Of a stretch of 64,000 bases of DNA, positions 1 to 64,000 are shown piece by piece. The DNA is taken from IMG/VR virus record IMGVR_UViG_3300035703_000027, positions 57,190 through 121,189 of that record; one strand, given 5' to 3'. Both the position numbers and the translations under genes were made by a program. The notes below the pieces were generated by a model. The model was not told the origin of the DNA. It searched no databases and was given only the letters and a program-made list of their open reading frames with translations. Origin of the DNA: a virus. How positions within the stretch are numbered: position 1 is the stretch's first letter; each line of letters begins with the position of its first letter.

Positions 1-242
1 CTTGGCTTGCACAGGGCGTCGCCCGCCTTGCGTTTGAGCCGGCCGCTGGCGATCGCCTCGGCCACGACGATGTGGTCGCCGCCGTCATTGGTGGCAGTTT
101 GCGACCAGCCCATATAGGCGTGCTTCACGACCGTCGGGAACGGCAGCCGCGCACGGAGCGCTTCGCCGGCCGCCAGGAAACCCTGCTTGGTCGCATCCGC
201 GGCAGCACTGGCCTCGATCTCGTACTCGGTGATGGTGCTCAT
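1..242 (-). CDS. Hypothetical protein, 3' end outside window
   Basis: A minus-strand gene enters from beyond the left edge; 80 codons are visible. The ATG at 242 has GGAGG seven bases upstream. The visible protein starts MSTITEYEIEASAAAD and ends in a basic stretch (GRLKRKAGDALCKP). I do not recognise a family. It is the last visible member of the minus-strand left-arm series, 26 bases after the preceding gene. Confidence 0.7.
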   Translation of the reverse strand, partial: MSTITEYEIEASAAADATKQGFLAAGEALRARLPFPTVVKHAYMGWSQTATNDGGDHIVVAEAIASGRLKRKAGDALCKP

Positions 243-268
243 GGGGAGCCTCCTTTCGGTGGCCTTCC

Positions 269-478
269 CTATCCACCCGTGCCCGGGTTTATGCGCAGCC
301 GGTCCGCGGCGGCACCCATCTTGATGAGGTCCAGCGGCGCGACCCAGCGCCGGACCCCATCGTCGAAGCGCACCTCGACGCCGCGCTCGTCCACGGCCAG
401 GACCACGCCCTGCCGCAGCCCGCGCTCGTTGGGCACGGGCCGCCCCACGCGCTGCCCGGGCGCGATCGCCTCCGACAT
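269..478 (-). CDS. Small SH3/Tudor-like hypothetical protein
   Basis: A 69-residue protein. The start ATG at 478 overlaps the TGA of the upstream gene by one base (TGATG), and AAGGGGG precedes it; an in-frame GTG at 481 is the alternative start. The sequence GVVLAVDERGVEVRFDDGVRRWVAP alternates hydrophobic and charged residues like a small SH3, KOW or Tudor beta-barrel. This is a fold impression only. Translational coupling to the 478-705 gene suggests a joint role. Function unknown. Confidence 0.65.
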   Translation of the reverse strand: MSEAIAPGQRVGRPVPNERGLRQGVVLAVDERGVEVRFDDGVRRWVAPLDLIKMGAAADRLRINPGTGG

Positions 479-705
479 CACGCCCCCTTGCCGACCGCCA
501 GCGGCAGCGCGAGTTGGCCCTGCAACGCCGGCAGGCCAAGCCCCCCCGCAAAGCGCTGCAACGCGATACCCGCCTCGCCCCGGGCGACCACCACCGTGAT
601 GGCCTCGCCGGGTGCCTGCGAGACGCTCACGACCTCCAGCGGCAGCCCGCGGGCCTCCAGCGCTGCGACGAGCGCGTGAATGGGTTGCTCCAGTAAATGC
701 TGCAC
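478..705 (-). CDS. Small hypothetical protein, GTG start
   Basis: A 75-residue protein starting at GTG 705, with GAGGG five bases upstream. It reads MQHLLEQPIHALVAALEARG followed by beta-prone hydrophobic stretches (LEVVSVSQAPGEAITVVVARG). It is coupled to the next gene by a TGATG overlap. No family recognised. It lies downstream of the lipoprotein gene at 742-1311 and is probably co-transcribed with it. Confidence 0.6.
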   Translation of the reverse strand: MQHLLEQPIHALVAALEARGLPLEVVSVSQAPGEAITVVVARGEAGIALQRFAGGLGLPALQGQLALPLAVGKGA

Positions 706-741
706 GGTTCCCTCAGCAGACCAGTTACCCGCCCGCGGGGC

Positions 742-1311
742 TCAGGGCACGAGCTTGAACGACTGCACGACCCGTTTCAGGTCGGCCTGGATGCGGGGGA
801 CCAGCTCGGCGTTGGCCGTGTCGTAGGTCGCCAGGATGACGAACAGGTTGTCGGTCACGTAGACGTGGTGGTTCTTCTTCAGCAGCCGGTGCGTGCCCCA
901 CGCCTCGCACGCCTGCCGCTCGCCGATCGTGAGCGTTTCCTGGTTCATCGGTGTGTGCATGTCTTTGAGCACCGCAACCGCCCCGTCGCACAGCTTGGCG
1001 GGATCGATGGTGCTCTCAGCCTGCACCCGCATCACGCTGACAATCAGGTGGATGCCGCGCGCGTACTCGGCGCCAACGCTGACGAGGTTCAGGTCGAGAT
1101 TGCCGGCCTTGGGCTTCACCGTCCAGCCTGTCGGGTGCTCCAGCGTGAAGCCGTCCGCGCGGCCGTCATACAGCGCGTAGGCTGCCTGGCCGGAGGCGGC
1201 GGGCGCTGCGGCCAGGGTGTCGGGCGTCGGGGCCGCGGCCGGGGTGGTGGGCGTGGCCTGGCACGCGGCCAGCACGGCGGTCAGGGCGATCGCCAGGACG
1301 ATGGGCTTCAC
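742..1311 (-). CDS. Predicted lipoprotein (PsbP/DUF1795-like impression)
   Basis: A 189-residue protein starting at GTG 1311, with GAGGTG upstream. The N-terminus (MKPIVLAIALTAVLAAC) is a lipoprotein signal peptide with lipobox LAAC and lipidated Cys17. An Ala/Pro/Thr-rich linker follows, then a globular domain whose opening DGFTLEHPTGWTVKP resembles PsbP/DUF1795-type proteins (inference). Phage lipoproteins often sit in the host envelope and block superinfection, but nothing here proves that role. A promoter with a flanking direct repeat lies directly upstream. Confidence 0.7.
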   Translation of the reverse strand: MKPIVLAIALTAVLAACQATPTTPAAAPTPDTLAAAPAASGQAAYALYDGRADGFTLEHPTGWTVKPKAGNLDLNLVSVGAEYARGIHLIVSVMRVQAESTIDPAKLCDGAVAVLKDMHTPMNQETLTIGERQACEAWGTHRLLKKNHHVYVTDNLFVILATYDTANAELVPRIQADLKRVVQSFKLVP

Positions 1312-1344
1312 GGGGACACCTCGCGTTCGGAAAGGGGGAGCCCC

Positions 1345-1384
1345 ATGGTAGCCCGCCAGTTGTCAGACTTGTCAACGCCAGTTG
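1345..1384 (-). promoter_or_regulatory. Sigma70-like promoter with direct repeat, lipoprotein gene
   Basis: On the minus strand TTGACA (1370-1375) is followed after 19 bases by TACCAT (1345-1350), ahead of the GTG at 1311. Two copies of CAACTGGCG (1376-1384 and 1354-1362, 22-bp period) flank the -35 box, one just upstream and one inside the spacer, as expected of a regulator site. The spacer is longer than the usual 17 bases. Confidence 0.45.
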
Positions 1385-1416
1385 AAAGCCCTCCCGCCCC
1401 GAGGGGCGGAAGGGCT
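1385..1416 (-). terminator. Intrinsic terminator after EF-hand lipoprotein gene
   Basis: An inverted repeat of 14-base arms (1387-1400 and 1403-1416) has one C-A mismatch and a 2-base loop. On the minus strand it is followed by TTT. It sits between the 1571-2017 gene and the promoter of the 742-1311 gene, so it would end the upstream transcript. Confidence 0.55.
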
Positions 1417-1570
1417 CAAGGAGCCGGTGCACCAGCACCTGCATGAACGCGCCGGGGGCAAGCTCCGGCCTGCTCTCCTATTCAAACCAGTTCCAGCCCC
1501 CAGGTTGCCCGATGCCCCCTCAGCGTAACACGGCGCGCTGCACGCACGCTGCACGTTTGCACCGTGCACG

Positions 1571-2017
1571 CTACCGGGTTCCCCCGCACCACTTTTTTCC
1601 GTAGACGCGGCGCCGGATTCCACGCTCGTCCATCTCCATATTGGTGTGGTTGTAGCCCTCCGCCGTGAAGCCGAACGCCATGTACTCCGCCTCGCTGATG
1701 TAGCCGTTCCGGTTGGCGTCGAGCCGGGCGAAGGCCTCGTCGCACATCGGCGACGGCAGCGGATACGGGAAGCCCTTGGGGTAGAAATCGTAGGGCACCG
1801 GCGCCCTGGGGGTGGGAGTGGGGCTCGGGGCCGGGCTCCGGGTGATGAGCATCGGCCGCCCCAGCGGAGCCGGGGTGCCGCTGGCGGTGGTGCGGGTGCT
1901 GGGGGCGGCGGAGGCGCCGCCGAGGCTGATCAGGGCGGGCACGGGCGTGCCGGCCGGCACCTGAATGACACAGGCACACAGCGCCAGCGCCGCGGTAATC
2001 AACAGGGGGATGCGCAT
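1571..2017 (-). CDS. Predicted lipoprotein with a single EF-hand
   Basis: A 148-residue protein. ATG at 2017 is chosen over more upstream starts because GAGGAG lies nine bases before it and a signal peptide begins exactly there (MRIPLLITAALALCAC, lipobox ending at Cys16). A Pro/Thr/Ser-rich linker follows. Residues 100-111 read DANRNGYISEAE, a canonical EF-hand calcium loop with D1, N3, N5, G6, I8 and E12 in place. A surface-anchored calcium-binding protein is the simplest reading. No partner EF-hand is visible, which is unusual because EF-hands normally pair. Confidence 0.7.
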   Translation of the reverse strand: MRIPLLITAALALCACVIQVPAGTPVPALISLGGASAAPSTRTTASGTPAPLGRPMLITRSPAPSPTPTPRAPVPYDFYPKGFPYPLPSPMCDEAFARLDANRNGYISEAEYMAFGFTAEGYNHTNMEMDERGIRRRVYGKKWCGGTR

Positions 2018-2147
2018 CGGGTGCTCCTCTCGGGTGGTCCGGCCGTCGTGTTGTCTCATGTGATAAACTTTACCCCGCCGGGCAAGGGCAGGGGTCCCCA
2101 TCCCGGGCGCCAGAGAATTATGCGGGCCGCGGCCCGGGGGAGGCGTC

Positions 2148-2474
2148 GTGCGCGGGGTAGACCTGTATCCCTGGCTGCGGTTCTACGTGGCTGTGCTGCG
2201 GTGCTTCAACGGGCTGTCGCTGGGCGGCCTGGTGGTGTTCGTGGTCGCCGCCACCTACGGCACCCTGCAACTGCCCCCGCTGTTCGCGGCGCTGGGCACG
2301 GCGTGGGCCCTGCTGGTCGTCGTCGCCCCGTGGCTCATGTCCATCGCGGTGCTGGGGGTGTTCCACGAGGCCGCCGCCGCCCTTGCGGACCTCGCCGAGG
2401 CCGCCGCCGAGGCGGCCCTTCACGCCGGGCGCATCGAGCGGGGGCTTGCAGCGCCCGCGTCGCACGCGTCGTGA
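2148..2474 (+). CDS. Small membrane protein, two TM segments
   Basis: A 108-residue plus-strand protein starting at GTG 2148 with GGGGGAGG upstream. Two hydrophobic segments (about residues 24-42 and 46-68, e.g. LGGLVVFVVAATYGTL and ALGTAWALLVVVAPWL) are followed by an Ala/Glu-rich amphipathic tail. The gene diverges from the minus-strand lipoprotein gene. It could be an envelope or holin-like protein, but nothing proves this. Confidence 0.55.
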   Translation: MRGVDLYPWLRFYVAVLRCFNGLSLGGLVVFVVAATYGTLQLPPLFAALGTAWALLVVVAPWLMSIAVLGVFHEAAAALADLAEAAAEAALHAGRIERGLAAPASHAS

Positions 2475-2504
2475 TCGCACGCTGCGCGCCTGCTGCGTGC
2501 AGGC

Positions 2505-2544
2505 GGCAATTCAGGCGCCGGCGGGCGTGCGGGGCTCTAGAATG
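2505..2544 (+). promoter_or_regulatory. Phage bipartite promoter, weaker copy (N27)
   Basis: CGGCAAT (2505-2511), 27 bases, then TAGAAT (2539-2544), 19 bases before the ATG at 2563. Compared with the consensus TGGCAA-N28-TANNNT it has one mismatch in the upstream box and a spacing one base shorter. Confidence 0.4.
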
Positions 2545-2562
2545 GGAGCGGAGGAACGCCCC

Positions 2563-4848
2563 ATGCTGCTGGTCCCGGTTCGCTCATCCCTCTCGCTCTC
2601 GGCCTACCTGACGCTGCTCAAGGCCCTGATCCAGGTCAAGGCCCACACCCGCAAGGATGGGACGCGGGTCCAGGCGCACACGCGCAACATCCAGTCGAGG
2701 GCCGAACGCCGCGAGCTGGTCGAGGCCCTCGCCAAGAAGATGGGGAGCGGCGAGCACACGCGCCACGCCACCCTGGCGTCCGCGGTCGGCGCGGCGCGCT
2801 TCGCCTCGCGCGCCAACGGCAAGGCCGTGCACGTCTACGAGCACGCCGACGGCGGCTGGGTGGCGACGCACGACGAGACGCACACCGAGGGCCACGACGA
2901 GAAGATCGTGGCCCACAAGGGCAAGGCGCGGCTGCACCGGGCGGGCGAGGCCTCGCGCAGCCTGGCGCACCTCAAGGGTCCGATTGCCGAGCACGTCGAG
3001 AAGCCGTTTGTGCCCAAGGTCAAGCCGGCCCGCCCCAAGGCGGAAAAGAAGCCGGCCCCGACGCCCGTGGCCCCCGCCCCGGGCAAGGTGGACTTCGGCG
3101 CGGAGAAAACGGTCAAGGGGGAGACGCACGTCCCCGTGACGGTGGACGGGCAGATGACGCACGCCTTGACGAAGGACCGCCAGACGGGAGTCTGGGCGTT
3201 GCAGCGCGTGGACGAGCGCGACCACCAGGGGCCGGTCAAGATGACGCTGGTGCGGGAGGGGATGACCCGAAAGGAAGCCCAGCAGTACGCCGCCGCCCTC
3301 GCCGGGAACGATGCGGGCGAGCTGGCCCGCGTGCACCAGTACGATCGCGGCGTGCCGGTGTCGGAGATGCCGCAACTCAAGCAGATGCGGGATTTCTCCG
3401 CACTGCTTACTGGGCAGGATGGAGAGGGGCGCACCTGGTACACGCAGGGGTACTACCTCTCAACGGCCAATCAGGATGACTACCTCCTGCCAGGCGCCCA
3501 AGAGCAACCGATGGTGCGCAGTGCCGGTGTGGTGGATGAGTTCATCCCAGCCGCCACCACCCCGGTCCACCCGGTCGCCTTCAAGACCTCGCCGACCAAC
3601 GGCCGAACAGGCGCCGTCGTGTTCGACAACGGCGCCGTTGCAAGCGCCGAATACGTCCAGCGGCTGATGAAGCTGCACCCCGGGGCCTCCTGGCACTACG
3701 GCACCACCGCGACCTCGGTTGCCGGCGTCCCGATCAACGGCGTGGGCGACGGCAGCTTCCCGTTCGTGCTGAAGGACCGCCACGGCGCGAACGTCGCCAT
3801 GCTGATGCCGCTGAAAGCAGAGGCCGGCAAGGACGGCCTCAAGGAGCTGGCCGACCAGGTGGCCGCCGGCTACCGCCCGGCCAGCATAAAGCCCGAAAAG
3901 CCCGGATATGAGGGGCCGGAGGGTAAAGATATGACCGACGACAACGCAGCGGAGAGGAAGGCAGGCAGTGACCTCCGGGCCGCCGTGGCGGACAAGAACG
4001 GCGCGGTCGCGAAGGCACGCATCCGCCTGCACGACGACGTGGCGGACATCTACGCCGTCAAGCACCCCGACGGGCACATCACCGCCACCGTGCACTGGGT
4101 CGAAGGACAAAAGGCGCGCACTCAGCCCCACAACAGCTTCAACCTGGAGGGGTTCACGTCCAGCTTCAGCGGACCCAGGAAGTGGGACACCATCACGGCG
4201 TTCAAGCGCGACCTGGATCGCAAGTTCGGGGGGAAGGGCTACGTTCATCCGAACTGGCGCGACGCCCACTACGAAAGCGAGCTTGAGGTACGCGACTTCA
4301 GCGAGGAGCACGCCAGGGCCGTCGCGATCAAGGAAAAGCGGCGCAGGGCCGAAGCAGACGCCTACCGAGCAGGTGAGTCGGGTCGCAATCAAAGCCAGCA
4401 GTCCCGTCCCGTCAACTTGGCCGAGGAGTTAGCCAGGCAGGCAGCCGTGGCGACCGGCGATCGCGCGGACCTCAAGCACCCGGCCACGCGCAAGGCCGTG
4501 GTGGACGACCTTAAGAAGCTCGACGTGCACACCCTGGCGCCGCGGGCGCGGTGGAACAACATCGACCCCGACGTGACGGGCAAGCAGCTCACCGCGCGCG
4601 TCCAGCTCAAGCGGGCCGTGCCGCACCAGATGACGTACATCAACCCGAACACGGGCGAGAACCAGGGCCGTCTGGTCGAGCATGACGGCTACGATCTTCA
4701 GTGGCACCCCGATCGGGGCGTCTCGCTCAAGAACGACGATGGCAAGAAGGTCTGGTCCGACCCGGCGGCCACGAAGGACCCCGTGGCTGCCGTGAAGGCC
4801 GCGCTTCAGGCCGCCAACGCGCTGCCGGATATGACCTACAAGTCCTGA
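2563..4848 (+). CDS. Large hypothetical protein, possible virion/ejection protein
   Basis: A 761-residue protein. ATG 2563 is chosen because GGAGG lies six bases upstream; an earlier in-frame ATG at 2541 lacks a site. The N-terminus has a hydrophobic stretch, then a repeat-like basic motif (VKAHTRKDGTRVQAHTR) seen in assorted phage virion proteins. A Lys/Pro-rich linker (about 155-185) separates several apparent globular segments, with a second charged region near 600-630. No enzyme motif was found. It stands alone on the plus strand inside a minus-strand arm with its own promoter, so it is expressed as a single unit. A virion-associated or ejected role is a guess. Confidence 0.7.
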   Translation: MLLVPVRSSLSLSAYLTLLKALIQVKAHTRKDGTRVQAHTRNIQSRAERRELVEALAKKMGSGEHTRHATLASAVGAARFASRANGKAVHVYEHADGGWVATHDETHTEGHDEKIVAHKGKARLHRAGEASRSLAHLKGPIAEHVEKPFVPKVKPARPKAEKKPAPTPVAPAPGKVDFGAEKTVKGETHVPVTVDGQMTHALTKDRQTGVWALQRVDERDHQGPVKMTLVREGMTRKEAQQYAAALAGNDAGELARVHQYDRGVPVSEMPQLKQMRDFSALLTGQDGEGRTWYTQGYYLSTANQDDYLLPGAQEQPMVRSAGVVDEFIPAATTPVHPVAFKTSPTNGRTGAVVFDNGAVASAEYVQRLMKLHPGASWHYGTTATSVAGVPINGVGDGSFPFVLKDRHGANVAMLMPLKAEAGKDGLKELADQVAAGYRPASIKPEKPGYEGPEGKDMTDDNAAERKAGSDLRAAVADKNGAVAKARIRLHDDVADIYAVKHPDGHITATVHWVEGQKARTQPHNSFNLEGFTSSFSGPRKWDTITAFKRDLDRKFGGKGYVHPNWRDAHYESELEVRDFSEEHARAVAIKEKRRRAEADAYRAGESGRNQSQQSRPVNLAEELARQAAVATGDRADLKHPATRKAVVDDLKKLDVHTLAPRARWNNIDPDVTGKQLTARVQLKRAVPHQMTYINPNTGENQGRLVEHDGYDLQWHPDRGVSLKNDDGKKVWSDPAATKDPVAAVKAALQAANALPDMTYKS

Positions 4849-4859
4849 GCAGCACGGCC

Positions 4860-4897
4860 GCGGCGCGCGCGCAGCATGCAAGCTGCACGCGCGCCGC
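4860..4897. terminator. Bidirectional hairpin between convergent genes
   Basis: Arms of 15 bases (4860-4874 and 4883-4897) pair with one C-A mismatch around an 8-base loop. The hairpin lies in the 52-base gap between the convergent genes ending at 4848 and 4901. There is no T-run, so it may act as a factor-dependent or collision terminator. It belongs to the GCGCAGC/GCTGCGC hairpin group seen in several left-arm gaps. Confidence 0.5.
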
Positions 4898-4900
4898 GTG

Positions 4901-5566
4901 CTAGAAGCGCATCCCCACCCCGACAAAGGGGCCGTGCCCGGCGGGCGCCCAGCTCCCCTGGTAGCCCAGGGCGGCGAACACCTTGTCCCCCGCGGCGATC
5001 GCGAGGCCGGCCTGGTTGAGGTTGGCCTCCACGTCCAGGCTCACCTCCAGCGCGCCGGCCGCCTGGGGCAGCACGTGCCAGTCCGCGAGGGGCCGCAGCG
5101 GCGTGCCGCGCACGAGCTGCACGTCGAGCGCCACCACGCCCGGGAACGTGCCCGCGAGCACCCCGAGCCGGGCGTGGGCCTCGGGCGCCTGGGGCCCAGC
5201 CTGCATGGGCATGGCCTGCATCAGCGGGGCCGGGTGCACGGTGGTCCGGGTCTTGGTGACGATCTTGATCACCTCGCCCGCGGGGCCCGGGGGCAGCGTG
5301 GGCACCGCGGAGGGCTCGCCCGGCTGTGCTGGCATCCCGGGCGGGCGCCCCGGCACCGCGGGGGTCGCTGTCGCCACGTGGCCGCCGGCCGGCCGCACGA
5401 CCACCACCTCCGTCGTCGTCTGCGTCTCCACCCAGGGCGTCGCCACCGGCGTGGGCTTACCCACCGGCGCCACCGGGGTGGGCTTGTCGCACCCGACGTG
5501 CTGGCTGGCCCACGTCAGTACGCCCAGGACCACCGCGCCGGCCGCGCCGGCCTTCTTCTTCTCCAT
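4901..5566 (-). CDS. Secreted/anchored Pro-rich hypothetical protein
   Basis: A 221-residue protein starting at ATG 5566 (GAGGAGGGCGTC upstream). The N-terminus MEKKKAGAAGAVVLGVLTWA is basic then hydrophobic, a signal or anchor sequence. Cys26 follows but is not a canonical lipobox. Residues 27-110 are Pro/Thr-rich. The C-terminal half is beta-prone and ends ...GPFVGVGMRF, like an outer-membrane or beta-structured tail. Spanin-like or surface roles are possible. It has its own bipartite promoter at 5593-5633. Confidence 0.6.
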   Translation of the reverse strand: MEKKKAGAAGAVVLGVLTWASQHVGCDKPTPVAPVGKPTPVATPWVETQTTTEVVVVRPAGGHVATATPAVPGRPPGMPAQPGEPSAVPTLPPGPAGEVIKIVTKTRTTVHPAPLMQAMPMQAGPQAPEAHARLGVLAGTFPGVVALDVQLVRGTPLRPLADWHVLPQAAGALEVSLDVEANLNQAGLAIAAGDKVFAALGYQGSWAPAGHGPFVGVGMRF

Positions 5567-5592
5567 GACGCCCTCCTCAACGAGACGCCCCC

Positions 5593-5633
5593 AGCATAGG
5601 CCCCGCCAGCCTCGCCGGGCGCCCGCGTTGCCA
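5593..5633 (-). promoter_or_regulatory. Phage bipartite promoter
   Basis: Minus strand: TGGCAAC (5627-5633), exactly 28 bases, TATGCT (5593-5598), then a Shine-Dalgarno site and the ATG at 5566. No TTGACA-like box sits at the usual -35 distance. Confidence 0.7.
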
Positions 5634-5670
5634 CCGCGCAGCACGCACGCGGCACTCGCGCTGCATGGTG

Positions 5671-5708
5671 GCAGCGTGCGCGCAGCGCCAGGGGTGCGCG
5701 CACGCTGC
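5671..5708 (-). terminator. GC-rich hairpin after thyX
   Basis: A perfect 13-bp inverted repeat (5671-5683 with 5696-5708) with a 12-base loop starts five bases past the thyX stop. No T-run follows. It belongs to the recurring GCAGCGTGC-type hairpins of the left arm. Confidence 0.5.
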
Positions 5709-5712
5709 GCGC

Positions 5713-6486
5713 CTATCGGACCGCCTTCAGCTTCGTCTCCAGGCTGGCCGGCAGCCCCTGGGGCTTCGCCTCGCGCAGCGCGAGGGCCTCCGTGCGCGAC
5801 AGCCGGACCCCGCCGCGCACGTGCTCCTCCCAGGCCGCCACCGCGGCCGGCACGTGCGGCGTGATGAGGTCCAGCAGCGCCTGCGCGTACACCTGGATCT
5901 CCTGCTGCGCGTGCGCGTCGATCCGCAGGCTGATGAACCGCAGCAGGTTGTGCAGGTCGATCCGCCAGTACCACTCCGTGTAGAGCGACAGCGGCAGCAC
6001 CAGCCGCGCCAGCTCGCGCGCGACCCCCGCCTCCAGCAGCCCGTCGTAGGCCGCATAGGCCTCCGCGTTCTGCATGGCGAGGGCCGCGATCGCCTCCTGT
6101 GCCACCTCGGGCGGCAGGGCCTCGCCGCTGCCTTGCCGGTTCACCGGGTCCTGCCCCTGGATGCGCCCGGGTTCGGGCTGGTAGAACACGTCCTTGAGCA
6201 CGCTGTAGCGCCCCGACACCTCGTTCACGCTCGCCATCCGGTGCCGCAGCCACTGCCGCGCCACGAACAGCGGCGCCCGCACGTGGAACTTGAACACCAC
6301 CATCTCCAGCGGCGTCGTGTGCTGGTTCCGCACCAGGTAGTCGATCAGGCGCGCGTCCTCGCGCACCGTCTTGGTGCCCTCGCCGTAGCTCACCCGCGCC
6401 GCCTGCACGATCGCGGCGTCGCTCCCCATCACGTCCACGAGCCGCACCAGCCCGTGGTCGAGCACCCGAATCGTCGCCTCGCTCAC
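5713..6486 (-). CDS. thyX: Flavin-dependent thymidylate synthase ThyX
   Basis: A 257-residue protein that converts dUMP to dTMP using FAD, NADPH and methylenetetrahydrofolate, supplying thymidylate for phage DNA. Residues 81-95 (RHRMASVNEVSGRYS) are the ThyX signature RHRxxSxNxxSxRYS. The C-terminal block around DLHNLLRFISLRIDAHAQQEI is also typical. The start is GTG 6486 with GGGGAGGG upstream; an in-frame ATG at 6549 would add 21 residues of unlikely leader. Cyanophages often carry ThyX (known). Length matches the family. Confidence 0.93.
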   Translation of the reverse strand: MSEATIRVLDHGLVRLVDVMGSDAAIVQAARVSYGEGTKTVREDARLIDYLVRNQHTTPLEMVVFKFHVRAPLFVARQWLRHRMASVNEVSGRYSVLKDVFYQPEPGRIQGQDPVNRQGSGEALPPEVAQEAIAALAMQNAEAYAAYDGLLEAGVARELARLVLPLSLYTEWYWRIDLHNLLRFISLRIDAHAQQEIQVYAQALLDLITPHVPAAVAAWEEHVRGGVRLSRTEALALREAKPQGLPASLETKLKAVR

Positions 6487-6630
6487 AGTGTCTTGCCCTC
6501 CCCTGTATGCCGCCGCCAGGTGGTAAACCCGGCGCATCCCGTCATGCACGATGCCCCATCCCTCGTTTGCTGCGTCCGTGCCGCCCGCGCGCAGCGTGCA
6601 CGCGACGTGCGCACGGCGGCCGTGCCGCTT

Positions 6631-7416
6631 TCAGCGCCACCGCGCCCGCAGTCGGTCCAGCGTCTGGCGCGCCAGGCGCCCGCAATCCTGGGCCGGCGCC
6701 TGGCTGTAGCCTCCCTGCTCGTCGCGCGGGCATTTCCAGTTTTCTTCCTTGGCGTAGTGGAGCAGGGCCTCCTTCGCCTCCAGCAGCTCTCGCTCCCGAC
6801 GCTCCACCGTCTCCAGTGCATCCGCCAGGGGCTGGACACTCCAGTCCCCGTCGCAGCGCGCGCCCTGGGCCTTGTGCTCGCGCAAGAAGGCGCGGGTCGC
6901 CTTCGCCACCGGCGCCGACGCACCCTTGCTGTGTTCCTCCAGCAGCCCTGCCGCCTCATCGAGCCGGCCTATCAGCGCATGGACCTGTTGCAAGGTTGCT
7001 TCATGCGCGCGGAGGATGGCGCCCTCGGCCTCCCAGTCCCGGAGCGCCGCCCGGGCCAGGGCCTCCTGAGCCTCCTGCCACTTTTCCGTGGCTGCGTGGG
7101 CTTGGTTGCGCACAACACGTCCCACGCGCTCGGCGAGCAGCTCGGCCATGGTCGCCTCGGACCACGCCGGCGGCGCCGACAGCGACAGCTTGGGCCGGCC
7201 ATCCGGCGCAAAGTTCATGTGCACCTGTACGGTGTTTGGCTCGTCCGATGGCACGAGGGTGCGCAATCGCGCCACCTCTTCGAGCAAATATTGGACGTTT
7301 TCCACCGCCTCCAGCGACAGCCGGAACAGCTCCGTCCTTTTGCTGGGCCATGGGCCGTGGTTCACTTCCTGCCACCAGGCGGCAATCTTCTCGATGTCGT
7401 AATGGTCGTTTGTCAT
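6631..7416 (-). CDS. Coiled-coil hypothetical protein
   Basis: A 261-residue protein with long Glu/Ala/Arg-rich helices, e.g. residues 95-200 around EKWQEAQEALARAALRDWEAE, that look like coiled coil. The N-terminus contains LLEEVARLR, reminiscent of the small EVERLR family elsewhere in this genome. A lone CPRDEQGGY near the C-terminus gives no complete zinc site. The ATG at 7416 overlaps the stop of the 7413-8213 gene by four bases, so the two are coupled. Function unknown. Confidence 0.65.
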   Translation of the reverse strand: MTNDHYDIEKIAAWWQEVNHGPWPSKRTELFRLSLEAVENVQYLLEEVARLRTLVPSDEPNTVQVHMNFAPDGRPKLSLSAPPAWSEATMAELLAERVGRVVRNQAHAATEKWQEAQEALARAALRDWEAEGAILRAHEATLQQVHALIGRLDEAAGLLEEHSKGASAPVAKATRAFLREHKAQGARCDGDWSVQPLADALETVERRERELLEAKEALLHYAKEENWKCPRDEQGGYSQAPAQDCGRLARQTLDRLRARWR

Positions 7417-8213
7417 GTCGATGCCTCGTCAGGGGTGTGCCAGTAGGCGAACGCCACCGGCACGCACTCGCGCGCCTTGAACGCCAGGCACTCGTAACCC
7501 ACGTCGCTCCCGGGGTTCGGCAGGCCCGCGGCGCACGTGCGGCATGCCAGGTCGCCCTTCTTGCGCCCGGCCACCTTGCAGACCGGACAAGCCCCCGTGG
7601 CCTTGCCCGTGTGGGGGGCCGCGAAGGACACCCCGCAGACCGTGCACTGCGCCACATGCTGCGAGGGCGGGGCGGACGGCTTGCGCAGCACCTTGGGGAT
7701 GGCCCCGCGGGGCTCGGGCTGCTTCTCGGGTGCCTTGCCACGGGCGCGCGCGAGCCCTTCGGCCAGGCTGGTGGCCTTGAGGGCCGCGAGCAACTGCGCC
7801 CGCTCCGCCTCCGCAGCCTGCGCGCGGCGTTCAAGCTGCGCGCACGTCGCTTCCAGGCTGCTCGCGCGCAGCGCCACGTCCCGCATCGGGGGGCCGGCCT
7901 GCGCCTTCAGGGGCGCCAGCTCGGCCTCTGCTGCGTCCGCGCGGCGCTTGTGCTGCTCGCATGCTGCGTCCATGTCGCGCAGGCGCTGCTCCAGCAGCTC
8001 GACCTCGCGCTCCTTCAGGCCCAGCCGGGCCCGCAGCACGCCGGCGCCGTCCGGGGCCTCGGTCAGCGCGGCGAGGCGCCCCTGCGCCTCGATGGCGCGC
8101 ACCTCGGCCGCCGCCGCCATCCGCACCACGTCGCACAGCTCGCGCAGGTGCAGGTGGGCGCGCTCCGACCAGTAGACGATCGCGCGCGTCACCTCCGTGT
8201 GGGCGTCAGCCAT
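7413..8213 (-). CDS. Coiled-coil protein with C-terminal zinc ribbon
   Basis: A 266-residue protein. ATG 8213 overlaps the end of the PP-loop gene by eight bases. Residues 1-150 are heptad-like (LKEREVELLEQRLRDMDAA; LEATCAQLERRAQAAEAE). The C-terminal third holds CTVCG, CPVCK and CRTC pairs, i.e. zinc-ribbon-like knuckles, ending near YECLAFKARECVP. It may bind nucleic acid or scaffold the neighbouring PP-loop enzyme. No named family. Confidence 0.65.
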   Translation of the reverse strand: MADAHTEVTRAIVYWSERAHLHLRELCDVVRMAAAAEVRAIEAQGRLAALTEAPDGAGVLRARLGLKEREVELLEQRLRDMDAACEQHKRRADAAEAELAPLKAQAGPPMRDVALRASSLEATCAQLERRAQAAEAERAQLLAALKATSLAEGLARARGKAPEKQPEPRGAIPKVLRKPSAPPSQHVAQCTVCGVSFAAPHTGKATGACPVCKVAGRKKGDLACRTCAAGLPNPGSDVGYECLAFKARECVPVAFAYWHTPDEAST

Positions 8214-9078
8214 CGACGGCGCCCCCCTTGATGACGAGGCCGTCGGCGCTGTCGTCTCCGCCAGCGCCGCCGTCGCACGTGAACGGGCCGCACGAATACT
8301 GCCCGTCGGCGGCATCGTCGAGCAGCGACAACTGCCAGCGGTGGCTGCCGTTCACCACCTCGTCGAGGGGCCGCAGCGCGCCTGTCATGTACATGGGATC
8401 GCGCCCGAGCTTGGCGCGCCGCTCGTTGATCATCCGCTCAAGCGCCACGGACTTCGCAAACAGGTCCGGGTGCGCATCATAGATGCGGCGCCACTCCTTG
8501 ACGGTGTGGAAAGGGCAGAAAAAGCACGACGACTTGGGCGGGACGGGCAGCCCGGCATCACGAATGACAGCCTTGCAGTCCTCCCGATTCAGCTCCAGGT
8601 CGATCAGCGGGTGCGCGTTGCGCAGGTGCGAAAGCTGGCTCGGCTTCATTCTCTGGATCTCGTCCACGCTGATGCCGATGCCGACCGTCCCGGGGTTGGT
8701 CTTTGTCGCCCCATGCGCCCGCATCCACTTCGAGACAACCCGGATCTTAAAGTCGGCCGTGCAGCTTCGATTGCCGGGTGCCCCCGACTGGAGCCGCATG
8801 GGGATGTCGATGCTGCGCTCGGTGCGGTGCAGCTTCCCCCACAGCGTCTCGCGGGTGCCGTCCCGCCGGGTCTTGTGCAGCTCGATGAGGTCAAGCCCGT
8901 GCTTGGCGGCGAAGGGCACCGCCACCTCCCGCAGGTAGACCATCGTCTCGGGATACTCGCTGTCATCCCCCACGTTGGCAAACAGGAAGGTCCGGTAGTC
9001 GATCCGCCCCTCGGCGGCGAGCACCAGGGCGGCCATGGACTGAACGCCACCACCGAAGCTGAACGCCTTGGGAATCAT
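8206..9078 (-). CDS. PP-loop ATPase of the PAPS reductase-like superfamily
   Basis: A 290-residue protein starting at ATG 9078 (GGAGG six bases upstream). Residues 7-16 (SFGGGVQSMA) form the PP-loop of adenylyl-transferring enzymes in the PAPS reductase/adenine alpha hydrolase fold. SCTADFKIR and the late SCFFCPF add Cys residues that could carry sulfur or a metal. Many phages encode such proteins. Proposed roles range from sulfur assimilation to nucleic-acid thiolation, and the sequence does not decide. It starts a cluster with the downstream coiled-coil genes and has its own bipartite promoter. Confidence 0.8.
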   Translation of the reverse strand: MIPKAFSFGGGVQSMAALVLAAEGRIDYRTFLFANVGDDSEYPETMVYLREVAVPFAAKHGLDLIELHKTRRDGTRETLWGKLHRTERSIDIPMRLQSGAPGNRSCTADFKIRVVSKWMRAHGATKTNPGTVGIGISVDEIQRMKPSQLSHLRNAHPLIDLELNREDCKAVIRDAGLPVPPKSSCFFCPFHTVKEWRRIYDAHPDLFAKSVALERMINERRAKLGRDPMYMTGALRPLDEVVNGSHRWQLSLLDDAADGQYSCGPFTCDGGAGGDDSADGLVIKGGAVDG

Positions 9079-9116
9079 CGGAACCCTCCACACGGCAGGC
9101 GAGGCCCGCCCTCACA

Positions 9117-9157
9117 GTCGTACAGGGAAAAACACACCCCGTCACGCACTTTTGCCA
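9117..9157 (-). promoter_or_regulatory. Phage bipartite promoter, weaker -10
   Basis: Minus strand: TGGCAAA (9151-9157), 28 bases, TACGAC (9117-9122), 38 bases before the ATG at 9078. The upstream box and spacing match exactly; the -10 box lacks the final T. Confidence 0.5.
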
Positions 9158-9330
9158 CCCTCTCCGGCCGCCTCCCGCAGCACCTCCAGCGCCCCGATCG
9201 CCCGGCTGGACACCTGCTCGGCGCGGGCGAGGTCCGCCCGCAATCCGTCCACCATCCCGAGCAGCGCCTCCAGGTGCGCCGGCGTGTAGGTCTTGCTGGC
9301 GATCGCCGCCCGGATGGCCTCAAGCTCCAC
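9142..9330 (-). CDS. Small helical hypothetical protein
   Basis: A 62-residue, Ala/Glu/Leu-rich, probably all-helical protein (MELEAIRAAIASKTYTPAHL...). Its ATG at 9330 overlaps the stop of the 9320-10147 gene by 11 bases, which suggests coupling. The TGGCAAA box of the next promoter lies within its last codons. No family recognised. Confidence 0.55.
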   Translation of the reverse strand: MELEAIRAAIASKTYTPAHLEALLGMVDGLRADLARAEQVSSRAIGALEVLREAAGEGGKSA

Positions 9331-10147
9331 GGACCACCCCCTTCAGCAGCTCGCCGGCCCGGATGGCCGCCCCGCTGATGGCGTCCCGGGCCGCCCGGCG
9401 GTCCCGCTCCGACACCCAGTACGTCAGCCCGCCGTCGGCGGCCTCCTCCCGGCGCACGGCCAGCGCGGCGAGGTCGGCGTGGCTCTGCGCGGCCTCCGCC
9501 GCCACCGTGCCCAGCAGCGAGCCTTCGAGGTCGCCGTCCGCGAGCCGCACCTCCGCCTCGCGGGCCCCGAGGCCCGGCAGCACCACCTGGTCGGCGTCCA
9601 CGCCGGCCGCCGCGGCGGCCTCGTGCTCCTCCAGCCAGGCGGGCGGCGGCAGCACCGCGAGCCGGTACACCTGCCCGAGCGTGAAGCGCTCCAGCAACCA
9701 GGCCCCCTCGTAGCGCAGCGTCAGCGCGCCCTTGATGGGCGGGGCGTCGTCGTCCCCCGCGTAGGGCTTGAACGCCATCACGGCCAGCTCGTCCCCGTCC
9801 GCCTTGCCGGGCACGGCGCGGCCCATCTCCGCAAGCACCATGAGCACCGCGAGGCGCTCGCCGTCGAGCAGCAGGGGCTGGGGCATCCCGTCGGCGTCGA
9901 GCGGGGCCTCCCGCAGCCGCACCACCTGGTGGTCCCGCGGGGCCGCGAGCGGCAGCCCGCCCTCCTGGGCCAGCGTGCAGCGTGCACGCAGCCCGGGCTC
10001 GTGCCGGCTCTCCTTGAGCCCGTAGGTGCTCGTGATGACCTCCTCCTTGGCCGTCCGGCGGATGCTGGCGCAGCGGGTGATGAACGTCAACAGGTCGGCG
10101 GCGTCCGCCTCGGCGCGCAGGCGCTCGGCGGGAGTCGTGTCAGGCAT
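9320..10147 (-). CDS. Hypothetical protein
   Basis: A 275-residue acidic protein starting at ATG 10147, overlapping the upstream gene's stop by eight bases. The central segment (LRYEGAWLLERFTLGQVYRLAVLPPPAWLEEHEAA) and C-terminal helices (ALAVRREEAADGGLTYWV) are well-behaved protein sequence, but no catalytic motif is visible. It is part of the tightly overlapped 9142-11607 cluster that includes the two zinc-finger paralogues. Confidence 0.6.
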   Translation of the reverse strand: MPDTTPAERLRAEADAADLLTFITRCASIRRTAKEEVITSTYGLKESRHEPGLRARCTLAQEGGLPLAAPRDHQVVRLREAPLDADGMPQPLLLDGERLAVLMVLAEMGRAVPGKADGDELAVMAFKPYAGDDDAPPIKGALTLRYEGAWLLERFTLGQVYRLAVLPPPAWLEEHEAAAAAGVDADQVVLPGLGAREAEVRLADGDLEGSLLGTVAAEAAQSHADLAALAVRREEAADGGLTYWVSERDRRAARDAISGAAIRAGELLKGVVRGA

Positions 10148-10901
10148 GGGAACCTCCTTGAAGGGTCGCGCGGTGCGCGCGGATGAGGGCGGGCAGCTCG
10201 TCGTGCAGCAGGGTGCGCAGCATCGGCGAGGTGGCGAGGGCGGGCCCGAGGGCGCCGAGGCAGGCCTCCAGCATCGTCAGGCGCCCGAGGTCGAAGGTGG
10301 CGTCGTCCCCCTGCGCCCCGCGATCGGACGGAGGCTCCGGGGGCACCGTGTCCCAGTCGAGGGGCGGCGCGTCGTCCGGGCGGGGCTTCGGCAGCACGGG
10401 CGCAGCGGGCGCGCTGCGCGCGTGCTGCGCGCGGGCGGCGTCCGTGCTGCCCGCGTAGCAGGCGACACACACCGCCCCGATCAGGACCAGCCCGGGCGGC
10501 TTGCGCTGACACGCCGCGCAGGCGTCGCCCGTTCGCCCGATCCGGGGCTTTTGATACGCCAGCGCAGCAAACAGCGGGCTCCAGCGCCCCTGCCACAACC
10601 CCACCATGTGCGCCCGTTGCCGGGCGCGGTCATAGCACAGCGCACACAGGCCCTGGCAGTCGGCCGTGCGCTCGCACCCGGCGGAGCATGAGGGGTGTGA
10701 GCGCGGCGCTTGCGGTGCCGGCCCGTCGGCGCCCGCCGGCACCTCGACCTTGAGCTGGCTCGACTCGTCGGCGGCGTGGGGCTGCACCAGCACCTCCAGG
10801 GCGCGCCGCCGGGCGCGGCGTGCGGCCCCCGACGCAAGGCCACCGAGGTGGCCGGCGCGCACGCACCGGGGGTTCTTGGCCTTGTCGTGGCCGTCAGGCA
10901 T
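10140..10901 (-). CDS. Zinc-finger protein, paralogue A
   Basis: A 253-residue protein. ATG 10901 lies eight bases inside the 3' end of the upstream paralogue. It has several Cys-rich modules: CSAGCERTADCQGLCALCYDRA, and CAACQRKPPG...CVACY. The C-terminal 48 residues (LTMLEACLGALGPALA..., DELPALIRAH) closely match those of the 10894-11607 product, so the pair arose by tandem duplication. CxxCYxRxR modules are common in phage DNA-associated proteins (known). Role here unknown. Confidence 0.65.
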   Translation of the reverse strand: MPDGHDKAKNPRCVRAGHLGGLASGAARRARRRALEVLVQPHAADESSQLKVEVPAGADGPAPQAPRSHPSCSAGCERTADCQGLCALCYDRARQRAHMVGLWQGRWSPLFAALAYQKPRIGRTGDACAACQRKPPGLVLIGAVCVACYAGSTDAARAQHARSAPAAPVLPKPRPDDAPPLDWDTVPPEPPSDRGAQGDDATFDLGRLTMLEACLGALGPALATSPMLRTLLHDELPALIRAHRATLQGGSHA

Positions 10902-11607
10902 GGGGCACTCCTTCCAGCACGGCATGGTGGGCCGCGATCAACGCAGGCAGCTCGTCGTTCAGCAGCGAGCGCAGCATGGGCGGCGTCGCCGCAATCGCCG
11001 GCCCGAGCACCCCGAGGCAGGCCTCCAGCATCGCCAGGCGCTCGTGGTCGAACGCGCCGGCCGCCGGGGATGCCCCGCGCACGCTGCACGCGGGCGACGT
11101 TGGCGCAGCGTGCGCGCTGCTCGCGAGCTGCTCTGGCGCTGCGTGCGTGTTGCGCCGGCGCCGCGAGCGGCACCAGCCGCACAGCCCCTCGTGGATGACC
11201 ATTGCGGGCCCAGCGGCTCCGCATGCCTCGCAGGGCGTGGCCGCCTCAACGGGCCGCGTCGGTTGGGGCTCGGGGACCGCGGGCGCGAGCAGCGCCGCCA
11301 CCTCCGCGGTCCACTTCCCGGTCCACACGCCGGACGCGACGGCCCGCCGGTGGGCCCGGCTGTAGCACGTTGCGCAGACGCCGTGCGCCGTGGCCTTGCG
11401 CCGGCACCCGAGGACGCACCAGCGCGCGCGCTTGGCCTTGGGGCGCTTGGCCTTGCGCGCCAGCCGCGGCGTCCACGTGCCATCCTGCACGGCCTCGCGA
11501 CGCTTGGCCGAGTAGCACGTCGAGCACATCCCGCGCGCGTAGATGGGCCTGCTCTGACAGGCCGTGCACATCCCTGCCGGCTCCACCGGCGTCGTCGGTT
11601 CTGACAT
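10894..11607 (-). CDS. Zinc-finger protein, paralogue B
   Basis: A 237-residue protein starting at ATG 11607 with GGGAGGG six bases before it. Three CxxC-based modules appear: CTACQSRPIYARGMCSTCYS, CVLGCRRKATAHGVCATCYS and CEACGAAG...GLCGWCRSR. The Lys/Arg-rich linker (KAKRPKAKRAR) suggests nucleic-acid binding. The C-terminus (LAMLEACLGVLGPAIA) is shared with paralogue A. A 21-bp dyad at 11626-11646, shared with the 13198-13530 gene, precedes it. Confidence 0.65.
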   Translation of the reverse strand: MSEPTTPVEPAGMCTACQSRPIYARGMCSTCYSAKRREAVQDGTWTPRLARKAKRPKAKRARWCVLGCRRKATAHGVCATCYSRAHRRAVASGVWTGKWTAEVAALLAPAVPEPQPTRPVEAATPCEACGAAGPAMVIHEGLCGWCRSRRRRNTHAAPEQLASSAHAAPTSPACSVRGASPAAGAFDHERLAMLEACLGVLGPAIAATPPMLRSLLNDELPALIAAHHAVLEGVPHA

Positions 11608-11625
11608 GATGAACCCTCCCAAACA

Positions 11626-11663
11626 TCGTGATAATTGGCATTATCAAGCCGGAAATCCGCAAA
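11626..11663 (-). promoter_or_regulatory. GATAA-type dyad operator, copy 1
   Basis: The dyad GATAAT-TGGC-ATTATC lies at 11630-11645. On the minus strand it is preceded by TTTGCGGAT (11655-11663). The same arrangement with five differences in 21 bases occurs at 13549-13585, also just upstream of a minus-strand start codon. It looks like an operator for one repressor or activator controlling both genes. Confidence 0.5.
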
Positions 11664-11694
11664 GCCTCGTAGGTAGACGCTTTTGGCCGTCCGC

Positions 11695-12360
11695 CTAGAG
11701 TTCCCCCAGTGCTCCCCACAGCTTGCGGTCGTCGTCTGTGCAGCAGGATCCCAGGTGTGTTTCGGCATGCTCGTGGATGGCAGATCGCAACCGCTCCACT
11801 TCCCACCTCAAGGCGACTTTGGCCTGCTCGACATCGGCCAGCCTGGCCTCGGCTTCCACGAGCTTCTGGTGTGGCGACTTTCCAGTCTTTCGCTGGATCG
11901 TCAGCGTCACGGCCTCCTTCCCGAGGCCACCCATGTCTATGCTCAGGTAGTCCTCGACATCGGAGAGTTCCAGCATCTGCACCAGACCTGCCAGGAGAGC
12001 CCGAAAGACCTCGGACTTGAAGGTGAAGCTGCCCTTGCTGAACGCCACCAGACTCGCCATCTCTGGTTCCATCAGTTCGCGGATATTCGTTCGCAGGCGC
12101 TCGTTTTCCGCCTCCAGCTCTGCGATGTGGGCCTCATCGCTCGCCATGTCCTCGCAGTGGTTCGAGCAGTAGCCGTGGAAGATGGGGTGGCAGTCCTTGG
12201 CCCCGCAGCGCTTGCAGTCGGGGCCCACCTGGTAGCCCGTCACGGGGTCGATCGTGTAGGTCCACTCGTAGCCGTCCGCTGCGATCGCCTTGAAGGGGCC
12301 CGGTTCGACGGGGGTCGGACCCCCTTCCGTGCGGCCCTTGTCAGACTTCTTGCGTGTCAT
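11695..12360 (-). CDS. Zinc-binding coiled-coil hypothetical protein
   Basis: A 221-residue protein starting at ATG 12360, overlapping the upstream gene by 20 bases and preceded by GGAGGTGG. Residues 50-70 hold CKRCGAKDCHPIFHGYCSNHC, a compact zinc site. Two heptad-rich helices follow (IAELEAENERLRTNI; LVEAEARLADVEQAKV). Codons near its start contain one copy of the 21-nt repeat at 12304-12324. Function unknown. Confidence 0.65.
   Translation of the reverse strand: MTRKKSDKGRTEGGPTPVEPGPFKAIAADGYEWTYTIDPVTGYQVGPDCKRCGAKDCHPIFHGYCSNHCEDMASDEAHIAELEAENERLRTNIRELMEPEMASLVAFSKGSFTFKSEVFRALLAGLVQMLELSDVEDYLSIDMGGLGKEAVTLTIQRKTGKSPHQKLVEAEARLADVEQAKVALRWEVERLRSAIHEHAETHLGSCCTDDDRKLWGALGEL
12304..12324. 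repeat. 21-nt repeat, coding copy
   Basis: Identical over 21 nt to 13161-13181. The core is a near-palindrome with arms GGGGGTC and GACCCCC. Here it is translated (GGPTPVE) inside the 11695-12360 gene; the other copy is intergenic. Confidence 0.7.
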
Positions 12361-12694
12361 TTTCCACCTCCACCTCCACATCCTCGATGCCGATCGACGC
12401 CCACAGCTCGCGGTCCTGTGGCGTAAATGCCTCGATCGGTTGAGTCGCGGCGTGCAGCAGAATCGCGCCCGTCAGCCGTTTGACCTCTGCCACCAGGTCG
12501 CTGAGGTCGGTGGGGGCGCTGGCGATGAGGTCGGCGTCGCCCTGGGTCTGGCACTTTGCGACGTACAAAACGTCGTCGCCATCCGTTACCACCAGTGGCG
12601 CGTATCCTTGGTCTGCGGGTGCCTGCTGCTTCACGCTCCAGTCTCCCGGCGTCGCCGCTGCGAGTCGAGCCTGGATGGGTTCCAGGTCAAACAC
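12341..12694 (-). CDS. EVERLR-family small protein, copy 1
   Basis: A 117-residue protein. GTG 12694 is preferred (GAGGAGGTG upstream, overlapping the previous stop by eight bases) because VFDLEPIQARLAAATPGDW aligns with the starts of the relatives at 13198-13530 and 63619. Shared features are an N-terminal LxxIxxRL...PGxW, a middle DADLIASAPTDL, and a helix LVAEVKRL. Such proteins are widespread in phage accessory regions and have no known function. Confidence 0.65.
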   Translation of the reverse strand: MFDLEPIQARLAAATPGDWSVKQQAPADQGYAPLVVTDGDDVLYVAKCQTQGDADLIASAPTDLSDLVAEVKRLTGAILLHAATQPIEAFTPQDRELWASIGIEDVEVEVENDTQEV

Positions 12695-13079
12695 CTGGCA
12701 CCTCCTCGTGATTGGGCTCCCGCAGCCACTCAACCAACCGATCCCAGGACTCCTCGCCGCAGTAGCAACCCAAGGCGAAGGACAGGATCGACTTTGCCGT
12801 CTGCGGCTTCTCGTCGATCATGAAGCCCAGCGCATGGCGGATGACCTCAACGACGTGCCCCATCATCTCCGTGTTGCCGTCGCGCTCTAGGTGTAGTTCT
12901 GCGATGTGCTCGGCTTGCTGCTCGTCCAGGCGGGTCCGCAGCCGCTCCACCTCATCCACCAGGTCGCCGAGGTCATCGCGGATGCCCACCCAAGGGTAGT
13001 CATCTTCAAGTGCGTCGGAGACGGAGAGTGACTTCCTCGATTCCGCCAGCTTGGACTTGATGAAATGAAGGTTAAGCAT
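12687..13079 (-). CDS. EVERLR-family small protein, divergent copy 2
   Basis: A 130-residue protein starting at ATG 13079 (AAAGGATACCAA upstream). It keeps MLNLHFIKSKL and DLGDLVDEVERLR of the family but lacks the PGxW segment and has its own C-terminus (FALGCYCGEESWDRLVEWL). It is coupled to copy 1 by an eight-base overlap. Confidence 0.6.
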   Translation of the reverse strand: MLNLHFIKSKLAESRKSLSVSDALEDDYPWVGIRDDLGDLVDEVERLRTRLDEQQAEHIAELHLERDGNTEMMGHVVEVIRHALGFMIDEKPQTAKSILSFALGCYCGEESWDRLVEWLREPNHEEVPGV

Positions 13080-13098
13080 TTGGTATCCTTTCGGTGGG

Positions 13099-13120
13099 GC
13101 GTCCGACCCCCGTCGGACGC
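13099..13120. repeat. Perfect 9-bp hairpin in gap
   Basis: Arms GCGTCCGAC and GTCGGACGC with a 4-base loop, in the gap between two EVERLR-family genes. It shares the GTCCGACCCCCGTC core with the repeats at 12304 and 13161. There is no T-run, so a terminator role is uncertain. Confidence 0.5.
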
Positions 13121-13160
13121 TCTTGGGGAGTGGGTTTGAGGCTGCCCAGATGGGGCTTGT

Positions 13161-13184
13161 TTCGACGGGGGTCGGACCCCCGTC
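13161..13184. repeat. 21-nt repeat, intergenic copy, hairpin
   Basis: Bases 13161-13181 repeat 12304-12324 exactly. Bases 13164-13184 form a 9-bp stem with a 3-base loop, 14 bases past the stop of the 13198-13530 gene. It may terminate that transcript. Confidence 0.6.
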
Positions 13185-13197
13185 CGACGGGTGTCGA

Positions 13198-13530
13198 TCA
13201 GCGGGCGCGACCCTTGGGGGCGTAGACCACGCCGTTGACGATCACGTCCGCCAGCTCCGGGGTGTAGCTGATGGTGGTCGCGCCCCTCGCGTCCAGGACC
13301 GCCCGCAGCCGCTTCACCTCCTCCACGAGGTCCGCGACGAGGCGGGGCGAGTCCGCGATGAAGGTGGCGTCTTTGGCGTCGCTTACGCGGTCGTTACCCT
13401 GTCGCGAGCAGACATGCCAGCGACCGACCGTGGCGACCTCGTAGGTGTCCTCCCACCGGGACCCGGCGACGTACCATGTCCCCGGCATGATTTCTTTCAG
13501 ACGGGCCTCGATGGCATCCAGGTTGAGCAT
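13198..13530 (-). CDS. EVERLR-family small protein, copy 3
   Basis: A 110-residue protein starting at ATG 13530 with TTGGAGGTGCCAC upstream. It contains MLNLDAIEARLKEIMPGTWY, then DAKDATFIADSPRLVADLVEEVKRL, matching copy 1 and the right-arm copies. The C-terminus (ADVIVNGVVYAPKGRAR) is specific. The GATAA dyad at 13549-13569 lies upstream. Confidence 0.65.
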   Translation of the reverse strand: MLNLDAIEARLKEIMPGTWYVAGSRWEDTYEVATVGRWHVCSRQGNDRVSDAKDATFIADSPRLVADLVEEVKRLRAVLDARGATTISYTPELADVIVNGVVYAPKGRAR

Positions 13531-13548
13531 GTGGCACCTCCAAAAGGG

Positions 13549-13585
13549 TCGGGATAATCGGTCTTATCACGATCGGATCCGCAAA
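13549..13585 (-). promoter_or_regulatory. GATAA-type dyad operator, copy 2
   Basis: Plus strand GGATAATCGGTCTTATCA (arms GATAA and TTATC) is followed by ATCCGCAAA (13577-13585). It matches copy 1 at 11626-11663 in sequence, order and distance to the gene start. Confidence 0.5.
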
Positions 13586-13669
13586 ACGTCGCAACGGCGC
13601 CATTTTCCGGCCCGTCGCACCCCCGGGGCGTCCCCGGAGGACAGTTTCGCGCCAGATAACCAGGGCCGC

Positions 13670-13864
13670 CTACGCGAGCCCCGCCCGAACGGCCGCCCGG
13701 AGTTTCATCCTGGCCACCGCCTGGTTGATTCCAGCGGCGAGGGCCGCGGCGTCCACCGGGCCCGTCACCACCACCTCGCGCGCGCCCGCCCGGATCACCA
13801 CGCTCTGCTGGCCCGTCAACGGGCACACCAGCGCCTTCGCCCGCGGCGCCTCTTGCTGCTGCAT
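13670..13864 (-). CDS. Small hypothetical protein
   Basis: A 64-residue protein. ATG 13864 has AAGGAGGACGAT before it; more upstream in-frame starts lack a site. It reads MQQQEAPRAKALVCPLTGQQ and then a beta-strand/helix pattern (SVVIRAGAREVVVTGPVDAAALAAGINQ). It lies 70 bases downstream of dnaN and may share its transcript. No family recognised. Confidence 0.6.
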   Translation of the reverse strand: MQQQEAPRAKALVCPLTGQQSVVIRAGAREVVVTGPVDAAALAAGINQAVARMKLRAAVRAGLA

Positions 13865-13934
13865 ATCGTCCTCCTTCGCATCGGGACCGGCAACCAAGCG
13901 CCGGCCCCCCGTCCCCATCCGTGTGGCGGGGCGC

Positions 13935-15047
13935 TTATGCGAGGTTGAGCGGCATGATCAGCGCGAGGGGGCCCGGGTTGTCCGGGTTCGTCACGAACAC
14001 CGGCCGCAGCGGCTCGGAAAACCCCAGCCGCGCCGCCGTCCCGGGCAGCGCGCGCAGGCTGTCGCGCAGGTACTGGCCGTTGAGCCGGATGCTGAAGGGC
14101 GCACCGCCCCAGTCGCAGTCCACCTGCTCCTGGCCGTCGCCCGAGGCCTCGCTGCCCACCTGCACGGTGAGCGCGTCCGCAGCCAGCGTCAGCGTCAGGA
14201 TGCGCGCGTCGAGCCCCGTGGTCACCACGAGCGCGCGCTCCACGCACGCCAGCAGCTCCGCCCGCAACACGTCCACCTCGATGGGCGACGAGGGCGGGAT
14301 GATGGCGGCCACGTTGGGGTAGCCGCCTGCCGCCAACCGGCTCGTCAGGTAGCGGTTGCCCACCGCAAAGCCGACCCGGTTGTCGTCCAGCGCCACGATG
14401 CGCACCTCCGCGGGCGCGCAGTCCTTGATGAGCCGGCCCACCTCCACCATCACGCGGCGTGCCACCACGATCTCGAACGCACCCGGCCCCATGCCCGTCG
14501 CGCGGTAGCGCGCGAGCCGCGAGCCGTCGCACGTGTAGATGGTCAGCTCGTCGTTCGCCAGCGTCAGGCTCGCCGCCGACTTGAAGTCCACGGCCGTCTC
14601 GTCTGCGCAGTAGAGCGTTGAGGCCAGCGCCTCTGCCAGCACGTCCGCCGGCAGCGTCACGCCCCCCTCCGCCGGCGCGTCGGGCACCGCGGGGTAGTCC
14701 TCGGGCGACAGCCCGCGCAGCGTGTACCGGCTGCGCGCGCACGTCAGCCGCGTGCCCGTGCCGTCGCTCTGGAGCGTCAGCTCGGCCTCCGGCGAGGCCG
14801 TGAGCTTGTCCACCAGCGCGCTGAAGGTGCTCCACGGCAGCGTGGCCGCGCCGGCCGCGAGCACCTGGCCGCTCAGCTCGGCGCGCAGCGTCAGGCCGAG
14901 GTCGCTCGCGCGGAACACGATGCGGCCGGACATGTCTGCTTCGAGCACCACGTGCTCCAGGATGGACATGATGCGCGTCCGCCCGGCCACCGGCTTCAGG
15001 TCGCGGACGGCCTCGCGCAAGGCGAGGCCCTTGAGGATGATGTGCAT
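13935..15047 (-). CDS. dnaN: DNA polymerase III beta subunit (sliding clamp)
   Basis: A 370-residue protein of normal bacterial clamp length. The start is ATG 15047 (GAGGTGTCCC upstream); an in-frame ATG 20 codons upstream lacks a site. It shows the three-domain clamp pattern: MHIILKGLALREAVRDLKPV, the middle domain around VTLPADVLAEAL, and a C-terminus ending PVFVTNPDNPGPLALIMPLNLA, where bacterial clamps end in M-P-hydrophobic. It would tether a polymerase to DNA, but no phage polymerase is in the window, so it may recruit the host replicase. Full clamps are rare in phages of this kind. It is regulated through a promoter plus terminator-like leader. Confidence 0.92.
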   Translation of the reverse strand: MHIILKGLALREAVRDLKPVAGRTRIMSILEHVVLEADMSGRIVFRASDLGLTLRAELSGQVLAAGAATLPWSTFSALVDKLTASPEAELTLQSDGTGTRLTCARSRYTLRGLSPEDYPAVPDAPAEGGVTLPADVLAEALASTLYCADETAVDFKSAASLTLANDELTIYTCDGSRLARYRATGMGPGAFEIVVARRVMVEVGRLIKDCAPAEVRIVALDDNRVGFAVGNRYLTSRLAAGGYPNVAAIIPPSSPIEVDVLRAELLACVERALVVTTGLDARILTLTLAADALTVQVGSEASGDGQEQVDCDWGGAPFSIRLNGQYLRDSLRALPGTAARLGFSEPLRPVFVTNPDNPGPLALIMPLNLA

Positions 15048-15079
15048 GGGACACCTCGGGTGAGTGAGGCGGGCCCGAC

Positions 15080-15116
15080 AAAAAAGCCGACCCCCGGCAA
15101 GCGCCAAGGGCCGGCT
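15080..15116 (-). terminator. Terminator/attenuator in the dnaN leader
   Basis: Minus strand: a 9-bp stem (15108-15116 with 15085-15093, one G-T pair) is followed by six T. It lies between the promoter at 15175-15205 and the dnaN start, so transcripts from that promoter must read through it. It may also end read-through from the 15202-15516 gene. Confidence 0.65.
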
Positions 15117-15174
15117 GAAACATCAGTCGGGCCAGCGGTCGCGACTGGTTAGGTCGCTGCGTTCGGGTGTCGAA

Positions 15175-15205
15175 AGTATAGCACGGGCCCCCCGCCGCTT
15201 GTCAG
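15175..15205 (-). promoter_or_regulatory. Sigma70-like promoter for dnaN
   Basis: Minus strand: CTGACA (15200-15205), 19 bases, TATACT (15175-15180). The predicted leader is about 120 bases. The -35 box overlaps the stop codon of the 15202-15516 gene. The upstream TGGCAA box of the bipartite class is absent. Confidence 0.55.
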
Positions 15206-15516
15206 CGGGCCCGGTGCTCCAGCGCCAGCAGTTCCTGTGCCAGCGGGCCCGCCACCTCGCCGGACAGCCCGTGCGACGCCAGGTGCGCCAGCGCATGGTC
15301 CATCGCCAGCACGAGGCTCTCATACGTCTCGGGCGCCAGCATCTGCGCCAACTGGTTCGCCGCGAGGTCCATTTCGGGAATCACAGGCAGGGACGCGCCG
15401 CGCTCCGACTCCGCCACCGCCCACAGCACGCGCGCAAGCACCCCGAGCGGCACCCGGGGCCACCCCAGTTCCCCCTCCGGGCTCAGCAAGCTGTGCAGCA
15501 GCGCGTTGTAAGGCAT
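15202..15516 (-). CDS. Hypothetical protein
   Basis: A 104-residue protein starting at ATG 15516 with GCAGGAGGGCAACG upstream. It is mostly helical: MPYNALLHSLLSPEG, LGVLARVLWAVAESERG, YESLVLAMDHALAHLASHG. No motif recognised. It stands alone with its own sigma70-like promoter at 15541-15569. Confidence 0.65.
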   Translation of the reverse strand: MPYNALLHSLLSPEGELGWPRVPLGVLARVLWAVAESERGASLPVIPEMDLAANQLAQMLAPETYESLVLAMDHALAHLASHGLSGEVAGPLAQELLALEHRAR

Positions 15517-15540
15517 CGTTGCCCTCCTGCGGTTTTGTCT

Positions 15541-15569
15541 ACTATGGCAAACAAGCGAGGCCGATTCAA
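15541..15569 (-). promoter_or_regulatory. Sigma70-like promoter
   Basis: Minus strand: TTGAAT (15564-15569), 17 bases, CATAGT (15541-15546), 25 bases before the start at 15516. Spacing is canonical and the boxes are imperfect. Confidence 0.45.
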
Positions 15570-15677
15570 GGGGGTTGCGCAAGATGGCGGTGCGGACTTC
15601 CGACCGAAGCGCGGCCCCGGGGGTCGTTTTTGCGGCCGTCGGCGTGCTGGTTTGGGGTGATGCTCGGAAGGCAACAG

Positions 15678-15908
15678 TCAGGCGAACAGCAGCGCGTCCG
15701 CGCAGCCGTGGCAGCGAGGCAGCCCGGCCAGGGGCTCGCCCGCGAGGCTCAGCGTGTCGATCAGGCGGCTGCGCGCCGTGCGACTCGCGCACGCCGGGCA
15801 CAGCGCCTGTACCAGGCCGTCCGGCCCGATGGCAGCATACACCACTGGCCTCCCGTCCACCACGGCCGCCATGCGGCCCCGCTCCATGTAGCGCATCAAC
15901 TCGAACAT
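15678..15908 (-). CDS. Small zinc-ribbon hypothetical protein
   Basis: A 76-residue protein; ATG 15908 follows GAAGGAGGCAGC. Two Cys pairs, CPAC (about 37-40) and CHGC (about 66-69), would bind one zinc. The N-terminus MFELMRYMERGRMAAVV is amphipathic. It lies after a terminator and a weak bipartite promoter, so it is its own unit. Confidence 0.6.
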   Translation of the reverse strand: MFELMRYMERGRMAAVVDGRPVVYAAIGPDGLVQALCPACASRTARSRLIDTLSLAGEPLAGLPRCHGCADALLFA

Positions 15909-15939
15909 GCTGCCTCCTTCCGGCCCACGGCCGCGCGCC

Positions 15940-15979
15940 ATGGTGCCAGCCCGCCCGCGCCGCGCCGCCCGTTTTGCCA
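15940..15979 (-). promoter_or_regulatory. Bipartite promoter, weak copy (N27)
   Basis: Minus strand: TGGCAAA (15973-15979), then after 27 bases CACCAT (15940-15945). The upstream box is perfect, the -10 poor. A terminator lies immediately upstream and a gene start at 15908. Confidence 0.35.
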
Positions 15980-15985
15980 CACGCC

Positions 15986-16011
15986 AAAACGCCCCGGCCG
16001 GAGCCGGGGCG
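15986..16011 (-). terminator. Intrinsic terminator
   Basis: A perfect 9-bp stem (15990-15998 with 16003-16011), 4-base loop, followed on the minus strand by TTTT. It lies 18 bases past the stop of the 16029-16334 gene. Confidence 0.75.
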
Positions 16012-16028
16012 CTGCGTTCCTGCGCGCG

Positions 16029-16334
16029 TCAGTCGCCGTCGGCCGCGGCGCGGTGATCCACCCAGAGGCGCACCTTGTCCGGGTCGCCGAAAAGCTGCGG
16101 CGGGCAGTGCGCCACCACCGCCCGGGCGATGTCCACCAGGTGGGCCTGCCCCACGGCGTCCACCTGGCATGCGGCACCGTACAGGTCGCCCGCCAGGATG
16201 GCCTCCACCACCTCGCCGGGCGCGATGCCGTCGGCCAGGTAGTCCGCGATCTCCTGCGCGTAGTCGGGCCAGGCGGCGCTGCCCACTTCGAGAATCCTGT
16301 CGGCGGCCAGCGCCGCCTTGCGGTTGATGGTCAT
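16029..16334 (-). CDS. Hypothetical protein, paralogue of 16666-16959
   Basis: A 101-residue protein starting at ATG 16334, two bases after the upstream stop. The segment WPDYAQEIADYLADGIAPGE...VEAILAGDLYGAA...DIARAVVAHCP..LFGDPDKVRLWV aligns nearly end to end with the 16666-16959 product, so the two are duplicates. All-helical. Function unknown. Confidence 0.65.
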   Translation of the reverse strand: MTINRKAALAADRILEVGSAAWPDYAQEIADYLADGIAPGEVVEAILAGDLYGAACQVDAVGQAHLVDIARAVVAHCPPQLFGDPDKVRLWVDHRAAADGD

Positions 16335-16336
16335 GG

Positions 16337-16651
16337 CTACACCCACCGCGCCGCGTAGGCCTTGGAGCCGTACCGCGGCTCGATCGCCTCCCAGGCCTCG
16401 GGCGCCAGCTCCGGCCCCGCAGGCCCCGCCGCCACCGCGGCCTCGACGCGGGCCCGCGCCCCGGGGATGGGGACCACGCGGGGGGCGCTGTCGCCGTACT
16501 CGACGGCAGTCACGACGCCGCCCAGTTCGACGTGCGCCCAGCGGCGCCCGTCGTCGGCCTCCGCCACGACGCGGAGGGCCTCGCCGGCCAGCAGCCCGCC
16601 GTCCTCGTCGTGGCCGTGGGGCACCAGGAATGACATGGTGGTGAGGTGCAT
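16337..16651 (-). CDS. Hypothetical protein
   Basis: A 104-residue protein starting at ATG 16651 (AAGAAGGAGACACCCC upstream). The first half is beta-rich (MSFLVPHGHDEDGGLLAGEALRVVAEADDGRRWAHVELGGVVTAVE), the second Ala/Glu-rich and helical. It sits between two paralogous genes. No family recognised. Confidence 0.6.
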   Translation of the reverse strand: MHLTTMSFLVPHGHDEDGGLLAGEALRVVAEADDGRRWAHVELGGVVTAVEYGDSAPRVVPIPGARARVEAAVAAGPAGPELAPEAWEAIEPRYGSKAYAARWV

Positions 16652-16665
16652 GGGGTGTCTCCTTC

Positions 16666-16959
16666 TTAGCCGCAGCAAACCATGACCCAGCGGTGCAGCT
16701 TGTCGTAGCTGCCATAGAGCGCCTTCGGGCAGCAGGCCGCCACGGCCTGGGCGATGTCGCGAAGGTGCTCGCAAGACGCGGCGGCGTACAGGTCGCCCGC
16801 CAGGATTGCCGCCACGTCGTCGTCCGGGTAGAGCCCGGCAACCAAGTAGTCCGCGATCGCCTCGGCCGCCTCGGGCCAGGCGGTTCCCAGGGCCCGGATC
16901 GCCGCGGCGCCCTTGGCGGCGTCGGCGCGCAGGCTGGCGCCGGTGGTTCCCTGTTTCAT
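16666..16959 (-). CDS. Hypothetical protein, paralogue of 16029-16334
   Basis: A 97-residue protein with the same core as its neighbour: WPEAAEAIADYLVAGLYPDDDVAAILAGDLYAAA...DIAQAVAACCPKALYGSYDKLHRWV. It is more Cys-rich (CCP, VCCG C-terminus). The start ATG 16959 has GAAAGG upstream. Role unknown. Confidence 0.65.
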   Translation of the reverse strand: MKQGTTGASLRADAAKGAAAIRALGTAWPEAAEAIADYLVAGLYPDDDVAAILAGDLYAAASCEHLRDIAQAVAACCPKALYGSYDKLHRWVMVCCG

Positions 16960-17019
16960 CGTGTGGGCCTTTCGTGTCGGGTGGGGTGTCTGCCCGCCTT
17001 CATCCGTGCCCCGGCGCGA

Positions 17020-17352
17020 TTATGCGCGGCGCGCTGCGCGATCGGACCGGATGAGCGCGAGCACGGCGGCGCGCTCGGCGTCGCTCAGCGGGCGCGAGGC
17101 GCCCCGGTCGTCCTCGGCCACGAACACGAGCGGGCCGGCGAGCCAGTCGCCCGCGGCGTGCCACATCATGTTGGCGCGCAGCCCGAGCACCTTGGCGGCC
17201 GGGTTGCCCCAGGCGAACACCTGCGGGTACTCCGGCAGCCACGGGCCGAACACGTCGAGGTCCCCGCCCACGAGCTGCTGAAGGTCGCCGTACTTGCGCG
17301 GCAGCGGGATGAGGTCGGGGTTTGCGCCGGGGCGCAGGTGAATCGCTTCCAT
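17020..17352 (-). CDS. DUF3846-like protein
   Basis: A 110-residue protein starting at ATG 17352. The pattern LQQLVGGDLDVF...QVFAWGNPAAKVLGLRANMM...DWLAGPLVFVAED resembles DUF3846 proteins (inference from pattern), found in plasmid and phage accessory regions near antirestriction genes. The C-terminus (LSDAERAAVLALIRSDRA) is helical. It is the first gene of the leftward arm, driven by one half of the divergent promoter pair. Confidence 0.6.
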   Translation of the reverse strand: MEAIHLRPGANPDLIPLPRKYGDLQQLVGGDLDVFGPWLPEYPQVFAWGNPAAKVLGLRANMMWHAAGDWLAGPLVFVAEDDRGASRPLSDAERAAVLALIRSDRAARRA

Positions 17353-17377
17353 CGGGCGGGCCTCTCGGGTCGGCACA

Positions 17378-17418
17378 ATTTTAAGCACGCGCGTGGCAAT
17401 TCCCCGATCCGGTTGCCA
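17378..17418 (-). promoter_or_regulatory. Bipartite promoter, leftward half of divergent pair
   Basis: Minus strand: TGGCAAC (17412-17418), exactly 28 bases, TAAAAT (17378-17383), 25 bases before the ATG at 17352. It overlaps the rightward promoter, and the two upstream boxes form an inverted repeat TGGCAA-N12-TTGCCA. Confidence 0.65.
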
Positions 17419-17434
17419 CACCCCGCCGGATACT
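17394..17434 (+). promoter_or_regulatory. Bipartite promoter, rightward, for the virion operon
   Basis: TGGCAAT (17394-17400), exactly 28 bases, GATACT (17429-17434). The likely transcription start is at about 17441, where the GTG of the protease gene begins. Confidence 0.65.
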
Positions 17435-17440
17435 CGGCAT

Positions 17441-18247
17441 GTGGTTCGCGCAGAGTTCGATGGTCGTGATTTCCGCTTGACCCTCCCCGCCACCTTGGTG
17501 AAGGGGGGCGGCAAGGCCGCGCCCGTCGGCGGGCGCCTGGTCGAGGGCGTCGCAAGCACCCCGGCGCAGGATCTCCACGGCGAGCGCGTCGAGCCGTCCG
17601 GGCTCGACCTCACCTACTTCGAGCGCCACGGGCGCATCAACTGGGACCACGGCAAGGAGCCCAGCTCCATCATCGGCGAGCCCGTGGACTGGACATGCAC
17701 GCCCAAGCAGTTCTACCTGCACGCGCGCCTGTACGAGAACGTGAAGCGGGCCGAGGACGCCTACGCGCTGCTGAAGGCTGGCGCGCAGCTCGCGTGGTCC
17801 GTCGAGGGCCGCGTGACCGAGCGCGACCCGGACGACCGGCTGCACGTCACGGGCGCCCTGGTGGTGAACGTGGCGCTGACGCCCAACCCGGTCAACCCGG
17901 AAACCACCGCGTTCCTGACGGATCGCGTGGCAAAAAGCGTCACCGAGGGCGCAGCCCTGGCACAGAATCAAGCCGGGGCCAGCTCCGACCTCGCACCCCT
18001 GGTGGTGCAGGCGCTGGAGGGCGCCCCGCAGAACCTTCTGACCGTGCACCTGGCGCTGGCGCCCACCTGCGGCTGTATGGCCTGGGACGCGGACGGCATG
18101 GGCTTCGTGCACGGTTACGCGGGAGCTGTGGCGCACTTCAGCCGGTGCTGCGGTGCGCCCATCGACCAGGCGGCAGCCCTGGCACATCGTTATCGCGCGG
18201 TTGCCCGTGTCACCGGGCGCCAGTTACGGAGGGAGAACAACCCATGA
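17441..18247 (+). CDS. Prohead (capsid maturation) protease
   Basis: A 268-residue serine protease that cleaves capsid and scaffold proteins during head maturation. The block VEGVAST...DLHGERVEPSGLD..YF..HGRINWDHGKEPSSIIGEP fits the caudoviral prohead protease family, with His in WDHG as the likely catalytic His. GTG 17441 is the only in-frame start downstream of the promoter -10 that keeps the domain, and it coincides with the expected +1, so the message may be leaderless. The C-terminal 80 residues (HLALAPTCGCMAWDADGMGF, CC) are unusual. Overlaps the next gene by four bases. Confidence 0.8.
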   Translation: MVRAEFDGRDFRLTLPATLVKGGGKAAPVGGRLVEGVASTPAQDLHGERVEPSGLDLTYFERHGRINWDHGKEPSSIIGEPVDWTCTPKQFYLHARLYENVKRAEDAYALLKAGAQLAWSVEGRVTERDPDDRLHVTGALVVNVALTPNPVNPETTAFLTDRVAKSVTEGAALAQNQAGASSDLAPLVVQALEGAPQNLLTVHLALAPTCGCMAWDADGMGFVHGYAGAVAHFSRCCGAPIDQAAALAHRYRAVARVTGRQLRRENNP

Positions 18248-19002
18248 GCGAAGCCACGAACGCCCTGCGTGCGGCGCTGGCGGGCGAGGACGACCTGGAG
18301 AAGGGGCTTTCCCTCTTTGCCCAGGGCGATCCGATGCAGACCGGCGGCGCGGGACCCAACGGCGGGTTCCAGTTCGGCGAGGATGACGAGGCGGACGAGG
18401 CCGAGAAGTCCTACATCGACAACCCCGAGATGGACAAGGCCTACGACGAAGGCGACGACGACGAGGACTTTGACGACGAGGACGAGGACGAGGAAGGCGA
18501 CGACGACGAGGACGACATGGAGAAGTCGCTGCGCGCTCTGCTCAGCGAGGACGACCTGATCGCCAAGAGCCTCGACGCGGCCCCGGTGCTCGAAGCGCTG
18601 GTGGACGGCCTCGACGAGGTGGCGGAGGGCCTGCGCGGCGAGCTGCGCAAGGGCCTGCGCGAGTCGGCCGAGTCGAGCGACCTGATCGCCCGCGGCCTTG
18701 TGAGCGTCATCGAGGCGCAGCGCGAGCTGTCCGCGATGGTCAAGAGCCTGTCGCAGACGTTCGAGGCGATCGCCGGCAAGCCGGTGGCCCCGCCTCGCTC
18801 ACAGCGGCCGGCGCACGTGCTGGAAAAGGGCATGGGCGCCACTGCTCAGGCCCCCGCGCTCAACGCCGACATGGTGGGCGCCAAGCTGCTCCGGGGCATC
18901 CAGGCCGGGAAGATCGACCCGGTGTGGGCACACCGCTACGAGACGCAGGGCAAGGATCCTGCCAAGCTCCCCGCCGATATTCTCAGCGCAATCCAGGACT
19001 AA
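18244..19002 (+). CDS. Acidic scaffold-like protein
   Basis: A 252-residue protein between protease and capsid, the usual place of a scaffold. Residues 43-100 are extremely acidic (long Asp/Glu runs), followed by a long helix (PVLEALVDGLDEVAEGLRGELRKGL; LISVIEAQRELSAMVKSLSQTF-like). The C-terminus (KLLRGIQAGKIDPVWAHRYETQ) is basic and could dock the capsid protein. ATG 18244 overlaps the previous stop (ATGA) with GGAGGGAG upstream. The scaffold role is by position and composition. Confidence 0.7.
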   Translation: MSEATNALRAALAGEDDLEKGLSLFAQGDPMQTGGAGPNGGFQFGEDDEADEAEKSYIDNPEMDKAYDEGDDDEDFDDEDEDEEGDDDEDDMEKSLRALLSEDDLIAKSLDAAPVLEALVDGLDEVAEGLRGELRKGLRESAESSDLIARGLVSVIEAQRELSAMVKSLSQTFEAIAGKPVAPPRSQRPAHVLEKGMGATAQAPALNADMVGAKLLRGIQAGKIDPVWAHRYETQGKDPAKLPADILSAIQD

Positions 19003-19048
19003 CACGGGCTAGGCGGCCCGCTTGGGCCGGATAGGAGGAATGAAAGAC

Positions 19049-20500
19049 ATGTCCGGTCACGTTTCCATGGCCGACTTCGGCGGCCACTTCAGCCACCTGG
19101 GCGACCCCACGGTGAACGGCGGCGCGTTCGCCCGTCACGACGTGGTGAACGCCCTGAACCAGGCCCTGGAGATGCGCAAGTCGCTCGCCACGGGCTCCAA
19201 CCCTGCCCTGGGCTTCCAGGACGGCTCCGCGCTCATCCCGCAGTCGCTCGAAATGACGCTCCAGGTCCTCAGCTTCAAGATGAAGGAGCTGAAGATGTGG
19301 CAGCGCATCAGCAAGGCGCCCGCTCTGGCCATGTTCGAGGAGTACGACGTGCTCCAGCAGTACGGTTCGGACGAGGCGATGTGGATGCAGGAAGGCGGCC
19401 TGCCCGCCGAGGACGGCAGCGTCTACTCGCGTGAGGTCGCACAGGTCAAGTTCCTGGGCACCACCCGCTCCGTCACGCACCCGATGCAAATGGTCCGCAC
19501 CATCACCGGCGTGGACCCCATCATCGAGCGCGAGGACATGAACGGCGTCATGCAGATCCTCCGCAACCTGGAGACGGCGTTCTTCTTCGGCGACGACCGC
19601 GTGAACCCGCTCTCGATCCGCGGCCTCTACCAGCAGGTCCAGATGTCCACCCCGGAGAACATCATCGACCTGCGCGGCAAGCCGCTGACCGACAAGACCC
19701 TCATGGACCTCGACAACGCGTCCGCCGACCAGTACGGCACCCTGGACACGCTGTTCATGTCTAACAAGTCGAAGAACAACCTCAGCCAGATCCTCATGGA
19801 GAACAAGCGCCTGTTCCTCGGGGATATGGGCAAGGACTACACGATGGGCGTGACGGCCAGCAAGTTCGTCGGCAACAACTCCGACGGCATCAGCCTGGAG
19901 TCGCACCAGTTCATCCGTGAGGGCGGCGCGCCCCCGACCACCGTGGCCGACCTCGCCCCCGCGGCGCCGGGTTCGATCACCGTCACCCCCCGCGCTGCGG
20001 GCGTGAACGAGGTCAGCCGCTTCTCCGAGGGCGTGACCGTCACCTACCAGGTGCACGCCATCAACGGCAAGGGCGAGGGCCTCGCCGTCGTCTCCACGGC
20101 CACCACGGTGGACGCGGGCGACGTGGCGGACGTGGTGTTCCCCAACGTGTCGGGCGCGCAGTTCTACCGCATCTACCGCAAGGTGAACGGCGGCAAGATG
20201 CTGCGCCTGATCGAGGTCGGCCGCGGCGCCTCCGCCAACGTGACCTTCACCGACCGCAACCAGTTCATCGAGGGCACCTCGATGGCCTTCGCCCTGATGA
20301 CGGTCGAGGACGCCATCCGCTGGAAGCAGCTCGCCCCGCTGATGAAGCTGCCTCTCGCCACCCTGGACACCCGGACCCGCTGGGCGATCCTGCTCTACGG
20401 CACCATGATGGTCTACCAGCCCCGCAAGCAGTTCGTCTGCATCAACGTGGGCAACGGCGACATCACGCACGACGTGGACATCACCCGCCCCCGCAACTAG
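19049..20500 (+). CDS. Major capsid protein with Ig/FN3-like insertion
   Basis: A 483-residue predicted HK97-fold coat protein. GGAGGA stands nine bases before ATG 19049; an in-frame ATG at 19040 is too close to the site. The N-terminal two thirds include typical capsid text (SLEMTLQVLSFKMKELKMWQ, REVAQVKFLGTTRSVTHPMQ). Residues about 305-404 form an Ig/fibronectin-III-like domain (PGSITVTPRAAG...YRIYRKVNGG...TFTDRN), probably displayed on the capsid surface. The C-terminus returns to capsid sequence. A strong terminator follows, consistent with higher expression than the downstream genes. Confidence 0.88.
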   Translation: MSGHVSMADFGGHFSHLGDPTVNGGAFARHDVVNALNQALEMRKSLATGSNPALGFQDGSALIPQSLEMTLQVLSFKMKELKMWQRISKAPALAMFEEYDVLQQYGSDEAMWMQEGGLPAEDGSVYSREVAQVKFLGTTRSVTHPMQMVRTITGVDPIIEREDMNGVMQILRNLETAFFFGDDRVNPLSIRGLYQQVQMSTPENIIDLRGKPLTDKTLMDLDNASADQYGTLDTLFMSNKSKNNLSQILMENKRLFLGDMGKDYTMGVTASKFVGNNSDGISLESHQFIREGGAPPTTVADLAPAAPGSITVTPRAAGVNEVSRFSEGVTVTYQVHAINGKGEGLAVVSTATTVDAGDVADVVFPNVSGAQFYRIYRKVNGGKMLRLIEVGRGASANVTFTDRNQFIEGTSMAFALMTVEDAIRWKQLAPLMKLPLATLDTRTRWAILLYGTMMVYQPRKQFVCINVGNGDITHDVDITRPRN

Positions 20501-20512
20501 GTGAACAGACCC

Positions 20513-20545
20513 AGGGCCGGCCAGTTCTTGCTGGCCGGCCCTTTC
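20513..20545 (+). terminator. Strong hairpin terminator after capsid gene
   Basis: A perfect 12-bp stem (20513-20524 with 20531-20542), 6-base loop, then TTTC. It lies 12 bases after the capsid stop and before the next gene of the same operon, so it probably acts partially to reduce downstream expression. Confidence 0.8.
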
Positions 20546-20561
20546 AATGCAAGGAGCCCCC

Positions 20562-20870
20562 ATGCCCCGAATCAGCAACGCCTTCGGCCTCTCCAGCCTC
20601 AACACCCCGCAAGGCCCGATCGCCTTCGACGCCCGCGGGGTCGCCGAGGTCACACCCGAGCAGGCGGACTTCCTGCTGCGCCTGCCCGGCTATGGCCTGC
20701 TCGACGAGCCCGCTGCTCCGCCGGCCCCGGCCCCGGCTGCGCCCGCGGCGGAGCCCGAGGCCGCACCCGCGGCTGAACCCGAGGCGGAGCCCGAGGTCGC
20801 AGCGCCCGACGCGGACGCCCCCGAGGCCCCGGCGCCCGCCAAGGTGGCCCGCAAGCGCCGGGGGCGCTGA
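20562..20870 (+). CDS. Small head protein with Ala/Pro/Glu tail
   Basis: A 102-residue protein starting at ATG 20562 (AAGGAGCCCCC upstream). Residues 1-50 look folded (ISNAFGLSSLNTPQGPIAFDARG, EVTPEQADFLLRLPGYGLL); residues 51-95 are a Pro/Ala/Glu repeat and the end is basic (KVARKRRGR). Position between capsid and connector suggests a head-associated or completion role, unproven. Confidence 0.65.
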   Translation: MPRISNAFGLSSLNTPQGPIAFDARGVAEVTPEQADFLLRLPGYGLLDEPAAPPAPAPAAPAAEPEAAPAAEPEAEPEVAAPDADAPEAPAPAKVARKRRGR

Positions 20871-20873
20871 CCC

Positions 20874-21980
20874 ATGTACGAGCAGCGGCTCGCCGTGGGC
20901 GTCGGCGGCTACGTCCAGTACCCGTGCTGGCGCGCCGAGGTGGGCATGATCCCCACTGCCGCCCACGTCGCCATCCCCAGCCTCGATTGGGAGTCGTCTG
21001 CTGCCATCATGCGCGACGGCCTCGTGCGCGCACGCCTGCCGCGCCAGCTCGCCGCTGCCCCGGGCACCCACGAGGTCGTCTGGACCCTCACCACGACCCA
21101 GCAGGGCGTCGTCTGGGAGCCCGATGCCCCGCCCGCCGTCGAAACCTACGAGGTTGGCGCCACCCTCGTGCTGGTGGCCGCCGCCGACCTCCCGCCCCCG
21201 CGCTCGGACTGGTACGACGACACCGGCCTGCCGACGCCCACCTACATGCGCGAGAACCAGCTCTTCGGCATCCCGCCGGTGGACGGCGACAACCGCCTGC
21301 TGCCCGACGAGGCGATCGCGCTCGCCATCCGAGCAGGCGTCCACCGCGTCGAGCGCCACCTCGGCATCACCCTCGGGCGCAAGCGCTACAGCGCCCTACC
21401 AGGCGCCCCCGCGGGCGCCCTGGAAGATCCCGGCTATGACTTCGACCCCTCCCGCTTCCGCATCAGCTACGGCTACCTGCGCCTGCGCCACTACCCCGTG
21501 CGCGAGGTGCACGGGCTGGAGCTGTGGCTTGCGAACCACCAGGTCGCCAAGATGCCCGCCGAGTGGGTTCGCCTCAACAAGGCCCGCGGCGACGTGCAGA
21601 TCCTCCCCGGGGCCCTCTCCAACCTGTCGCTCCCGGGTTCCATCGCCCTGCCCATCGTCATGAGCAGCTTCGGCGGCAACGTCGTGCCCCACCTCTGGCG
21701 CGTGGACTACACCGCCGGCATGGACTGCCCGTCCGACATGGCCCAGATCATCGGCATGATCGCCTCGCAGGCCCTGCTCATCATCATCTCGGACTCCACC
21801 ATCGCCGGCATCGCCAGCCAGTCCGTCAGCCTCGACGGGATCAGCGAGAGCATCGCCACCACCTCGTCCGCCACCAACTCGACCTACGGCGCGAACATCA
21901 TCGAACTGGAAAAGCGCATCAAGAAGTGGCTGGAGGAAGTGGGCCCCACCTACGCCGGCCTGCGGATCGTGGTGGTCTGA
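20874..21980 (+). CDS. Head-tail connector protein
   Basis: A 368-residue protein three bases after the previous gene. The middle (LLPDEAIALAIRAGVHRVERHLGITLGRKRY) resembles the N-terminal helices of gp6-type head-tail connectors. The C-terminal part (GMIASQALLIIISDS, then ESIATTSS, then NIIELEKRIKKWLEEV) is typical of connector tails. An N-terminal 100-residue extension is extra. It would sit under the portal and gate DNA. Family assignment is from pattern and gene order. Confidence 0.65.
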   Translation: MYEQRLAVGVGGYVQYPCWRAEVGMIPTAAHVAIPSLDWESSAAIMRDGLVRARLPRQLAAAPGTHEVVWTLTTTQQGVVWEPDAPPAVETYEVGATLVLVAAADLPPPRSDWYDDTGLPTPTYMRENQLFGIPPVDGDNRLLPDEAIALAIRAGVHRVERHLGITLGRKRYSALPGAPAGALEDPGYDFDPSRFRISYGYLRLRHYPVREVHGLELWLANHQVAKMPAEWVRLNKARGDVQILPGALSNLSLPGSIALPIVMSSFGGNVVPHLWRVDYTAGMDCPSDMAQIIGMIASQALLIIISDSTIAGIASQSVSLDGISESIATTSSATNSTYGANIIELEKRIKKWLEEVGPTYAGLRIVVV

Positions 21981-21981
21981 C

Positions 21982-22668
21982 GTGCCTGCCGTCAAAATCG
22001 ACCTCAAGAAGCTCGACGAGCTGATCGCCCGCAAGGGCGTCAACCTGCTGCTGTACAAGGTCGTCGCCTGCCCCTGCCGGGACGACAACGGCTACGTGGA
22101 CCCCACATGCGCGGCCTGCCTCGGCACCGGCTTCGCCCCGGGCCAGCCCACAGGCATCCGCGCCCTGCTGCTCGCGCACGACGCCAGCAAGCAACCGCTG
22201 CCCACCGGCGTGCATGAAACCGGCCTGCGCAGCCTGACGCCCCCGCGGCACGTCCGGCTGTCCGAGGGGGACTGGATCCGCATGGCGCAGTTCCGGGTGC
22301 GCACCAGTGAGGTCATCACGCCGGGTGCCGCCTTCAACGGCCGGCTCGACACCCTGTTCCCCGACGCCATCCTCGGCGTGTCGCGCCTTGTGGACGGCGT
22401 GCTGACCCCAGTGCCGCCCGCGGCCTACACCGACCCCGCCACGGGGGCGCAGGTGCGGCCGGACGGCGCGCTGGCCTGGCAGCCCGGCGCCCTGCCGCCC
22501 GACACGCGCGTCACCGTCGAGTTTGACTACTACGAGGCCTACCAGGTGTGGCGCGGCGCGATGCCGATGCAGCGCGGCGCGGAGGACAAGCGCCTGCCCG
22601 ACAAGGCGATCCTGCGCCGCATCACCCGCAAGGTGCTGCGCCAGCAGCTCGCCGGGGGGGTGCCGTGA
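21982..22668 (+). CDS. Head-tail joining protein with Cys-rich site
   Basis: A 228-residue protein starting at GTG 21982, one base after the previous stop. Residues 28-50 contain CPCRDDNGYVDPTCAACLG, a zinc-knuckle-like site found in some phage neck proteins. The remainder is beta-rich (HVRLSEGDWIRMAQFRVRTSEVI). The C-terminus ends in a basic helix. Overlaps the next gene (GTGA). Neck role by position. Confidence 0.6.
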   Translation: MPAVKIDLKKLDELIARKGVNLLLYKVVACPCRDDNGYVDPTCAACLGTGFAPGQPTGIRALLLAHDASKQPLPTGVHETGLRSLTPPRHVRLSEGDWIRMAQFRVRTSEVITPGAAFNGRLDTLFPDAILGVSRLVDGVLTPVPPAAYTDPATGAQVRPDGALAWQPGALPPDTRVTVEFDYYEAYQVWRGAMPMQRGAEDKRLPDKAILRRITRKVLRQQLAGGVP

Positions 22669-23270
22669 CCCTGCACATCGATCTCAGGCCGCGGCGGGCC
22701 AACCTGTTCGCCGCCATCCTCGACCGGCTGCGGCGGCTGCGGCGGCGCGAGCCGTGGGGGCAGACGGCCGCCGCCGTCGCCCGCTTGAGCCAGCAGGGCC
22801 AGCGCGAGGTGCTGCGGGCCCTCAGCGGCGCGACCGTGAGCTGGTCCGGGGGCACCTTCAAGGTCAACCGCCTGACGGGCGGCCTGTACCGCGCGGCGGC
22901 GCAGGGGCTGGAGTACCCCGTGAACGGGGATCGGCTGCACGGCCGCGTGGTGATCGACCACCCGCGCTACGCCTTCGTGCGGGACGGCATGAAGGCGTTC
23001 GACATGAAGCCGGGCCTGCTGCGCTCGCCCAAGGCCAAGGTGGTCATGTCGCGGCGGCACCGGCGCGTGATCCGGTCGTTGCTGGTGCCCATCCAGGACG
23101 GCCCGGGCGGGGCGGTGCAGTTCCGGCGCGTGACGAGCGAGAGCCGCGGGTGGATCCACCCGGGCACGCTGCCGCGCCGGGTGGATGGCTACGCCGCGGA
23201 GGCCATGCGCGACCGGGTGCGCGCCGGGCTGCGCGAGGCCCTGCTGCGCGACCTCGGAGGCCGCTCATGA
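22665..23270 (+). CDS. Neck/tail-completion protein
   Basis: A 201-residue, strongly basic protein starting at GTG 22665 within the previous stop. Long Arg-rich helix at residues 8-30 (RRANLFAAILDRLRRLRRREPW), then a compact beta-containing domain (VVIDHPRYAFVRDGMKAF). Located where gp10-like or minor tail completion genes sit. No precise family. Confidence 0.6.
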   Translation: MTLHIDLRPRRANLFAAILDRLRRLRRREPWGQTAAAVARLSQQGQREVLRALSGATVSWSGGTFKVNRLTGGLYRAAAQGLEYPVNGDRLHGRVVIDHPRYAFVRDGMKAFDMKPGLLRSPKAKVVMSRRHRRVIRSLLVPIQDGPGGAVQFRRVTSESRGWIHPGTLPRRVDGYAAEAMRDRVRAGLREALLRDLGGRS

Positions 23271-23860
23271 ACTTCAAGACGGACGTGATCGCCTACCTCC
23301 AGACCCAGGTGGCGGCGCAGGCGCCGGCCATCCCGTGCCGGGTGCTGAACGCTTACCCCAAGGGGCTGGAGCTGCTGCCTTGTATCAGCGTGAACCACAT
23401 GGCGGGCTCGCTGGAGCGGCAGTTCATCGGCGGCGGGCGCCTCGGGGTGGTGCAGAACGCGGCGGGCGACTGGGTGGACACCGAATCTGCCTACTGGCGT
23501 CAGTCGCTGGAGGTGAGCCTGTGGACCACGAACCCGAAAACGCGCGATGTGCTGGCAAATGCCTGCCGGATGGTGCTATGGCGCATGGTACGGTACTTCT
23601 CGGACACCGCAGACGTGCACGAGATGCGCGTTACGGAGCAAGGCGACGGTCAGGATCTGGAGCAACGGGCCCCGGCTGACGTGTTCTCCGCTGTGTTCGA
23701 GGTGTCCGCGCTCATCCCCATCGACATCGAGTGGCCGCTGGATCTGAGCGAGGGCTTTGAACTCACCGCAGACCTCAACGACAACGTGATGACCGTCTCG
23801 TTTGAAGCACCGCCCCCCGCAGGCGAGACGACCGCCCCAGGCGACACCCCCGCCGTGTAG
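23267..23860 (+). CDS. Tail terminator-like protein
   Basis: A 197-residue protein; ATG 23267 has GGAGGCCGCTC upstream and overlaps the previous stop. MNFKTDVIAYLQTQVAAQAPAIP and the central SLEVSLWTTNPKTRDVLANACRMVLWRM match the alpha/beta layout of tail terminators, which cap the tail tube under the head (inference). It sits directly before the sheath gene, as in many myoviruses. The C-terminus is Pro/Thr-rich. Confidence 0.6.
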   Translation: MNFKTDVIAYLQTQVAAQAPAIPCRVLNAYPKGLELLPCISVNHMAGSLERQFIGGGRLGVVQNAAGDWVDTESAYWRQSLEVSLWTTNPKTRDVLANACRMVLWRMVRYFSDTADVHEMRVTEQGDGQDLEQRAPADVFSAVFEVSALIPIDIEWPLDLSEGFELTADLNDNVMTVSFEAPPPAGETTAPGDTPAV

Positions 23861-23869
23861 GAGGGACCT

Positions 23870-25630
23870 ATGGCAACTCGTGGCATCTACTTCGGGGGTC
23901 GCACGATCCTGATCCCCGGCGCATACGCGCAAGGCGACGCCTCCGATCTGGTGGAGATCACCGTCGGGGCGCTCAACATCGTCATGCTGGTCGGCGAGTC
24001 GGAGGGCGGCGAGCCCAACACCCCGCTGGTGTTCAACGCGGCCGGCCAGGACGCCGCCCTGGCCGTCCTGCGCGGCGGGCCCCTGTACGAGGCGGCCCGT
24101 GCCACCTGGAACCCGAGCCCCAGCAGCGCGGGCGCCGACGTGGTGATCGCGGTGCGGGTCAACCCGGCGGTGCGGGCCTCGCACACCTTCCTGAGCGGCG
24201 CGGCGACGCCCGACAACTGCCTGACGGTGCGCGCGCGCGACTACGGCAAGCACGGCAACAACGCCCAGATCCAGATTCTCGCCGGGACAGCCGACGCCGA
24301 CGCCCGCATCGTCAAGGTGCGCAAACTGGAAGATGGTGTGGACCAGACCAGCCCCGAGTTGGGCAAGGTGCTCGGGCTCGCCTACACCGGCAACGGCACG
24401 GCCACGGCCGAGGTCGTCGAGGTGTACGGGGAGCCCCGCCTCGTGCTCTCTGTGACGGGCGCCACCGACGGCTCCGCATCCTTCACCAAGACCCTGACGG
24501 ACGCGGACGTGGCGACGATCGCCAAGCTGGCCGGCTGGCTGAACGCGCAGACGGGCTTCACCACCAAGGTGTTCGGCCACGACACGATGGCCTCCGCGCT
24601 GCTGGACCGCACGGCCGCCCCGGTGCCCCTGAGCAGCACGCCGACCGCCCTGCGGGGTGTCAACGGCGCGATCGCGGACTGGCTGAACCGCTTCAGCCCC
24701 GCCGCGATCGCCGAGGTGCTCACGCTCGACGCGGTGGCGCCGGCCGGCCCCGTGTTCCTCTCGGGCGGCGGCAACGGTGCGCCCACGCTGGTGCACTGGA
24801 AGAACGCCCTCAAGCAGCTCGAAAGCCAGCCCGGGTACTTCCTCGTGCCCTGCACGGGCGACGCGCTGGTGCACCAGGCATGCCTGGAGCACGTGCTGCG
24901 GATGAGCGACATCAAGATCAAGCGGCGCCGGCAGCTCTGGGTCGGTCACGACCCCGGGCTCGTGACCTTCAGCCCGGACGGCACGGTGGACTTCGACGCG
25001 CTGGAGGCCGCCATCTTCACGCTCAACTCCGAGCGCTGCGTCTACGCCACGCCCGGCATCTACCGGGAGTCGGGCGGGGCCAAGACCCTGTTCGGTTCGT
25101 GGCTGCTGGCCGCCGCCCTCGCCGGCATGAAGGCGGGCGGGATGCCGCAGGAGTCGCTCACGTTCAAGTACGTCAGCGCCCTCGCCGTCGAGGGCATCTT
25201 CGACAGCCTGGAGCAGGAGCAGGCCATCCTGGCGGCGGCGACGCCGCTCGTGCCCGTGCCCAACAAGGGCTTCCAGGTGGTGCTCAACCAGTTCGCCCAG
25301 ACCCGCACCACCAACGTGCTGGAGGTCGAACCGTCGGTGCTGCACTGCGCCGACACCCTGCTAACCAACCTGGAGATGGTGCTCGGCGAGAAGTACACGG
25401 GCAAGCCCGTGACCAGTGACGTAACCTTCCGCCTCAACCAGATCAAGGGCGACACCGAGAAGGTGCTCGCCGAGGCCAGGCGCCTCGGGATGCTGGTCGG
25501 GGACGCCAAGGTGACGCGCGTGACCTACCAGAACCGCACCTACGCCGTCGAACTCAAGGCCGCAATCGCCGAGCCAGGCAACTACATCACCATCGCGGCC
25601 AAGTGGCAGGCCGTGCAGGGCTCGGTTTAG
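23870..25630 (+). CDS. Contractile tail sheath protein
   Basis: A 586-residue protein with GGAGGGACCT before ATG 23870. The N-terminus (IPGAYAQGDASDL, then GALNIVMLVGESEGG) and the C-terminal domain (QIKGDTEKVLAEARRLGMLVGDAKVTRVTYQNRTYAVELKAAIAEPGNYITI) are characteristic of sheath proteins. Sheath subunits wrap the tube and contract to drive it through the envelope. Its presence defines a myovirus morphology. The tube gene follows. Confidence 0.85.
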   Translation: MATRGIYFGGRTILIPGAYAQGDASDLVEITVGALNIVMLVGESEGGEPNTPLVFNAAGQDAALAVLRGGPLYEAARATWNPSPSSAGADVVIAVRVNPAVRASHTFLSGAATPDNCLTVRARDYGKHGNNAQIQILAGTADADARIVKVRKLEDGVDQTSPELGKVLGLAYTGNGTATAEVVEVYGEPRLVLSVTGATDGSASFTKTLTDADVATIAKLAGWLNAQTGFTTKVFGHDTMASALLDRTAAPVPLSSTPTALRGVNGAIADWLNRFSPAAIAEVLTLDAVAPAGPVFLSGGGNGAPTLVHWKNALKQLESQPGYFLVPCTGDALVHQACLEHVLRMSDIKIKRRRQLWVGHDPGLVTFSPDGTVDFDALEAAIFTLNSERCVYATPGIYRESGGAKTLFGSWLLAAALAGMKAGGMPQESLTFKYVSALAVEGIFDSLEQEQAILAAATPLVPVPNKGFQVVLNQFAQTRTTNVLEVEPSVLHCADTLLTNLEMVLGEKYTGKPVTSDVTFRLNQIKGDTEKVLAEARRLGMLVGDAKVTRVTYQNRTYAVELKAAIAEPGNYITIAAKWQAVQGSV

Positions 25631-25649
25631 GTAGAGGAGGCACCCAGCG

Positions 25650-26234
25650 ATGGCAAAGAAAGACAAGCAATACGTTCGCTCGCACCTGCAAGCGATCATC
25701 TACCTCAAAACAGGCGCCGCCGAAGCGACAGCGCAGCCCATCGGGCACGCGCGGTTGCAATCCTTCAGCGCGGATCACGACTACGGCACGCAGCCCGTGC
25801 ACGGCCTCGGGGACTACCTGCCGGCCGAGCACGTGCACCTGAAGTTCTCGGGCACCATCCAGCTCGAAGCCTTCATGATCCGCAAGGCCGACCTGGTGGC
25901 CCTCGGGCTCGCCCCGCTGGGCGACACCATCCTGCAAAGCGGCACCCTGGAGATCAGCATCCAGGACCCGGACAACGGGGGCAAGGTGCTGCGGAGCTAC
26001 GAGGGCGTCACCATCCAGCGCTACAGTGAGAACGTTCGGGAAGGCCAGATTTGCGGCGAGAACGCCACGTGCTTCTTCCGCGAGGTCAAGCACGATACCG
26101 ACTTCTACTCCGGCTACGCGAGCGCCCCGAGCCCCATCGAGACGACGCCCACGGCCGTCGAACCCGTCAAGCCGGGTGAAACCACGGCCGATCCGACCAC
26201 CAGTCCGGCAGCCGGCTCGCCGCCGGGCAACTAA
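25650..26234 (+). CDS. Tail tube protein
   Basis: A 194-residue protein following the sheath, in the conserved sheath-tube order. It is beta-rich with YLPAEHVHLKFSGTIQLEAFMIRK and TLEISIQDPDNGGKVLRSYEGVTIQRY, typical of tube subunits that form the inner channel. The last 45 residues are a flexible Pro/Thr-rich tail. GGAGG lies before ATG 25650. Confidence 0.8.
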   Translation: MAKKDKQYVRSHLQAIIYLKTGAAEATAQPIGHARLQSFSADHDYGTQPVHGLGDYLPAEHVHLKFSGTIQLEAFMIRKADLVALGLAPLGDTILQSGTLEISIQDPDNGGKVLRSYEGVTIQRYSENVREGQICGENATCFFREVKHDTDFYSGYASAPSPIETTPTAVEPVKPGETTADPTTSPAAGSPPGN

Positions 26235-26288
26235 CGCCGGATGACCCCCACCGCGCGCCCGCGCGCCCCCCGAAAGGCACCACCGCCC

Positions 26289-26738
26289 ATGCCGAACCCC
26301 ACCGACACCCAGCAACAGGCCGCCCTGGGCATCGCCTACACCGAGCGCTTCACCCTGGCCCAGGCGGTCGAGAGCTTCAACGCCACGCGCGCGCCCATCC
26401 CCAGTGCGGATGGGCGCGTGGTCGAACCCGAGGCGCAACGGCTGACCTTCAGCGACGACTGGTATGCCCGTCACGCGGGGGAGTTCGTGCTGCGGCGGCC
26501 GTCGCTCTACGACGAGATCGCCATGCGGGTGCGCACGGACGCGCTGTCCGGCGGCCGGGCGGAGGCCCTGAGCGGCCTCACGCGCTGGCTGATCGAAGCC
26601 ACGGCGGTGGCGGAGACGCTGCTCATCGGCAAGCCGGACTGGTTCAGCCTCGCCACGCTGCGGGACACGGACGTGCTCTACCTCGTGCACCACTGGTACA
26701 CGGAGTGGAGCGCCCGATTTCGCGACGGCGTTTCATGA
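26289..26738 (+). CDS. Tail assembly chaperone, N-terminal (G-like) frame
   Basis: A 149-residue protein between tube and tape measure, the place of the conserved frameshifted tail assembly chaperone pair. It is helical (LTRWLIEATAVAETLLIGKPDWFSL, DVLYLVHHWYTEW). ATG 26289 has only GAAAGGC 12 bases upstream; ATG 26241 (16 codons earlier) is an alternative without a site. It ends GGC GTT TCA TGA where the next frame takes over. Confidence 0.65.
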   Translation: MPNPTDTQQQAALGIAYTERFTLAQAVESFNATRAPIPSADGRVVEPEAQRLTFSDDWYARHAGEFVLRRPSLYDEIAMRVRTDALSGGRAEALSGLTRWLIEATAVAETLLIGKPDWFSLATLRDTDVLYLVHHWYTEWSARFRDGVS

Positions 26739-26805
26739 GCACCTCCCGGCGATCGCCCGGGCGGAACGCGAGAGCCTGTACGGCGTCTGGCGGGCGCGCT
26801 TCGGC

Positions 26806-27123
26806 GTGAGCCTGGCGGACGAGCGCGCCCGGCGTGTCACCTACGAGCAGGCCGTGCTGGACCTCGAACTGGTGCGCGCGGATGCCGGGGAGGCCGAGCG
26901 CCGGAGCGACCTCGATGACTGGTACGCTCAGATGGAGGAAGCCGACCAGACGCGCGCGCCGGCGGCGGCGCCCGAGGGGCTCGTGGCCCCGGACGTGGAC
27001 GCGGCCAACCAGGACGCGGAGGCGGCAGAGCGGCGGCTGGCGGCGTTGCAGGCGGGGGCGTTCGAGCTGAAGGACGAGACGGTCTACGAGATCGTGGACT
27101 GGAGGGCGGGTGGCACAGATTGA
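26806..27123 (+). CDS. Tail assembly chaperone, C-terminal (T-like) frame
   Basis: An open frame of +1 relative phase (equivalently -2). It is open from well upstream (at least 26620) across the stop of the G-like gene and reads HEHLPAIARAERESLYGVWRARFG before the first possible start, GTG 26806, which has no clear ribosome site. It encodes ADERARRVTYEQAVLDLELV and an acidic tail and ends inside the tape-measure start. Expression as a G-T fusion by frameshifting is expected from other tailed phages. Confidence 0.6.
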   Translation: MSLADERARRVTYEQAVLDLELVRADAGEAERRSDLDDWYAQMEEADQTRAPAAAPEGLVAPDVDAANQDAEAAERRLAALQAGAFELKDETVYEIVDWRAGGTD

Positions 27124-29779
27124 GAACCTGGGCTTCGAGGCCCGGATCGACGTGACCCAGGCCCAGGGGGCCCTCGGAAAGCTGGAGGCCGGCCTGCGCG
27201 CGTTGCAGGAGGCGTTCGCGCGCGCCTCGCGGTCGCGCATCCCGATGCCGGACGCCACGGGCTTCGGCCGCAGCGTCAGCCAGATGGAGGAGCGGCTGCG
27301 GGCGGCCTCGCAGGCCTCGCTCGCGGCCACGAACCAGCTCGACAAGGCGCTCGCCACGATGGCGGCACTGACAAACCAGCGCGTGCAGGCCGCGGCCCGG
27401 GGCAGCACCAACCAGTTGGAGCAGCTCGACCGCAAGATCCTACAGGTGCAGCAGCGCATCCGCACGCTGCACGCGCAGCCGGTTGGCCCGGCGGGCGGCA
27501 TGGGGGGCGGGGGCGCTGGCGGGGCGATGGGCGCGGGCGCCATGGGCGGTGGGCGCGGCCCGGGGGGTGGCGGCGTGCCGCACCACCTGGCGATGGTGCC
27601 TGCGACGGGCGCGCGCACAGCGAACGTCACGAACTTCGCCTCCGGCATGGCCCAGAGCGGCGGCAGCGTGGTGGGCAGCGGCCTCGGGACCGTCGTGGGG
27701 GCCTCGATGGGGTCCGCGGTGCCGGTGATCGGCACGGCGATCGGGGCAGCGCTTGGCGGGATGGTGGGCGGCACCATGCTGAACACCATGCTCGGGTTCG
27801 TGTCGGGTGCGGTGGCGCGGCAGTCCGAGGAGTACATCCGCGAAACCAACCTGTTCAGCCGAGACTCTGTGGTGCGGGGCTTGGAGCCCAACCTGCGCCG
27901 CGAGACGGTGGAGGCGACGGCCGAACGGGTCCAGTTGGCGGGGCGCGCCGACCTGTTCACGCGCGAAGAAACCCGGGGCGCCTACGAGGCGCTCGCGCGC
28001 GGGCAGGGCTTCGTGTCCGATCCCGCGCTGCTGAGCACGCTGAACTTCACGCGCGCCTTCGGCCTCTCGGCCCAGGAGACGGCGGGGCAGATCGGCCGAG
28101 CCGGCCTGTTTACCTCGCTGGATGGCGACCTGACGCGCCAGTTGGCGGCGGGCATCCAGAACTCCGGCATGATGGAGCGGACAGAGGAGGCGCTGGAGGC
28201 CTCCGTCAGCCTGCTGGAGGGCCTCGGCGGGCGCATCGGCAAGCTGAACGACACCCAGACAGCGCAGTTGCTCGCCTTCCAGGCGTCGCTCGCGGGCACG
28301 AACAACCCGCTCTTCCAGGGCCAGCGCGGCGCGCGCGTGGCGCAGGACTTCATGGGCGCGATGGCCGACGGCGCGACGGACGACCAGATGGACGCCCTCA
28401 TCACGCAGGGCCTCATGCGCTACGGCTCCCAGGTGGATCCGTCCTTCGACCCCCAAAAGGCCACCTACTTCGACATGCTCAAGTACCGGGAGACGAACGC
28501 CCTCGACACGGCCAAGTCGTTTTCGATGTTCGCCCGCAACGAGCTGGGCATGGACGACACCGTGGTGCAGATGATGCTGCGCAAGATGACGGGCTGGAGC
28601 GCGACACAGACCGGCGCGTTCTACGAGAACTTCTTCAAGCCCGGGAAGTTCGGGGACCAGGGCCTGATCCAAGCCAAGGACGGCCAGCGCGTGATCGACC
28701 AGGGGCGGGAGGTGCAGCGCAAGGCGTTTTTTGACCAAAAAGATGAGGGCAAGGTGGGCCGGGCGGAGCTGGCGCGCAAGACAGCGCTCGACAGCGAGGA
28801 CTTCGACCGGGCAATCGGCTACGCCGGCTTCCGCAGCTTCAAGGAGCTGCAAAGCACGGTGTTGGGGGTCGGCAACAACCTCATGAACTTCGTGAACCCG
28901 GCGATCGCCAAGTTCAACGAGCTGCTCGCGAACATGGGGGACGTGGTGAACGGCCGGCTGCCGGGCGGCCAGACCGGGTTCGCGGCGCGCTCGGACGGCA
29001 GCCCCGGCGGGCGCGTGCCGCCGGGCGTGGCAGCCGGGCGCCTGTTCATGACGGGCGGGCGCGGCCAGGTCACGAGCGAGGCCGCCGCGGTCCGCCGCAA
29101 CCCCGTGACGGGCCAGATGCAGCCGCACGATGGCATGGACGTTGGGGCGGCGGCCGGGACGCCGGTGTACGCGGCCGAGGCGGGCACCGTCCGCTTCGCG
29201 GGGCCGGCGGGCGACATGGGCAACATGGTGGCGATCGACCACGAGGATGGCAGCATGAGCCGCTACGGGCACCTGCTGGAGGTGCTGGTGGGGACGGGGC
29301 AGCAGGTGTCACGCGGCCAGATGATCGGGAAGGTGGGCTCGACGGGGCGCTCGACGGGCCCCCACCTGCACTTCGAGGTGCGTCGCGGCGGTCAGGCGAT
29401 GGGCCAGGCCGGGGTGGACCAGTGGCTCCAGCAGCACGGGGGCGGCCCGCCCGGGGCGGCGCCGCCGGCCTCCGCGCCGGCGCCCGCGCCGGGCCCGACG
29501 CCGCGCCCTGCGGGCACGCCGCGGCCCGGCCCCTCACCGCGGCCGGCGCAGACCGGCGCGGTGCCCGGGGTCAACCCGCGGGACTACGCGGGCGCGCCCG
29601 CGGCGGCGGTGGCGGGCGCCGGGGGCGCGGCCATCGGGATGCAGGTGGCGTTCTCGCAAAACTTCCAGGTGGTGGGCGGCGACCCCGAGCAGGTGCGGCG
29701 GGCCGCGCGCGAGGGGGCGATCGAGGGCTACAAGCAGGCGGCGACCATGCTGGCCGGGATGACGATGGGAAATGTCTGA
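27110..29779 (+). CDS. Tape measure protein with M23 peptidase domain
   Basis: An 889-residue protein starting at GTG 27110 (GGAGG upstream), overlapping the previous frame. Residues 1-120 are coiled-coil. Residues about 125-240 are Gly/Ala-rich with hydrophobic runs (MAQSGGSVVGSGLGTVVGAS). The M23/LytM endopeptidase domain spans about 665-770 with zinc ligands in PHDGMD and GPHLHFEV. A Pro-rich linker and small C-terminal domain follow. It sets tail length; the peptidase would open peptidoglycan during DNA entry. The size suggests a tail near 130 nm by the usual 0.15 nm per residue. Confidence 0.85.
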   Translation: MAQIENLGFEARIDVTQAQGALGKLEAGLRALQEAFARASRSRIPMPDATGFGRSVSQMEERLRAASQASLAATNQLDKALATMAALTNQRVQAAARGSTNQLEQLDRKILQVQQRIRTLHAQPVGPAGGMGGGGAGGAMGAGAMGGGRGPGGGGVPHHLAMVPATGARTANVTNFASGMAQSGGSVVGSGLGTVVGASMGSAVPVIGTAIGAALGGMVGGTMLNTMLGFVSGAVARQSEEYIRETNLFSRDSVVRGLEPNLRRETVEATAERVQLAGRADLFTREETRGAYEALARGQGFVSDPALLSTLNFTRAFGLSAQETAGQIGRAGLFTSLDGDLTRQLAAGIQNSGMMERTEEALEASVSLLEGLGGRIGKLNDTQTAQLLAFQASLAGTNNPLFQGQRGARVAQDFMGAMADGATDDQMDALITQGLMRYGSQVDPSFDPQKATYFDMLKYRETNALDTAKSFSMFARNELGMDDTVVQMMLRKMTGWSATQTGAFYENFFKPGKFGDQGLIQAKDGQRVIDQGREVQRKAFFDQKDEGKVGRAELARKTALDSEDFDRAIGYAGFRSFKELQSTVLGVGNNLMNFVNPAIAKFNELLANMGDVVNGRLPGGQTGFAARSDGSPGGRVPPGVAAGRLFMTGGRGQVTSEAAAVRRNPVTGQMQPHDGMDVGAAAGTPVYAAEAGTVRFAGPAGDMGNMVAIDHEDGSMSRYGHLLEVLVGTGQQVSRGQMIGKVGSTGRSTGPHLHFEVRRGGQAMGQAGVDQWLQQHGGGPPGAAPPASAPAPAPGPTPRPAGTPRPGPSPRPAQTGAVPGVNPRDYAGAPAAAVAGAGGAAIGMQVAFSQNFQVVGGDPEQVRRAAREGAIEGYKQAATMLAGMTMGNV

Positions 29780-31583
29780 AAAGACCACGCTGTACGGAGT
29801 CAACGGCAACTACGGCGGCTTGCCGGTTGTGACGGTGCTTGGCGAGGACCGTTCGACGCCGCTTGAGGAGGACATCGTGCTGGCGCAGCACCGCGGCGGC
29901 GTGAGCCTGTGCCGGGTGACGTTCTACAGCGCCAACGGGGTGTTCACGATCAACGGGCAGGTGGGCGAGGGCGAGGATCCCCTCGCGGGGGACCTCATCA
30001 GCGTGAGCACGCAGAAAGACCTGAGCGCGCCGGCGGGCACCTTCACGATCGTGATGCACGACCGCCCCATCCGCACGGAGGGCCCTTACAAGGGCATGCA
30101 CCTCGGGGACGTGGTGGCGCCGATGGATCTCGTGGTCATCTCGTTCGGGCGCCATGACCTCGACAAGCACGCGGTGCCGCTGACGGCCGTCATGGTGGGC
30201 GTGGTGGCGCAAGGCCCCACGGAGTCCGAGCGGATGGGCGAGCACGGGGTGGCGTCCCACACCGTGACCATCACGGGCCACGACTTCGGCAAGCTGTTCC
30301 TGAACGCGCAGCTCACCTACTTTCAGGACGTGCCAAACGCCGACCTGAAGGCCTTTGCGGCCCGCAACCTCATCTTCATCGACAAGGAGTTCAAGTTCCC
30401 GGCGGGGTCCAAGGCCTACATCATCGCGTACATCCTCGAAAAGGTGTTCTATCCCCGCGTCAGCCTGAGCTACCGCTTCGCGGCCGAGGGCACGCCGAAC
30501 GGCCTGCAAGACATCCGCAGCCTGTTCGGCTACTACCTCGGGCAGACCTACGGCCTTTTGTACGAGGGCAAGGCCTTCTTGCAGCAGGAGGACACGGTGT
30601 GGAACCTGATGGAGAACCACGCCGAGCAGCCATGGTGCGAGCTGTTCATCGACTGCGTGCCGGCGGAGGGGGATGCGGAACCTGAAGATTGGCTTAACCG
30701 TATGACCCAAGTCGGCGCCATTGACATCAGCGGCGCGCGCCAGGTGGGGCCAGAAGGCGAGTTCCGGCTGACACAGCAAGAGGGCGCGGAGCACGACGGC
30801 ATCAAGCCCAAGATCGTGCCGCGCACGTTCGACAACTCAAAGGTGTACCTGATACTGCGTATGGCCCCGTTCTGCAAAGATTCGTGGCGCCGGCTGCCGG
30901 TGTTCAAGATTGACGACACGGTGGTGCTAGACGGGACGGTCGGGGGCGAGCCGACGGTCTACAACGTGTTCTACGCAAAGGTGGCGGCCTTCCTCGGGAT
31001 GGACAAGGTGAGCGCGGTGCTCACGAACATCCCGCTGTTCAACCGCACGAGCTACCTGCGGTTCGGCTACCGGCCGCTGGTGGCGCACTCGTCGGTGTTC
31101 CCGCTAACGCGTAAGCAGCGCCAGGATCCCGCTTACAAGGCGGACAACACCTTCAGCGCGGTGTCGCGCACGCTCACCAAGCTGTTGTATGACTGGTACG
31201 CGCCAAGCGCCGACTTCGTGGCGGGCTCCATGACGGTGCAGGGCCATCCGGCCTACCGCATCGGGACGCGGCTCCGGCGCACCTACCTCTCCCGGGGCGA
31301 TCGCCGCACCGAGGTGCAGGTGCCGGTGATGGTGTCGCCCGACGCCCCGGTGGCGGGCGAGCCCCAGACCGTCACGATGGGGGGCGGGCCGCTGGTGCGC
31401 GAGTTCTACATCGAGGGCGTGAGCCACTCGTGGCAGGCCTTCGGGACCTACACGACGACGCTGCGGGTGACGCGCGGGCTGCCGCTCGCGGCGCGCGCGA
31501 CGGACCCGTCGGCGCGTCACCCCAAGTTCGACCAGGGCGACATCACGATCCCGCCCGACGACGTGTACCCCTTCCGCCACTAG
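29772..31583 (+). CDS. Baseplate hub protein (gp27/gpD-like)
   Basis: A 603-residue protein whose ATG 29772 overlaps the tape-measure end by eight bases. It is beta-rich with domains expected for a hub: GDLISVSTQKDLSAPAGTFTIVMHDRP, then TITGHDFGKLFLNAQLTYF, and a late domain PAYRIGTRLRRTYLS...REFYIEGVSHSWQAFGTYTTTLRV, a typical hub C-terminus. It would cap the tube and hold the spike encoded next. Confidence 0.75.
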   Translation: MSEKTTLYGVNGNYGGLPVVTVLGEDRSTPLEEDIVLAQHRGGVSLCRVTFYSANGVFTINGQVGEGEDPLAGDLISVSTQKDLSAPAGTFTIVMHDRPIRTEGPYKGMHLGDVVAPMDLVVISFGRHDLDKHAVPLTAVMVGVVAQGPTESERMGEHGVASHTVTITGHDFGKLFLNAQLTYFQDVPNADLKAFAARNLIFIDKEFKFPAGSKAYIIAYILEKVFYPRVSLSYRFAAEGTPNGLQDIRSLFGYYLGQTYGLLYEGKAFLQQEDTVWNLMENHAEQPWCELFIDCVPAEGDAEPEDWLNRMTQVGAIDISGARQVGPEGEFRLTQQEGAEHDGIKPKIVPRTFDNSKVYLILRMAPFCKDSWRRLPVFKIDDTVVLDGTVGGEPTVYNVFYAKVAAFLGMDKVSAVLTNIPLFNRTSYLRFGYRPLVAHSSVFPLTRKQRQDPAYKADNTFSAVSRTLTKLLYDWYAPSADFVAGSMTVQGHPAYRIGTRLRRTYLSRGDRRTEVQVPVMVSPDAPVAGEPQTVTMGGGPLVREFYIEGVSHSWQAFGTYTTTLRVTRGLPLAARATDPSARHPKFDQGDITIPPDDVYPFRH

Positions 31584-31592
31584 GAGGCCGCC

Positions 31593-32561
31593 GTGCTTCA
31601 CCACCGCCAGGCCGGGTTGCCGGCCCCCCGGGACACCCGCAAGGAGGCCGTGGGGGGGCTCTCGAACCTGCACATGGGCCGCGTGACCTTCGTGCACTGG
31701 GCGGAGCGCTGCGTGGATCTGCTGCTCGACGACGCCACGGTGCTGTCCCGGGTGCCGGTGCTCGGGCCGGACAGCGGGCCCGACCGCGGCACGGACGACC
31801 TCCCGCGAAAGCGCGCGCTGGTGGTGGTGGCGTTCCTGTACGGGCACCGCGACCAGCCGGTGGTGCTCGGGTGCCTGAACCGCCCCAGCCACGCGCTGCC
31901 GGTCCCGGAGGTGCCCGAGGACGATCGCGGGGGGCTGAGCCGCCGGGTGTGGGCGAGCGGGACGCACGCGGCGGTGCTCGGGGACGGCCAGTTCGAGCTG
32001 CGCACGCCGGACGGCACGGTGATCGTGGTCGGGCCGGAGCCGGCGGCGGTGGGCAACTTCAGCGAGACGCAGCGCGAGGCGTGGAACGGCAACCCCTACA
32101 AGGCGCCGGAGCCGGAGGCGCGCGAGGCACCGCCGGACTTCGCCGTGACCATCCGGCGCCCGGACGGCACGCATGTGACGCTCAAGGGCGGCAAGCTGAC
32201 GATCGAGGCGCCCGAGACGGTGGAGGTGACGCAGACCGACGGCGGCACGGTGCTGCTTGCGGGCGGCAAGGCGACGGTGACGGCGCCCGGGCGCATCCAG
32301 GTGGAGCAAGAGGGCCAGGGGTCCATCACGCTGGACGGCGCCACGCTGACGCTCAAGGCGCCCGGCAAGGTGGACGTGCAGGCGCCGTCCATTCACCTGC
32401 GCGCGGGGCCGTCGGGCCTCGCCGTGAGCCCTGCGGGCGTGGCGCTGGTGGGCCCGTCGCTCCAGTGGTACGCGACGCCCCTGACGGTCGCGCAGTTCCC
32501 GCCCGCGGGGCCCGTGAACCTCATCCCGATGCCGGGCGTGTCGCCGCTCCCGCTCGTGTAG
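31593..32561 (+). CDS. Baseplate spike (gpV-like)
   Basis: A 322-residue protein starting at GTG 31593 with AGGAGGCCGCC. The N-terminal half fits an OB-fold of the gpV/gp5 type (HMGRVTFVHWAERCVDLLLDD, LVVVAFLYGHRDQPVVLGCLNRP). The second half is a run of short beta repeats (TVEVTQTDGGTVLLAGGKAT, IQVEQEGQGSITLDGATLTL), i.e. a beta-helical needle. No metal-binding HxH tip is evident. A bipartite promoter starts just after its stop. Confidence 0.75.
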   Translation: MLHHRQAGLPAPRDTRKEAVGGLSNLHMGRVTFVHWAERCVDLLLDDATVLSRVPVLGPDSGPDRGTDDLPRKRALVVVAFLYGHRDQPVVLGCLNRPSHALPVPEVPEDDRGGLSRRVWASGTHAAVLGDGQFELRTPDGTVIVVGPEPAAVGNFSETQREAWNGNPYKAPEPEAREAPPDFAVTIRRPDGTHVTLKGGKLTIEAPETVEVTQTDGGTVLLAGGKATVTAPGRIQVEQEGQGSITLDGATLTLKAPGKVDVQAPSIHLRAGPSGLAVSPAGVALVGPSLQWYATPLTVAQFPPAGPVNLIPMPGVSPLPLV

Positions 32562-32564
32562 CCC

Positions 32565-32605
32565 TGGCAAAGCGAGGCGGCGGCGCGCCCCGGCCCCGCT
32601 AGACT
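32565..32605 (+). promoter_or_regulatory. Phage bipartite promoter
   Basis: TGGCAAA (32565-32571), exactly 28 bases, TAGACT (32600-32605), followed by a GGAGG site and ATG 32623. A fresh promoter inside the virion operon. Confidence 0.7.
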
Positions 32606-32622
32606 GGAGGCAGGAGGGGGCG

Positions 32623-33600
32623 ATGCCGGCGCAAACCGACGAGTCGAACGACGCGCGCGAGATGCGGGCGTTCACGCTGGAGCTTCGCCGCCCCGGCGAG
32701 GACCCGGCGTATCTCACGCTGCCCATCAACCCGCAGAGCCTGACGATCACGCACCCGTCGCGCAACGCCCCGCAGCACACGCTCGGCGGCCACTACATCG
32801 AGGCGTGGGGCCCGGGCCTGCCGTCCATCACGCTGGAGGGGCACACGGGGTACGCGCCCCGCAGCCCGGTCGAAGGCATCGAAGCGCTGGACGGCTACCA
32901 GGCATTTCGGGCGCTGCTCGACATGCTCAGGCTTTACGACGTGGCGACGACCCGCCAGCGCAACGTGGTGGTCAAGCCCGGCGCGGAGCTGGCGCAGCTC
33001 TTTCTTCACTACTGGGAGGAGGACGAGCACTGGGAGGTCGTGCCGACGGGCTCGGACGCCCTGCGGCGCTCGCGCAGCGCGGACTCCCCGCTGCTGTTCC
33101 GCTACCAGCTCTCGCTGACAGGGGTCGCGCCCGCGACGGTAAGCGACGAGCTGTCGATGCTGCTCGGGTTGCCGTCGCTCGACAACCTGCTCGGCAACCT
33201 CACAAAGGACTGGGGCGAGGTGGGCAAGTTCCTCGGGGCCCTCGGGGCCGGGGCCTCCGCCGCGGCCAAGGTTGCCAAGGAATACGCGGACAAGGCCAAA
33301 GGCTTGATGACCAAGGCCCAGAAGGTCATCCAGACCGGCACGAAGGCCATCAACGCCCTGCTTGCACCCGTGCGCGCGCTGGTAAAGGAGGGCCGCGCAC
33401 TGCTCGCGCAGGCCTCGCGTGTCGTCAACTCCTTGGCGGCGTTCGGGGGCACGCTTAGCCGGGCGGAGGCGGCGCTCGGCATCCGGGCGCTGCGCTGCTT
33501 CAACAACACCTTCGCCCAGATCGCGGCGTGGGGCCGCAAGTTCGTCTCGCCCATCACGGACGGCTGGGCGCGCTACCGCAAGTCGTATGAGCGGTGCTGA
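32623..33600 (+). CDS. Baseplate/tube initiator-like protein
   Basis: A 325-residue protein. The N-terminal 170 residues (LPINPQSLTITHPSRNAPQHTL, PGLPSITLEGHTGY, YQLSLTGVAP) match the domain that in many phages and contractile machines accompanies LysM proteins at the tube/baseplate junction. The C-terminal half is a long helix (KVAKEYADKAKGLMTKAQKVI). The LysM-gp25 fusion is encoded next. Role by analogy. Confidence 0.65.
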   Translation: MPAQTDESNDAREMRAFTLELRRPGEDPAYLTLPINPQSLTITHPSRNAPQHTLGGHYIEAWGPGLPSITLEGHTGYAPRSPVEGIEALDGYQAFRALLDMLRLYDVATTRQRNVVVKPGAELAQLFLHYWEEDEHWEVVPTGSDALRRSRSADSPLLFRYQLSLTGVAPATVSDELSMLLGLPSLDNLLGNLTKDWGEVGKFLGALGAGASAAAKVAKEYADKAKGLMTKAQKVIQTGTKAINALLAPVRALVKEGRALLAQASRVVNSLAAFGGTLSRAEAALGIRALRCFNNTFAQIAAWGRKFVSPITDGWARYRKSYERC

Positions 33601-33602
33601 CG

Positions 33603-34181
33603 ATGGCGGCGACGTGGCACACCGTCTTGCAGTCCGACACCCTGCGCGGGTTGGCCGTCCGGTACTACGGCGACCACCAGCGCTGGGTGGAGATCGCCAA
33701 GGCCAACGGCATCGTCAACGAGTACGACAACCTCTCGGCCTACAACACGCTGCTGATCCCCGACCTGACGGACGAGGCGCTGGGCGACCCGGGCGACCCG
33801 TTCTACGTGGACGTGGCGGTGGGGGCGGACGGCGGGCTGGCGCTGGACGCGCGGGGCGAGGTGCGGCCGGTGGGCGGCCCCGAGAACCTGATGGCCGGCC
33901 TGCTGCGGGCGCTGACCACCGACATAGGGGATCTGCTGCCGCACCCTGGCTATGGGATCGCGCTGTCGCGCTACATCGGCTTCGCCGGCACGCCGCTGTT
34001 CCACCGCTTCCTGGCGCTGGAGGTGCGGCGCGTCATCCTGCGCGACCCGCGGGTGGCGGACGTGAAGAACATCCGGGTGCGCCAGAAGCCGGGCACCCGC
34101 CACATCGAGATCGCCGCGGAGGTGCTGCCCATCGGGGGCGGCGCCTTCATTCGGCTGTTGTTTGACCGGGAGGCCGCATGA
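33603..34181 (+). CDS. LysM-gp25 fusion, baseplate wedge
   Basis: A 192-residue protein. ATG 33603 lies two bases after the previous stop; an in-frame GTG at 33594 is possible. Residues 3-52 are a LysM domain (WHTVLQSDTLRGLAVRYYGD...LIPDL). Residues about 60-190 are a gp25/GPW or DUF2634-like wedge domain (VGGPENLMAGLLRALTTDIG, RVILRDPRVADVKNIRVRQK). These are usually separate genes, so the fusion is notable. It overlaps the baseplate J gene by four bases. Confidence 0.75.
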   Translation: MAATWHTVLQSDTLRGLAVRYYGDHQRWVEIAKANGIVNEYDNLSAYNTLLIPDLTDEALGDPGDPFYVDVAVGADGGLALDARGEVRPVGGPENLMAGLLRALTTDIGDLLPHPGYGIALSRYIGFAGTPLFHRFLALEVRRVILRDPRVADVKNIRVRQKPGTRHIEIAAEVLPIGGGAFIRLLFDREAA

Positions 34182-35287
34182 GTGACCCCTTGAGGCCGTT
34201 GCCCTTCGACCAGATCGTGCAGGCGATGGCCGACCAGTTCACGGCCTACCAGATCGCCACGGACATGCCCCTGACGGACCTGTCCGAGGGCTCCGTGGTG
34301 CGCAGCCTCATGGAGGCCGTGGCGGCGCCGCTTGAGGATCTCATGCTGCGGTTCACGGTGGACTTGCCGAGCCAGTATTTCCTGGACCAGGCCAGCGGCG
34401 CCGCCCTGGACCGCCTGATCGAGAGCTTCACCTTCGGCCTGCTCGCGCGCATCCCGGCCGCCACGGCAGCGGGCGAGGTGGTGCTGGTGGGGACCTCGGG
34501 GGCCATCACGACGGCGAGCGCCGAGGCGCGCACGGCGGACAACTGGCGCGTGCGGCTGCTGGCGCCCGTGACTCTGGTCGCGGGCCAGACGCGGGCGACG
34601 GTGCCTGCGGTCGCGCTGCGGACGGGAGCGGCCGGCAACCTGCCAAAAGGCACGCGCCTGACTCTGGATCCGCCGGTGGCCGGGGTGTCGCACCTGGAGG
34701 TGGCGACGGCGTGGTCGGGCGGGAGCGACGAGCAGAGCGACGAGGACTTTTTGGCCTCGCTCATCACGTGGATCGGGTCGCTGTCGCGCGCGACGCGGCC
34801 GGCGCTGCTGGTGGGGGCGCAGGCGGCGGGCTACCAGTGGGCCTACGTGGCGGAGACGGGTGGGGCCGTGCGGGTGTACCTCGACGACGGTGGCCCGGTG
34901 AGCGAGACGAAGCTCGCCGCGGCCCAGGCCCTGATCGCCCGGGAGTGGAAGGCGGCGGGTGTCTATCTGCGGGTGCTGCCGCGCGTCGCGCACCCCATCA
35001 CGCTGGTGGCGGAGGCTTTCAGCAGCCCGACGGCCACCAAGGCGGAGCTGGAGACGCGCATCGAGGCCGCCTGGCAGGCGGTGTTTGACGCCAAGCGCAT
35101 GGGGGACGCCGTGAGCCGGCTGGACCTGTTGGCGGCGGCGGCCGGCGTGGCGGGCTACAACGGCGTGAACCTGGAGAACCCAGACTACGAGGTGCGCCCG
35201 GCGCTCGACGAGTACGGGGCGACGTTCGGGGACGGCGACCTGTACCCGTATGAGCGGCCGGTGCTGGCCGGGGTCACGTGGCAATGA
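34178..35287 (+). CDS. Baseplate J-like protein
   Basis: A 369-residue protein with the baseplate J order: LTDLSEGSVVRSLMEAVAAP (N-terminal helix block), then TVPAVALRTGAAGNLPKGTRL, then SDEQSDEDFLASLITWIGSL, the hallmark 'sDe..r.R' region. It forms the wedge ring that triggers sheath contraction together with gp25-like and the next protein. Start ATG overlaps the gp25 stop. Confidence 0.85.
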   Translation: MSDPLRPLPFDQIVQAMADQFTAYQIATDMPLTDLSEGSVVRSLMEAVAAPLEDLMLRFTVDLPSQYFLDQASGAALDRLIESFTFGLLARIPAATAAGEVVLVGTSGAITTASAEARTADNWRVRLLAPVTLVAGQTRATVPAVALRTGAAGNLPKGTRLTLDPPVAGVSHLEVATAWSGGSDEQSDEDFLASLITWIGSLSRATRPALLVGAQAAGYQWAYVAETGGAVRVYLDDGGPVSETKLAAAQALIAREWKAAGVYLRVLPRVAHPITLVAEAFSSPTATKAELETRIEAAWQAVFDAKRMGDAVSRLDLLAAAAGVAGYNGVNLENPDYEVRPALDEYGATFGDGDLYPYERPVLAGVTWQ

Positions 35288-36198
35288 CGGCCACGCTGGA
35301 CGCGGCACGCGCCAAGGCCTACCGCCGGATCTTCGCGCACCTGCCGCGCAACTTCCTGGATCCACGCCACCCGAACAACGAGCTGGTGGTGGGGGCGCTC
35401 GCGCACGGGCTGGCGCTGACCACGGTGCTGTACGAGGCGGCGGAGGCCGGGCTGTTCCTCGACACGGCAGGCCAAGAGCTGGTGGCGGACGTGCACGGGG
35501 ACGGGCTCGCGCCGTTGCAGCGCTGGGCCTTGTGGCTGAACGTGCCGCTCATCGCGGGCGAAACGGACGCGCGGCTGCGCGCACGCATCATGGCGCGCCT
35601 GTACTCGCCACGGCTGACCATCGCGGCGATCGAGGACGCGGTGTCGCGGGCGACCGGGCGCACGGTGCGGGTGCAGGAAAGCTACGAGCAGGTGGCGCGG
35701 TTCAACGCGGGGCCCTTCGGGGGCCAGCGCATCGCCGGGAGCCGCTTCAACTGGGGCCGTATCGAGGTGGTGACGGAGCTTCAGGTGGGCGACCCGCCGC
35801 TCGCCGGCACGTCGCCGGTGTCGGCCCTGCTGCGGGAGATGCGGGCCGCGGGCATCTACTGGCGGCACTTGGAGCGAACGCGCGGCCTGGCGCGCTTAGA
35901 ATGGGAGACGCTGGGGTCGGCAACTTGGGCGGCCCGGTCGGTGGTGCGGTTGTGGTCACAGGGGCTGCGGCCGAACCAGCCGGCCCCATGGCGCCCGACG
36001 CGACGGTTCTGGCACCTCGGCGGCACGCTTGCGGCGCGGGGTCACGCGGTGCAGCGGGGCGGCGGCGCCATGCTGCTCGCAGGGCCGGCCGGGGGGCCAT
36101 TGGACGAGGTGCTCGCACGCCACCGGCCGGCGGGGACGCTGGTGCTCACCTGGGACGACACGCGCAGCCACTGGGATGAGACGGACTGGAACGCATGA
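35284..36198 (+). CDS. Baseplate/tail protein, gpI-like position
   Basis: A 304-residue protein directly after baseplate J (ATGA overlap), where gpI or DUF2313-type wedge proteins lie. The N-terminal half (HPNNELVVGALAHGLALTTVLYEAAEAG, DTAGQELVADVHGDGLAPLQ) and INtypical ATGRTVRVQESYEQV support a wedge component. The C-terminal half is Trp/Arg-rich with WDDTRSHWDETDWNA at the end. Family uncertain. Confidence 0.6.
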   Translation: MTATLDAARAKAYRRIFAHLPRNFLDPRHPNNELVVGALAHGLALTTVLYEAAEAGLFLDTAGQELVADVHGDGLAPLQRWALWLNVPLIAGETDARLRARIMARLYSPRLTIAAIEDAVSRATGRTVRVQESYEQVARFNAGPFGGQRIAGSRFNWGRIEVVTELQVGDPPLAGTSPVSALLREMRAAGIYWRHLERTRGLARLEWETLGSATWAARSVVRLWSQGLRPNQPAPWRPTRRFWHLGGTLAARGHAVQRGGGAMLLAGPAGGPLDEVLARHRPAGTLVLTWDDTRSHWDETDWNA

Positions 36199-36854
36199 CC
36201 GAGCCGCTGGAAACCCCGATCTACCTGTTGCCGCGCCAGGCCGGCGGGCCTGCCAACCGGGCGCGCTTCAACCAGGCGCTCGACCGGATCGACACGCTGC
36301 TGGGCGGCCTCGCCGCGCAGGTGGCGACGGTGGATCTGGAGGTGCCGCGCATCAAGCAGCACGGGCCCTTCGTGATGGCGGGGGGCGAGACACAGGTCGA
36401 GCTGCCCGAGCTGTACCAGGTGGGCGCGCGGCGGCTGGAGGTGGAGCGCAGCGGCGTGCGCCACGTGCTGGGGGTGCATTATCAGGAGTTAGACGCGCGC
36501 ACGATCGAGTTCTTCGACCCGTGCCAGCCAGGGGAGATTGTGATGGTGACGGAGTACCAGATCGGGCGCGACGCCGGCGCCCTCGCACCGCTGCCCGCCG
36601 GGCCGATGTACACGGCCACCGAGCCGCCCACCGGGACGATCGACAGCACGGACGGCAGCGACGGCAACGGGACCTTCCTGCTCACGCGGCCCATCGCCGA
36701 CGGCACCACCCCGCGGGTGGTCATCAGCGGCGTCATCGAGTTGGCTCCGGTGGCACACTTCACCTGGGCCGGCAACACCGTGACCATCCTGCCCGGCTAC
36801 AAGCCGATCCAGGGTGAAACGCTCAGCGTCGAGTACCGCTGGGCCTTTTCTTGA
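36195..36854 (+). CDS. Tail/baseplate-to-fibre structural protein
   Basis: A 219-residue protein overlapping the previous gene by four bases. The N-terminus (RFNQALDRIDTLLGGLAAQVATVD) is a short coiled coil. The C-terminal 90 residues are beta-rich with GTIDSTDGSDGNGTFLL and GNTVTILPGYKPIQGETLSVEYRW, reminiscent of fibre-attachment domains; a related GTIDGSNAAFSL...GEWLRASYK ending occurs in the 38316 fibre. Probably the first fibre-module gene. Confidence 0.6.
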   Translation: MTEPLETPIYLLPRQAGGPANRARFNQALDRIDTLLGGLAAQVATVDLEVPRIKQHGPFVMAGGETQVELPELYQVGARRLEVERSGVRHVLGVHYQELDARTIEFFDPCQPGEIVMVTEYQIGRDAGALAPLPAGPMYTATEPPTGTIDSTDGSDGNGTFLLTRPIADGTTPRVVISGVIELAPVAHFTWAGNTVTILPGYKPIQGETLSVEYRWAFS

Positions 36855-36862
36855 GGGCGACC

Positions 36863-37174
36863 ATGTTCTACGTGAGTATTTCCGGCACGCTGGACATCAA
36901 CAGCAACCTGAACGGCGGGGCGAGCGACGCCGGCGTGACCTACGAGGTGCCTGCCGGCTGTGCGTCCCTGTTTGCCGTCAACGCCTCGACGGGGCTCGTG
37001 ACGCCCGCAGCCACCGGGATGGGCGTCGTGCTGGTGAAAAACGCCAGCACGGGTGTGGTGCTGCGCCGGCTGCCGGTGTGTGTCTTGTCGGTGAGTGAGT
37101 TCAGCATCCGCCAGCAGCTCGCCAGCGGGGCCGTCACGCTTGCCACGGGGATCGCGGCGGCAAACGGGGCTTAG
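36863..37174 (+). CDS. Small fibre-module protein, paralogue of fibre N-terminus
   Basis: A 103-residue protein starting at ATG 36863 (GAGGGCGACC upstream). MFYVSISGTLDINSNL and ATGMGVVLVKNASTGVVLRRLPVCVLSVSEFSIRQQLASGAVTLATG align with the first 100 residues of the 38316-39995 fibre. It may be a separate adaptor or fibre base. No enzymatic motif. Confidence 0.6.
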   Translation: MFYVSISGTLDINSNLNGGASDAGVTYEVPAGCASLFAVNASTGLVTPAATGMGVVLVKNASTGVVLRRLPVCVLSVSEFSIRQQLASGAVTLATGIAAANGA

Positions 37175-37276
37175 CCTGTCCGGGCCGCCAGGGCCCCGCC
37201 ACTTTCACAGCGCCGCGGACGCCATTCCATCATCGCGCAGGCAACGGCCGGGTGCTCCACATCAGTCGAGGGCAGC

Positions 37277-38305
37277 ATGTCAGAGGCAAGCATTACGGCC
37301 ACCAACCTGGCCGACGAGATCAGCACCCGCGCGGCGGCGGACAAGGCGCTCAGCGATCGGGTCACGGCGCTGGAGCAGGCGCCCGCGGGCGGCGCCAGCT
37401 TCACCCACGTGGACTTCGAGGCCGTGACGCTCGACGCCAACAACGAGCACGTGCTGGCCGCGGCGTCCAGCGGCATCGTGACGGGCAGCGTTCCCATGCT
37501 GGTGGTGGACGGCGTGGTGCAGGACGGCGTGACCGCCACCAAAACCTACGAGGTGCTGAACGACGCGGGCGGCATCAAGCGCAAGCTGCGCATGTACCCG
37601 CTCTCGCGCAGCTACTCCGTGCTGGGGGACGCCAAGCTCGCCCTGCCGCCCGGTCAGGCCACGACGGCCCTGCTGCTCGACGGCAACGGCGACTACGTGC
37701 TTTCGGCCACCGACGCGTCCCATGCACTGGGCACGGGCGACTTCACGCTGGAGTGTCGCATCTACCCGACGGGCGTCTACAACTACAACACCATCCTGAG
37801 TTCGCGCCCCGACGCGCGCTCGGACCCGAACATGTACGGGTTCGGCCTACGCGGAAACGGCGAGGTGTTTTTCTACACCAACGGCTGGATCCTGATCAGC
37901 CCGTCGAACACGATCCTGGCGAACAACTGGTACCACCTGGCCCTGACGCGCAGCGGCACCACGCTGACGCTGTGGGTCAACGGCGCGTCCGTGGCGACGG
38001 CCACGAACAACCAGAACTTCACCGAGACGCGCCTGTACATCGGGGCGCACGCCAACGGCGCGGAGGCCTACGCGGGCTACCTCCGGGACGTGCGCGTGAC
38101 CAAGGGGGTCGCGCGCTACAGCACCACCTTCACGCCGCCGGCCTCGCCCCTGGCGATCGCAGGCGACGCGCACGGCAGCAGCGTCGCGCTGCTCTCCACG
38201 TTTGCCGGCACCAACGGCAGCACGACGCTGACCTACGTCAAGGGCATCGGCGGCGTGCTGCCGGACGGCAGCAAGGCGTTCATCAGCTACCGCGCGGCCC
38301 TGTAG
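37277..38305 (+). CDS. Tail fibre with LamG/concanavalin-like domain
   Basis: A 342-residue protein starting at ATG 37277 (GAGGGCAGC). Residues 1-40 are a short coiled coil, 45-115 a beta domain, and about 135-285 a LamG-like jelly roll (DYVLSATDASHALGTGDFTLECRIYP, NNWYHLALTRSGTTLTLWVNG, GYLRDVRVTKGVARY). Such domains bind carbohydrate, so this is a candidate receptor-binding fibre for host surface glycans. Confidence 0.75.
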   Translation: MSEASITATNLADEISTRAAADKALSDRVTALEQAPAGGASFTHVDFEAVTLDANNEHVLAAASSGIVTGSVPMLVVDGVVQDGVTATKTYEVLNDAGGIKRKLRMYPLSRSYSVLGDAKLALPPGQATTALLLDGNGDYVLSATDASHALGTGDFTLECRIYPTGVYNYNTILSSRPDARSDPNMYGFGLRGNGEVFFYTNGWILISPSNTILANNWYHLALTRSGTTLTLWVNGASVATATNNQNFTETRLYIGAHANGAEAYAGYLRDVRVTKGVARYSTTFTPPASPLAIAGDAHGSSVALLSTFAGTNGSTTLTYVKGIGGVLPDGSKAFISYRAAL

Positions 38306-38315
38306 GTAAGGCGCC

Positions 38316-39995
38316 GTGTACTCCGTATCGCTAGGCGGCACGCTCAATCTGGCCGAGCTGCTCGCAATCCCGCTCGAAGCGGGGGCAATTTACGCGCTGG
38401 ATGACGGCGCTGGCTCTATCCTGGAAGTGGGTAGCGCCTCGGGCGTCGTCACCACGCTCGCGACGGGCACGGGCACCGTGCTCGTCCTGGATGTGACCGG
38501 GGCCATCTGGCAGCGTGTGGGAATCACGGTGCTGGCGGCAGCGGAAGCCATCGTCCGATCACAGATTGAAAGCAACGCAATCACGCTCACCATCGGGGCA
38601 GTGGCCCTACAGTCGGAGGGGAATCCCAACATGACGGATCGCGGCATTATTGGCGGTATCAGGCTGATCGACAATTCGACGCCTGATGCCAAGCTCCAGA
38701 CCATCACCACGGCTGGCAAGGTCAGCAACTCGGCCACGACGGCCACCAGCGCCAACACCGCCAGCGCCATCGTGGCACGCGACGCCGACGGCAAGTTCAC
38801 CGCGGCGATGATCAGCCTGACGGGGACCCCCACGCAGTCTGGCGATGCCGCCACGAAGGGCTACGTGGACTCGGTTGCGCTCGGCCTCGACGTGAAGGCC
38901 AGCGTGAAGGCGGCCACCACCGCCAACATCACGCTCAGCGGCACGCAGACGGTGGACGGCGTGAGCCTGATTGCCGGCGACCGCGTGCTGGTCAAGAACC
39001 AGACCAACGCCGTCCAGAACGGCGTCTACGTCGTCGCGGCCGGTTCCTGGAGCCGTGCGGCGGACTTCGACGCGGCGGACGAGGTGTCCGGCGGCGCCTT
39101 CATGTTCGTCGAGCAGGGCACCGTGAACGCCGACACCGGCTGGGTCGTCACCTCGGACGGCGCCCTGACGGTCGGCACGGATTCGATCGCCTTCACGCAG
39201 TTCTCGGGCGCGGGCTCGCTGACGGCTGGCAACGGCCTGACGCAGACCGGCACCACGTTCGATGTGGTGGCGGCCGACGGCACCATCGTGGTGAGCGCGA
39301 ACGACATCAAGGTCGGCACGATCGCCGACGCGAACGTGGCTGCCAACGCCGCGATCGCCTACTCCAAGCTCGCCCTGGCCTCGTCGATCAAGAACTCGGA
39401 CGTGGCCTCGGACGCCGCGATCGCCTACTCGAAGCTGTCCCTGTCCGGCAGCATCGTCAACGCGGACATCAGCGCCTCGGCGGCCATCGCCTACTCCAAA
39501 CTGAGCCTCACCGGCAGCATCGTCAACGCCGACGTTGCGGCGGGTGCGGCGATCGCCTACTCGAAGCTGGCCCTCACCGGCAGCATCGTGAACGCGGACA
39601 TCGCGGCCAACGCGGCGATCGAGCTGTCCAAGCTCGCCAAGTCCTCCACGGATGCGGCGACTGCGGACACCCTCGTCCTGCGCGACGCCAACGGTGCCGC
39701 CAAGTTCGCCACGCCGACCGACACCGCCCACGCGGCCAACAAGGGCTACGTGGACGGCCAGGTGGGCCGGTTCATCGCCAACGAGACGCCCACGGGCACG
39801 ATCGATGGCTCGAACGCCGCCTTCTCGCTGGCTTACGCGCCGGCGGCGGGCACCCTCCAGCTCTTCATCAACGGCCTGCTGTTGCTGGAGGGCACCCACT
39901 TCAGCGTGTCCGGCACGACCGTCACGTTCACCTCGCCCTTCCAGCCGCAGACCGGCGAGTGGCTGCGGGCCTCGTACAAGAAGAACGCCGCCTGA
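38316..39995 (+). CDS. Tail fibre with KL-repeat shaft
   Basis: A 559-residue protein starting at GTG 38316. The N-terminal 100 residues match the 36863 protein. Residues 190-310 carry the module KASVKAATTANITLSGTQTV...RVLVKNQTNAVQNGVYVV...RAADFD, common in cyanophage fibres. Residues 340-460 contain five repeats of the type AAIAYSKLxLxGSIVNAD, a shaft repeat. The end is a beta domain (TVTFTSPFQPQTGEWLRASYK). Probably a trimeric fibre. Confidence 0.75.
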   Translation: MYSVSLGGTLNLAELLAIPLEAGAIYALDDGAGSILEVGSASGVVTTLATGTGTVLVLDVTGAIWQRVGITVLAAAEAIVRSQIESNAITLTIGAVALQSEGNPNMTDRGIIGGIRLIDNSTPDAKLQTITTAGKVSNSATTATSANTASAIVARDADGKFTAAMISLTGTPTQSGDAATKGYVDSVALGLDVKASVKAATTANITLSGTQTVDGVSLIAGDRVLVKNQTNAVQNGVYVVAAGSWSRAADFDAADEVSGGAFMFVEQGTVNADTGWVVTSDGALTVGTDSIAFTQFSGAGSLTAGNGLTQTGTTFDVVAADGTIVVSANDIKVGTIADANVAANAAIAYSKLALASSIKNSDVASDAAIAYSKLSLSGSIVNADISASAAIAYSKLSLTGSIVNADVAAGAAIAYSKLALTGSIVNADIAANAAIELSKLAKSSTDAATADTLVLRDANGAAKFATPTDTAHAANKGYVDGQVGRFIANETPTGTIDGSNAAFSLAYAPAAGTLQLFINGLLLLEGTHFSVSGTTVTFTSPFQPQTGEWLRASYKKNAA

Positions 39996-40038
39996 TAGCG
40001 GGGTTCTGACCATCGTCTAATCACGGAGGGTCTGGCAG

Positions 40039-41310
40039 GTGCCATACAACGCCAGCGGCCCCGGGGCCATCGTAGACGTTCGGCGGGTCAAACCGATCAC
40101 CGCCGAATGGATAGGAGACGCCACCGCGGGTGGGGACGCCAACCTACAGTCTTTCGCCGATGCGCGCAGGTTCCTGCGCGCAAAGGTGGCGGACATCACG
40201 GCGCGCAACACGCTTGCGTCGCCGCAGGATGGCGACCTCGTGCTGGTGTTGAACAACGGCACCGGCCAGACCCAACTCGATCGCTACTACAGCGCCACGA
40301 CCTCGTGGGCCACGGTGGCGGTCGAAGGTGGTTCTGGGGGCGGGGGCAGCTCCGCCTCGGCCTTCAAGGCGCCGGTGAGGGTCGCCACCGCGGCGGCGTT
40401 GCCGGCCAACACGCGCGCGGGAAATGTCCTATCCGCCAGCGCGAATGGTGCCCTGCCGGCGGTGGACGGCGTGAGCCTCTCGGTGGGCGATCGCCTGCTG
40501 GTGAAAAACGAGGCGACGGGCGCCAACAACGGCCTCTACACGGTGACGAGCCTCGGCAGCGCGGGCGCGACGTGGAGCCTGACCCGGGCCGCCGACGCCG
40601 ACTCCAGCGCGGAGCTGCCAGCCGGCTCCCTGGTGGTCGCGACGGAAGGCACCGTGAACGCCGACGACGTGTTCCTTCTGTCTACCGATGCGACGGTAAC
40701 ACTCAACACCTCGGCCCTGACGTGGGTCCGGGCCGCCCGCAACGCGGACACCCTCGCAGGCGCGTCAAGTGCGACGGCTGCCACGGCCTCCACGGTGGCG
40801 CTGCGAGGAGCGGATGGCACACTGCGGGCGTCCAATCACGCCAGCGTGGGCGCGGCGGCTGCGGCCGGTGCGGTGGTGGTTCTGGATGCCAGCGGCGTGA
40901 TCCCCGTCGCGGCCCTGCCGGGCAGCGCGTCCCTCAGTCGATTCATGGCCTTGGGCGACCTCGCCAGCATCGTGGCCTCCGAGTCCGGTGGCGCCATCAT
41001 CGACTACGTGTTCGTGCCCGCGGGGTTCACCATCACGGCGATCGACGTGCTGTGCCCGAGTGCACCCGGCGAGGGCAGCATCACGATCGACCTCTTGCGC
41101 TCGACGGGCACGGGGCAGGCGTTCAGCTCGCTGTACACGGGTGCGCCCAACACGAAGCCGAGCCTGACGTGCGCCGGGAACGCCTCGTTCGCGACGTTCA
41201 CGGGAACGAACCTGCCCAACACGACGACGATCGCGGCCGGCTCGGTGCTGGCGGTGAAACTGACGGCGGCGCCGCTCGGCGCCAACGACCTGTACGTGAC
41301 GATTCGGTGA
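40039..41310 (+). CDS. Tail fibre/adhesin
   Basis: A 423-residue protein starting at GTG 40039 (GGAGGGTCTGGCAG). The N-terminus (TAEWIGDATAGGDANLQSFADARRFLRAKVADI) is specific. Residues 110-235 carry the same module as the 45125 gene (RVATAAALPANTRAGNVL...DRLLVKNEATGANNGLYTV...TRAADAD). The C-terminal 120 residues form a beta domain (AIIDYVFVPAGFTITAIDVL). Likely host-recognition fibre. Confidence 0.7.
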   Translation: MPYNASGPGAIVDVRRVKPITAEWIGDATAGGDANLQSFADARRFLRAKVADITARNTLASPQDGDLVLVLNNGTGQTQLDRYYSATTSWATVAVEGGSGGGGSSASAFKAPVRVATAAALPANTRAGNVLSASANGALPAVDGVSLSVGDRLLVKNEATGANNGLYTVTSLGSAGATWSLTRAADADSSAELPAGSLVVATEGTVNADDVFLLSTDATVTLNTSALTWVRAARNADTLAGASSATAATASTVALRGADGTLRASNHASVGAAAAAGAVVVLDASGVIPVAALPGSASLSRFMALGDLASIVASESGGAIIDYVFVPAGFTITAIDVLCPSAPGEGSITIDLLRSTGTGQAFSSLYTGAPNTKPSLTCAGNASFATFTGTNLPNTTTIAAGSVLAVKLTAAPLGANDLYVTIR

Positions 41311-41318
41311 GGTGAGCG

Positions 41319-42140
41319 ATGCCTGTTGTAGGTAACGGTGGGTCTTGGAAGTTTGATGAGCTGAGTTCCGGGTCAGGCACCTGGACGGTTCCGAGCGGCT
41401 TGACGCAGATCAAAGTGACCCTGATCGGCGGGGGCGGCGGGGGTGGCGCGGGCGCCAACTCTCCCGGCGGCGGGGGTGGGGGCGGGGGCGGTGCGGCGGG
41501 CACCTGCCTCTGGCGGTTCCCTCTGGTGGTTACGCCTGGCGCACTGCTGCCCTATTCAATCGGCTCAGGTGGGGCCGCAGGCGGCGCTGGCGGGAACACG
41601 ACGTTCTCCACGATCACCGCGCTGGGGGGCGGTGCGGGCGGCGCCAGCCCTGGTGGCAACGGCGGAGCGGGCGGCCCCGCGGCGTTTGCTTCGGCCACAC
41701 TGGCCGGTGGAGCCGCCGGCAACAACCCCAACGGTGTCGGCGGGGTAGGCAGCCTCCGTTCAATCACGATACAAAACTTTTTTGTGGAGACAGTTTCCGG
41801 CGGCGGCGGCGGCAACGGCAACGGCGGAGGGGGCGGCAACGGCTACAACGGCGGCGGAGGGGGTGTCTCAACCTTGCAGCAGGTCCGCAGTGCTGTCGGC
41901 AGCGGCAGCGCACTTCAAGGGCACGGCACCGGGGGCGCCGGGGGCACAGGCTACGGCAGCAGCGGCGGCGGGGGGGGCGGTCAAGGCACCGGCACGGGCG
42001 GGGGCGGCGGGGGTGGCGGGGGTGCCAACGGCTGGCCTTTCGGCTCTAGCCCACCTTCCGCCAGCAGCGGCAGTCCGAACTCGCCGCGGGCCGGCGGCGC
42101 CGGCGCAGGCGGCTACATCCGCATCGAGTGGGAGGCCTAG
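41319..42140 (+). CDS. Glycine-rich adhesin
   Basis: A 273-residue protein of which roughly half is Gly. After a folded start (GTWTVPSGLTQIKVTLIGG), long Gly runs alternate with short hydrophobic segments through to the end (GGYIRIEWEA). This matches the polyglycine-sandwich pattern of tip adhesins and of Gly-rich tail proteins in many phages. It probably forms the receptor-contacting tip. The Gly runs are unstable DNA repeats and could vary quickly. Confidence 0.7.
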   Translation: MPVVGNGGSWKFDELSSGSGTWTVPSGLTQIKVTLIGGGGGGGAGANSPGGGGGGGGGAAGTCLWRFPLVVTPGALLPYSIGSGGAAGGAGGNTTFSTITALGGGAGGASPGGNGGAGGPAAFASATLAGGAAGNNPNGVGGVGSLRSITIQNFFVETVSGGGGGNGNGGGGGNGYNGGGGGVSTLQQVRSAVGSGSALQGHGTGGAGGTGYGSSGGGGGGQGTGTGGGGGGGGGANGWPFGSSPPSASSGSPNSPRAGGAGAGGYIRIEWEA

Positions 42141-42142
42141 CC

Positions 42143-42523
42143 ATGTGGCTCATCCAGCAAGGCGACCAGTTTGAAGTCCGCGCCAACGCGCCCGAGCACA
42201 ACCTCCAGGACTTGCTGCGCGCGGAGTACCCCGGCGCGCGCATCCTGCGGTCCAAGAAGCGCATCATCAACGACGTGAACGCTCTGGTGTTCGCCGTCAA
42301 GTACCTGCCCGGTGAGCCCGTCGAGGTCGAGGTGCCGGTGCTCGACGAGGCCGGCCAACCCGTGCTCGACGACGACGGCAACCCCGTCGTCGAGAAGCAA
42401 GAAACGGTCGGCCCGGGCTCGACGCGTCCCGTGGGAAACGTCCAGACCCTGGAGGGTGACGAATTGGTGGTCCGCTCCCCGGCGGGTGACGAGCTGGGCC
42501 GCTGGCCGTTCGAGGTGGTGTGA
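42143..42523 (+). CDS. Small tail-module protein, fibre chaperone candidate
   Basis: A 126-residue protein. ATG 42143 is chosen because GGGAGG lies seven bases before it. MWLIQQGDQFEVRANAPEHNLQDLLRAEYPGARILRSKKR begins a mixed alpha/beta domain; a beta segment PVEVEVPVLDEAGQPVLDDDGNP follows. Location after the adhesin suggests an assembly factor or small fibre. No known family. Confidence 0.6.
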   Translation: MWLIQQGDQFEVRANAPEHNLQDLLRAEYPGARILRSKKRIINDVNALVFAVKYLPGEPVEVEVPVLDEAGQPVLDDDGNPVVEKQETVGPGSTRPVGNVQTLEGDELVVRSPAGDELGRWPFEVV

Positions 42524-42524
42524 G

Positions 42525-42716
42525 ATGTTCGCAGAAAGCGAAGCCAAGGAGCTGTGGAACCGGGTGGTGTACCTGGAGGCCGTCGTCCAGCGGCTGTCGG
42601 AAAACTTCAACAGCCACACGCACACCTACAACCCAAACCTGAACAGCACGTCGGCCACGACCAGCACCACCAGCGTTACGGTGGACAGCGAATTCACCCT
42701 CAACCGACTGCTCTGA
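42525..42716 (+). CDS. Small HxH-containing tail protein
   Basis: A 63-residue protein one base after the previous stop. Residues 1-27 are a helix (SEAKELWNRVVYLEAVVQRLSENFN), then SHTHTYN and a Ser/Thr-rich C-terminus. HTH/HxH motifs with Ser/Thr runs occur in phage spike and fibre tips where they bind metal. A function is not established. Confidence 0.55.
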   Translation: MFAESEAKELWNRVVYLEAVVQRLSENFNSHTHTYNPNLNSTSATTSTTSVTVDSEFTLNRLL

Positions 42717-42739
42717 ACGGTCGCGTCACAGGAGCACCC

Positions 42740-43315
42740 GTGACCCTTTCGCTTGAGAAACCCGCCGGTACGCAGGTGCTGGACTACATCCAGGTCCACG
42801 ACATCGACCTCACCGGCCCGTTCAAGGCCGTGGAGGCCCTGTCCGAGGGCTGGCGCACTCACTCCTGGTACAACGCCGGTACGCAGAGCTTCCACAGCGA
42901 GGCGACGAAGGAGCTTGCCGTCCGCAACCTGGACGACCAGCCCGCGTTGCAGCGGGACCTCATCAACGCCACCGTGGAGGCCGTGAAGGCATACTGCGAC
43001 GCGTTGATGCCCTGGGCGCAGGTGCACCACCTCAGCCCGCCGCGCCTCAACCGCTACGAGGTCGGCACGCTCATGCGGATGCACAGCGACCACATCCACA
43101 GCATCTTCGACGGCGAGGCCAAGGGCGTGCCCGTCCTGTCCATCGTCGGCAACCTCAACGACGGCTACGAGGGCGGCGTGCTGACCGTCTGCGGCCAGCC
43201 CTACGACCTGAAAGCCAACCAGGTCATCGTGTTCCCATCGTGCTTCATGTTCCCGCACGAGGTGACGGAGGTGACAGCCGGCACCCGGTACTCGTTCGTC
43301 GCGTGGGCCTGGTAG
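42740..43315 (+). CDS. 2OG-Fe(II) oxygenase, prolyl-hydroxylase-like
   Basis: A 191-residue protein starting at GTG 42740 with CAGGAGCACCC. The iron ligands are seen as HSD (in MRMHSDHIHSIF, about residues 112-117) and a distal His in FMFPHEVTEV, followed by Arg in GTRYSFVAW for 2-oxoglutarate binding. YEVGTLMRMHSDH is typical of prolyl-4-hydroxylase-like enzymes. These enzymes hydroxylate proteins or nucleic acids. Myovirus cyanophages commonly carry them. Substrate may be a fibre protein (inference). Confidence 0.8.
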   Translation: MTLSLEKPAGTQVLDYIQVHDIDLTGPFKAVEALSEGWRTHSWYNAGTQSFHSEATKELAVRNLDDQPALQRDLINATVEAVKAYCDALMPWAQVHHLSPPRLNRYEVGTLMRMHSDHIHSIFDGEAKGVPVLSIVGNLNDGYEGGVLTVCGQPYDLKANQVIVFPSCFMFPHEVTEVTAGTRYSFVAWAW

Positions 43316-43333
43316 GCCAGACTGGAGCGCAGC

Positions 43334-43999
43334 GTGGAAATCGTCAACTTGTTCCCGACCCCGGTGGGCCGTTTCAACCTCGGGCCGCTGTCGCCCGAGG
43401 AGGACGCCTTCGTACAGGCGGTGGGACAGGTTCAGGTCAAGAACCAGGGCAACACCACCAGCCAGGAGCGAGTCATCCTGCACAGGCCCGAGATGGCGGG
43501 TCTGCGCGAGCGGATCGACGCCGCGCTGGCGGAGTACGTCCAGACCACCATCGCCCCGGTGGGCGACGTGACGTTCCTGCCCACCCAGGCGTGGCTCAAC
43601 TTCACGACGCAGGGCCAGTGGCACCATCGGCACGCGCACGCGGGCAGCCTCATCAGCGGCGTGTACTACGTGGCGGCCAGCGGTGACACCGACCGCATCA
43701 TGTTTTTCCGGGGCGGCTACAAGCGCGTGCCGTTCACGCAGGCCGAGTTCAACCCTTGGAACAGCGACTCCTGGTGGATTCCCGTCACGGCAGGGGACCT
43801 CGTGCTGTTCCCCTCGGAGCTGGAGCACATGGTGCCGCCCGTGACGACGGACAGCGTGCGCATCAGCCTGTCGTTCAACACCTGGTTCGAGGGCGCGGCC
43901 GGGTCCGTCGAGAGCTTGACGCACCTGGCCGTGAGCCTGTCCGGTCCTTACGCGGGCGGCCAACAGGTGCCACGCGATGCGGTCGCCCTCGGTGGTTAG
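43334..43999 (+). CDS. 2OG-Fe(II) oxygenase, PF13759-like
   Basis: A 221-residue protein starting at GTG 43334 (TGGAGCGCAGC). NLFPTPVGRFNL at the start, WHHRHAHAGSLISGVYYVAAS in the centre and GDLVLFPSELEHMVPPV...RISLSFNTW near the end match the putative 2OG-Fe(II) oxygenase family of T4-like cyanophages. HRHAH holds the first His; SELEH the distal one. It follows the other oxygenase by 18 bases. Two different oxygenases in a fibre module suggest post-translational hydroxylation of virion proteins. Confidence 0.82.
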   Translation: MEIVNLFPTPVGRFNLGPLSPEEDAFVQAVGQVQVKNQGNTTSQERVILHRPEMAGLRERIDAALAEYVQTTIAPVGDVTFLPTQAWLNFTTQGQWHHRHAHAGSLISGVYYVAASGDTDRIMFFRGGYKRVPFTQAEFNPWNSDSWWIPVTAGDLVLFPSELEHMVPPVTTDSVRISLSFNTWFEGAAGSVESLTHLAVSLSGPYAGGQQVPRDAVALGG

Positions 44000-44513
44000 C
44001 CCGGCCTTTCTGGTGCGGCTGCTTGACGTTTTCAAGCGCTCCGCCTCACGCCTGGTCGCCTGGTTTTCAGGCGTCCCGCGGCGATCCGTGCCGGCGTTCA
44101 CGTCGCCGCATGCCGCCTGGGACTACCTCGCGGCCCGCTACACCTACACGGGGGATCCGGTGTACGGGGTGGTGGACTTCTACGTCCACCCCGAGGTGTT
44201 GCAGGCGGCTCTGGAGGCCGGCACGGCTGCGCGTCTGTCGGTGGACTGCGACGACGTGGCTGCGTGGGCCTACACGGCGCTGTCGGCGATGGGGGCGGAG
44301 CCCGAACTGGTGGTGCTCTATGACCGAGGCCTGCGCGGGTCGCACTGCGTCTGCGTCTACCGCTGGAATGGGCAGCCGGGGGCGATCGACACGAACGGGG
44401 TGCATGCGTTGCCGGACCTGACTGAGGCGACGCTGTGCGCGCACTGGTCCGGGCTCTATGCCCGGGTGGGCTACGTCTATACGGCCGCGGTGCCGGTGGC
44501 CTACCCGTTCTGA
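43977..44513 (+). CDS. Transglutaminase-like cysteine protease fold protein
   Basis: A 178-residue protein overlapping the oxygenase end by 23 bases. SVDCDDVAAWAYTALSAMG (Cys95 region), LRGSHCVCVYRW (His) and GAIDTNGVHAL (Asp) provide the Cys-His-Asp order of transglutaminase-like cysteine peptidases. An N-terminal hydrophobic stretch (SPAFLVRLLDVF) may be an anchor. Action on the host wall, on fibres, or on crosslinking are all possible. Confidence 0.6.
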   Translation: MRSPSVVSPAFLVRLLDVFKRSASRLVAWFSGVPRRSVPAFTSPHAAWDYLAARYTYTGDPVYGVVDFYVHPEVLQAALEAGTAARLSVDCDDVAAWAYTALSAMGAEPELVVLYDRGLRGSHCVCVYRWNGQPGAIDTNGVHALPDLTEATLCAHWSGLYARVGYVYTAAVPVAYPF

Positions 44514-44522
44514 CGCGCGCGG

Positions 44523-44563
44523 TGGCAAAGGGCGCGCAGCGGCGCGCGGGCGCCCCTTATGCT
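44523..44563 (+). promoter_or_regulatory. Phage bipartite promoter
   Basis: TGGCAAA (44523-44529), exactly 28 bases, TATGCT (44558-44563), 20 bases before ATG 44583. It starts the last fibre-module transcription unit. Confidence 0.7.
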
Positions 44564-44582
44564 GGAGGCGCGAGGTTGCCAC

Positions 44583-45116
44583 ATGCCAAACGGGCTCATC
44601 ACGGATCTGGGGAAGCGCGCCACGGCCTACATCTACGCGGAGGCGGTGACGCATGGGGCGTTCGGGCGGCCGGCCTGGCCGGACCTGTTCAGCCCGCCGG
44701 CGGAGCGCTACAGCGCCACGGCGCTGCTTGACGAGTTCGGGCGGGCGCCGGTGCGGGCGGTGCGCTACCTGATGGAGGACCCGGCCGGGACGGTGTACTA
44801 CCGGCAGCCCGACGGGGTGGTCGAGGGGCCTTATCGGTACGCGACGGTGGCCGAGGAAGCGGCCGGGGCGGCCCAGGTGCCGCCGGTGGCCCCCTCGGGC
44901 TTCGTGGAGTTCGAGTTCGCGATTCCCGCCAACGCCGCGATCGGCGAGGTGGTGGGTGAGATTGCCCTGGTGATGGGCGGGGCGACGAGCGCGCCCGAGT
45001 GGGCCACGCCCGCCCAGGTGACGGCGGCGGGCGTGCCCATCTACCTCATCACGGTGCCCGCCAAGGCCATCGAGGCCAACGAGGAGATCGTGCGGCGGGT
45101 CGCCATCCGCGTGTAG
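44583..45116 (+). CDS. Tail structural protein
   Basis: A 177-residue protein starting at ATG 44583. MPNGLITDLGKRATAYIYAEAV begins a beta-rich domain; FVEFEFAIPANAAIGEVVGEIALVMGG and IEANEEIVRRVAIRV resemble phage tail proteins that bind neighbouring fibre components. It precedes the very large structural gene by eight bases. No enzyme motif. Confidence 0.6.
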   Translation: MPNGLITDLGKRATAYIYAEAVTHGAFGRPAWPDLFSPPAERYSATALLDEFGRAPVRAVRYLMEDPAGTVYYRQPDGVVEGPYRYATVAEEAAGAAQVPPVAPSGFVEFEFAIPANAAIGEVVGEIALVMGGATSAPEWATPAQVTAAGVPIYLITVPAKAIEANEEIVRRVAIRV

Positions 45117-45124
45117 GAGCCACC

Positions 45125-48100
45125 ATGACCACCATCCAGCGAGACGACTTCGACCCCACCCGCAAGGAGCTTGCGATCGCCTGGTCCGGCGATCGCGACC
45201 TCGGCGACCACGAGCTGCGCCGGCTCGGCCGCATCGAGGACTTCAAGCTGTCGCGGCTCGGCGGGGCGGTGTTTCCCGAGGGCTACGTCGTCGAGTCCGG
45301 GGTGCCCGTGGTGGCGCCCGTCACCAACCTGGCCTACCCGAGCAACGGTTTCGCCGCCTGGGAGGACGTGGACGGCCTGGTGGTGACGGCGGGCTACGCG
45401 CCGGATCGCGCGGGCGTGGTGGGGGCTGCCACCCGGCTGGTGGGCGCGGCGGGCCAGGCCTCGCGCCTGGACCTCGACCTGTCGGTGCTGTCGGCGGGTG
45501 CCGGCGGGCCGGACCGGGCCATGTTCGTCTCCAACCGCATGGTGTTCTCGCTGGACATCCTGGGAGACGGCGTTGCCAGCATGCGGCTCGCCATCTGGGA
45601 CGGCGTGACGGAGCACACGGCCACGCACGTGCCGACGACGACGTGGGCGCGCTACGCGGTGGTGCGGGAGCGCCCGGCGTCCGAGGCGCTGCCGGACACG
45701 CTGGTGCTGCGCATCTACCCGGGCCTCGCGCCGCTGTCGGGCAGCATCGTGGTGGCGCATGCCCAGCTCGAAGCCCTGCCCGAGGGGCTGCTGCTGGTGC
45801 CCTCGGTCTACGTGCCGACCACCACGGCGCCCGTGACGGCGCCCGGCAACCGGGTGAGCATCGGCGCCAGCCTGGTGTATGCCGGTGGCCTGCCGCGGCC
45901 GGTGCCGGCGGCGACGCTGACGTTCGACCCGGCAAAGGTGACGGGCGTGGACACCCTCTACGCGGAGCTGGCCGAGCGCTATATCCTCGCCATGGTGGAC
46001 GCGGACCTCGACAACCCGGTCACGGGGCGCCCGGGCAACGACAGCGTGCGCGAAGAAACGCGCTGGGTCACGACGGACACGACGAACCCGGTGGTGCCGG
46101 CGGACGTGCTGGCGACGAACCCGCAGTACCGCAGCCGGCTGGCGGTGCCGGTCTACCAGTTCGACCGCGCCACCAACACGCTGTCCGAGGTCGCGAAGTA
46201 CAGCAAGGTGGCGGTGGACGACACCTTGGGCCTGCTGCCGGGCGACCGCATCACGCCGCGGAGCATCCCGGAAGATCGCCTCGACGTGAAGGCGACGGAG
46301 GGCCAGTCCGGCCTGCTCGCGGCGACGGCGCGCCGGATGCGCAACCTGTCCGGGGGCTTCGTGGTGCCGCAGGTGGGCACTACGCCGACCATCACGCAGA
46401 ACATGGGCGTGACCACCAAGGTGCAGCTCAAGGTGGACCCCCTCGACGGCTACACGCCGGACGGGCGGGCGCACTACCTCGACACGCCCCAGGTGGTGGA
46501 GGCGCCGCTCCAGGCCAGCACGGCGCTGCGCGAGGACGAGGGGCACACGTACTACGCGACCTACACGTCCTACACGCTGGCGAAGCAGCCCGTGGTGGCG
46601 ATCGAAGAGGTGGCCGGCTACTACGAGGTGACGCGGACGATCACGCGCGGGGCAGCGGCCCACGGCGCGGACGCGCTGCCGGACACGCCCGTGTTCGAGA
46701 TCGTGGAGGTCAAGCAGGGCGCGACGGTCTACACGCCGCCCTCGGCGGGCGTCGCGGGCGACTACATGCAGGTGGGGGACAGCATCTCGTGGGCGAGCGA
46801 GGGCGGCGGGCCGGCGGTCGGGGCGGTGTACCTGAACCCCGTGCGGGTCGCGACCACGGCGGCGTTGCCTGCCAACACGCGCTCCGGCAACGTGCTGACG
46901 GCGAGCGCGAACGGCTCGCTGCCGGCGGTGGACGGCGTGGCGCTGGCCGTGGGCGAGCGCGTGCTGGTGCGCAACGAGGTGAACGGGGCGCACAACGGCA
47001 TCTACACGGTCACGGCCCTCGGCGGGACGGGGGCGGCCTGGAGCCTGACGCGGGCGGCGGACGCCGACACGGGCGCGGAGCTGCCCCCGGGCATCGCGGT
47101 GAGCGCCACGGAAGGCACGGCGAATGGTGGGGCGTCGTTCGCGCTGGTGGCGAGCGACCCCGTGACGGTCAACACGACGGTGCTGGCGTGGGCCCGGGCA
47201 TCGCGGGAGCCAGCGGCGGGCTCGTCCTACCTGGTGCGCTACCGCTACCGGCGGGTGTGGAGCCCGTCGGAGTACACGTTCACCAGCACGGGCCTCACGT
47301 TCAACGCGGACGCCCCCAAGCCGGTGGAGCCGCTGCCCTTCAGCGTGTCCTACCGCTACGGGCAGGACCGCATCGACCTGGTGCTGATCGGCGGGGGCGG
47401 GCTGCGGCTGGAGCAGGGGGTGCCTTCGGACAACCCGACGCCCTACACGCTCGCAACGGACGAGCTGCCGCTGTGGGAGGTCCGTGTGGGCTACGCGCAG
47501 GCGGCCGTGACGTTCCGGCCGCGCTTCACGGTGGGCGTGCCGATGGCGGGCCTGATGGCGATGCAGGAGCAGATCGACCGGCTGGCGTACAACGTGGCGC
47601 AACTCTCGGCGAGCAGCAGCCTGCGGGATCGGCTCGGCACGCTCAAGGCGAGCATCACGGACCCCTTCCTCGACGCCCGGCAGATTGACCTGTACCACCC
47701 GGCGGCGGTGGCGGCGGCCTCGCTCGCGCGGGTGGCGGAGGGCCGCCTGAAGATGGCTCGGACGGGCTACCCCGCAGCAGGCACGCCGGCCATCCTGGCG
47801 ACGATCGCCGGGTCTGGCGCAGCGACGACCAGCATGGCGTTGCGGCTGCGCGGTTCCTGGGCGGGGCTGCCGTTCACGCTGGGGACGCCGGCGAGCCTCG
47901 GGAACCATCAATATTCGACCAGCGTCAGTGTCAACCCTTACAGCAACGCGGACCCCATCCCGGCGGTGCTGACCGTCTCCGCGGTGGTCTGGGGGAGTCC
48001 GCGCGCATCCTTCGACGCTGCGCTGACCATCACGGGCACAAAGTTCCAGCCTAACGAAGATGGCATCGTGATTGCAGCGGACGGCGTGACCATCGCGACG

Positions 48101-49321
48101 GTGACGGCCAACGCGCGCGGCGAGTTCTACACGACGGTGACGCGCACCTGGAACGCCAGCACCATCGTCACCGCGACGGGCCCGATCGGGTTTGCGTCGC
48201 AGCCCATCAACGGGTCCGTGCAGTGGGTGCGGACGGACCCCGCGGCACAGACGTTTGCGACGGAGGTGCCGATCGACATCGCGGGCGTGGATCTGTACTT
48301 CACGGCCAAGGACACCTCGGCGTCGCCCAAGGACGTGGTGGTGGGGCTGCGGCGGGTGCTGGTGGGCTTCCCGACCCAGGAGATGATCCCCGTGACGGTC
48401 AAGACGCTCAAGGCGAACGAGATCGCCGTGAACGGGACGGCCACCCGGGTGGAGTTCGACTTCCCCTACAGCATGGCGGCCGGGGAGGCCCTCGCGCTGG
48501 TGGTGGCCTCGGAGTCTCCGGCCTACCGGCTTCAGGTCGCGCAGCTCGGCAAGACGAACCTCGGCGTGGGCGGCGGCACCATCACGCGCAACGCGTTCGG
48601 GGGCGGCGTGCTGCTGCTGAGTTCGGACAACCGGACGTGGAGCGCGGTCCAGGACCAGGATCTCCGGTTCCAGATTCTCTCGGCGGACTACACGACGGCG
48701 ACGCGGCGCGAGCTGTACTTCGAGGTCAAGGCGTACCCGGACGGCATCACGAGCTTCGAGTTCGAGGCGCCGCACGTCGTCACGTCGGGCGCGACGCTCC
48801 AGTGGGAGTACAGCACGAACCCGACGGCCGCGGCGCCGACGTGGACGCCGTTCACGCCGGGCTTCCCGGGGCCGGTGAACGAGGTGCGGCTCGGGGCGGT
48901 GGCGACCAGCTTGCAGGTGCGCGCGTGGGCGCAGACGGCCGTGCCTGTGGCGGGGCGGTTCGTGGCGGGTGTCGCGATCGAGACGAGCAAGTGCTCGCTG
49001 CGGGCCTACCGGCCGGCGACGGCCTCGGTGTACGTCCAGGTCCAGACGCCTCTGCTGGCGAGCACGACGACGGCCAAGGCCTTCGGCAAGAGCTTGCTGC
49101 CGGCCGGCACGCAGGTGCAGGCCTACGCGAGCAACGACGACGGCACGACATGGGTGGAGGGCACGCTGGCGTCGAGCCGGGCGCTGGCGGACGGCCTGAC
49201 GGAGCAAGAGTGGTCCTTCACGTTCGCGAGCGCGGGCACGGCCTTCCGCGGGCGGCTGGATCTCGTCGGGACGGCGACGGCAAGCCCGGAGGTGGAGGAG
49301 ATCAGCTTCGTCGTGACGTGA
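45125..49321 (+). CDS. Giant tail/fibre structural protein
   Basis: A 1398-residue protein, the largest in the window, with TAGGAGCCACC before ATG 45125. The N-terminus is acidic-basic (IQRDDFDPTRKELAIAWSG); a long beta-rich body follows. Residues about 575-700 carry the same module as the 40039 gene (RVATTAALPANTRSGNVL...RVLVRNEVNGAHNGIYTV...TRAADAD). Later domains include TVSAVVWGSPRASFDAALTI (Ig-like) and C-terminal carbohydrate-binding-type beta folds. A short coiled coil (MQEQIDRLAYNVAQLS) lies near 818. Probably a long or side tail fibre or baseplate-anchored protein. Confidence 0.7.
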   Translation: MTTIQRDDFDPTRKELAIAWSGDRDLGDHELRRLGRIEDFKLSRLGGAVFPEGYVVESGVPVVAPVTNLAYPSNGFAAWEDVDGLVVTAGYAPDRAGVVGAATRLVGAAGQASRLDLDLSVLSAGAGGPDRAMFVSNRMVFSLDILGDGVASMRLAIWDGVTEHTATHVPTTTWARYAVVRERPASEALPDTLVLRIYPGLAPLSGSIVVAHAQLEALPEGLLLVPSVYVPTTTAPVTAPGNRVSIGASLVYAGGLPRPVPAATLTFDPAKVTGVDTLYAELAERYILAMVDADLDNPVTGRPGNDSVREETRWVTTDTTNPVVPADVLATNPQYRSRLAVPVYQFDRATNTLSEVAKYSKVAVDDTLGLLPGDRITPRSIPEDRLDVKATEGQSGLLAATARRMRNLSGGFVVPQVGTTPTITQNMGVTTKVQLKVDPLDGYTPDGRAHYLDTPQVVEAPLQASTALREDEGHTYYATYTSYTLAKQPVVAIEEVAGYYEVTRTITRGAAAHGADALPDTPVFEIVEVKQGATVYTPPSAGVAGDYMQVGDSISWASEGGGPAVGAVYLNPVRVATTAALPANTRSGNVLTASANGSLPAVDGVALAVGERVLVRNEVNGAHNGIYTVTALGGTGAAWSLTRAADADTGAELPPGIAVSATEGTANGGASFALVASDPVTVNTTVLAWARASREPAAGSSYLVRYRYRRVWSPSEYTFTSTGLTFNADAPKPVEPLPFSVSYRYGQDRIDLVLIGGGGLRLEQGVPSDNPTPYTLATDELPLWEVRVGYAQAAVTFRPRFTVGVPMAGLMAMQEQIDRLAYNVAQLSASSSLRDRLGTLKASITDPFLDARQIDLYHPAAVAAASLARVAEGRLKMARTGYPAAGTPAILATIAGSGAATTSMALRLRGSWAGLPFTLGTPASLGNHQYSTSVSVNPYSNADPIPAVLTVSAVVWGSPRASFDAALTITGTKFQPNEDGIVIAADGVTIATVTANARGEFYTTVTRTWNASTIVTATGPIGFASQPINGSVQWVRTDPAAQTFATEVPIDIAGVDLYFTAKDTSASPKDVVVGLRRVLVGFPTQEMIPVTVKTLKANEIAVNGTATRVEFDFPYSMAAGEALALVVASESPAYRLQVAQLGKTNLGVGGGTITRNAFGGGVLLLSSDNRTWSAVQDQDLRFQILSADYTTATRRELYFEVKAYPDGITSFEFEAPHVVTSGATLQWEYSTNPTAAAPTWTPFTPGFPGPVNEVRLGAVATSLQVRAWAQTAVPVAGRFVAGVAIETSKCSLRAYRPATASVYVQVQTPLLASTTTAKAFGKSLLPAGTQVQAYASNDDGTTWVEGTLASSRALADGLTEQEWSFTFASAGTAFRGRLDLVGTATASPEVEEISFVVT

Positions 49322-49323
49322 CC

Positions 49324-49364
49324 TGGCAAAAGGCGCGCCGCACGGTCGGGGTCGGGTCTACGCT
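49324..49364 (+). promoter_or_regulatory. Phage bipartite promoter for lysis genes
   Basis: TGGCAAA (49324-49330), exactly 28 bases, TACGCT (49359-49364), then AAGGAGGGCGC and ATG 49397. It separates lysis genes from the fibre module. Confidence 0.7.
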
Positions 49365-49396
49365 GGATCCGCACCGAGGCCAAGCAAGGAGGGCGC

Positions 49397-49804
49397 ATGC
49401 TGCCGGAGGGTACGGTCGTGGGGCTGATTCAGACGATCGGCGCGCAGGTGGGCGATTTCACGCCCTACTGGGGGCTGCTGGGGCTCAAGGGGCTCGACGT
49501 GGTGACGGGCCTGGCGCGGGCGGTGGCGCAGCGGAACATCGAGCCGCGCCGGCTGCTGGCGCTGCCGGCGTCCATCGGCGTCATCACGGTGGCGATCGGG
49601 CTGTGTTTGGGGCTCAAGGCCATCGACCCGGCGTTCGGGCCGGTGGTGGCGGCGGTGATGGTGGCGATGGGGACCGCGGAGGGCGCGAGCATCGCGCAGA
49701 ACGTGCACGACTGGTACGTGGCGCGCGGCGAGGTGCCGCCCGCGTGGTTGCAGGCGGCGACGGCCGTCATCAAGACGATGGAGGTCAAGAAGCCCGATGC
49801 CTGA
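49397..49804 (+). CDS. Holin (phage_holin_4-like)
   Basis: A 135-residue membrane protein starting at ATG 49397. WGLLGLKGLDVVTGLARAV matches the start of the D-x-x-TG holin family, followed by two hydrophobic segments (LLALPASIGVITVAIGLCL; AFGPVVAAVMVAMGTAEGA) and a charged C-terminus. It would permeabilise the membrane to release the endolysin encoded next, with which it overlaps by eight bases. Confidence 0.75.
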   Translation: MLPEGTVVGLIQTIGAQVGDFTPYWGLLGLKGLDVVTGLARAVAQRNIEPRRLLALPASIGVITVAIGLCLGLKAIDPAFGPVVAAVMVAMGTAEGASIAQNVHDWYVARGEVPPAWLQAATAVIKTMEVKKPDA

Positions 49805-50477
49805 CGACGTGTTGCAGCTCGACGCCCGGGGACAGTTCGGCAAGAAGGGCAGCGCCAAGGTGGGCAAGCACACGGTGCTGCTCGCGGCGGAGAACGACCA
49901 GGCCGGTCAGGCGATGGGCGACGTGGAGGGGCTGTGCTTCCACTGGAGCGCCGGGCGCCGCATCACGGCCTGGGATGGCTACCACGGCGGCGTGGCGGCC
50001 TCGCCGGACGGCCTGGTGCCCATCGTGGTGCAGTGCCTCGGCTGGAACCAGAAGGGCAAGCATTTGTGGGGCCGCAACGGGTCCTACTGGGGCATGTCGC
50101 TGTTCGGCTGCAAGGACATGGGGTGGGCGGGCGACCGTCGCATCACGTGGCCGGGGCCCGAGGCGCCGACGCCCGAGATGTTGGAGGCGCTGGCCGTCTA
50201 CGCGGCGGAGGTGTGCGCCTGGAAGAACCTCGACCCGCGGGGCAGCCATGAGGCGCCGCACCTGGTGCGGCAGGGGGAGCGGCTGGTGCCCTCGGGGCGG
50301 ACGATTCGCATGCCCAACCTGAGCGACCACAAAGACTGGGCCGAGAAAGACGGTTACGCGAGCGACCGCGGGGACATCGGGGCCTACAAGGCGCCGCTGT
50401 TCGCCCGCATCGTGGCGGTGTACACGGAGCTGAAGGCCAACAAGCGGCAGTTCCGGCACCAGGCGCTGCTCAAGTAG
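49797..50477 (+). CDS. Endolysin, amidase-2-like
   Basis: A 226-residue predicted N-acetylmuramoyl-L-alanine amidase. GLCFHWSAGRRITAWDGYHGG corresponds to the 'HHTAG' zinc-ligand region, and LSDHKDWAEKDGYASDRGDIG to the second ligand region. No signal peptide or wall-binding domain is evident, so export would rely on the holin. Located between holin and small lysis-region genes. Confidence 0.75.
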   Translation: MPDDVLQLDARGQFGKKGSAKVGKHTVLLAAENDQAGQAMGDVEGLCFHWSAGRRITAWDGYHGGVAASPDGLVPIVVQCLGWNQKGKHLWGRNGSYWGMSLFGCKDMGWAGDRRITWPGPEAPTPEMLEALAVYAAEVCAWKNLDPRGSHEAPHLVRQGERLVPSGRTIRMPNLSDHKDWAEKDGYASDRGDIGAYKAPLFARIVAVYTELKANKRQFRHQALLK

Positions 50478-50882
50478 ATGGGCGCCGGGGGCAGCGAGGG
50501 GTCGCCCTGCGCGCTGTGCGGGCGGGTGTTCGCGGCGCGTGCGCGCCACCAGCGGTTTTGCAGCACGCCGTGCCGGATGCGGGCGCGGTTCGTGGTGGGG
50601 ATCGCGCCGGCGCGGCCGGAGCGGGCGCCGGTGGCCTACGCGTGCGCGGGGTGCGGGACGATCTACCCGAGCAAGGCGCAGGTGGCGGCCTGTGTGGAGT
50701 GTGAGCGGCGGGAGCATGCGCTGGTGCGGGTGGTGCCCGGGCCGGACGCGTGCGTGCAGTGCCTGCACTGGGTGGTGTACCCGGGGGCGGACTACGGCTA
50801 CGCGTGCGCGCAGGGCCGGTTCTTGGCGTGCCGGCCGCACCGGCCGGGGGCGAAGCCTTACGCGCCGCGCGCTGGCAAATAG
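50478..50882 (+). CDS. Zinc-finger protein
   Basis: A 134-residue protein starting immediately after the endolysin stop. CALCGRVFAARARHQRFCSTPCRMRAR is a compact zinc finger of the 'CxxC...CSxxCR' kind; CAGCGTIY, CVECERR and CVQCLHW add three more Cys pairs. Likely DNA or RNA binding. It is unusual inside a lysis cluster. Its last codons contain the TGGCAAA box of the next promoter. Confidence 0.65.
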   Translation: MGAGGSEGSPCALCGRVFAARARHQRFCSTPCRMRARFVVGIAPARPERAPVAYACAGCGTIYPSKAQVAACVECERREHALVRVVPGPDACVQCLHWVVYPGADYGYACAQGRFLACRPHRPGAKPYAPRAGK

Positions 50883-50913
50883 GGGCGGGCGCCTGCGGGC
50901 GCGCGGCTATACT
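50873..50913 (+). promoter_or_regulatory. Phage bipartite promoter
   Basis: TGGCAAA (50873-50879), exactly 28 bases, TATACT (50908-50913), then CAGGGGAGGTTCAC and ATG 50935. Confidence 0.7.
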
Positions 50914-50934
50914 CGGACCACAGGGGAGGTTCAC

Positions 50935-51303
50935 ATGGCAGAGCAGTTTCGCGCCCGCGACGTAGGCGGCTCCGGCCGCACGCAGCTCAGTCCCGAGGGG
51001 TGGGCCCAGCAGGGCGTGGTGATCGGGGATCGCTACTGCTACGCGTGGGAGGGGGCCGTCACGACGGCGGTCACGTCCTTCAAGTTTTATGAACCCGTCC
51101 GCACCTTGGTGGTGTGGTCGCCGGTGGCGGTGTACGTGGCGCGCACGGCGCTGGCGCTGGACGTGGCGGGCAACGCCAAGAGCCGCGACAGCCGCCTGCT
51201 GGTGCCGGCGAACACGCTGCGGGAGCTGCCCTGGTACTACGACGAGGTGAGCGTGAAGGCGGCCTCGGGGGCCGGTGAGTGCTACATGGAGGGCAAGCTC
51301 TGA
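50935..51303 (+). CDS. Small virion or lysis-region protein
   Basis: A 122-residue protein starting at ATG 50935 with GGGGAGG. Beta-rich (FYEPVRTLVVWSPVAVYVARTALALDV) with few charged runs. Its own promoter and position between the zinc-finger and second membrane gene suggest strong late expression; small decoration and head proteins look like this. No family recognised. Confidence 0.6.
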   Translation: MAEQFRARDVGGSGRTQLSPEGWAQQGVVIGDRYCYAWEGAVTTAVTSFKFYEPVRTLVVWSPVAVYVARTALALDVAGNAKSRDSRLLVPANTLRELPWYYDEVSVKAASGAGECYMEGKL

Positions 51304-51674
51304 TGCCGACCAAACACAGCGTGGTGGGCGCCGCGGTGACGGCCCTGGGCTACAGCGTGGCGGGTGCCGGGGTGGCAGCGGCGGCGCAGGTGCCAGCGGT
51401 GACGCCGGTGCTGACGTGGGGGGACGTGACGGGGCTCGCGTCGGTGATGCTCGGGCTGATGGTGGCGCTGGCGGGCACCATCTGGACGCTGCACCAGAAG
51501 GAGATCGGGACGTTGCAGGCGGGGCTCGCGCACCTGACTGAGAAGTCCGACCTGATCCAATCCAGCATCAACGCGCTGGCCGTGACGCTGGCGGGCGACT
51601 ATCCGAAGCGGGCGGAGGTCGAGCGGATGCGTTCGGAGATGCGGCAGGAGCTGCGGGAGGAGCTGCGGCGTTGA
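51303..51674 (+). CDS. Two-TM holin-like protein with coiled coil
   Basis: A 123-residue protein, ATG 51303 overlapping the previous stop by one base. Two hydrophobic segments (VVGAAVTALGYSVAGAGVAAA; GLASVMLGLMVALAGTIWTL) are followed by a cytoplasmic-type coiled coil (KEIGTLQAGLAHLTEKSDLI) and a charged end. It resembles class II holins or antiholin/XhlA-like partners. Two holin-like genes bracket the lysis cluster. Confidence 0.65.
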   Translation: MPTKHSVVGAAVTALGYSVAGAGVAAAAQVPAVTPVLTWGDVTGLASVMLGLMVALAGTIWTLHQKEIGTLQAGLAHLTEKSDLIQSSINALAVTLAGDYPKRAEVERMRSEMRQELREELRR

Positions 51675-52117
51675 GCGCCGCCCGGCTGCGGTTCTTCGTG
51701 CCCGGGGTGCCCGTGAGCTTCCGGGGGGCCTACGGCGCGTCGCGGCGGCCAAGCCGGGCCGCGATCGCCTACCGGCAGGACGTGGTGGCCTGCTACCGCC
51801 TCGCGGCGGCACAGGATCAGCGCAACATCTTCTCGGCATGCGCCCCGCACCTGGGCCCGGTGGGTCTGCTGCTGGAGGTGGCCGGGAGCCGCGCGGACTG
51901 GGACAACGTGGGCAAGGAGATCAGCGATGCGCTGGCCGGCTGGGCCTATGGCGACGACAGCCAGGTCGTCAACGCCAAGGTAAAGTTTTGTGACAGAGTA
52001 TTGAATCAGGCCGGGGCTGTATGTCGGTCAAAACGCGGTTTCCCGGCCGGCGTGCATGTGACGCTCGTGTTATGGAATATTGCGCAACAAGACGACGAGA
52101 CAATCAAGAGCGGCTAA
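51671..52117 (+). CDS. RusA-like Holliday junction resolvase
   Basis: A 148-residue protein starting at TTG 51671 inside the previous stop (GGAGGAGC upstream). The signature ADWDNVGKEISDALAGWAYGDDSQVV matches RusA's catalytic pattern D-x-DN...K...DAL...DD.QV. It would cut recombination or replication junctions before packaging. The final 40 codons (KVKFCDRVLNQAGAVC) have a lower GC content than the rest and merge into the AT-richer gap. Confidence 0.8.
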   Translation: MSAARLRFFVPGVPVSFRGAYGASRRPSRAAIAYRQDVVACYRLAAAQDQRNIFSACAPHLGPVGLLLEVAGSRADWDNVGKEISDALAGWAYGDDSQVVNAKVKFCDRVLNQAGAVCRSKRGFPAGVHVTLVLWNIAQQDDETIKSG

Positions 52118-52154
52118 TGGCGTGCGTTCCGGCGATTTCTGAATTGTAAAGACG

Positions 52155-52170
52155 TGTGATTCTCGTCACA
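52155..52170. promoter_or_regulatory. CRP-like palindrome
   Basis: TGTGA-N6-TCACA, a perfect match to the CRP-family consensus, in the control region. Cyanobacterial SyCRP1 recognises related sites (known). No promoter is obvious at the right distance. Confidence 0.4.
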
Positions 52171-52273
52171 AAAGTTAAACCGAGATTTGAACCAACCCCG
52201 GGTGCTTGTGTGGTAAAAAAGTACACGTGTCCAGCGGCCAACCACCCCGGACGTGAAGCAACTTGAAGCAATC

Positions 52274-52303
52274 TCGACAGATTTAGAACGCTTGTTCTAT
52301 AAC
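52274..52303 (+). promoter_or_regulatory. Promoter with LexA-like operator
   Basis: TCGACA (52274-52279), 18 bases, TATAAC (52298-52303). The spacer and start of the -10 are covered by AGAAC-GCTT-GTTCT (52285-52298), a perfect GAAC-N4-GTTC SOS-box palindrome of the Gram-positive type and one base from the cyanobacterial consensus. It points at the replication genes. Confidence 0.5.
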
Positions 52304-52441
52304 TGATCGCGATCGATTTTCACCCCGACCCCGCAGTACCCCAACAGAAACGCGCCGGCCCCCGCTTTTCCCGAACGCAGGCCGACGCGCTTCCCAAGGC
52401 ACCCGCGCCCCGAGTAACCAGCTCGGTGGCGATGGGCACGC

Positions 52442-52482
52442 CTCATGGTAGCACAATGCAACCCCATGAGACACTCCATGAG
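52442..52482. promoter_or_regulatory. CTCATGG/CCATGAG operator-like cluster
   Basis: CTCATGG (52442-52448) is inverted relative to two direct CCATGAG copies (52464-52470 and 52476-52482, 12-bp period). It lies between the promoter and the small HTH gene, as an autoregulation site would. Confidence 0.35.
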
Positions 52483-52533
52483 CCGCTGCATGGTTATGCC
52501 GGCGTTTCGTCGTGTGCCGCTGACGCGTCTGTG

Positions 52534-52725
52534 ATGGCGGCCACGGCGCCGGAGTTTTCGGCGCTGGTGGCGCAGGCCGAGGGCCTGCGGGCGTCGCTCG
52601 CGGCGCTGGAGGCGCGGCTGGTGGTCGCGGCTGCCACGCACGGCGTGAAGGGCATCCACCGGCTGGCGGAGGCCACCGGGGTGCCAGCCCGGGTGGTGCG
52701 GCGCGTGCTGCGGGAGGGGGCATGA
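52534..52725 (+). CDS. Small HTH protein
   Basis: A 63-residue reading starting at ATG 52534; earlier in-frame starts (52426, 52456) have no ribosome site and would cover the operator-like repeats. The C-terminal segment (HGVKGIHRLAEATGVPARVVRRVLREG) is a helix-turn-helix, preceded by a helix (FSALVAQAEGLRASLAALEARL) that could dimerise. It overlaps the O-like gene by four bases and may regulate replication or be a co-factor. Confidence 0.55.
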   Translation: MAATAPEFSALVAQAEGLRASLAALEARLVVAAATHGVKGIHRLAEATGVPARVVRRVLREGA

Positions 52726-53603
52726 TGCGTCGCACGGCCTTCACGCGGATGCCCAACGAGCTGCTCGACGCCCTGGCGGCCGGCCGGCTGAACGCGCGCG
52801 AGATGCGCGTGGTGCTTGCCGTGCTGCGCCGCAGCGCCGGCTACAACCGCGGGCAGGCCGTCATGGCCACCCATGAGGTGGCCGCGGCGGCCGGGATGGA
52901 CCCCCAGCAGGTGCGGCTGGTGCTCGCGCGCCTCGTGGCGCTCGGGGCCCTGCACGTCACGGGCACGACGACGGGCAAGGCGCCCCTGACGCTGCACCTG
53001 CACCCGCCGGCCGCCTGGCGCGACGCCGCGCCGCCGGCGGCGGCCTCCGCCGATGCCGGTGGGTATGGGCCCGGGTATGGCGAAGGGTATGCCGGGGGGT
53101 ATGCACCCGGGTATGCGCCCGGGTATGGCGACGGGTATGCGCCCGGGTATGAAACGCAACAAAACGCAGGCCCGAAACCCGCGCCGTCAGGCGATCGCGG
53201 CGAGCCTAAAGACAAGAAAGACAGAAAAACAGAAAAACAGAAAGACATGTCCCCCACACCCCCAGGGGGGGGTGGTGTGCTTTACCGCGGTCACGACGAT
53301 GTGGACACGCCCCCGTCGCTGGCTGCCTGCAAGGCGGCGTTCGACGCCTGGAAGCGAATCGTCGGGGCGGCGGTGCTGCCGCGCTGGCGTTACGACGACA
53401 TCCGCAACGCGGTGGAGGCCTCCGGCCTGACGCCGGAGGCCTGGGCCGCGCAGGTGCAGGCGCTGGTGGCCGAGCGCCGCGCGCGGGAGCCCCGCTGGCA
53501 GGTGACGAGCCCGGCGTATTTCCACCGCGCGGTGCTGGAGCGCGCCGGCGGCGTGGCGACGGCCGAACCCGAGGACGACTACTATGCCCGATTTGACGAC
53601 TGA
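52722..53603 (+). CDS. O-like replication initiator with in-gene origin
   Basis: A 293-residue protein. The N-terminal domain (RMPNELLDALAAGRLNAREMRVVLAVLRRSAGYNR) matches the phage replication protein O winged-helix domain that binds origin iterons. Residues 113-145 are a GY[AG]x tetrapeptide repeat encoded by the eight 12-bp iterons. A Lys/Asp-rich stretch follows, encoded by an A-rich tract, then a C-terminal domain (ACKAAFDAWKRIVGAAVLPRW) likely to contact the helicase loader. This reproduces the lambda O/ori arrangement. Confidence 0.8.
   Translation: MMRRTAFTRMPNELLDALAAGRLNAREMRVVLAVLRRSAGYNRGQAVMATHEVAAAAGMDPQQVRLVLARLVALGALHVTGTTTGKAPLTLHLHPPAAWRDAAPPAAASADAGGYGPGYGEGYAGGYAPGYAPGYGDGYAPGYETQQNAGPKPAPSGDRGEPKDKKDRKTEKQKDMSPTPPGGGGVLYRGHDDVDTPPSLAACKAAFDAWKRIVGAAVLPRWRYDDIRNAVEASGLTPEAWAAQVQALVAERRAREPRWQVTSPAYFHRAVLERAGGVATAEPEDDYYARFDD
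53061..53156 (+). repeat. Eight 12-bp iterons (GGGTATG core)
   Basis: Eight tandem 12-bp units, each starting GGGTATG and followed by a variable five bases, without gaps. The A-rich tract at 53207-53248 (about two thirds A, otherwise G and C) lies 50 bases downstream and could be the unwinding element. Predicted origin of replication. Confidence 0.7.
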
Positions 53604-54492
53604 CGACGGCTTCTTGGGGCTGCCCTGGGTGCGCGAGGGGCTCGCGTCGCGTTCCGGCGTGCCGGACTGCGCGCTGTGCGGGCCGCGCCCGCTGGAGGTG
53701 CTCATGGTGCTCCAGGGGCGCGAGATGAAGATGCGCAAGCTGTGCGAGCACCAGGAGGCCGAGCTGGCGCAGCGGGCGGCTGCGATGCAGGCGCGCTCCG
53801 CGCTGGCGGAGTGGCAGGCGCGCCATGGGCGCTACGCGGTGCCGGCCGACTTTGCGGGGCGCACGCTCGACGACGTGGATCCGTCCTGTGCGGGCTCGCA
53901 GCGCGGCCTGGCCTACGCCCGGTACTACCTCGACCACTGGGACACGCTGCGCGCCGAGGGCGCCGGGATGGTGTTCCACGGGCTCGCCGAGAGCGCCCAC
54001 GGCAACCCGGGCGGCATGGGCTGCGGCAAGACCCTCGTCGCCACCGCGATCGCGGCGATGCTGGAGGCGCGCGGGGAGTCGGTGGCTTACGTGAAGTGCC
54101 GCGACCTCGCCGACGCCATGCGCGACTTTGCGAGCGGGGCGCGCGAGGCGGTGCTCGCCGCGATGCGCGGGGCGTCCCTGCTGGTGCTCGACGAGATGGT
54201 CAACGAGCACGAGACGGCCTACACGGCCCAGGCCATCATCGCGACGCTGGACCACCGCTACGAGGCGGCGCGGCCCACGCTCGTGACGACGAACTTCGAG
54301 CGCCGGGCGATCGGGCGGCACTACGAGCGGGTGCTGACCAAAGGTTCAGACGGGCACACGCCCGCGATCGCGAAGGTGATGGCGGGCCGCATGATGTCCC
54401 GCCTGACGCCGCCCCGGGCGATGTGGATCCCCTTCGACGGCCCCGACCAGCGCCTTGCACGGCGCCGGAGCTGGGGCCCTGACCACGGCTGA
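53584..54492 (+). CDS. DnaC/IstB-like helicase loader
   Basis: A 302-residue AAA+ protein overlapping the O-like gene. Walker A is GNPGGMGCGKT (140-150), Walker B LLVLDE (199-204), sensor TTN (235-237), followed by the SRL-type motif near MMSRLTPP, as in DnaC-type loaders. An N-terminal Cys cluster (CALC...C) recalls the zinc site of DnaC/IstB relatives. It would load the host replicative helicase at the iteron origin, like lambda P with O. Confidence 0.85.
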   Translation: MPDLTTDDGFLGLPWVREGLASRSGVPDCALCGPRPLEVLMVLQGREMKMRKLCEHQEAELAQRAAAMQARSALAEWQARHGRYAVPADFAGRTLDDVDPSCAGSQRGLAYARYYLDHWDTLRAEGAGMVFHGLAESAHGNPGGMGCGKTLVATAIAAMLEARGESVAYVKCRDLADAMRDFASGAREAVLAAMRGASLLVLDEMVNEHETAYTAQAIIATLDHRYEAARPTLVTTNFERRAIGRHYERVLTKGSDGHTPAIAKVMAGRMMSRLTPPRAMWIPFDGPDQRLARRRSWGPDHG

Positions 54493-54504
54493 AAGGAGCC
54501 AGGC

Positions 54505-54714
54505 ATGACGCAAAGAGACGGAAGCGGCGGCGACGAGCGCCGGCGCGAGATCGGGCGGCTCGGGGGCGAGGCCACCAAGCGGACGCTGGGGCCGGCGCAC
54601 TTCAGCCGCATCGGCAAGAAGGGCGGCCAGGCGCTGCTCGCGGCCCGCGGCCGGGACTACTACGCGGCCATCGGCCGCCTCGGCGGCAAGCGCCGCAAGG
54701 AGGAGCAGGCATGA
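54505..54714 (+). CDS. Small KGG-repeat protein
   Basis: A 69-residue basic protein starting at ATG 54505 (AAAGGAGCCAGGC). It carries GRLGGEATKR, GKKGGQALLA and GRLGGKRRK, i.e. the KGG/GxxGG repeats known from stress-induced small proteins. Basic composition suggests nucleic-acid binding. It overlaps the SSB gene by four bases. Confidence 0.65.
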   Translation: MTQRDGSGGDERRREIGRLGGEATKRTLGPAHFSRIGKKGGQALLAARGRDYYAAIGRLGGKRRKEEQA

Positions 54715-55463
54715 GCTTGAACCTGGTGGCGCTCGCAGGGCGCCTGGTGGCATCCCCGGAGCCGTTGGCGCGCCCGACGGGCGAGACGGTGGGGGCCCGC
54801 TTCATCCTGGAGACGGAGGAGCTGATTCCCGCGGAGGACGGCGGCCACAAGACGGTGGTCCACCACGCCCATGTGCGGGTGCTGGAGGCCGCGGCCGTGC
54901 CCGCCCTGGTGGCGATGCCCGCCGGCGCCACGCTGTGCGTCGTGGGCGTGTTCTTCGTGCACGAGTGGCTGACGCCGACGGGCGAGAAGAAGCGCGCGAC
55001 CTACATCCGGGCGGAGCGCTGGGGGGCGACCCTCAACCTCGCCGTCATCAAGGGCAACCTTGGGGCGGACCCCGAGTACAAGCCACTGGGCGACACGGGC
55101 CGCCACAAGGCCAGCGTCCGGCTCGCGACGAACCCCTACCTGCGCGACCCGGAGACGGGCGAGGGCTCGGACGAGCTGACGCACTGGGTGGGCGCGGACT
55201 GCTTCTGGCAGTCGAAGGCCAAGGCGATCGCAGACCACTGCGCCAAGGGCCAGGAGCTGACGGTCGTGGGCCGCTACATCGAGGAGGTGTACACGCCCAA
55301 GGAGGGCGGCGCCGCCAAGCCCTACGCGTTCGTGAAGGTGGAGCAGTTCGACTTCAGCCGCGGCGGCGCCAAGCAGGCCAGCGCCCCGGCCCCGGACGGC
55401 CAGCCGCCCCGCTACGACCGTGAGCCGGCCCCGCCGCCGGAGTTCGACGACATCCCGTTCTGA
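54711..55463 (+). CDS. ssb: Single-stranded DNA-binding protein with two OB folds
   Basis: A 250-residue SSB. Residues 1-103 form a first OB fold (LNLVALAGRLVASPEPLARPTGE...) and about 104-220 a second (LNLAVIKGNLGADPEYKPLGDTG...CAKGQELTVVGRYIEEVYTPKEGG). The tail is disordered and ends EFDDIPF, the acidic tip that binds partner proteins. Most SSBs have one OB fold per chain; two per chain is typical of Deinococcus-Thermus. It protects single strands at the fork. Confidence 0.85.
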   Translation: MSLNLVALAGRLVASPEPLARPTGETVGARFILETEELIPAEDGGHKTVVHHAHVRVLEAAAVPALVAMPAGATLCVVGVFFVHEWLTPTGEKKRATYIRAERWGATLNLAVIKGNLGADPEYKPLGDTGRHKASVRLATNPYLRDPETGEGSDELTHWVGADCFWQSKAKAIADHCAKGQELTVVGRYIEEVYTPKEGGAAKPYAFVKVEQFDFSRGGAKQASAPAPDGQPPRYDREPAPPPEFDDIPF

Positions 55464-55527
55464 GTATCCCCCCCCTATGCGCGCCGCGGCTTCACCACCC
55501 GCGGTCCCCTGCCCGAAGGAGAGCGCC

Positions 55528-55740
55528 ATGACCATGCACCTGCCGGCGTTGCCGGCCTACTACCCCGACCAGGCCTTCACGTGGGCCGCCCTCGTGCCGC
55601 AGCAGCGGCAAGGCCTCGAATCACGCTTCGAGGCGCTGGCCGACCAGCTCGCCCGCATCGAGGACGCCGTGCGGGCCATCCAGGAGAGCCAGGCCGTGCT
55701 GGCCCACGCCGTGATCGCCGCGCAAGGCGGTGCCGCATGA
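55528..55740 (+). CDS. Small helical hypothetical protein
   Basis: A 70-residue protein starting at ATG 55528 (GAAGGAGAGCGCC). MTMHLPALPAYYPDQAFTWA precedes a long helix (RFEALADQLARIEDAVRAIQESQAVLAH). It overlaps the XRE gene by four bases. Function unknown. Confidence 0.6.
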   Translation: MTMHLPALPAYYPDQAFTWAALVPQQRQGLESRFEALADQLARIEDAVRAIQESQAVLAHAVIAAQGGAA

Positions 55741-56141
55741 AGGGCGTGACCGGCACCCCGACCGTTGGCGCCGTGGCGAAGCTGCTGCGCGACGCCCGCA
55801 AGGCGCGCGGCCTCACGCTGCGCAAGCTGGAGGCCATCCTCGGCATCACCTACTCGCACCTGTGCCGCATCGAGCGGGGCGACCGGAAGCTCCCGCTGGA
55901 CATGCTCGACAGGTGGTGCGCCGCGCTGGGCCTCAACCGGCTCGACGTGCGGGTGATGCTGCTCGGGGAGGATCTCGACCCGAGCGACATGCGCGAGCTG
56001 GCCCTCGCGCTGGTGCGGCGGCTGGACGAGGCCGCGGCCCAGGCGGGCGTGGCGCCGCTCGACGCGCGCACCGACCTGTTGCTGGACCTCATCCCCCCGC
56101 GCGACCGCACGGCGATCGCCAAGCGGCTGCTGGCGGTGTAG
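55737..56141 (+). CDS. XRE-family transcription regulator
   Basis: A 134-residue protein with an N-terminal helix-turn-helix: VAKLLRDARKARGLTLRKLEAILGITYSHLCRIERGDRKLPLDMLDRWCAALG, a clear XRE/Cro-C1 pattern. The C-terminal half is helical (LALALVRRLDEAAAQAG) and likely dimerises. It may be the repressor or a replication regulator. No protease (LexA/C1) domain is present, so it is not a self-cleaving repressor. Confidence 0.75.
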   Translation: MKGVTGTPTVGAVAKLLRDARKARGLTLRKLEAILGITYSHLCRIERGDRKLPLDMLDRWCAALGLNRLDVRVMLLGEDLDPSDMRELALALVRRLDEAAAQAGVAPLDARTDLLLDLIPPRDRTAIAKRLLAV

Positions 56142-56142
56142 C

Positions 56143-57327
56143 GTGCGGGTGCTCGACACACCGCGGGCCCGGGTCTACCAGGGCTCGTGCCTCGACGTGC
56201 TCAAGGGCCTGCCGGATGCCAGCGTGGAGGTCTGCCTGACGGATCCCCCCTACGGGTTCGACCCGCTGGCGGCCGACGGCACCGAGCGCCCGGGCGACTG
56301 GGACAACGCCGACGCCCGCCGGGACCTGTCGCAAGCCGGCGACTACCACCAGCGGCGCGCCAACAGCGTGAACTACGCGCTCGGCGACGCGCGCCACGAC
56401 GCGGCGTCGTGGGGCGTGGACCCGGTGGTGGGGGGCTACGCGCAGGAGAAGGGCCTGCACCAGCTCCCGCGCTACGTGATGCCGCCGCGCGCCCTGTTCA
56501 ATTACCAGCTCTGGTGCGGGATGTGGGCGGCGGAGGTGCTGCGGGTGCTCAAGCCGGGCGGCCACCTGCTCGCATCCAACGCGCCCAAGGGCTACCACCG
56601 CATGGCGACGGGGATCGAGGATGCGGGGTTCGAGACGCGCGACACGATCCACTGGACCTACGTGCAGGGGCACCCGACGGGCGTGCGGCCGTGGCAGGCC
56701 ATCGACCGGGCGGCGGGGTTCAACCCGAAGGATCACGGCCACGTGCCACAGTCCGAGGCGGCGATCGCCCTCGCGGGCTGGCACACGGGGCTCAAGCCCT
56801 CCCACGAACTCATCGGCGTGTTCCGCAAGCCGCTGGACGGCCCCGTCCACCGCAACCTGCTGGCGCACGGGGTGGGGGCCTACCGGGTGGACGCGGAGGC
56901 CCTGCCCGACCCCCAAGGCGGGCCCGCGCGCTGGCCGGCCAACACGGTCCTGACCCACGCGCCGGGCGCCACGCCCGGGGACGTGCCGGCGGGCAGCTTC
57001 CACGCCACGGCGTGGGATCCCATCGTCTACGTGCCCAAGCCCGCGCCGCGGGAGCGGCACGGCACGGTGGAGGGCGGGCGCAACATCCACCCGACGGTCA
57101 AGCCGCTCGCCCTGTGCGCGCACCTGCTCGGCCTGACGGCCGCCCCGGGGGCGGTGGTGCTGGACCCGTTCGCGGGCAGCGGCACGACGGGCCTGGCCGC
57201 CATCCAGGGGGGCTACCGCGCCATCCTCATCGAGCGCGAGCCCCGGTACTGCGAGCTGATTCTGTCGCGCCTGTCCCAGGCGCAGTTGCCCCTGTTCGGG
57301 CAGGAGGAGACGCCATGGAGCTTTTGA
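56143..57327 (+). CDS. DNA methyltransferase (DPPY, beta-type order)
   Basis: A 394-residue protein starting at GTG 56143. DPPYGF (34-39) is the catalytic motif and VVLDPFAGSGTTGL near the C-terminus the AdoMet-binding motif, so catalytic motif precedes AdoMet motif as in beta-class N6-adenine or N4-cytosine enzymes. HPTVKPLALCAHL before FAGSG is also typical. No restriction partner is adjacent, so it probably modifies phage DNA to evade host restriction. Target sequence is unknown. Confidence 0.85.
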   Translation: MRVLDTPRARVYQGSCLDVLKGLPDASVEVCLTDPPYGFDPLAADGTERPGDWDNADARRDLSQAGDYHQRRANSVNYALGDARHDAASWGVDPVVGGYAQEKGLHQLPRYVMPPRALFNYQLWCGMWAAEVLRVLKPGGHLLASNAPKGYHRMATGIEDAGFETRDTIHWTYVQGHPTGVRPWQAIDRAAGFNPKDHGHVPQSEAAIALAGWHTGLKPSHELIGVFRKPLDGPVHRNLLAHGVGAYRVDAEALPDPQGGPARWPANTVLTHAPGATPGDVPAGSFHATAWDPIVYVPKPAPRERHGTVEGGRNIHPTVKPLALCAHLLGLTAAPGAVVLDPFAGSGTTGLAAIQGGYRAILIEREPRYCELILSRLSQAQLPLFGQEETPWSF

Positions 57328-57776
57328 TGTTTGCCGACCCCGGCCTCGCGAGCGAGGCGAACACGCTGGCCCTCGCGGCCCGGCGCGAGGGGTTCGGCGT
57401 GATGACCGTCAGCCTGGAGCCCGAACCCTGGTCCGCGGAGCACGCGGCGGAGGCCGTCGAGGCCATCCTGGAGGCGGACGTGGTGATTGGGCTCGTGCCG
57501 AGCGTCGCCCCGCACATGGCCTGCGGGTTCCTCGCCCTGGCCCTCGGGATGCAGGCCGAGGTGGTGCTGTGGACCGTGGAGCCCGGCACCGTCACCGGGG
57601 TGCTCGCCATGCCCCAGGTGTGGCGCCTCGCCGGCCCGGTGGAGGCCGGCACGCAGCGCTCGTACCTGAGCCTGCTCGACGTGCTCGAACTCAAGACCGC
57701 CAAGCGCACGCCCAACGCGTCGGACTGGCGCCGCCTGGTGCGCAGCACCACCGCGCGCATCGCACAGGAGGCCTGA
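57315..57776 (+). CDS. Rossmann-like hypothetical protein
   Basis: A 153-residue protein overlapping the methyltransferase by 13 bases, with CAGGAGGAGACGCC upstream. MELLMFADPGLASEANTLALAARREGFGV opens an alpha/beta domain; AVEAILEADVVIGLVPSVAPHMACGFLALALGMQAEVVLWTVEPG has the pattern of deoxyribosyltransferase-like folds ('aDvvi...G...Al..g..V'), but the catalytic Glu is not apparent. It may be a degenerate relative of the 58238 protein. Confidence 0.55.
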   Translation: MELLMFADPGLASEANTLALAARREGFGVMTVSLEPEPWSAEHAAEAVEAILEADVVIGLVPSVAPHMACGFLALALGMQAEVVLWTVEPGTVTGVLAMPQVWRLAGPVEAGTQRSYLSLLDVLELKTAKRTPNASDWRRLVRSTTARIAQEA

Positions 57777-57779
57777 GCC

Positions 57780-58172
57780 ATGGAACCGGACACCTACGGA
57801 CTGTATGACGGCACGCCCCCGCACGCGCTGGGCTCGGAGACGAGCCGGGAGGCCGCGGAGGCCGTCAAGCCCCGGGCGGCCCTGCTGCGGGCCCGCTGCC
57901 TCGCCGTGGTCGAGGCCGCCGGGCTGGAGGGCGCGACGTGCGACGAGGTGGAGGCGGCCACGGGGCTGCTGCACCAGTCGGCGTCGGCCCGCGTGCGCGA
58001 GCTGGTCCAGCTCGGGGCCATCGTGCCCAACGGCGCGCGGCGCCAGACGCGCTCCGGGCGATCGGCGCAGGTGTACGTGGCGGCGGTGTGCGCCAAGCCG
58101 GCCCCGCCGGCCAACCACGTGCCCGGCCAGCTCGCGCTGCCGCTCGACCCCTGGAACGACGTGCCCGCCTAG
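57780..58172 (+). CDS. Winged-HTH DNA-binding protein
   Basis: A 130-residue protein starting at ATG 57780. The core LAVVEAAGLEGATCDEVEAATGLLHQSASARVRELVQLGAIVPNG...RSGRSAQVYVAA is a winged helix with a beta-hairpin wing. SETSREAAEAV before it is common in phage regulators. The C-terminal tail (GQLALPLDPW) resembles a beta-clamp-binding motif (QLxLPL). It ends just before a bipartite promoter. Confidence 0.7.
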   Translation: MEPDTYGLYDGTPPHALGSETSREAAEAVKPRAALLRARCLAVVEAAGLEGATCDEVEAATGLLHQSASARVRELVQLGAIVPNGARRQTRSGRSAQVYVAAVCAKPAPPANHVPGQLALPLDPWNDVPA

Positions 58173-58212
58173 TGGCAAGAAACCGTCCGACGCACCCCCG
58201 CACCCCTATCAT
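58173..58212 (+). promoter_or_regulatory. Phage bipartite promoter (N27)
   Basis: TGGCAAG (58173-58179), 27 bases, TATCAT (58207-58212), then CCAAGGAGCC and ATG 58238. The only clear right-arm copy. Confidence 0.55.
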
Positions 58213-58237
58213 CTTTGAAGCCAAGGAGCCACCCCGC

Positions 58238-58678
58238 ATGCGGTTTTACCTTGCCACCTCTTCCACCCAGGTCGATCGCGCGGATGCCGTGGCCGACGCC
58301 CTGATCGCCTGCGGGTTCACGCAGGCCTACCGCTGGACCGACACCGTGCGGGACTACGGGACGCCCGAGCAGCCCAACGGGCGCCTGCTGCAAGGCGTGG
58401 CGCTCGACGAGCTGCACCACGTGCAGGAGGCCGACGTGCTGGTGGTGCTGGAGCCGGCCGGGCCCGGCACGCATGTGGAACTCGGCGCCGCGCTCGCGGC
58501 CCGGGTGCCCGTGGTGCTCGTGGGGCCCGGCTTCGCCGGCCACAACCCGTTCTACTACCACCCGCTGGTGACGTGGGTGCAGGATGCCCCGGCGGACCTC
58601 GACGTGGCCGAGACGCTGGCGCCCCTGCTGCGCTTCCTCGTGTCGCCGGCGTTTTCATACAGGAGGGTGCACGCGTGA
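58238..58678 (+). CDS. Nucleoside 2-deoxyribosyltransferase-like protein
   Basis: A 146-residue protein starting at ATG 58238. MRFYLATSSTQVDRADAVADALIACGF and ADVLVVLEPAGPGTHVELGAALAARVPVVLVGPGF follow the deoxyribosyltransferase family layout, including the conserved E-x-G-x-A segment (VELGAAL) with its likely catalytic Glu. Such enzymes swap bases on deoxyribonucleosides or hydrolyse them. In phages they may serve salvage or nucleotide modification; that role is inferred. Confidence 0.65.
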   Translation: MRFYLATSSTQVDRADAVADALIACGFTQAYRWTDTVRDYGTPEQPNGRLLQGVALDELHHVQEADVLVVLEPAGPGTHVELGAALAARVPVVLVGPGFAGHNPFYYHPLVTWVQDAPADLDVAETLAPLLRFLVSPAFSYRRVHA

Positions 58679-58866
58679 CGCAGACCGTGAGGATAGCGTG
58701 CCGTGGCTGTGATGCTGAGCGGTCTGCCACCCTCCAGTGGCCCAAGTCCAACAAGCCGTTCCCGGTGGGCGCCGTCCCGGTGGAGCGCTGCCCGGTCTGC
58801 GCGCCGGGCTGTCCGCGGGTGCTGGGCATCAGCTACCGCAACCAGAGCGGGGAGATTTGGCTGTGA
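58675..58866 (+). CDS. Small zinc-ribbon protein
   Basis: A 63-residue protein starting at GTG 58675 within the previous stop (GGAGGGTGCACGC). CRGC (about 9-12) and CPVC (about 39-42) form a zinc ribbon; a third Cys pair member follows. It starts a run of three Cys-rich proteins. Confidence 0.6.
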   Translation: MTQTVRIACRGCDAERSATLQWPKSNKPFPVGAVPVERCPVCAPGCPRVLGISYRNQSGEIWL

Positions 58867-59042
58867 ACGGGTTGCTCGAACCGCTGCTGTGCGCCCTCAC
58901 CATGACGATCGCCTACGGGTGGGCTCGGTCCGCCTGGGGCGAGCCGCGCTGCCCGCGCTGCGAGTCGTCGCTGACGCACTACCCCGGCTCCAAGGTGTGG
59001 CGCTGCAACGGGTGCAGCTACGCCCGGAGGGCCACCGAGTGA
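58863..59042 (+). CDS. Membrane-anchored zinc-ribbon microprotein
   Basis: A 59-residue protein starting at GTG 58863, overlapping the previous stop. A short hydrophobic segment (LLEPLLCALTMTIAYGWA) is followed by CPRCESSLTHYPGSKVWRCNGC, a typical zinc ribbon. It is a small predicted inner-membrane protein. Confidence 0.55.
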   Translation: MNGLLEPLLCALTMTIAYGWARSAWGEPRCPRCESSLTHYPGSKVWRCNGCSYARRATE

Positions 59043-59073
59043 CGCGCCGCGCAGCGTGGAACGGGGTGGCGTC

Positions 59074-59667
59074 ATGAGCCGCCGGTGTCTGCACTGCGGG
59101 GAACGGCTCAACGGCGGGCGCAAGCCCGTGCACCGGCGCTGTGCGCGCCACATCCTGCTCGCACCCGAAGGGGCGTACCGGCAGCTCGCGCTGCTCGACG
59201 AGCGAGGGGCGGTGGTCGCGGGCCTGCTGGTGCCCGTGCCACGCCCGCCGCGCGAGCCCCGCAGGCCGCCAGCGCGCCCGCACGCCCCCATCCGGCCCAA
59301 GTACGACTGGGACGTGGTGCTACAGCCACGCGAGCGGCAGAGCGCGCCCGCGCCGGTGGCCGTGGAGGCCTACGTCCACACGCCCGGCAAATGCGCCAAG
59401 TGCCACAAGCGGGTCCGCAACAAGGGCCGGCTCATGCACCGGCGCTGCCTGCGCGAGGCGCTGGAGCCCCCCAAGCCCAAGCCCGCCCCCCGGGTGGCCG
59501 TCAGCTACCCGGCGTCGCGGTTCTGCACCGTGTGCCGGACGCTCGACAACAGCGTGGCGCCCGCCAAGGTGTGCCGCTCGTGCGGCAACCCGACGGAGGT
59601 GTTCGACCAGGTGGTGCCGGCCGCGCCCAAGCCCCCCAAGCGGCGCCGCCGGCGCACCAACGGGTGA
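59074..59667 (+). CDS. Multi-zinc-finger protein
   Basis: A 197-residue protein starting at ATG 59074. Three modules: CLHCGERLNGGRKPVHRRCAR, CAKCHKRVRNKGRLMHRRCL and CTVCRTLDNS...CRSCGN. The first two are near repeats of each other (GRKPVHRRC/GRLMHRRC). The linker is Pro/Arg-rich and the C-terminus strongly basic (PPKRRRRRTNG). Likely nucleic-acid binding. It ends at the repeat cluster upstream of the double-HTH gene. Confidence 0.6.
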   Translation: MSRRCLHCGERLNGGRKPVHRRCARHILLAPEGAYRQLALLDERGAVVAGLLVPVPRPPREPRRPPARPHAPIRPKYDWDVVLQPRERQSAPAPVAVEAYVHTPGKCAKCHKRVRNKGRLMHRRCLREALEPPKPKPAPRVAVSYPASRFCTVCRTLDNSVAPAKVCRSCGNPTEVFDQVVPAAPKPPKRRRRRTNG

Positions 59668-59680
59668 GGGGCGCCATGCA

Positions 59681-59828
59681 CTTTACAGTGGACTTTACGG
59701 CTTTTTTTACAGCGGCGTGCGTAAACACTTTACACGCGCGGCGCGCGTTTTCGTCGCGCTGTAAAGGCGCCAAGACTCTCACGGGGACGGCCTCGCAGGC
59801 CGTAAAGTCTTGGCAGCGCGGTGTAAAG
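59681..59828. repeat. YTTTACR/YGTAAAG repeat cluster
   Basis: Seven copies of a 7-mer: CTTTACA 59681, CTTTACG 59693, TTTTACA 59705, CTTTACA 59728, then inverted TGTAAAG 59760, CGTAAAG 59801, TGTAAAG 59822. The first three are exactly 12 bp apart. They fill the gap before ATG 59831 and the last copy covers its ribosome-site position. Candidate operator, centromere-like, pac/cos or replication site. Confidence 0.6.
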
Positions 59829-59830
59829 CC

Positions 59831-60796
59831 ATGACGCGCAAGGGCATCAAGCGCCCGGGGTCAGACCGGGGCGATCGCGAGGCGCGCATCGCCATCCTAA
59901 CCCATGCGATCACGTCTGCGGCGGCCATCGGCCACACCGTGCGCACGCGGCAGGCCATGGATTTGCTGGGTGTCTCGCGGCCGACCGCCATCGCGGACCT
60001 GAAAGAGGCGCACGCGCGGCTGGACACGGCCGTGCCGTCCGCGGGGCCCTCGGAGCCGGCGCCCCGGCCGGCGCGCACGCCGCGGCCGTTGCGGGACACC
60101 GTGGCGAAGCCGCGCGAGGCACGCGAGGCGCGCATCGGCCTGCTGGTCGAGGCCCTGCGCGAGGCCACCGCCCGCGGGGAGCGCTTCGAGACGCACCAGG
60201 CCATGGCGCTGCTCGGGGTGTCCGCCCCCACGGCGGTGAAGGATCTCAAGACGGCCCGCGAGCGGCTCGCCGTGGCGATGGTGCCGGAGGCCGCGGTCGC
60301 GGTGGTGGTGGAGCCGGCCGACATGGCAGCCCCGCACGTGGGCATCGAGCGCGCGCAGGCCATCGCCACCGGGGTGGACATGATGGGCATCCTGGCCCGC
60401 GTCGGGGACGACCTCGACCGGGTCGTGCGCGAGGTGGGCGCCGACCTGGAGCAGGTGCGCTTCTGGCTGATGGGCGGGGACGCCGGGCTGCCGCTGCCGG
60501 GGCGCTGCATGACGTGCAACCAGGCGATCGCCGACCGCATCAACCGGCAGACCCCGCCCGCGCTCATCGGCAACATGGGCGTGACCGACCTCGGGCGGAT
60601 GTACGACAGCCTCATCAAGGCGCTGCGGGCCCTCACGGAGGTGGCAGCGGAGAAGAACTCGGTGCTGGAGCAGTTCTACCACTACCAGGCGCTCCAGAAC
60701 TTCATGAGCCACACAGAGCAGGCCATCAAGGAGGTCGCCCCGCACCTGGCGGTGGCGATCGCCAAGCGCATGCGCGAGCTGGGAGAACGAGGATGA
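59831..60796 (+). CDS. Double-HTH DNA-binding protein (possible terminase small subunit)
   Basis: A 321-residue protein. Two near-identical domains, REARIAILTHAITSAAAIGH...QAMDLLGVSRPTAIADLKEA and REARIGLLVEALREATARGE...QAMALLGVSAPTAVKDLKTA, are tandem HTH units joined by a Pro-rich linker. The C-terminal half is helical (SLIKALRALTEVAAEKNSVLEQF, EQAIKEVAPHLAVAIAKRMREL), a pattern seen in terminase small subunits. It lies directly behind the repeat cluster, which it probably binds. Alternatives are a partition or replication regulator. Confidence 0.6.
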   Translation: MTRKGIKRPGSDRGDREARIAILTHAITSAAAIGHTVRTRQAMDLLGVSRPTAIADLKEAHARLDTAVPSAGPSEPAPRPARTPRPLRDTVAKPREAREARIGLLVEALREATARGERFETHQAMALLGVSAPTAVKDLKTARERLAVAMVPEAAVAVVVEPADMAAPHVGIERAQAIATGVDMMGILARVGDDLDRVVREVGADLEQVRFWLMGGDAGLPLPGRCMTCNQAIADRINRQTPPALIGNMGVTDLGRMYDSLIKALRALTEVAAEKNSVLEQFYHYQALQNFMSHTEQAIKEVAPHLAVAIAKRMRELGERG

Positions 60797-62322
60797 GCGA
60801 CGCGACGATTCACCAGGGGGACGTGCTCGACGTGCTGCGGGGGATGCCCGACAACAGCTTCGACGCCTGCGTCTGCGACCCGCCGTACGGCCTGCGGCTA
60901 ATGGGCCACCGTTGGGATTACGACGTGCCGTCGGCAGAGGTGTGGCGCGAGGTGCTGCGGGTGCTCAAGCCGGGCGGGCACCTGCTGGCGTTTGCGGGCA
61001 CGCGGACGCAGCACCGCATGGCCTGCGCGATCGAGGACGGCGGGTTCGAGATACGTGACCTTATCGGCTACTTGTACGGAGTAGGCTTCCCCAAATCTTT
61101 GGACGTTGCGGCTGCCATCGACAAGCTGGATGCCGCCGAGAAACAGCACGCCAGGCGGCTGTCCTTCACCGCGTGGGTGCGCTCCACCGGGGTGACGGCC
61201 GCGCAGATCGACGCGGCTACCGGCACGAACATGGGCGGGCACTACACGAGCGCGGCAAGCCAGCCGGCCATCATGACCCGCGAGCACCTGGAAGCCTGCC
61301 GGCAGCTACTGGGCGATGTGCCGGCCTGGGTCGAGCGCGAGTGCGACGTGCGCAGCGTCGAGTCCGAGAACTTTAAGCGGCGCGAGGTGCTGGGGCACCG
61401 CAAGGTTCCGGTCGGCCACAGCTTTGCTGGCGAGGTCTACCGGGGCGCGGGCAACACCGACGACAAGATTGCCCCCATCACCGCCCCCGCGACCCCCGAG
61501 GCCCAGCGCTGGCACGGCTACGGCACAGCGCTCAAGCCAGCCTTCGAGCCCGTGACAGTCGCGCGCAAGTCCCTGGCCGGCGCGGTGGCCGAGAACGTGC
61601 TGCGCTGGGGCACCGGGGCCATCAACGTGGACGGGTGCCGGGTGGGCACCGAAAGCACCCGGCGGGATACTGGCTCGTGTGGGATCTGGGGGCGCAACGC
61701 CGGAAGAGTTTTAGGCGGTTCCGAACAAGGGCGCTGGCCGGCAAATATCATTCACGACGGCAGCGACGAGGTGCTGGCGGTGTTCCCGGAGACTGAGAGC
61801 GGAGCACCGGGTGTGCGTCGCAAGGTGCAGCTATCCAACGCCATGGCGGGGCCCATGACGCCCCCCGGGAGACGGGAGATTGGATACGCCGACCGGAGCA
61901 GCGCCGCCCGCTTCTTCTACTGCGCCAAGCCTGGCAAGGGCGAGCGTGGCGCCGGCAACACCCACCCGACGGTCAAGCCGCTGGCGCTGACGACCTACCT
62001 GGCGAAGCTCGTGCTGCCGCCCGCCCGGGAGGACGGCGCGCCCCGACGGCTGCTCGTGCCGTTCGCCGGCTCGGGCTCCGAGGTGCTCGGGGGCCTCGCA
62101 GCCGGCTGGGACGAGGTGGTGGGCATCGAACGCGAGCCCGAGTACGTCGCGATCGCCAAGCAGCGCATCGCGGCGCGCGGGCTGACCCTGCCCGGGGTGG
62201 CGGTCACGCCGGCCGCCCCGGCCCCGGCGGTGCCGGCCACCGTGGCCGCCCGCGTCACGCCCGTGAAGCGTCCCGCCCGGGCGGCCGTGCCCGGCCAGCT
62301 CATGATCGAGGGGCTGGCATGA
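60793..62322 (+). CDS. DNA methyltransferase, second copy (DPPY type)
   Basis: A 509-residue protein starting at ATG 60793 (ATGA overlap). DPPYGL (29-34) is the catalytic motif and LLVPFAGSGSEVLGGL near 430 the AdoMet site, with HPTVKPLALTTYL before it. It is longer than the 56143 enzyme: residues 80-260 insert a distinct domain (LDVAAAIDKLDAAEKQHARRL...) with noticeably lower GC, probably target recognition of different origin. Likely restriction evasion. Confidence 0.83.
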   Translation: MSDATIHQGDVLDVLRGMPDNSFDACVCDPPYGLRLMGHRWDYDVPSAEVWREVLRVLKPGGHLLAFAGTRTQHRMACAIEDGGFEIRDLIGYLYGVGFPKSLDVAAAIDKLDAAEKQHARRLSFTAWVRSTGVTAAQIDAATGTNMGGHYTSAASQPAIMTREHLEACRQLLGDVPAWVERECDVRSVESENFKRREVLGHRKVPVGHSFAGEVYRGAGNTDDKIAPITAPATPEAQRWHGYGTALKPAFEPVTVARKSLAGAVAENVLRWGTGAINVDGCRVGTESTRRDTGSCGIWGRNAGRVLGGSEQGRWPANIIHDGSDEVLAVFPETESGAPGVRRKVQLSNAMAGPMTPPGRREIGYADRSSAARFFYCAKPGKGERGAGNTHPTVKPLALTTYLAKLVLPPAREDGAPRRLLVPFAGSGSEVLGGLAAGWDEVVGIEREPEYVAIAKQRIAARGLTLPGVAVTPAAPAPAVPATVAARVTPVKRPARAAVPGQLMIEGLA

Positions 62323-62570
62323 GGCGGCCGGCGCTGCGGCGCGCGGTGGAGCGCGTGCACCCCGGGGCCTTCGCCTGGCCCGTGGTCATCCCGAACGCGC
62401 GCGGGCGGCTGTGCGAGGCCTGGGTGATCCAGTTGGGGCGCACGCCCGGGCAGCGGCTGTACCTGGGCGCGGGCGCCACCGAGACGGCCGCCTGGCGCAA
62501 CGCCCACCACCGGGTGGCGGAGGGCTTCGACCCGCTGCCCGACACGGCCCAACCACGGGGGATGGTCTGA
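62319..62570 (+). CDS. Small hypothetical protein
   Basis: An 83-residue protein coupled to the methyltransferase by ATGA. HPGAFAWPVVIPNARGRLCEAWVIQLGRTPGQRLYLGAGATE suggests a small beta-rich domain. It overlaps the next gene by one base. No family recognised. Confidence 0.55.
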   Translation: MRRPALRRAVERVHPGAFAWPVVIPNARGRLCEAWVIQLGRTPGQRLYLGAGATETAAWRNAHHRVAEGFDPLPDTAQPRGMV

Positions 62571-62989
62571 TGACGCTGGATCTGGAGCCCATCAAGCGGC
62601 GCAGGGCGGCCGTCGGCCCCGCGTGGGGCGGCGGGGTGGTGCAAGTCGGGGACTACTGGTGCGCGTGCGGCCCGGCGAGCCGGGGCGACGCGGCGGGCGT
62701 CGCCCGCGTGGTTGCCGAGCTGGAGTTCTTGCTGCACGCGTCCGGCGACGTGGCGGCGCTGGTGGGCGAGGTGGAGCGGCTGCGCGCCCGGGAGGGTCGC
62801 GGGCGCCGCGGTGCGGGGGCGCTCGTCCACGCGGCAGCGGCGGCGGACGACTACGACGCGGTGGCCGGCGCCCTGGTGGAGGCGCTCGACACGCTGGACC
62901 GGCTGCACGGGCTGCTGCGGGCCGGCCGCGCGACGGCCGCGCTGGCGGTGGCCGAGGCGCACCGGCGCGCGGTGGGGGGCGCACCCTGA
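62570..62989 (+). CDS. EVERLR-family-like protein
   Basis: A 139-residue protein; ATG 62570 overlaps the previous stop. The start (MTLDLEPIKRRRAAVGPAWG) and the later ASGDVAALVGEVERLRARE match the small family with copies at 12341, 12687, 13198 and 63619, but the body is longer with a Cys pair (WCAC). The C-terminus is helical (VEALDTLDRLHGLLRAGRATAALAVAEA). Confidence 0.6.
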   Translation: MTLDLEPIKRRRAAVGPAWGGGVVQVGDYWCACGPASRGDAAGVARVVAELEFLLHASGDVAALVGEVERLRAREGRGRRGAGALVHAAAAADDYDAVAGALVEALDTLDRLHGLLRAGRATAALAVAEAHRRAVGGAP

Positions 62990-63594
62990 TGGGCAACCGT
63001 CGCTGGACGCCCGCCGAGGATGCGGTGCTGCGCGCCAAGTGGCACGTGCTGACGATCGCGGAGCTGTCCGCGCAGATCGACCGGACGCAGGCCGCGATGG
63101 AGCGCCGGGCCTTGCTGCTCGGGCTGCACGCCAAGCAGGTGCCGGGGCTCTACACCTTCGCGGAGGTGGCGCGCGCGCTTGGGGTGTCAAAGCAGACGGC
63201 CATCATGTACGCTCGCCGGGGCCTGATTCGCACGGTCGGGCAGCGCTACCAAAAGTTCGTGACGGTGGCCGAGCTGGAGCGCGTGGTGACGCGGCTGCGT
63301 CGCCGGGAGCCTGGCGCAGGCACCCTGACGACGGCGGAGGTAGCGCGACGCCTGGGCTACTCGGGCGCGACCGTGATGCGGCTCGCGCAGTTCGGGGTGC
63401 TGCGGGCGGTGAAGCTGCGCGGGGCATGGTGCATCGACCCGGCGGGCGTGGCCGATCTAGAGCGCCGGCTGCGCGCGACGGGCGCGGCGCGCCTGCGGTG
63501 GGCCGACCTCTTGCCGGAGGTGGCCCCTGCCTACGCGCGCCGGTTGGCGCGGCTGCGCAAGGCGCGCGCGGACAGGCGGTTGTCCCGTGTTTGA
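62989..63594 (+). CDS. Myb-like plus double MerR-type HTH protein
   Basis: A 201-residue protein. Residues 3-45 (NRRWTPAEDAVLRAKWHVLTIAELSAQIDRTQAAMERRALLLG) are a Myb/SANT-like domain of the type in GcrA-like and phage regulators. Two MerR-like HTH segments follow: YTFAEVARALGVSKQTAIMYARRGLI and LTTAEVARRLGYSGATVMRLAQFGVL. A basic C-terminus ends it. A triple DNA-binding architecture suits a transcription activator and is a candidate for the factor that recognises the TGGCAA box. Confidence 0.7.
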   Translation: MGNRRWTPAEDAVLRAKWHVLTIAELSAQIDRTQAAMERRALLLGLHAKQVPGLYTFAEVARALGVSKQTAIMYARRGLIRTVGQRYQKFVTVAELERVVTRLRRREPGAGTLTTAEVARRLGYSGATVMRLAQFGVLRAVKLRGAWCIDPAGVADLERRLRATGAARLRWADLLPEVAPAYARRLARLRKARADRRLSRV

Positions 63595-63618
63595 CCCCAT
63601 GCCCGCCAAGGAGGCCCC

Positions 63619-64000
63619 ATGCTGGATCTAACCCCCATCGTGGCCCGTGCCGAAGCCGCCCGGGCGGCTTGGCCCGGCCCGTGGCGCCCTTACCGGAAGG
63701 TGTACGAGGGAATCGGGATCCTCTCGGAAGGGGTGGTCGCGCTCAACCAGGGGGACCGGCCTGAAGAAGTCTGCTGGTGCAGCGGCGACGACGCGCAGCG
63801 TGCAGCCACAGCCGAGTTCATCGCGGATGCCCCGGCCGACCTCGCGGCCCTGGTGGCCGAGGTGGAGCGACTGAGGGCGGCCGAGGAGGCGCGGGTTTCG
63901 CACATGTGGCGGGTGCACGAGGCCCTAGAGGCGCACCGGCAGGCGCTGATGGACCGGGCGCGCCCGGAGGACGTGAAGCTGTGGGAGGCGACCTACGATG
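63619..64000 (+). CDS. EVERLR-family protein, 3' end outside window
   Basis: ATG 63619 follows AAGGAGGCCCC; 127 codons are visible and the frame is open at the right edge. LDLTPIVARAEAARAAWPGPW, then AEFIADAPADLAALVAEVERLR, is the clearest match to the family with copies at 12341 and 13198. The visible C-terminal part (MDRARPEDVKLWEAT) resembles the end of copy 1 (TPQDRELWASIG). Confidence 0.65.
   Translation, partial: MLDLTPIVARAEAARAAWPGPWRPYRKVYEGIGILSEGVVALNQGDRPEEVCWCSGDDAQRAATAEFIADAPADLAALVAEVERLRAAEEARVSHMWRVHEALEAHRQALMDRARPEDVKLWEATYD

Follow-up and report, generated by a model that had tools for sequence, protein, structure and literature searches.

Our analysis suggests that the short interval between the two gene arms of this virus is likely to hold two back-to-back promoters of a phage-specific class, here called class A, which would probably start transcription in both directions without acting as a unique master switch. 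The window, i.e., the whole 64,000-nucleotide stretch of DNA analysed, covers positions 57190-121189 of a 121,189-bp virus record and is 70% GC. It belongs to a contractile-tailed bacterial virus whose virion proteins (head protease, scaffold, major capsid and tail sheath, and the portal too) are SPO1-like. Read directly, positions 17378-17434 are ATTTTAAGCACGCGCGTGGCAATTCCCCGATCCGGTTGCCACACCCCGCCGGATACT, and both of the elements that a sequence-only reading had placed within these 57 bases are found there. The leftward element, TGGCAAC-N28-TAAAAT, runs from 17418 down to 17378 and the rightward element, TGGCAAT-N28-GATACT, from 17394 to 17434. The boxes lie inside and the -10-like ends outside, and the upstream halves of the two elements overlap by 25 bp (common stretch 17394-17418). 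The same reading had set the pair between a left arm and a virion operon, which agrees with the genes on either side: a leftward gene for a DUF3846 protein heads a left arm that carries a sliding clamp and ThyX, and a rightward operon encodes protease, scaffold, capsid and sheath. The parts of the site and its two neighbors are given here, with genes called by a small codon-usage script, so that gene starts are approximate.

17020 to 17352, minus strand: first leftward gene, DUF3846 protein (Pfam PF12957, E 3e-9; gene call)
17378 to 17383, minus strand: -10-like TAAAAT of the leftward class A element (read from the sequence; exact class spacing of 29 to TGGCAA)
17394 to 17399, plus strand: TGGCAA box of the rightward element (matrix score 13.8; an orthologous element stands before the protease gene of the relative G001)
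17413 to 17418, minus strand: TGGCAA box of the leftward element (scores 16.4 on a matrix trained on other sites)
17429 to 17434, plus strand: -10-like GATACT of the rightward element (first base weak, A2 and T6 kept)
17441 to 18247, plus strand: head maturation protease gene, which opens the virion operon (PHROG 1028, E 7e-33; gene call)

The case for a promoter class begins with its spacing. When every TGGCAA of the record was listed and TAnnnT was sought downstream, a spacing of exactly 29 was found 11 times in the 121,189 bp against 0.04 expected, and all other spacings from 10 to 59 gave four cases in total (0.04 expected per spacing); the reversed control pattern had no match in the record. 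A class A matrix, from whose training set the tested site had been removed, returned 16 matches scoring at least 15 and 12 scoring at least 17 in the record, compared with 0.8 and 0.15, respectively, in simulated sequence. Alignment of 16 sites leaves two conserved blocks only, TGGCAA(A) and TAnRMT followed by GG (consensus TGGCAAa, 28 bp, [c]TAnRMTGG), and in the spacer of these 16 sites there is no -35 element and no conserved position at -36 to -31. Because the element recurs, lacks a -35 and is found again in a relative, its sequence features very probably mark a phage-specific promoter class. A search for TGGCAA-N28-CTAYGMTGGG across the viral contigs of the collection gave 41 loci that were set aside as apparent chance matches, being mostly single copies in mostly AT-rich DNA with no excess at the spacing, and a literature search for the TGGCAA box found no relevant paper.

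Class A sites occupy intergenic gaps of 50-90 bp, often begin within ten bases of the preceding stop codon and mostly end 17-40 bases before the next start. Downstream lie the portal, tail genes, the protease-capsid-sheath operon, the sigma-like gene and a series of genes for very large proteins that have DarA_C and LPD1 domains. Since most of its members stand ahead of the portal, the capsid operon, tail genes and genes of the DarA type, the class is probably late, as judged from gene content only. Leftward sites are located at 5633 and 9157 as well as at 17418, and the elements of the window beyond the pair are the following.

2504 to 2543, plus strand: class A element with spacing 28, before the gene at 2563 (matrix)
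5593 to 5633, minus strand: left-arm class A element preceding gene 4901-5566 (spacing count, matrix)
9117 to 9157, minus strand: left-arm class A-like element preceding gene 8206-9078 (score 16.6)
32565 to 32605, plus strand: class A element before tail gene 32623-33600 (spacing count; conserved in G001)
44523 to 44563, plus strand: class A element before gene 44583-45116 (spacing count; conserved in G001)
49324 to 49364, plus strand: class A element before gene 49397-49804 (spacing count, matrix)
50873 to 50913, plus strand: class A element before gene 50935-51303 (spacing count, matrix)
58173 to 58212, plus strand: class A element with spacing 28, before gene 58238-58678 (spacing count, matrix)

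As a separate observation, eleven mostly large proteins have a related N-terminal module, KALIQVKAHTRKDGTQVRAHTRNIQSRAERKELV..., and most have a class A element of their own (record genes g24, g26-g29, g31, g35, g38-g40 and g62, the last at window 2563-4848). The module, which also occurs internally in g29 and g31, is possibly a tag for injected or internal virion proteins. One of the carriers, g35 (L016:14974-19998), has Hint and homing-endonuclease domains, i.e., an intein, within an SNF2-related protein. Elsewhere in the record, g12 (L015:9768-10481) encodes a Mom-family protein, a match that suggests DNA base modification.

Within the site, the score of the leftward half lies in a range (at least 15) for which 0.8 hits per genome are expected from the site-free matrix, and that of the rightward half in a range (at least 13) for which 3.1 are expected; by our arithmetic, the chance of a match of at least 13 in this 88-bp gap on one strand is about 0.001. 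The predicted starts are at about 17371 leftward and about 17441 rightward, some 70 bp apart. The DUF3846 gene starts 25 nt beyond the leftward -10, and the protease GTG lies 7 nt past GATACT with no visible ribosome site, which is a leaderless geometry. Since the rightward start would coincide with the protease GTG and no ribosome-binding site precedes that codon, the protease message is predicted to be leaderless. It is conceivable, though doubtful, that only one of the two promoters works and that the other box-to-hexamer match is a by-product. The rightward GATACT is weak as a -10, fitting the TAnnnT core at A2 and T6 only, and leaves no ribosome-binding leader, points that also weigh against the pair as a whole, and the leftward TAAAAT, which does fit the core, differs from the class consensus TAYGMT. 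However, both halves have the box, the spacing and the -10 core, the leftward one with its score of 16.4, and the rightward element is kept in the relative. That the interval is instead an RNA hairpin, terminator or other structural element appears extremely improbable, as its mild folding tendency (z -1.7) is unexceptional, no T-run terminator was found at the interval, and a promoter would account for the constant spacing and the placement ahead of genes.

Conservation was assessed in G001, the one close relative found, a 157-kb record that was reached by a capsid protein alignment search and whose major capsid protein is 53% identical. No relative came from single-protein searches with the capsid or the portal; a search with the sheath pair led back to G001 alone among viral contigs and gave no match among genome contigs, and a sigma-pair search found no further member. 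In this relative, TGGCAA-N28-TAnnnT occurs four times and the N29 form once, any other spacing has at most one match, and six matrix matches score at least 17 against 0.45 expected. Its class A sites precede the homologues of the protease, g99, g113, g47 and the sigma-like gene, and a weaker element precedes its portal gene; class A is absent upstream of the homologues of g115, g118 and g131. At the protease gene, whose product is 48% identical, the hexamer is TACACT, followed by the same CGG that follows GATACT here. The gene to the left of the G001 protease also appears to be leftward, and no second class A element overlaps the protease promoter there. In this one comparison, class A as a whole and the rightward promoter have been kept and the overlap has not. 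Aeromonas ST4 and Bordetella PHB04 are more distant SPO1-like phages (major capsid protein 26% identical), and no class A sites were found in the stretches of them that were read.

The symmetry of the site invites another explanation. Of the dyad described in the sequence-only reading, the inverted hexamers are present but the 12-base spacing is not, as the site reads TGGCAA-N13-TTGCCA. This perfect dyad has one copy in the window, and as a recurring operator it was rejected on that ground. Its inverted arms extend to 7 bp (GTGGCAA/TTGCCAC), a form that would suit an operator bound by a dimeric repressor, in which case transcription would come from ordinary promoters elsewhere. We consider this very unlikely, as every other class A site has a single box, the recurring spacing is from box to -10 and not from box to box, and a consensus scan for a sigma-70 promoter, with a TTGACA-like -35 lying 15-19 bp away from its -10, had no match in 16900-17700.

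In the mechanism that we propose for the promoter pair, a factor would bind TGGCAA at about -46 to -41 and bring RNA polymerase to the TAnnnT -10. The earlier suggestion that only one polymerase could occupy the site at a time is consistent with its geometry: with about 35 bp of DNA per polymerase between the predicted starts, simultaneous full binding is unlikely, and two polymerases would compete for the short common DNA. The further suggestion that a single switch here sets the balance between the arms fares less well. An exclusive two-way switch, in which a polymerase or regulator at the dyad picks either the left arm or the virion operon, could draw on the overlap, the geometry and the dyad itself, and strongly activated bidirectional promoters of Escherichia coli do compete (PMC12825309). 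We nevertheless judge it distinctly unlikely. Because both elements carry the same box, one activator or sigma factor would raise both directions together and would not choose between them. Neither would 17378-17434 be a single control point, since further class A sites lie in both arms and a second promoter-like class, class B, is found in the left arm; moreover, the overlap is absent in G001 and the dyad is unique. Mutual exclusion need not set the balance either, since the E. coli pairs show no interference at basal activity and compete only under strong activation (PMC12825309).

Class B has the form CGCATAAA-N13-GGATAGGG, with all eight core matches at spacing 13; it usually lies 65-71 bases before a start and often has GGGCAGACACCC downstream. 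The class is present in the left part of the record, and weaker versions of it lie within the left arm at 17026 and 13941, because of which the left arm would have entry points of its own. The nearest element is about 350 bp from the site, on the left arm side. On G001 the class B matrix gave no excess.

Record 2578, 4338, 5505, 8588, 9703 and 11348, plus strand: class B (matrix)
Record 51941 and 57484, minus strand: class B (matrix)
Window 295, minus strand: class B (matrix)
Window 13912 to 13941, minus strand: class B element before leftward gene 13670-13864 (score 17.8)
Window 16997 to 17026, minus strand: class B CGCATAAT-N13-GGATGAAGG before the next leftward gene (matrix 10.9, weak alone; class spacing, the usual start distance of 67 and the common downstream GGGCAGACACCC)

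In our reading, then, the site consists of two late promoters under common regulation that may interfere with each other. The box could be bound by g42, the sigma-70-like protein of the phage, or by an activator that the phage supplies to act together with the sigma factor of the host. A different regulator had been put forward earlier:

62989 to 63594, plus strand: HTH_17 / excisionase-family protein (profile match)

This product is unlikely to read class A, being an excisionase-type helix-turn-helix protein for which tblastn found no match in G001, where the box persists. A better candidate is g42, a 614-aa protein found in both phages and encoded outside the window (record 48490-50334); we offer its reading of class A as a hypothesis. 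Sigma70_r3 (PF04539) scores above cut-off in g42 and in its G001 counterpart, g42 matches RpoD_Cterm at E 1e-7, and its nearest PDB sequences are sigma factors, including SigA chains; sigma factors also rank top among its fold matches, which are supportive only as the model is poor (pLDDT 56). Its homologue in G001 (E 4e-18) forms part of a 2155-aa open frame (93587-100054, minus strand, in L148) that has a tag-like N-terminus, a sigma-70-like region and, judged by eye, SNF2-helicase-like motifs further along. The alignment of g42 is restricted to regions 3-4.1, with a long insert before the putative 4.2 helix, and the region 2 profile PF04542 had no match on g42 at E up to 1; the alignment of the G001 protein to TIGR02980 (E 1.7e-5) extends through region 2. 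After the insert, a helix-turn-helix-like block, IsVSeVyrRvGlkP, is kept in both phages and is at most suggestive of region 4.2, with no profile match there. The class A-like element before the sigma-like gene scores 11.4 (weak) in this record and 21.5 in G001, and tblastn of g42 against named phages found nothing. In a bolder proposal, which we regard as unlikely, class A would be read by a divergent sigma-70-like protein of the phage that carries an insert ahead of its final DNA-binding helix and, in the relative, is joined to a helicase. The upstream box that it reads would lie one helical turn farther away (28-29 bp, not 17), and two such holoenzymes would compete back to back at 17378-17434 between replication and virion genes.

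These findings give an uncultured SPO1-like phage lineage a readable gene-control map with two fixed-spacing promoter classes, together with a concrete candidate for the factor reading one of them. If it is true that a sigma-like protein reads the box at 28-29 bp, the known sigma-70-type geometry would be extended, and the overlapping divergent pair would provide a compact natural test of polymerase competition.

Among known systems, sigma-54 promoters (-24/-12) have a TGGCA-like upstream box but were rejected as a model, as GG-N10-GC is absent (there are 18 bases between the box's GG and the GC that comes next) and the second element here is TAnnnT, 29 bp away. Many large phages redirect the host polymerase via sigma factors (PMC7824862). 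The present virus is like those with sigma-70-family factors (SPO1 gp28 and gp33/34, and jumbo-phage factors) in its SPO1-like virion proteins and its encoded sigma-like protein, and unlike them in that the G001 homologue of g42 appears to be fused to an SNF2-type helicase and the box spacing is 11-12 bp longer than that of -35/-10. The bacterial bidirectional promoters described by Warman, Grainger and colleagues are likewise divergent and built on pseudo-symmetrical DNA where polymerases would clash, but they have one common -10 and starts usually 10-23 bp apart (PMC12825309). Here the -10s are separate and 45 bp apart at the outer edges (17378-17383 and 17429-17434), with predicted starts about 70 bp apart, and a promoter with a shared -10 was ruled out accordingly. 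P2 late promoters (Ogr) and T4 middle promoters (MotA) have a -10, no -35 and a common upstream box. Class A resembles these and Mu Pm (Mor) in its good -10, absent -35 and upstream box common to many promoters, and it has the recurrent, fixed-distance box without a -35 by which activator-dependent phage promoters are recognized. It differs in having a single TGGCAA at a fixed 28-29 bp from the -10, a box unlike theirs in sequence and position, and no homologue of a known activator was found. Mu Pm strictly requires Mor (PMC4287176). By analogy with Mor, a separate activator working with the host sigma factor would be as likely to read class A as g42, or likelier.

Follow-up and report, generated by a model that had tools for sequence, protein, structure and literature searches.

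The replication origin of phage lambda is the textbook case of a dimeric O protein and inverted-repeat iterons placed beside an A-rich element. In detail, lambda O binds its 19-bp inverted-repeat iterons as dimers and opens the neighbouring A+T-rich region (PMC5043065). The O proteins of both lambda and the Stx phages are dimers and O proteins bind the single-stranded DNA of the A+T-rich region, while the number of iterons varies, with four in lambda and six in Stx phages (PMC7466680). Plasmid initiators bind direct iterons as monomers, and the contrast between dimers on inverted sites and monomers on direct sites has been used to explain differences in regulation (PMC5043065). A further arrangement is that of gp38 and oriL of the Bacillus phage SPP1, where direct repeats and an A+T-rich unwinding element are located within the gene of the origin-binding protein, together with a helicase loader (PMC6316719).

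The DNA analysed here (hereafter the window) is a stretch of 64 kb, which corresponds to positions 57190-121189 of a virus record with a length of 121,189 bases. It contains an O-like initiator gene of the Phage_rep_O family (52722..53603, plus strand; 293 aa), as indicated by PF04492, phrog_678 and an AlphaFold2 model. Residues 6-85 match PF04492 in the Pfam search (E 7.5e-11; 42.8 bits vs. a cut-off of 28.7) and the protein is assigned to phrog_678, replication initiation O-like, in PHROGs (E 7.4e-11), while none of the PDB chains matches it by sequence. The AlphaFold2 model, whose input included 32 relatives, predicts a winged helix at residues 12-93 (pLDDT of the block mostly >90), disorder over most of residues 113-194 and a helical C-terminal domain at residues 200-274. 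The matches of this model in the fold comparison are winged-helix proteins, and among viral models they are annotated as "Bacteriophage lambda, GpO, N-terminal" and as replisome organizers. Based on the Pfam match (residues 6-85) and the fold matches, the coding DNA of the winged-helix DNA-binding domain is placed at 52737..53000 on the plus strand (approximately residues 6-93).

The end of the O-like gene is overlapped by a gene for a DnaC-like AAA+ helicase loader (53584..54492, plus strand; phrog_50, E 1.5e-25; PF01695, E 5.1e-8), and a single-strand DNA-binding protein (SSB) gene is located further on (54711..55463, plus strand; PF00436, E 7.8e-16; phrog_44). An initiator-type domain with a DnaC-like loader in the next gene had been proposed in the preliminary description of this DNA, and both parts are borne out by the PF04492 (E 7.5e-11) and phrog_50 (E 1.5e-25) matches.

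Within the O-like gene, eight exact GGGTATG cores are arranged head to tail at distances of 12 bp (53061..53151, plus strand), and these are the proposed initiator-binding iterons. The cores start at 53061, 53073, 53085, 53097, 53109, 53121, 53133 and 53145, which corresponds to seven full 12-bp units and an eighth core, so that the eight 12-bp GGGTATG units previously described inside this gene hold as eight exact cores with seven complete units. Across the eight copies none of the seven core columns varies, two wobble positions among them, and the five spacer columns are only 43-71% conserved. On either strand of the 64-kb window GGGTATG is found in the array only, and the remaining 57 kb of the 121-kb record show three scattered single copies. 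Seven GGGTATGN5GGGTATG pairs were found against 0.10 expected by chance, and none of 100 shuffles reached seven. The array encodes residues 114-144 of 293, in the predicted disordered linker between the winged helix and the C-terminal helices, and the A-rich tract described below also falls into the DNA for this linker.

Neither inverted GGGTATG copies nor a dyad signal were detected at the array in the both-strand search and the arm-based dyad test, respectively. In this test the window has one dyad site vs. 1.88 in shuffles (P 0.92), which is tied for the lowest count of the survey described below. All dyad counts come from the arm-based test, since an even-length 18-bp test misses odd-length palindromes, including those of lambda.

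The array is followed by a spacer of about 55 bp (53152..53206, plus strand), which holds two AAACGCA copies 10 bp apart, and then by an A-rich tract, the proposed DNA unwinding element (53207..53248, plus strand). No other 42-mer of the 121-kb record is as rich in A as the tract (28 A in 42 bases) or has as high a content of any single base, the next best having 20 of 42. The claim that a 42-base A-rich tract, the sole one of its kind, comes after the array is thus confirmed for the whole record; the tract begins about 56 nt past the last core. Five tandem AAA(G/A)ACA octamers compose it (at 53208, 53217, 53225, 53233 and 53241), and it holds three AAAGACA copies, as many as the rest of the 64 kb with both strands counted.

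A C-run/G-run stretch capable of forming a hairpin (TCCCCCACACCCCCAGGGGGGGGTGGTGTG; 53249..53280, plus strand; fold -11.6 kcal/mol) is located just past the tract. Similar C-run/G-run sequences directly follow the A-rich tract in L083, L085, L134, L172 and L181. As a significant element the hairpin was discarded: its z of -0.68 is not significant alone, and the trend exists across the family only, where it is weak (mean z -0.67 vs. 0.0, P 0.015).

The locus shares several characters with the lambda origin. Both have a Phage_rep_O initiator, an intragenic position between the DNA-binding and C-terminal domains, a tract of about 40 nt which is A-rich on the coding strand and includes AAAGACA, and a loader gene directly downstream. 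The array lengths are also alike, i.e., 85 bp for the four iterons of lambda and 91 bp in the window. The lambda O/ori layout that had been suggested for this region (winged helix, repeats, A-rich tract, C-terminal domain and loader gene) is well supported by homology and by the 62-gene survey. On the other hand, lambda has 19-bp inverted repeats, whereas the window has 12-bp direct units without dyad; the iterons of lambda abut the A-rich tract (4 bp), whereas the gap in the window is 56 bp; and the loader is DnaC-like instead of P. The genome, represented by a record of 121 kb or more, also includes a sheath-like gene. The differences in orientation and spacing had escaped the same preliminary description, which spoke of twice as many iterons as in lambda; this count is not retained: the four inverted repeats of lambda are eight half-sites in 85 bp, compared with eight units of one direction in 91 bp, so the number of half-site-sized elements is the same and not doubled.

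Lambdoid phages of the mEpX1 type, which combine O with DnaC, and related prophage O genes resemble the window in having a DnaC-like loader after O and repeats and an A-rich tract at the same place, but their iterons, of the TGTCTC..GAGACA type, measure about 24 bp and contain inner dyads. SPP1 oriL is similar in layout, with direct repeats and an unwinding element inside the initiator gene and a helicase loader, but SPP1 encodes the DnaB-type helicase gp40, whereas no DnaB match exists in the record of the window. The iteron plasmids F, P1 and RK2 also carry direct-repeat iterons next to an A+T-rich region. Their initiators are winged-helix proteins of other families (Rep_3/RepA type), whereas Pfam matched only PF04492 here.

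O genes were surveyed in 61 non-redundant relatives among the matches listed (viral and bacterial contigs and cultured phages), with lambda as the control. Nearly all surveyed O genes have repeats between the winged helix and the C-terminal part, and after them an A-rich tract composed around AAAGA(A/C)A. The iterons of the relatives are typically inverted repeats of 15-20 bp, e.g., TGTCTCTAAACCAGAGACA or TGACACCAAAACGGTGTCA, which recur about every 24 bp; the dominant direct-repeat lag is 22-25 bp in most relatives, and inverted half-sites are most often spaced 12 bp apart. The family mean is 3.16 dyad sites per O gene vs. 1.52 in shuffles. Half-sites are therefore encountered about every 12 bp in both cases, with an orientation which alternates in the relatives and is constant in the eight units of the window. 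The gap between repeats and A-rich motif has a family median of 5 bp, compared with 4 bp in lambda and 56 bp in the window. The core that had been called new is not entirely so, as GGGTAT is one base off the GGGTAA half-sites of some enterobacterial-type O genes (L205, L225 and L234). Direct repeats with a melting element and a loader are already known from SPP1; what is new is the pairing of 12-bp units that are all direct with a PF04492 initiator, of which the 61 relatives listed offer no example.

In 50 non-redundant O genes, the DNA past the DNA-binding domain (16.5 kb) contains 124 copies of the AAAGA(A/C)A motif vs. 9 in the remaining 24 kb of these genes, and 48 of the 50 have the motif. 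It is distributed over all three reading frames (74/25/25), which is an indication of a signal at the DNA level and not of a protein motif. No other feature ties the window more strongly to the known origin family than the AAAGA(A/C)A tract. Even O genes that are very divergent (e.g., L087, L171, L173, L175, L178 and L262) repeat the motif in their A-rich tracts, although their iteron sequences are unrelated. The common motif suggests that a contact with the single strand is conserved, a notion resembling that of the DnaA-trios.

The O-like gene of L179 (Klebsiella grimontii) has about 100 extra residues with the motif YIYVFAESESGPVKIGFTTRK between the winged helix and the repeats; this insert may resemble one of the GIY-YIG type. 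Outside the O genes, a DUF6291 gene of L035 and L049 contains three to four 12-bp GGGGGTATGCAA direct repeats (in L035 the array is near 571-601) and then an A-rich AAAGAAGAAG tract. This is the layout of the window in a family not known here as an initiator. In L052, a 12-bp array of GGGTATGGTAGT followed by a AAAGAGAAAGA tract is found on the reverse strand near 9512-9542. L052 was considered as a second example and rejected, because the short ORF that contains its array lacks an O domain and has structural genes as neighbours.

Whether the array is maintained as DNA or as protein was approached through its codons. Wobble positions are changed in 0 of 16 cases in the cores and in 6 of 14 in the spacers (Fisher P 0.005), and the core codons are uncommon in the genes of the window, with TAT accounting for 8.4% of Tyr and GGG for 29% of Gly in a genome of 71% GC. 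As an empirical control, 92 coding GGNTAYG runs with units 12 bp apart were collected among the viral-contig matches listed. Their wobble bases are invariant in 73 of the 92 runs; codon uniformity has thus no diagnostic value by itself, as young tandem repeats share it. For the same reason a codon-based probability of 1.3e-13, which assumes independent draws, was dropped as a measure of significance. The 12-bp GGGTATG pattern was likewise abandoned as an origin diagnostic, as at least 78 viral loci have three such cores and almost all of these are unrelated coding repeats (e.g., PPGM portal tails).

The commonness of coding Gly-Tyr 12-bp repeats with uniform codons in viral contigs also agrees with an alternative in which the array is a Gly-Tyr linker at the protein level, derived from tandem duplication, with the true binding sites elsewhere near the A-rich tract, e.g., in the 55-bp spacer. 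The two AAACGCA copies of the spacer would suit it, as would the distance of the array from the A-rich tract, i.e., 56 bp compared with about 5 bp for the iterons of the family. However, the cores of the window are exact while its spacers are the most diverged (0.61) of the 92 comparable arrays. The array is written with GGG and TAT despite the 71% GC of the genome, whereas almost every other comparable high-GC array uses TAC for Tyr, and the A content downstream of the array is by far the highest among the controls (28 of 40). Furthermore, the cores sit exactly at the iteron position of the relatives, and no dyad iterons were seen in the scanned stretch 53056-53181. A mere linker is thus considered improbable, and the evidence for selection on the array at the DNA level is moderate. 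Close relatives with the same repeats were not found when the O protein, the loader and the portal protein were searched in viral contigs, and an alignment search of genome contigs for O relatives gave 12 distant loci.

Since repeats and an AAAGA(A/C)A tract occur at the same place in nearly all members of the family, an intragenic origin of the lambda type is the best reading of the locus, and it is probably from such an origin that this large myovirus replicates. The lack of dyad iterons and the distance to the A-rich tract count against this reading. The O-like protein would use its winged helix to bind the eight GGGTATG units, which lie in the gene that encodes it, and the resulting nucleoprotein array would open the A-rich AAA(G/A)ACA tract close by. 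Through its C-terminal part the protein would then recruit the DnaC-like loader encoded by the next gene, this loader would place the host DnaB helicase, and the host polymerase would copy the DNA. We infer the binding, the opening and the loading, and also that replication would start here. Searches of the record for DnaB (DnaB_C), PolIII-alpha and PolA gave no family match; they concern these families, in a record that is possibly incomplete. This result fits an initiator which recruits the helicase and polymerase of the host.

ThyX, a DNA polymerase III beta clamp and RecT are also encoded (window 5716-6552 and 13938-15110, both on the minus strand; L169 10948-11874, minus strand). The virus thus has its own clamp and a lambda-type initiator, yet no replicative helicase or polymerase was matched in the record. 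An SU10-like major capsid protein and a weak sheath match (window 19022-20500 and 23870-25630) indicate a large genome of the myovirus type; most known O/ori phages are of about 40-50 kb.

The array could instead be an initiator-binding site that mainly controls the expression of replication genes or late replication, with the main origin elsewhere in the genome. A precedent for a second origin exists in SPP1, where two origins are found about 13 kb apart (PMC6316719), and upstream of the gene the stability falls slightly below that of the A-rich tract in two stretches, at 52134 and 52262. The cumulative GC skew has no turning point at the array, as this alternative would allow, but the skew speaks neither for nor against origin activity. 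Against it, no second GGGTATG cluster exists in the record, and the easily melting stretches at 52134 and 52262 lack a GGGTATG array and would fit an ordinary regulatory region. We therefore regard an origin elsewhere as very unlikely, and the intragenic origin at the array is retained.

The mode of binding at this origin is a separate question. Because all units point in the same direction and have half of the usual period, it is moderately likely that the initiator binds head to tail, with one subunit per 12-bp unit, and not as dimers on inverted repeats. By analogy to plasmid iterons, head-to-tail binding would be the more natural model given the direct orientation. If the protein were still dimeric, one dimer could occupy two adjacent direct units (24 bp) in an assembly which is essentially lambda-like. 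Such an arrangement is in line with the dimeric O proteins of lambda and Stx phages (PMC7466680). The array itself offers some signs of a longer period, as its 24-bp and 36-bp readings score 112 and 128 vs. 77 for the 12-bp reading and lag 24 shows slightly more recurrences of exact 7-mers (19) than lag 12 does (15). All core columns, however, are identical every 12 bp, and a symmetric dimer misfits two direct half-sites unless it has a flexible connection. For these reasons the dimeric arrangement is held to be possible but rather unlikely.

Head-to-tail binding leads to the more tentative proposal, perhaps true and perhaps not, that an initiator of the lambda family has switched from dimers on inverted repeats to head-to-tail 12-bp direct units, possibly as a filament. 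If so, the locus would be an evolutionary bridge from the lambda type to the plasmid or SPP1 type, in which the same 12-bp comb of half-sites is kept and every second half-site is flipped.

Should this switch be true, it would show that the contrast between dimers on inverted sites and monomers on direct sites can be crossed within one protein family. The origin of the window would then be a natural system for testing how the orientation and spacing of sites govern origin opening. Given the conservation of AAAGA(A/C)A in the melting elements of very divergent O genes, despite unrelated iterons, the idea that single-stranded DNA is contacted in a sequence-specific manner can be put to the test.
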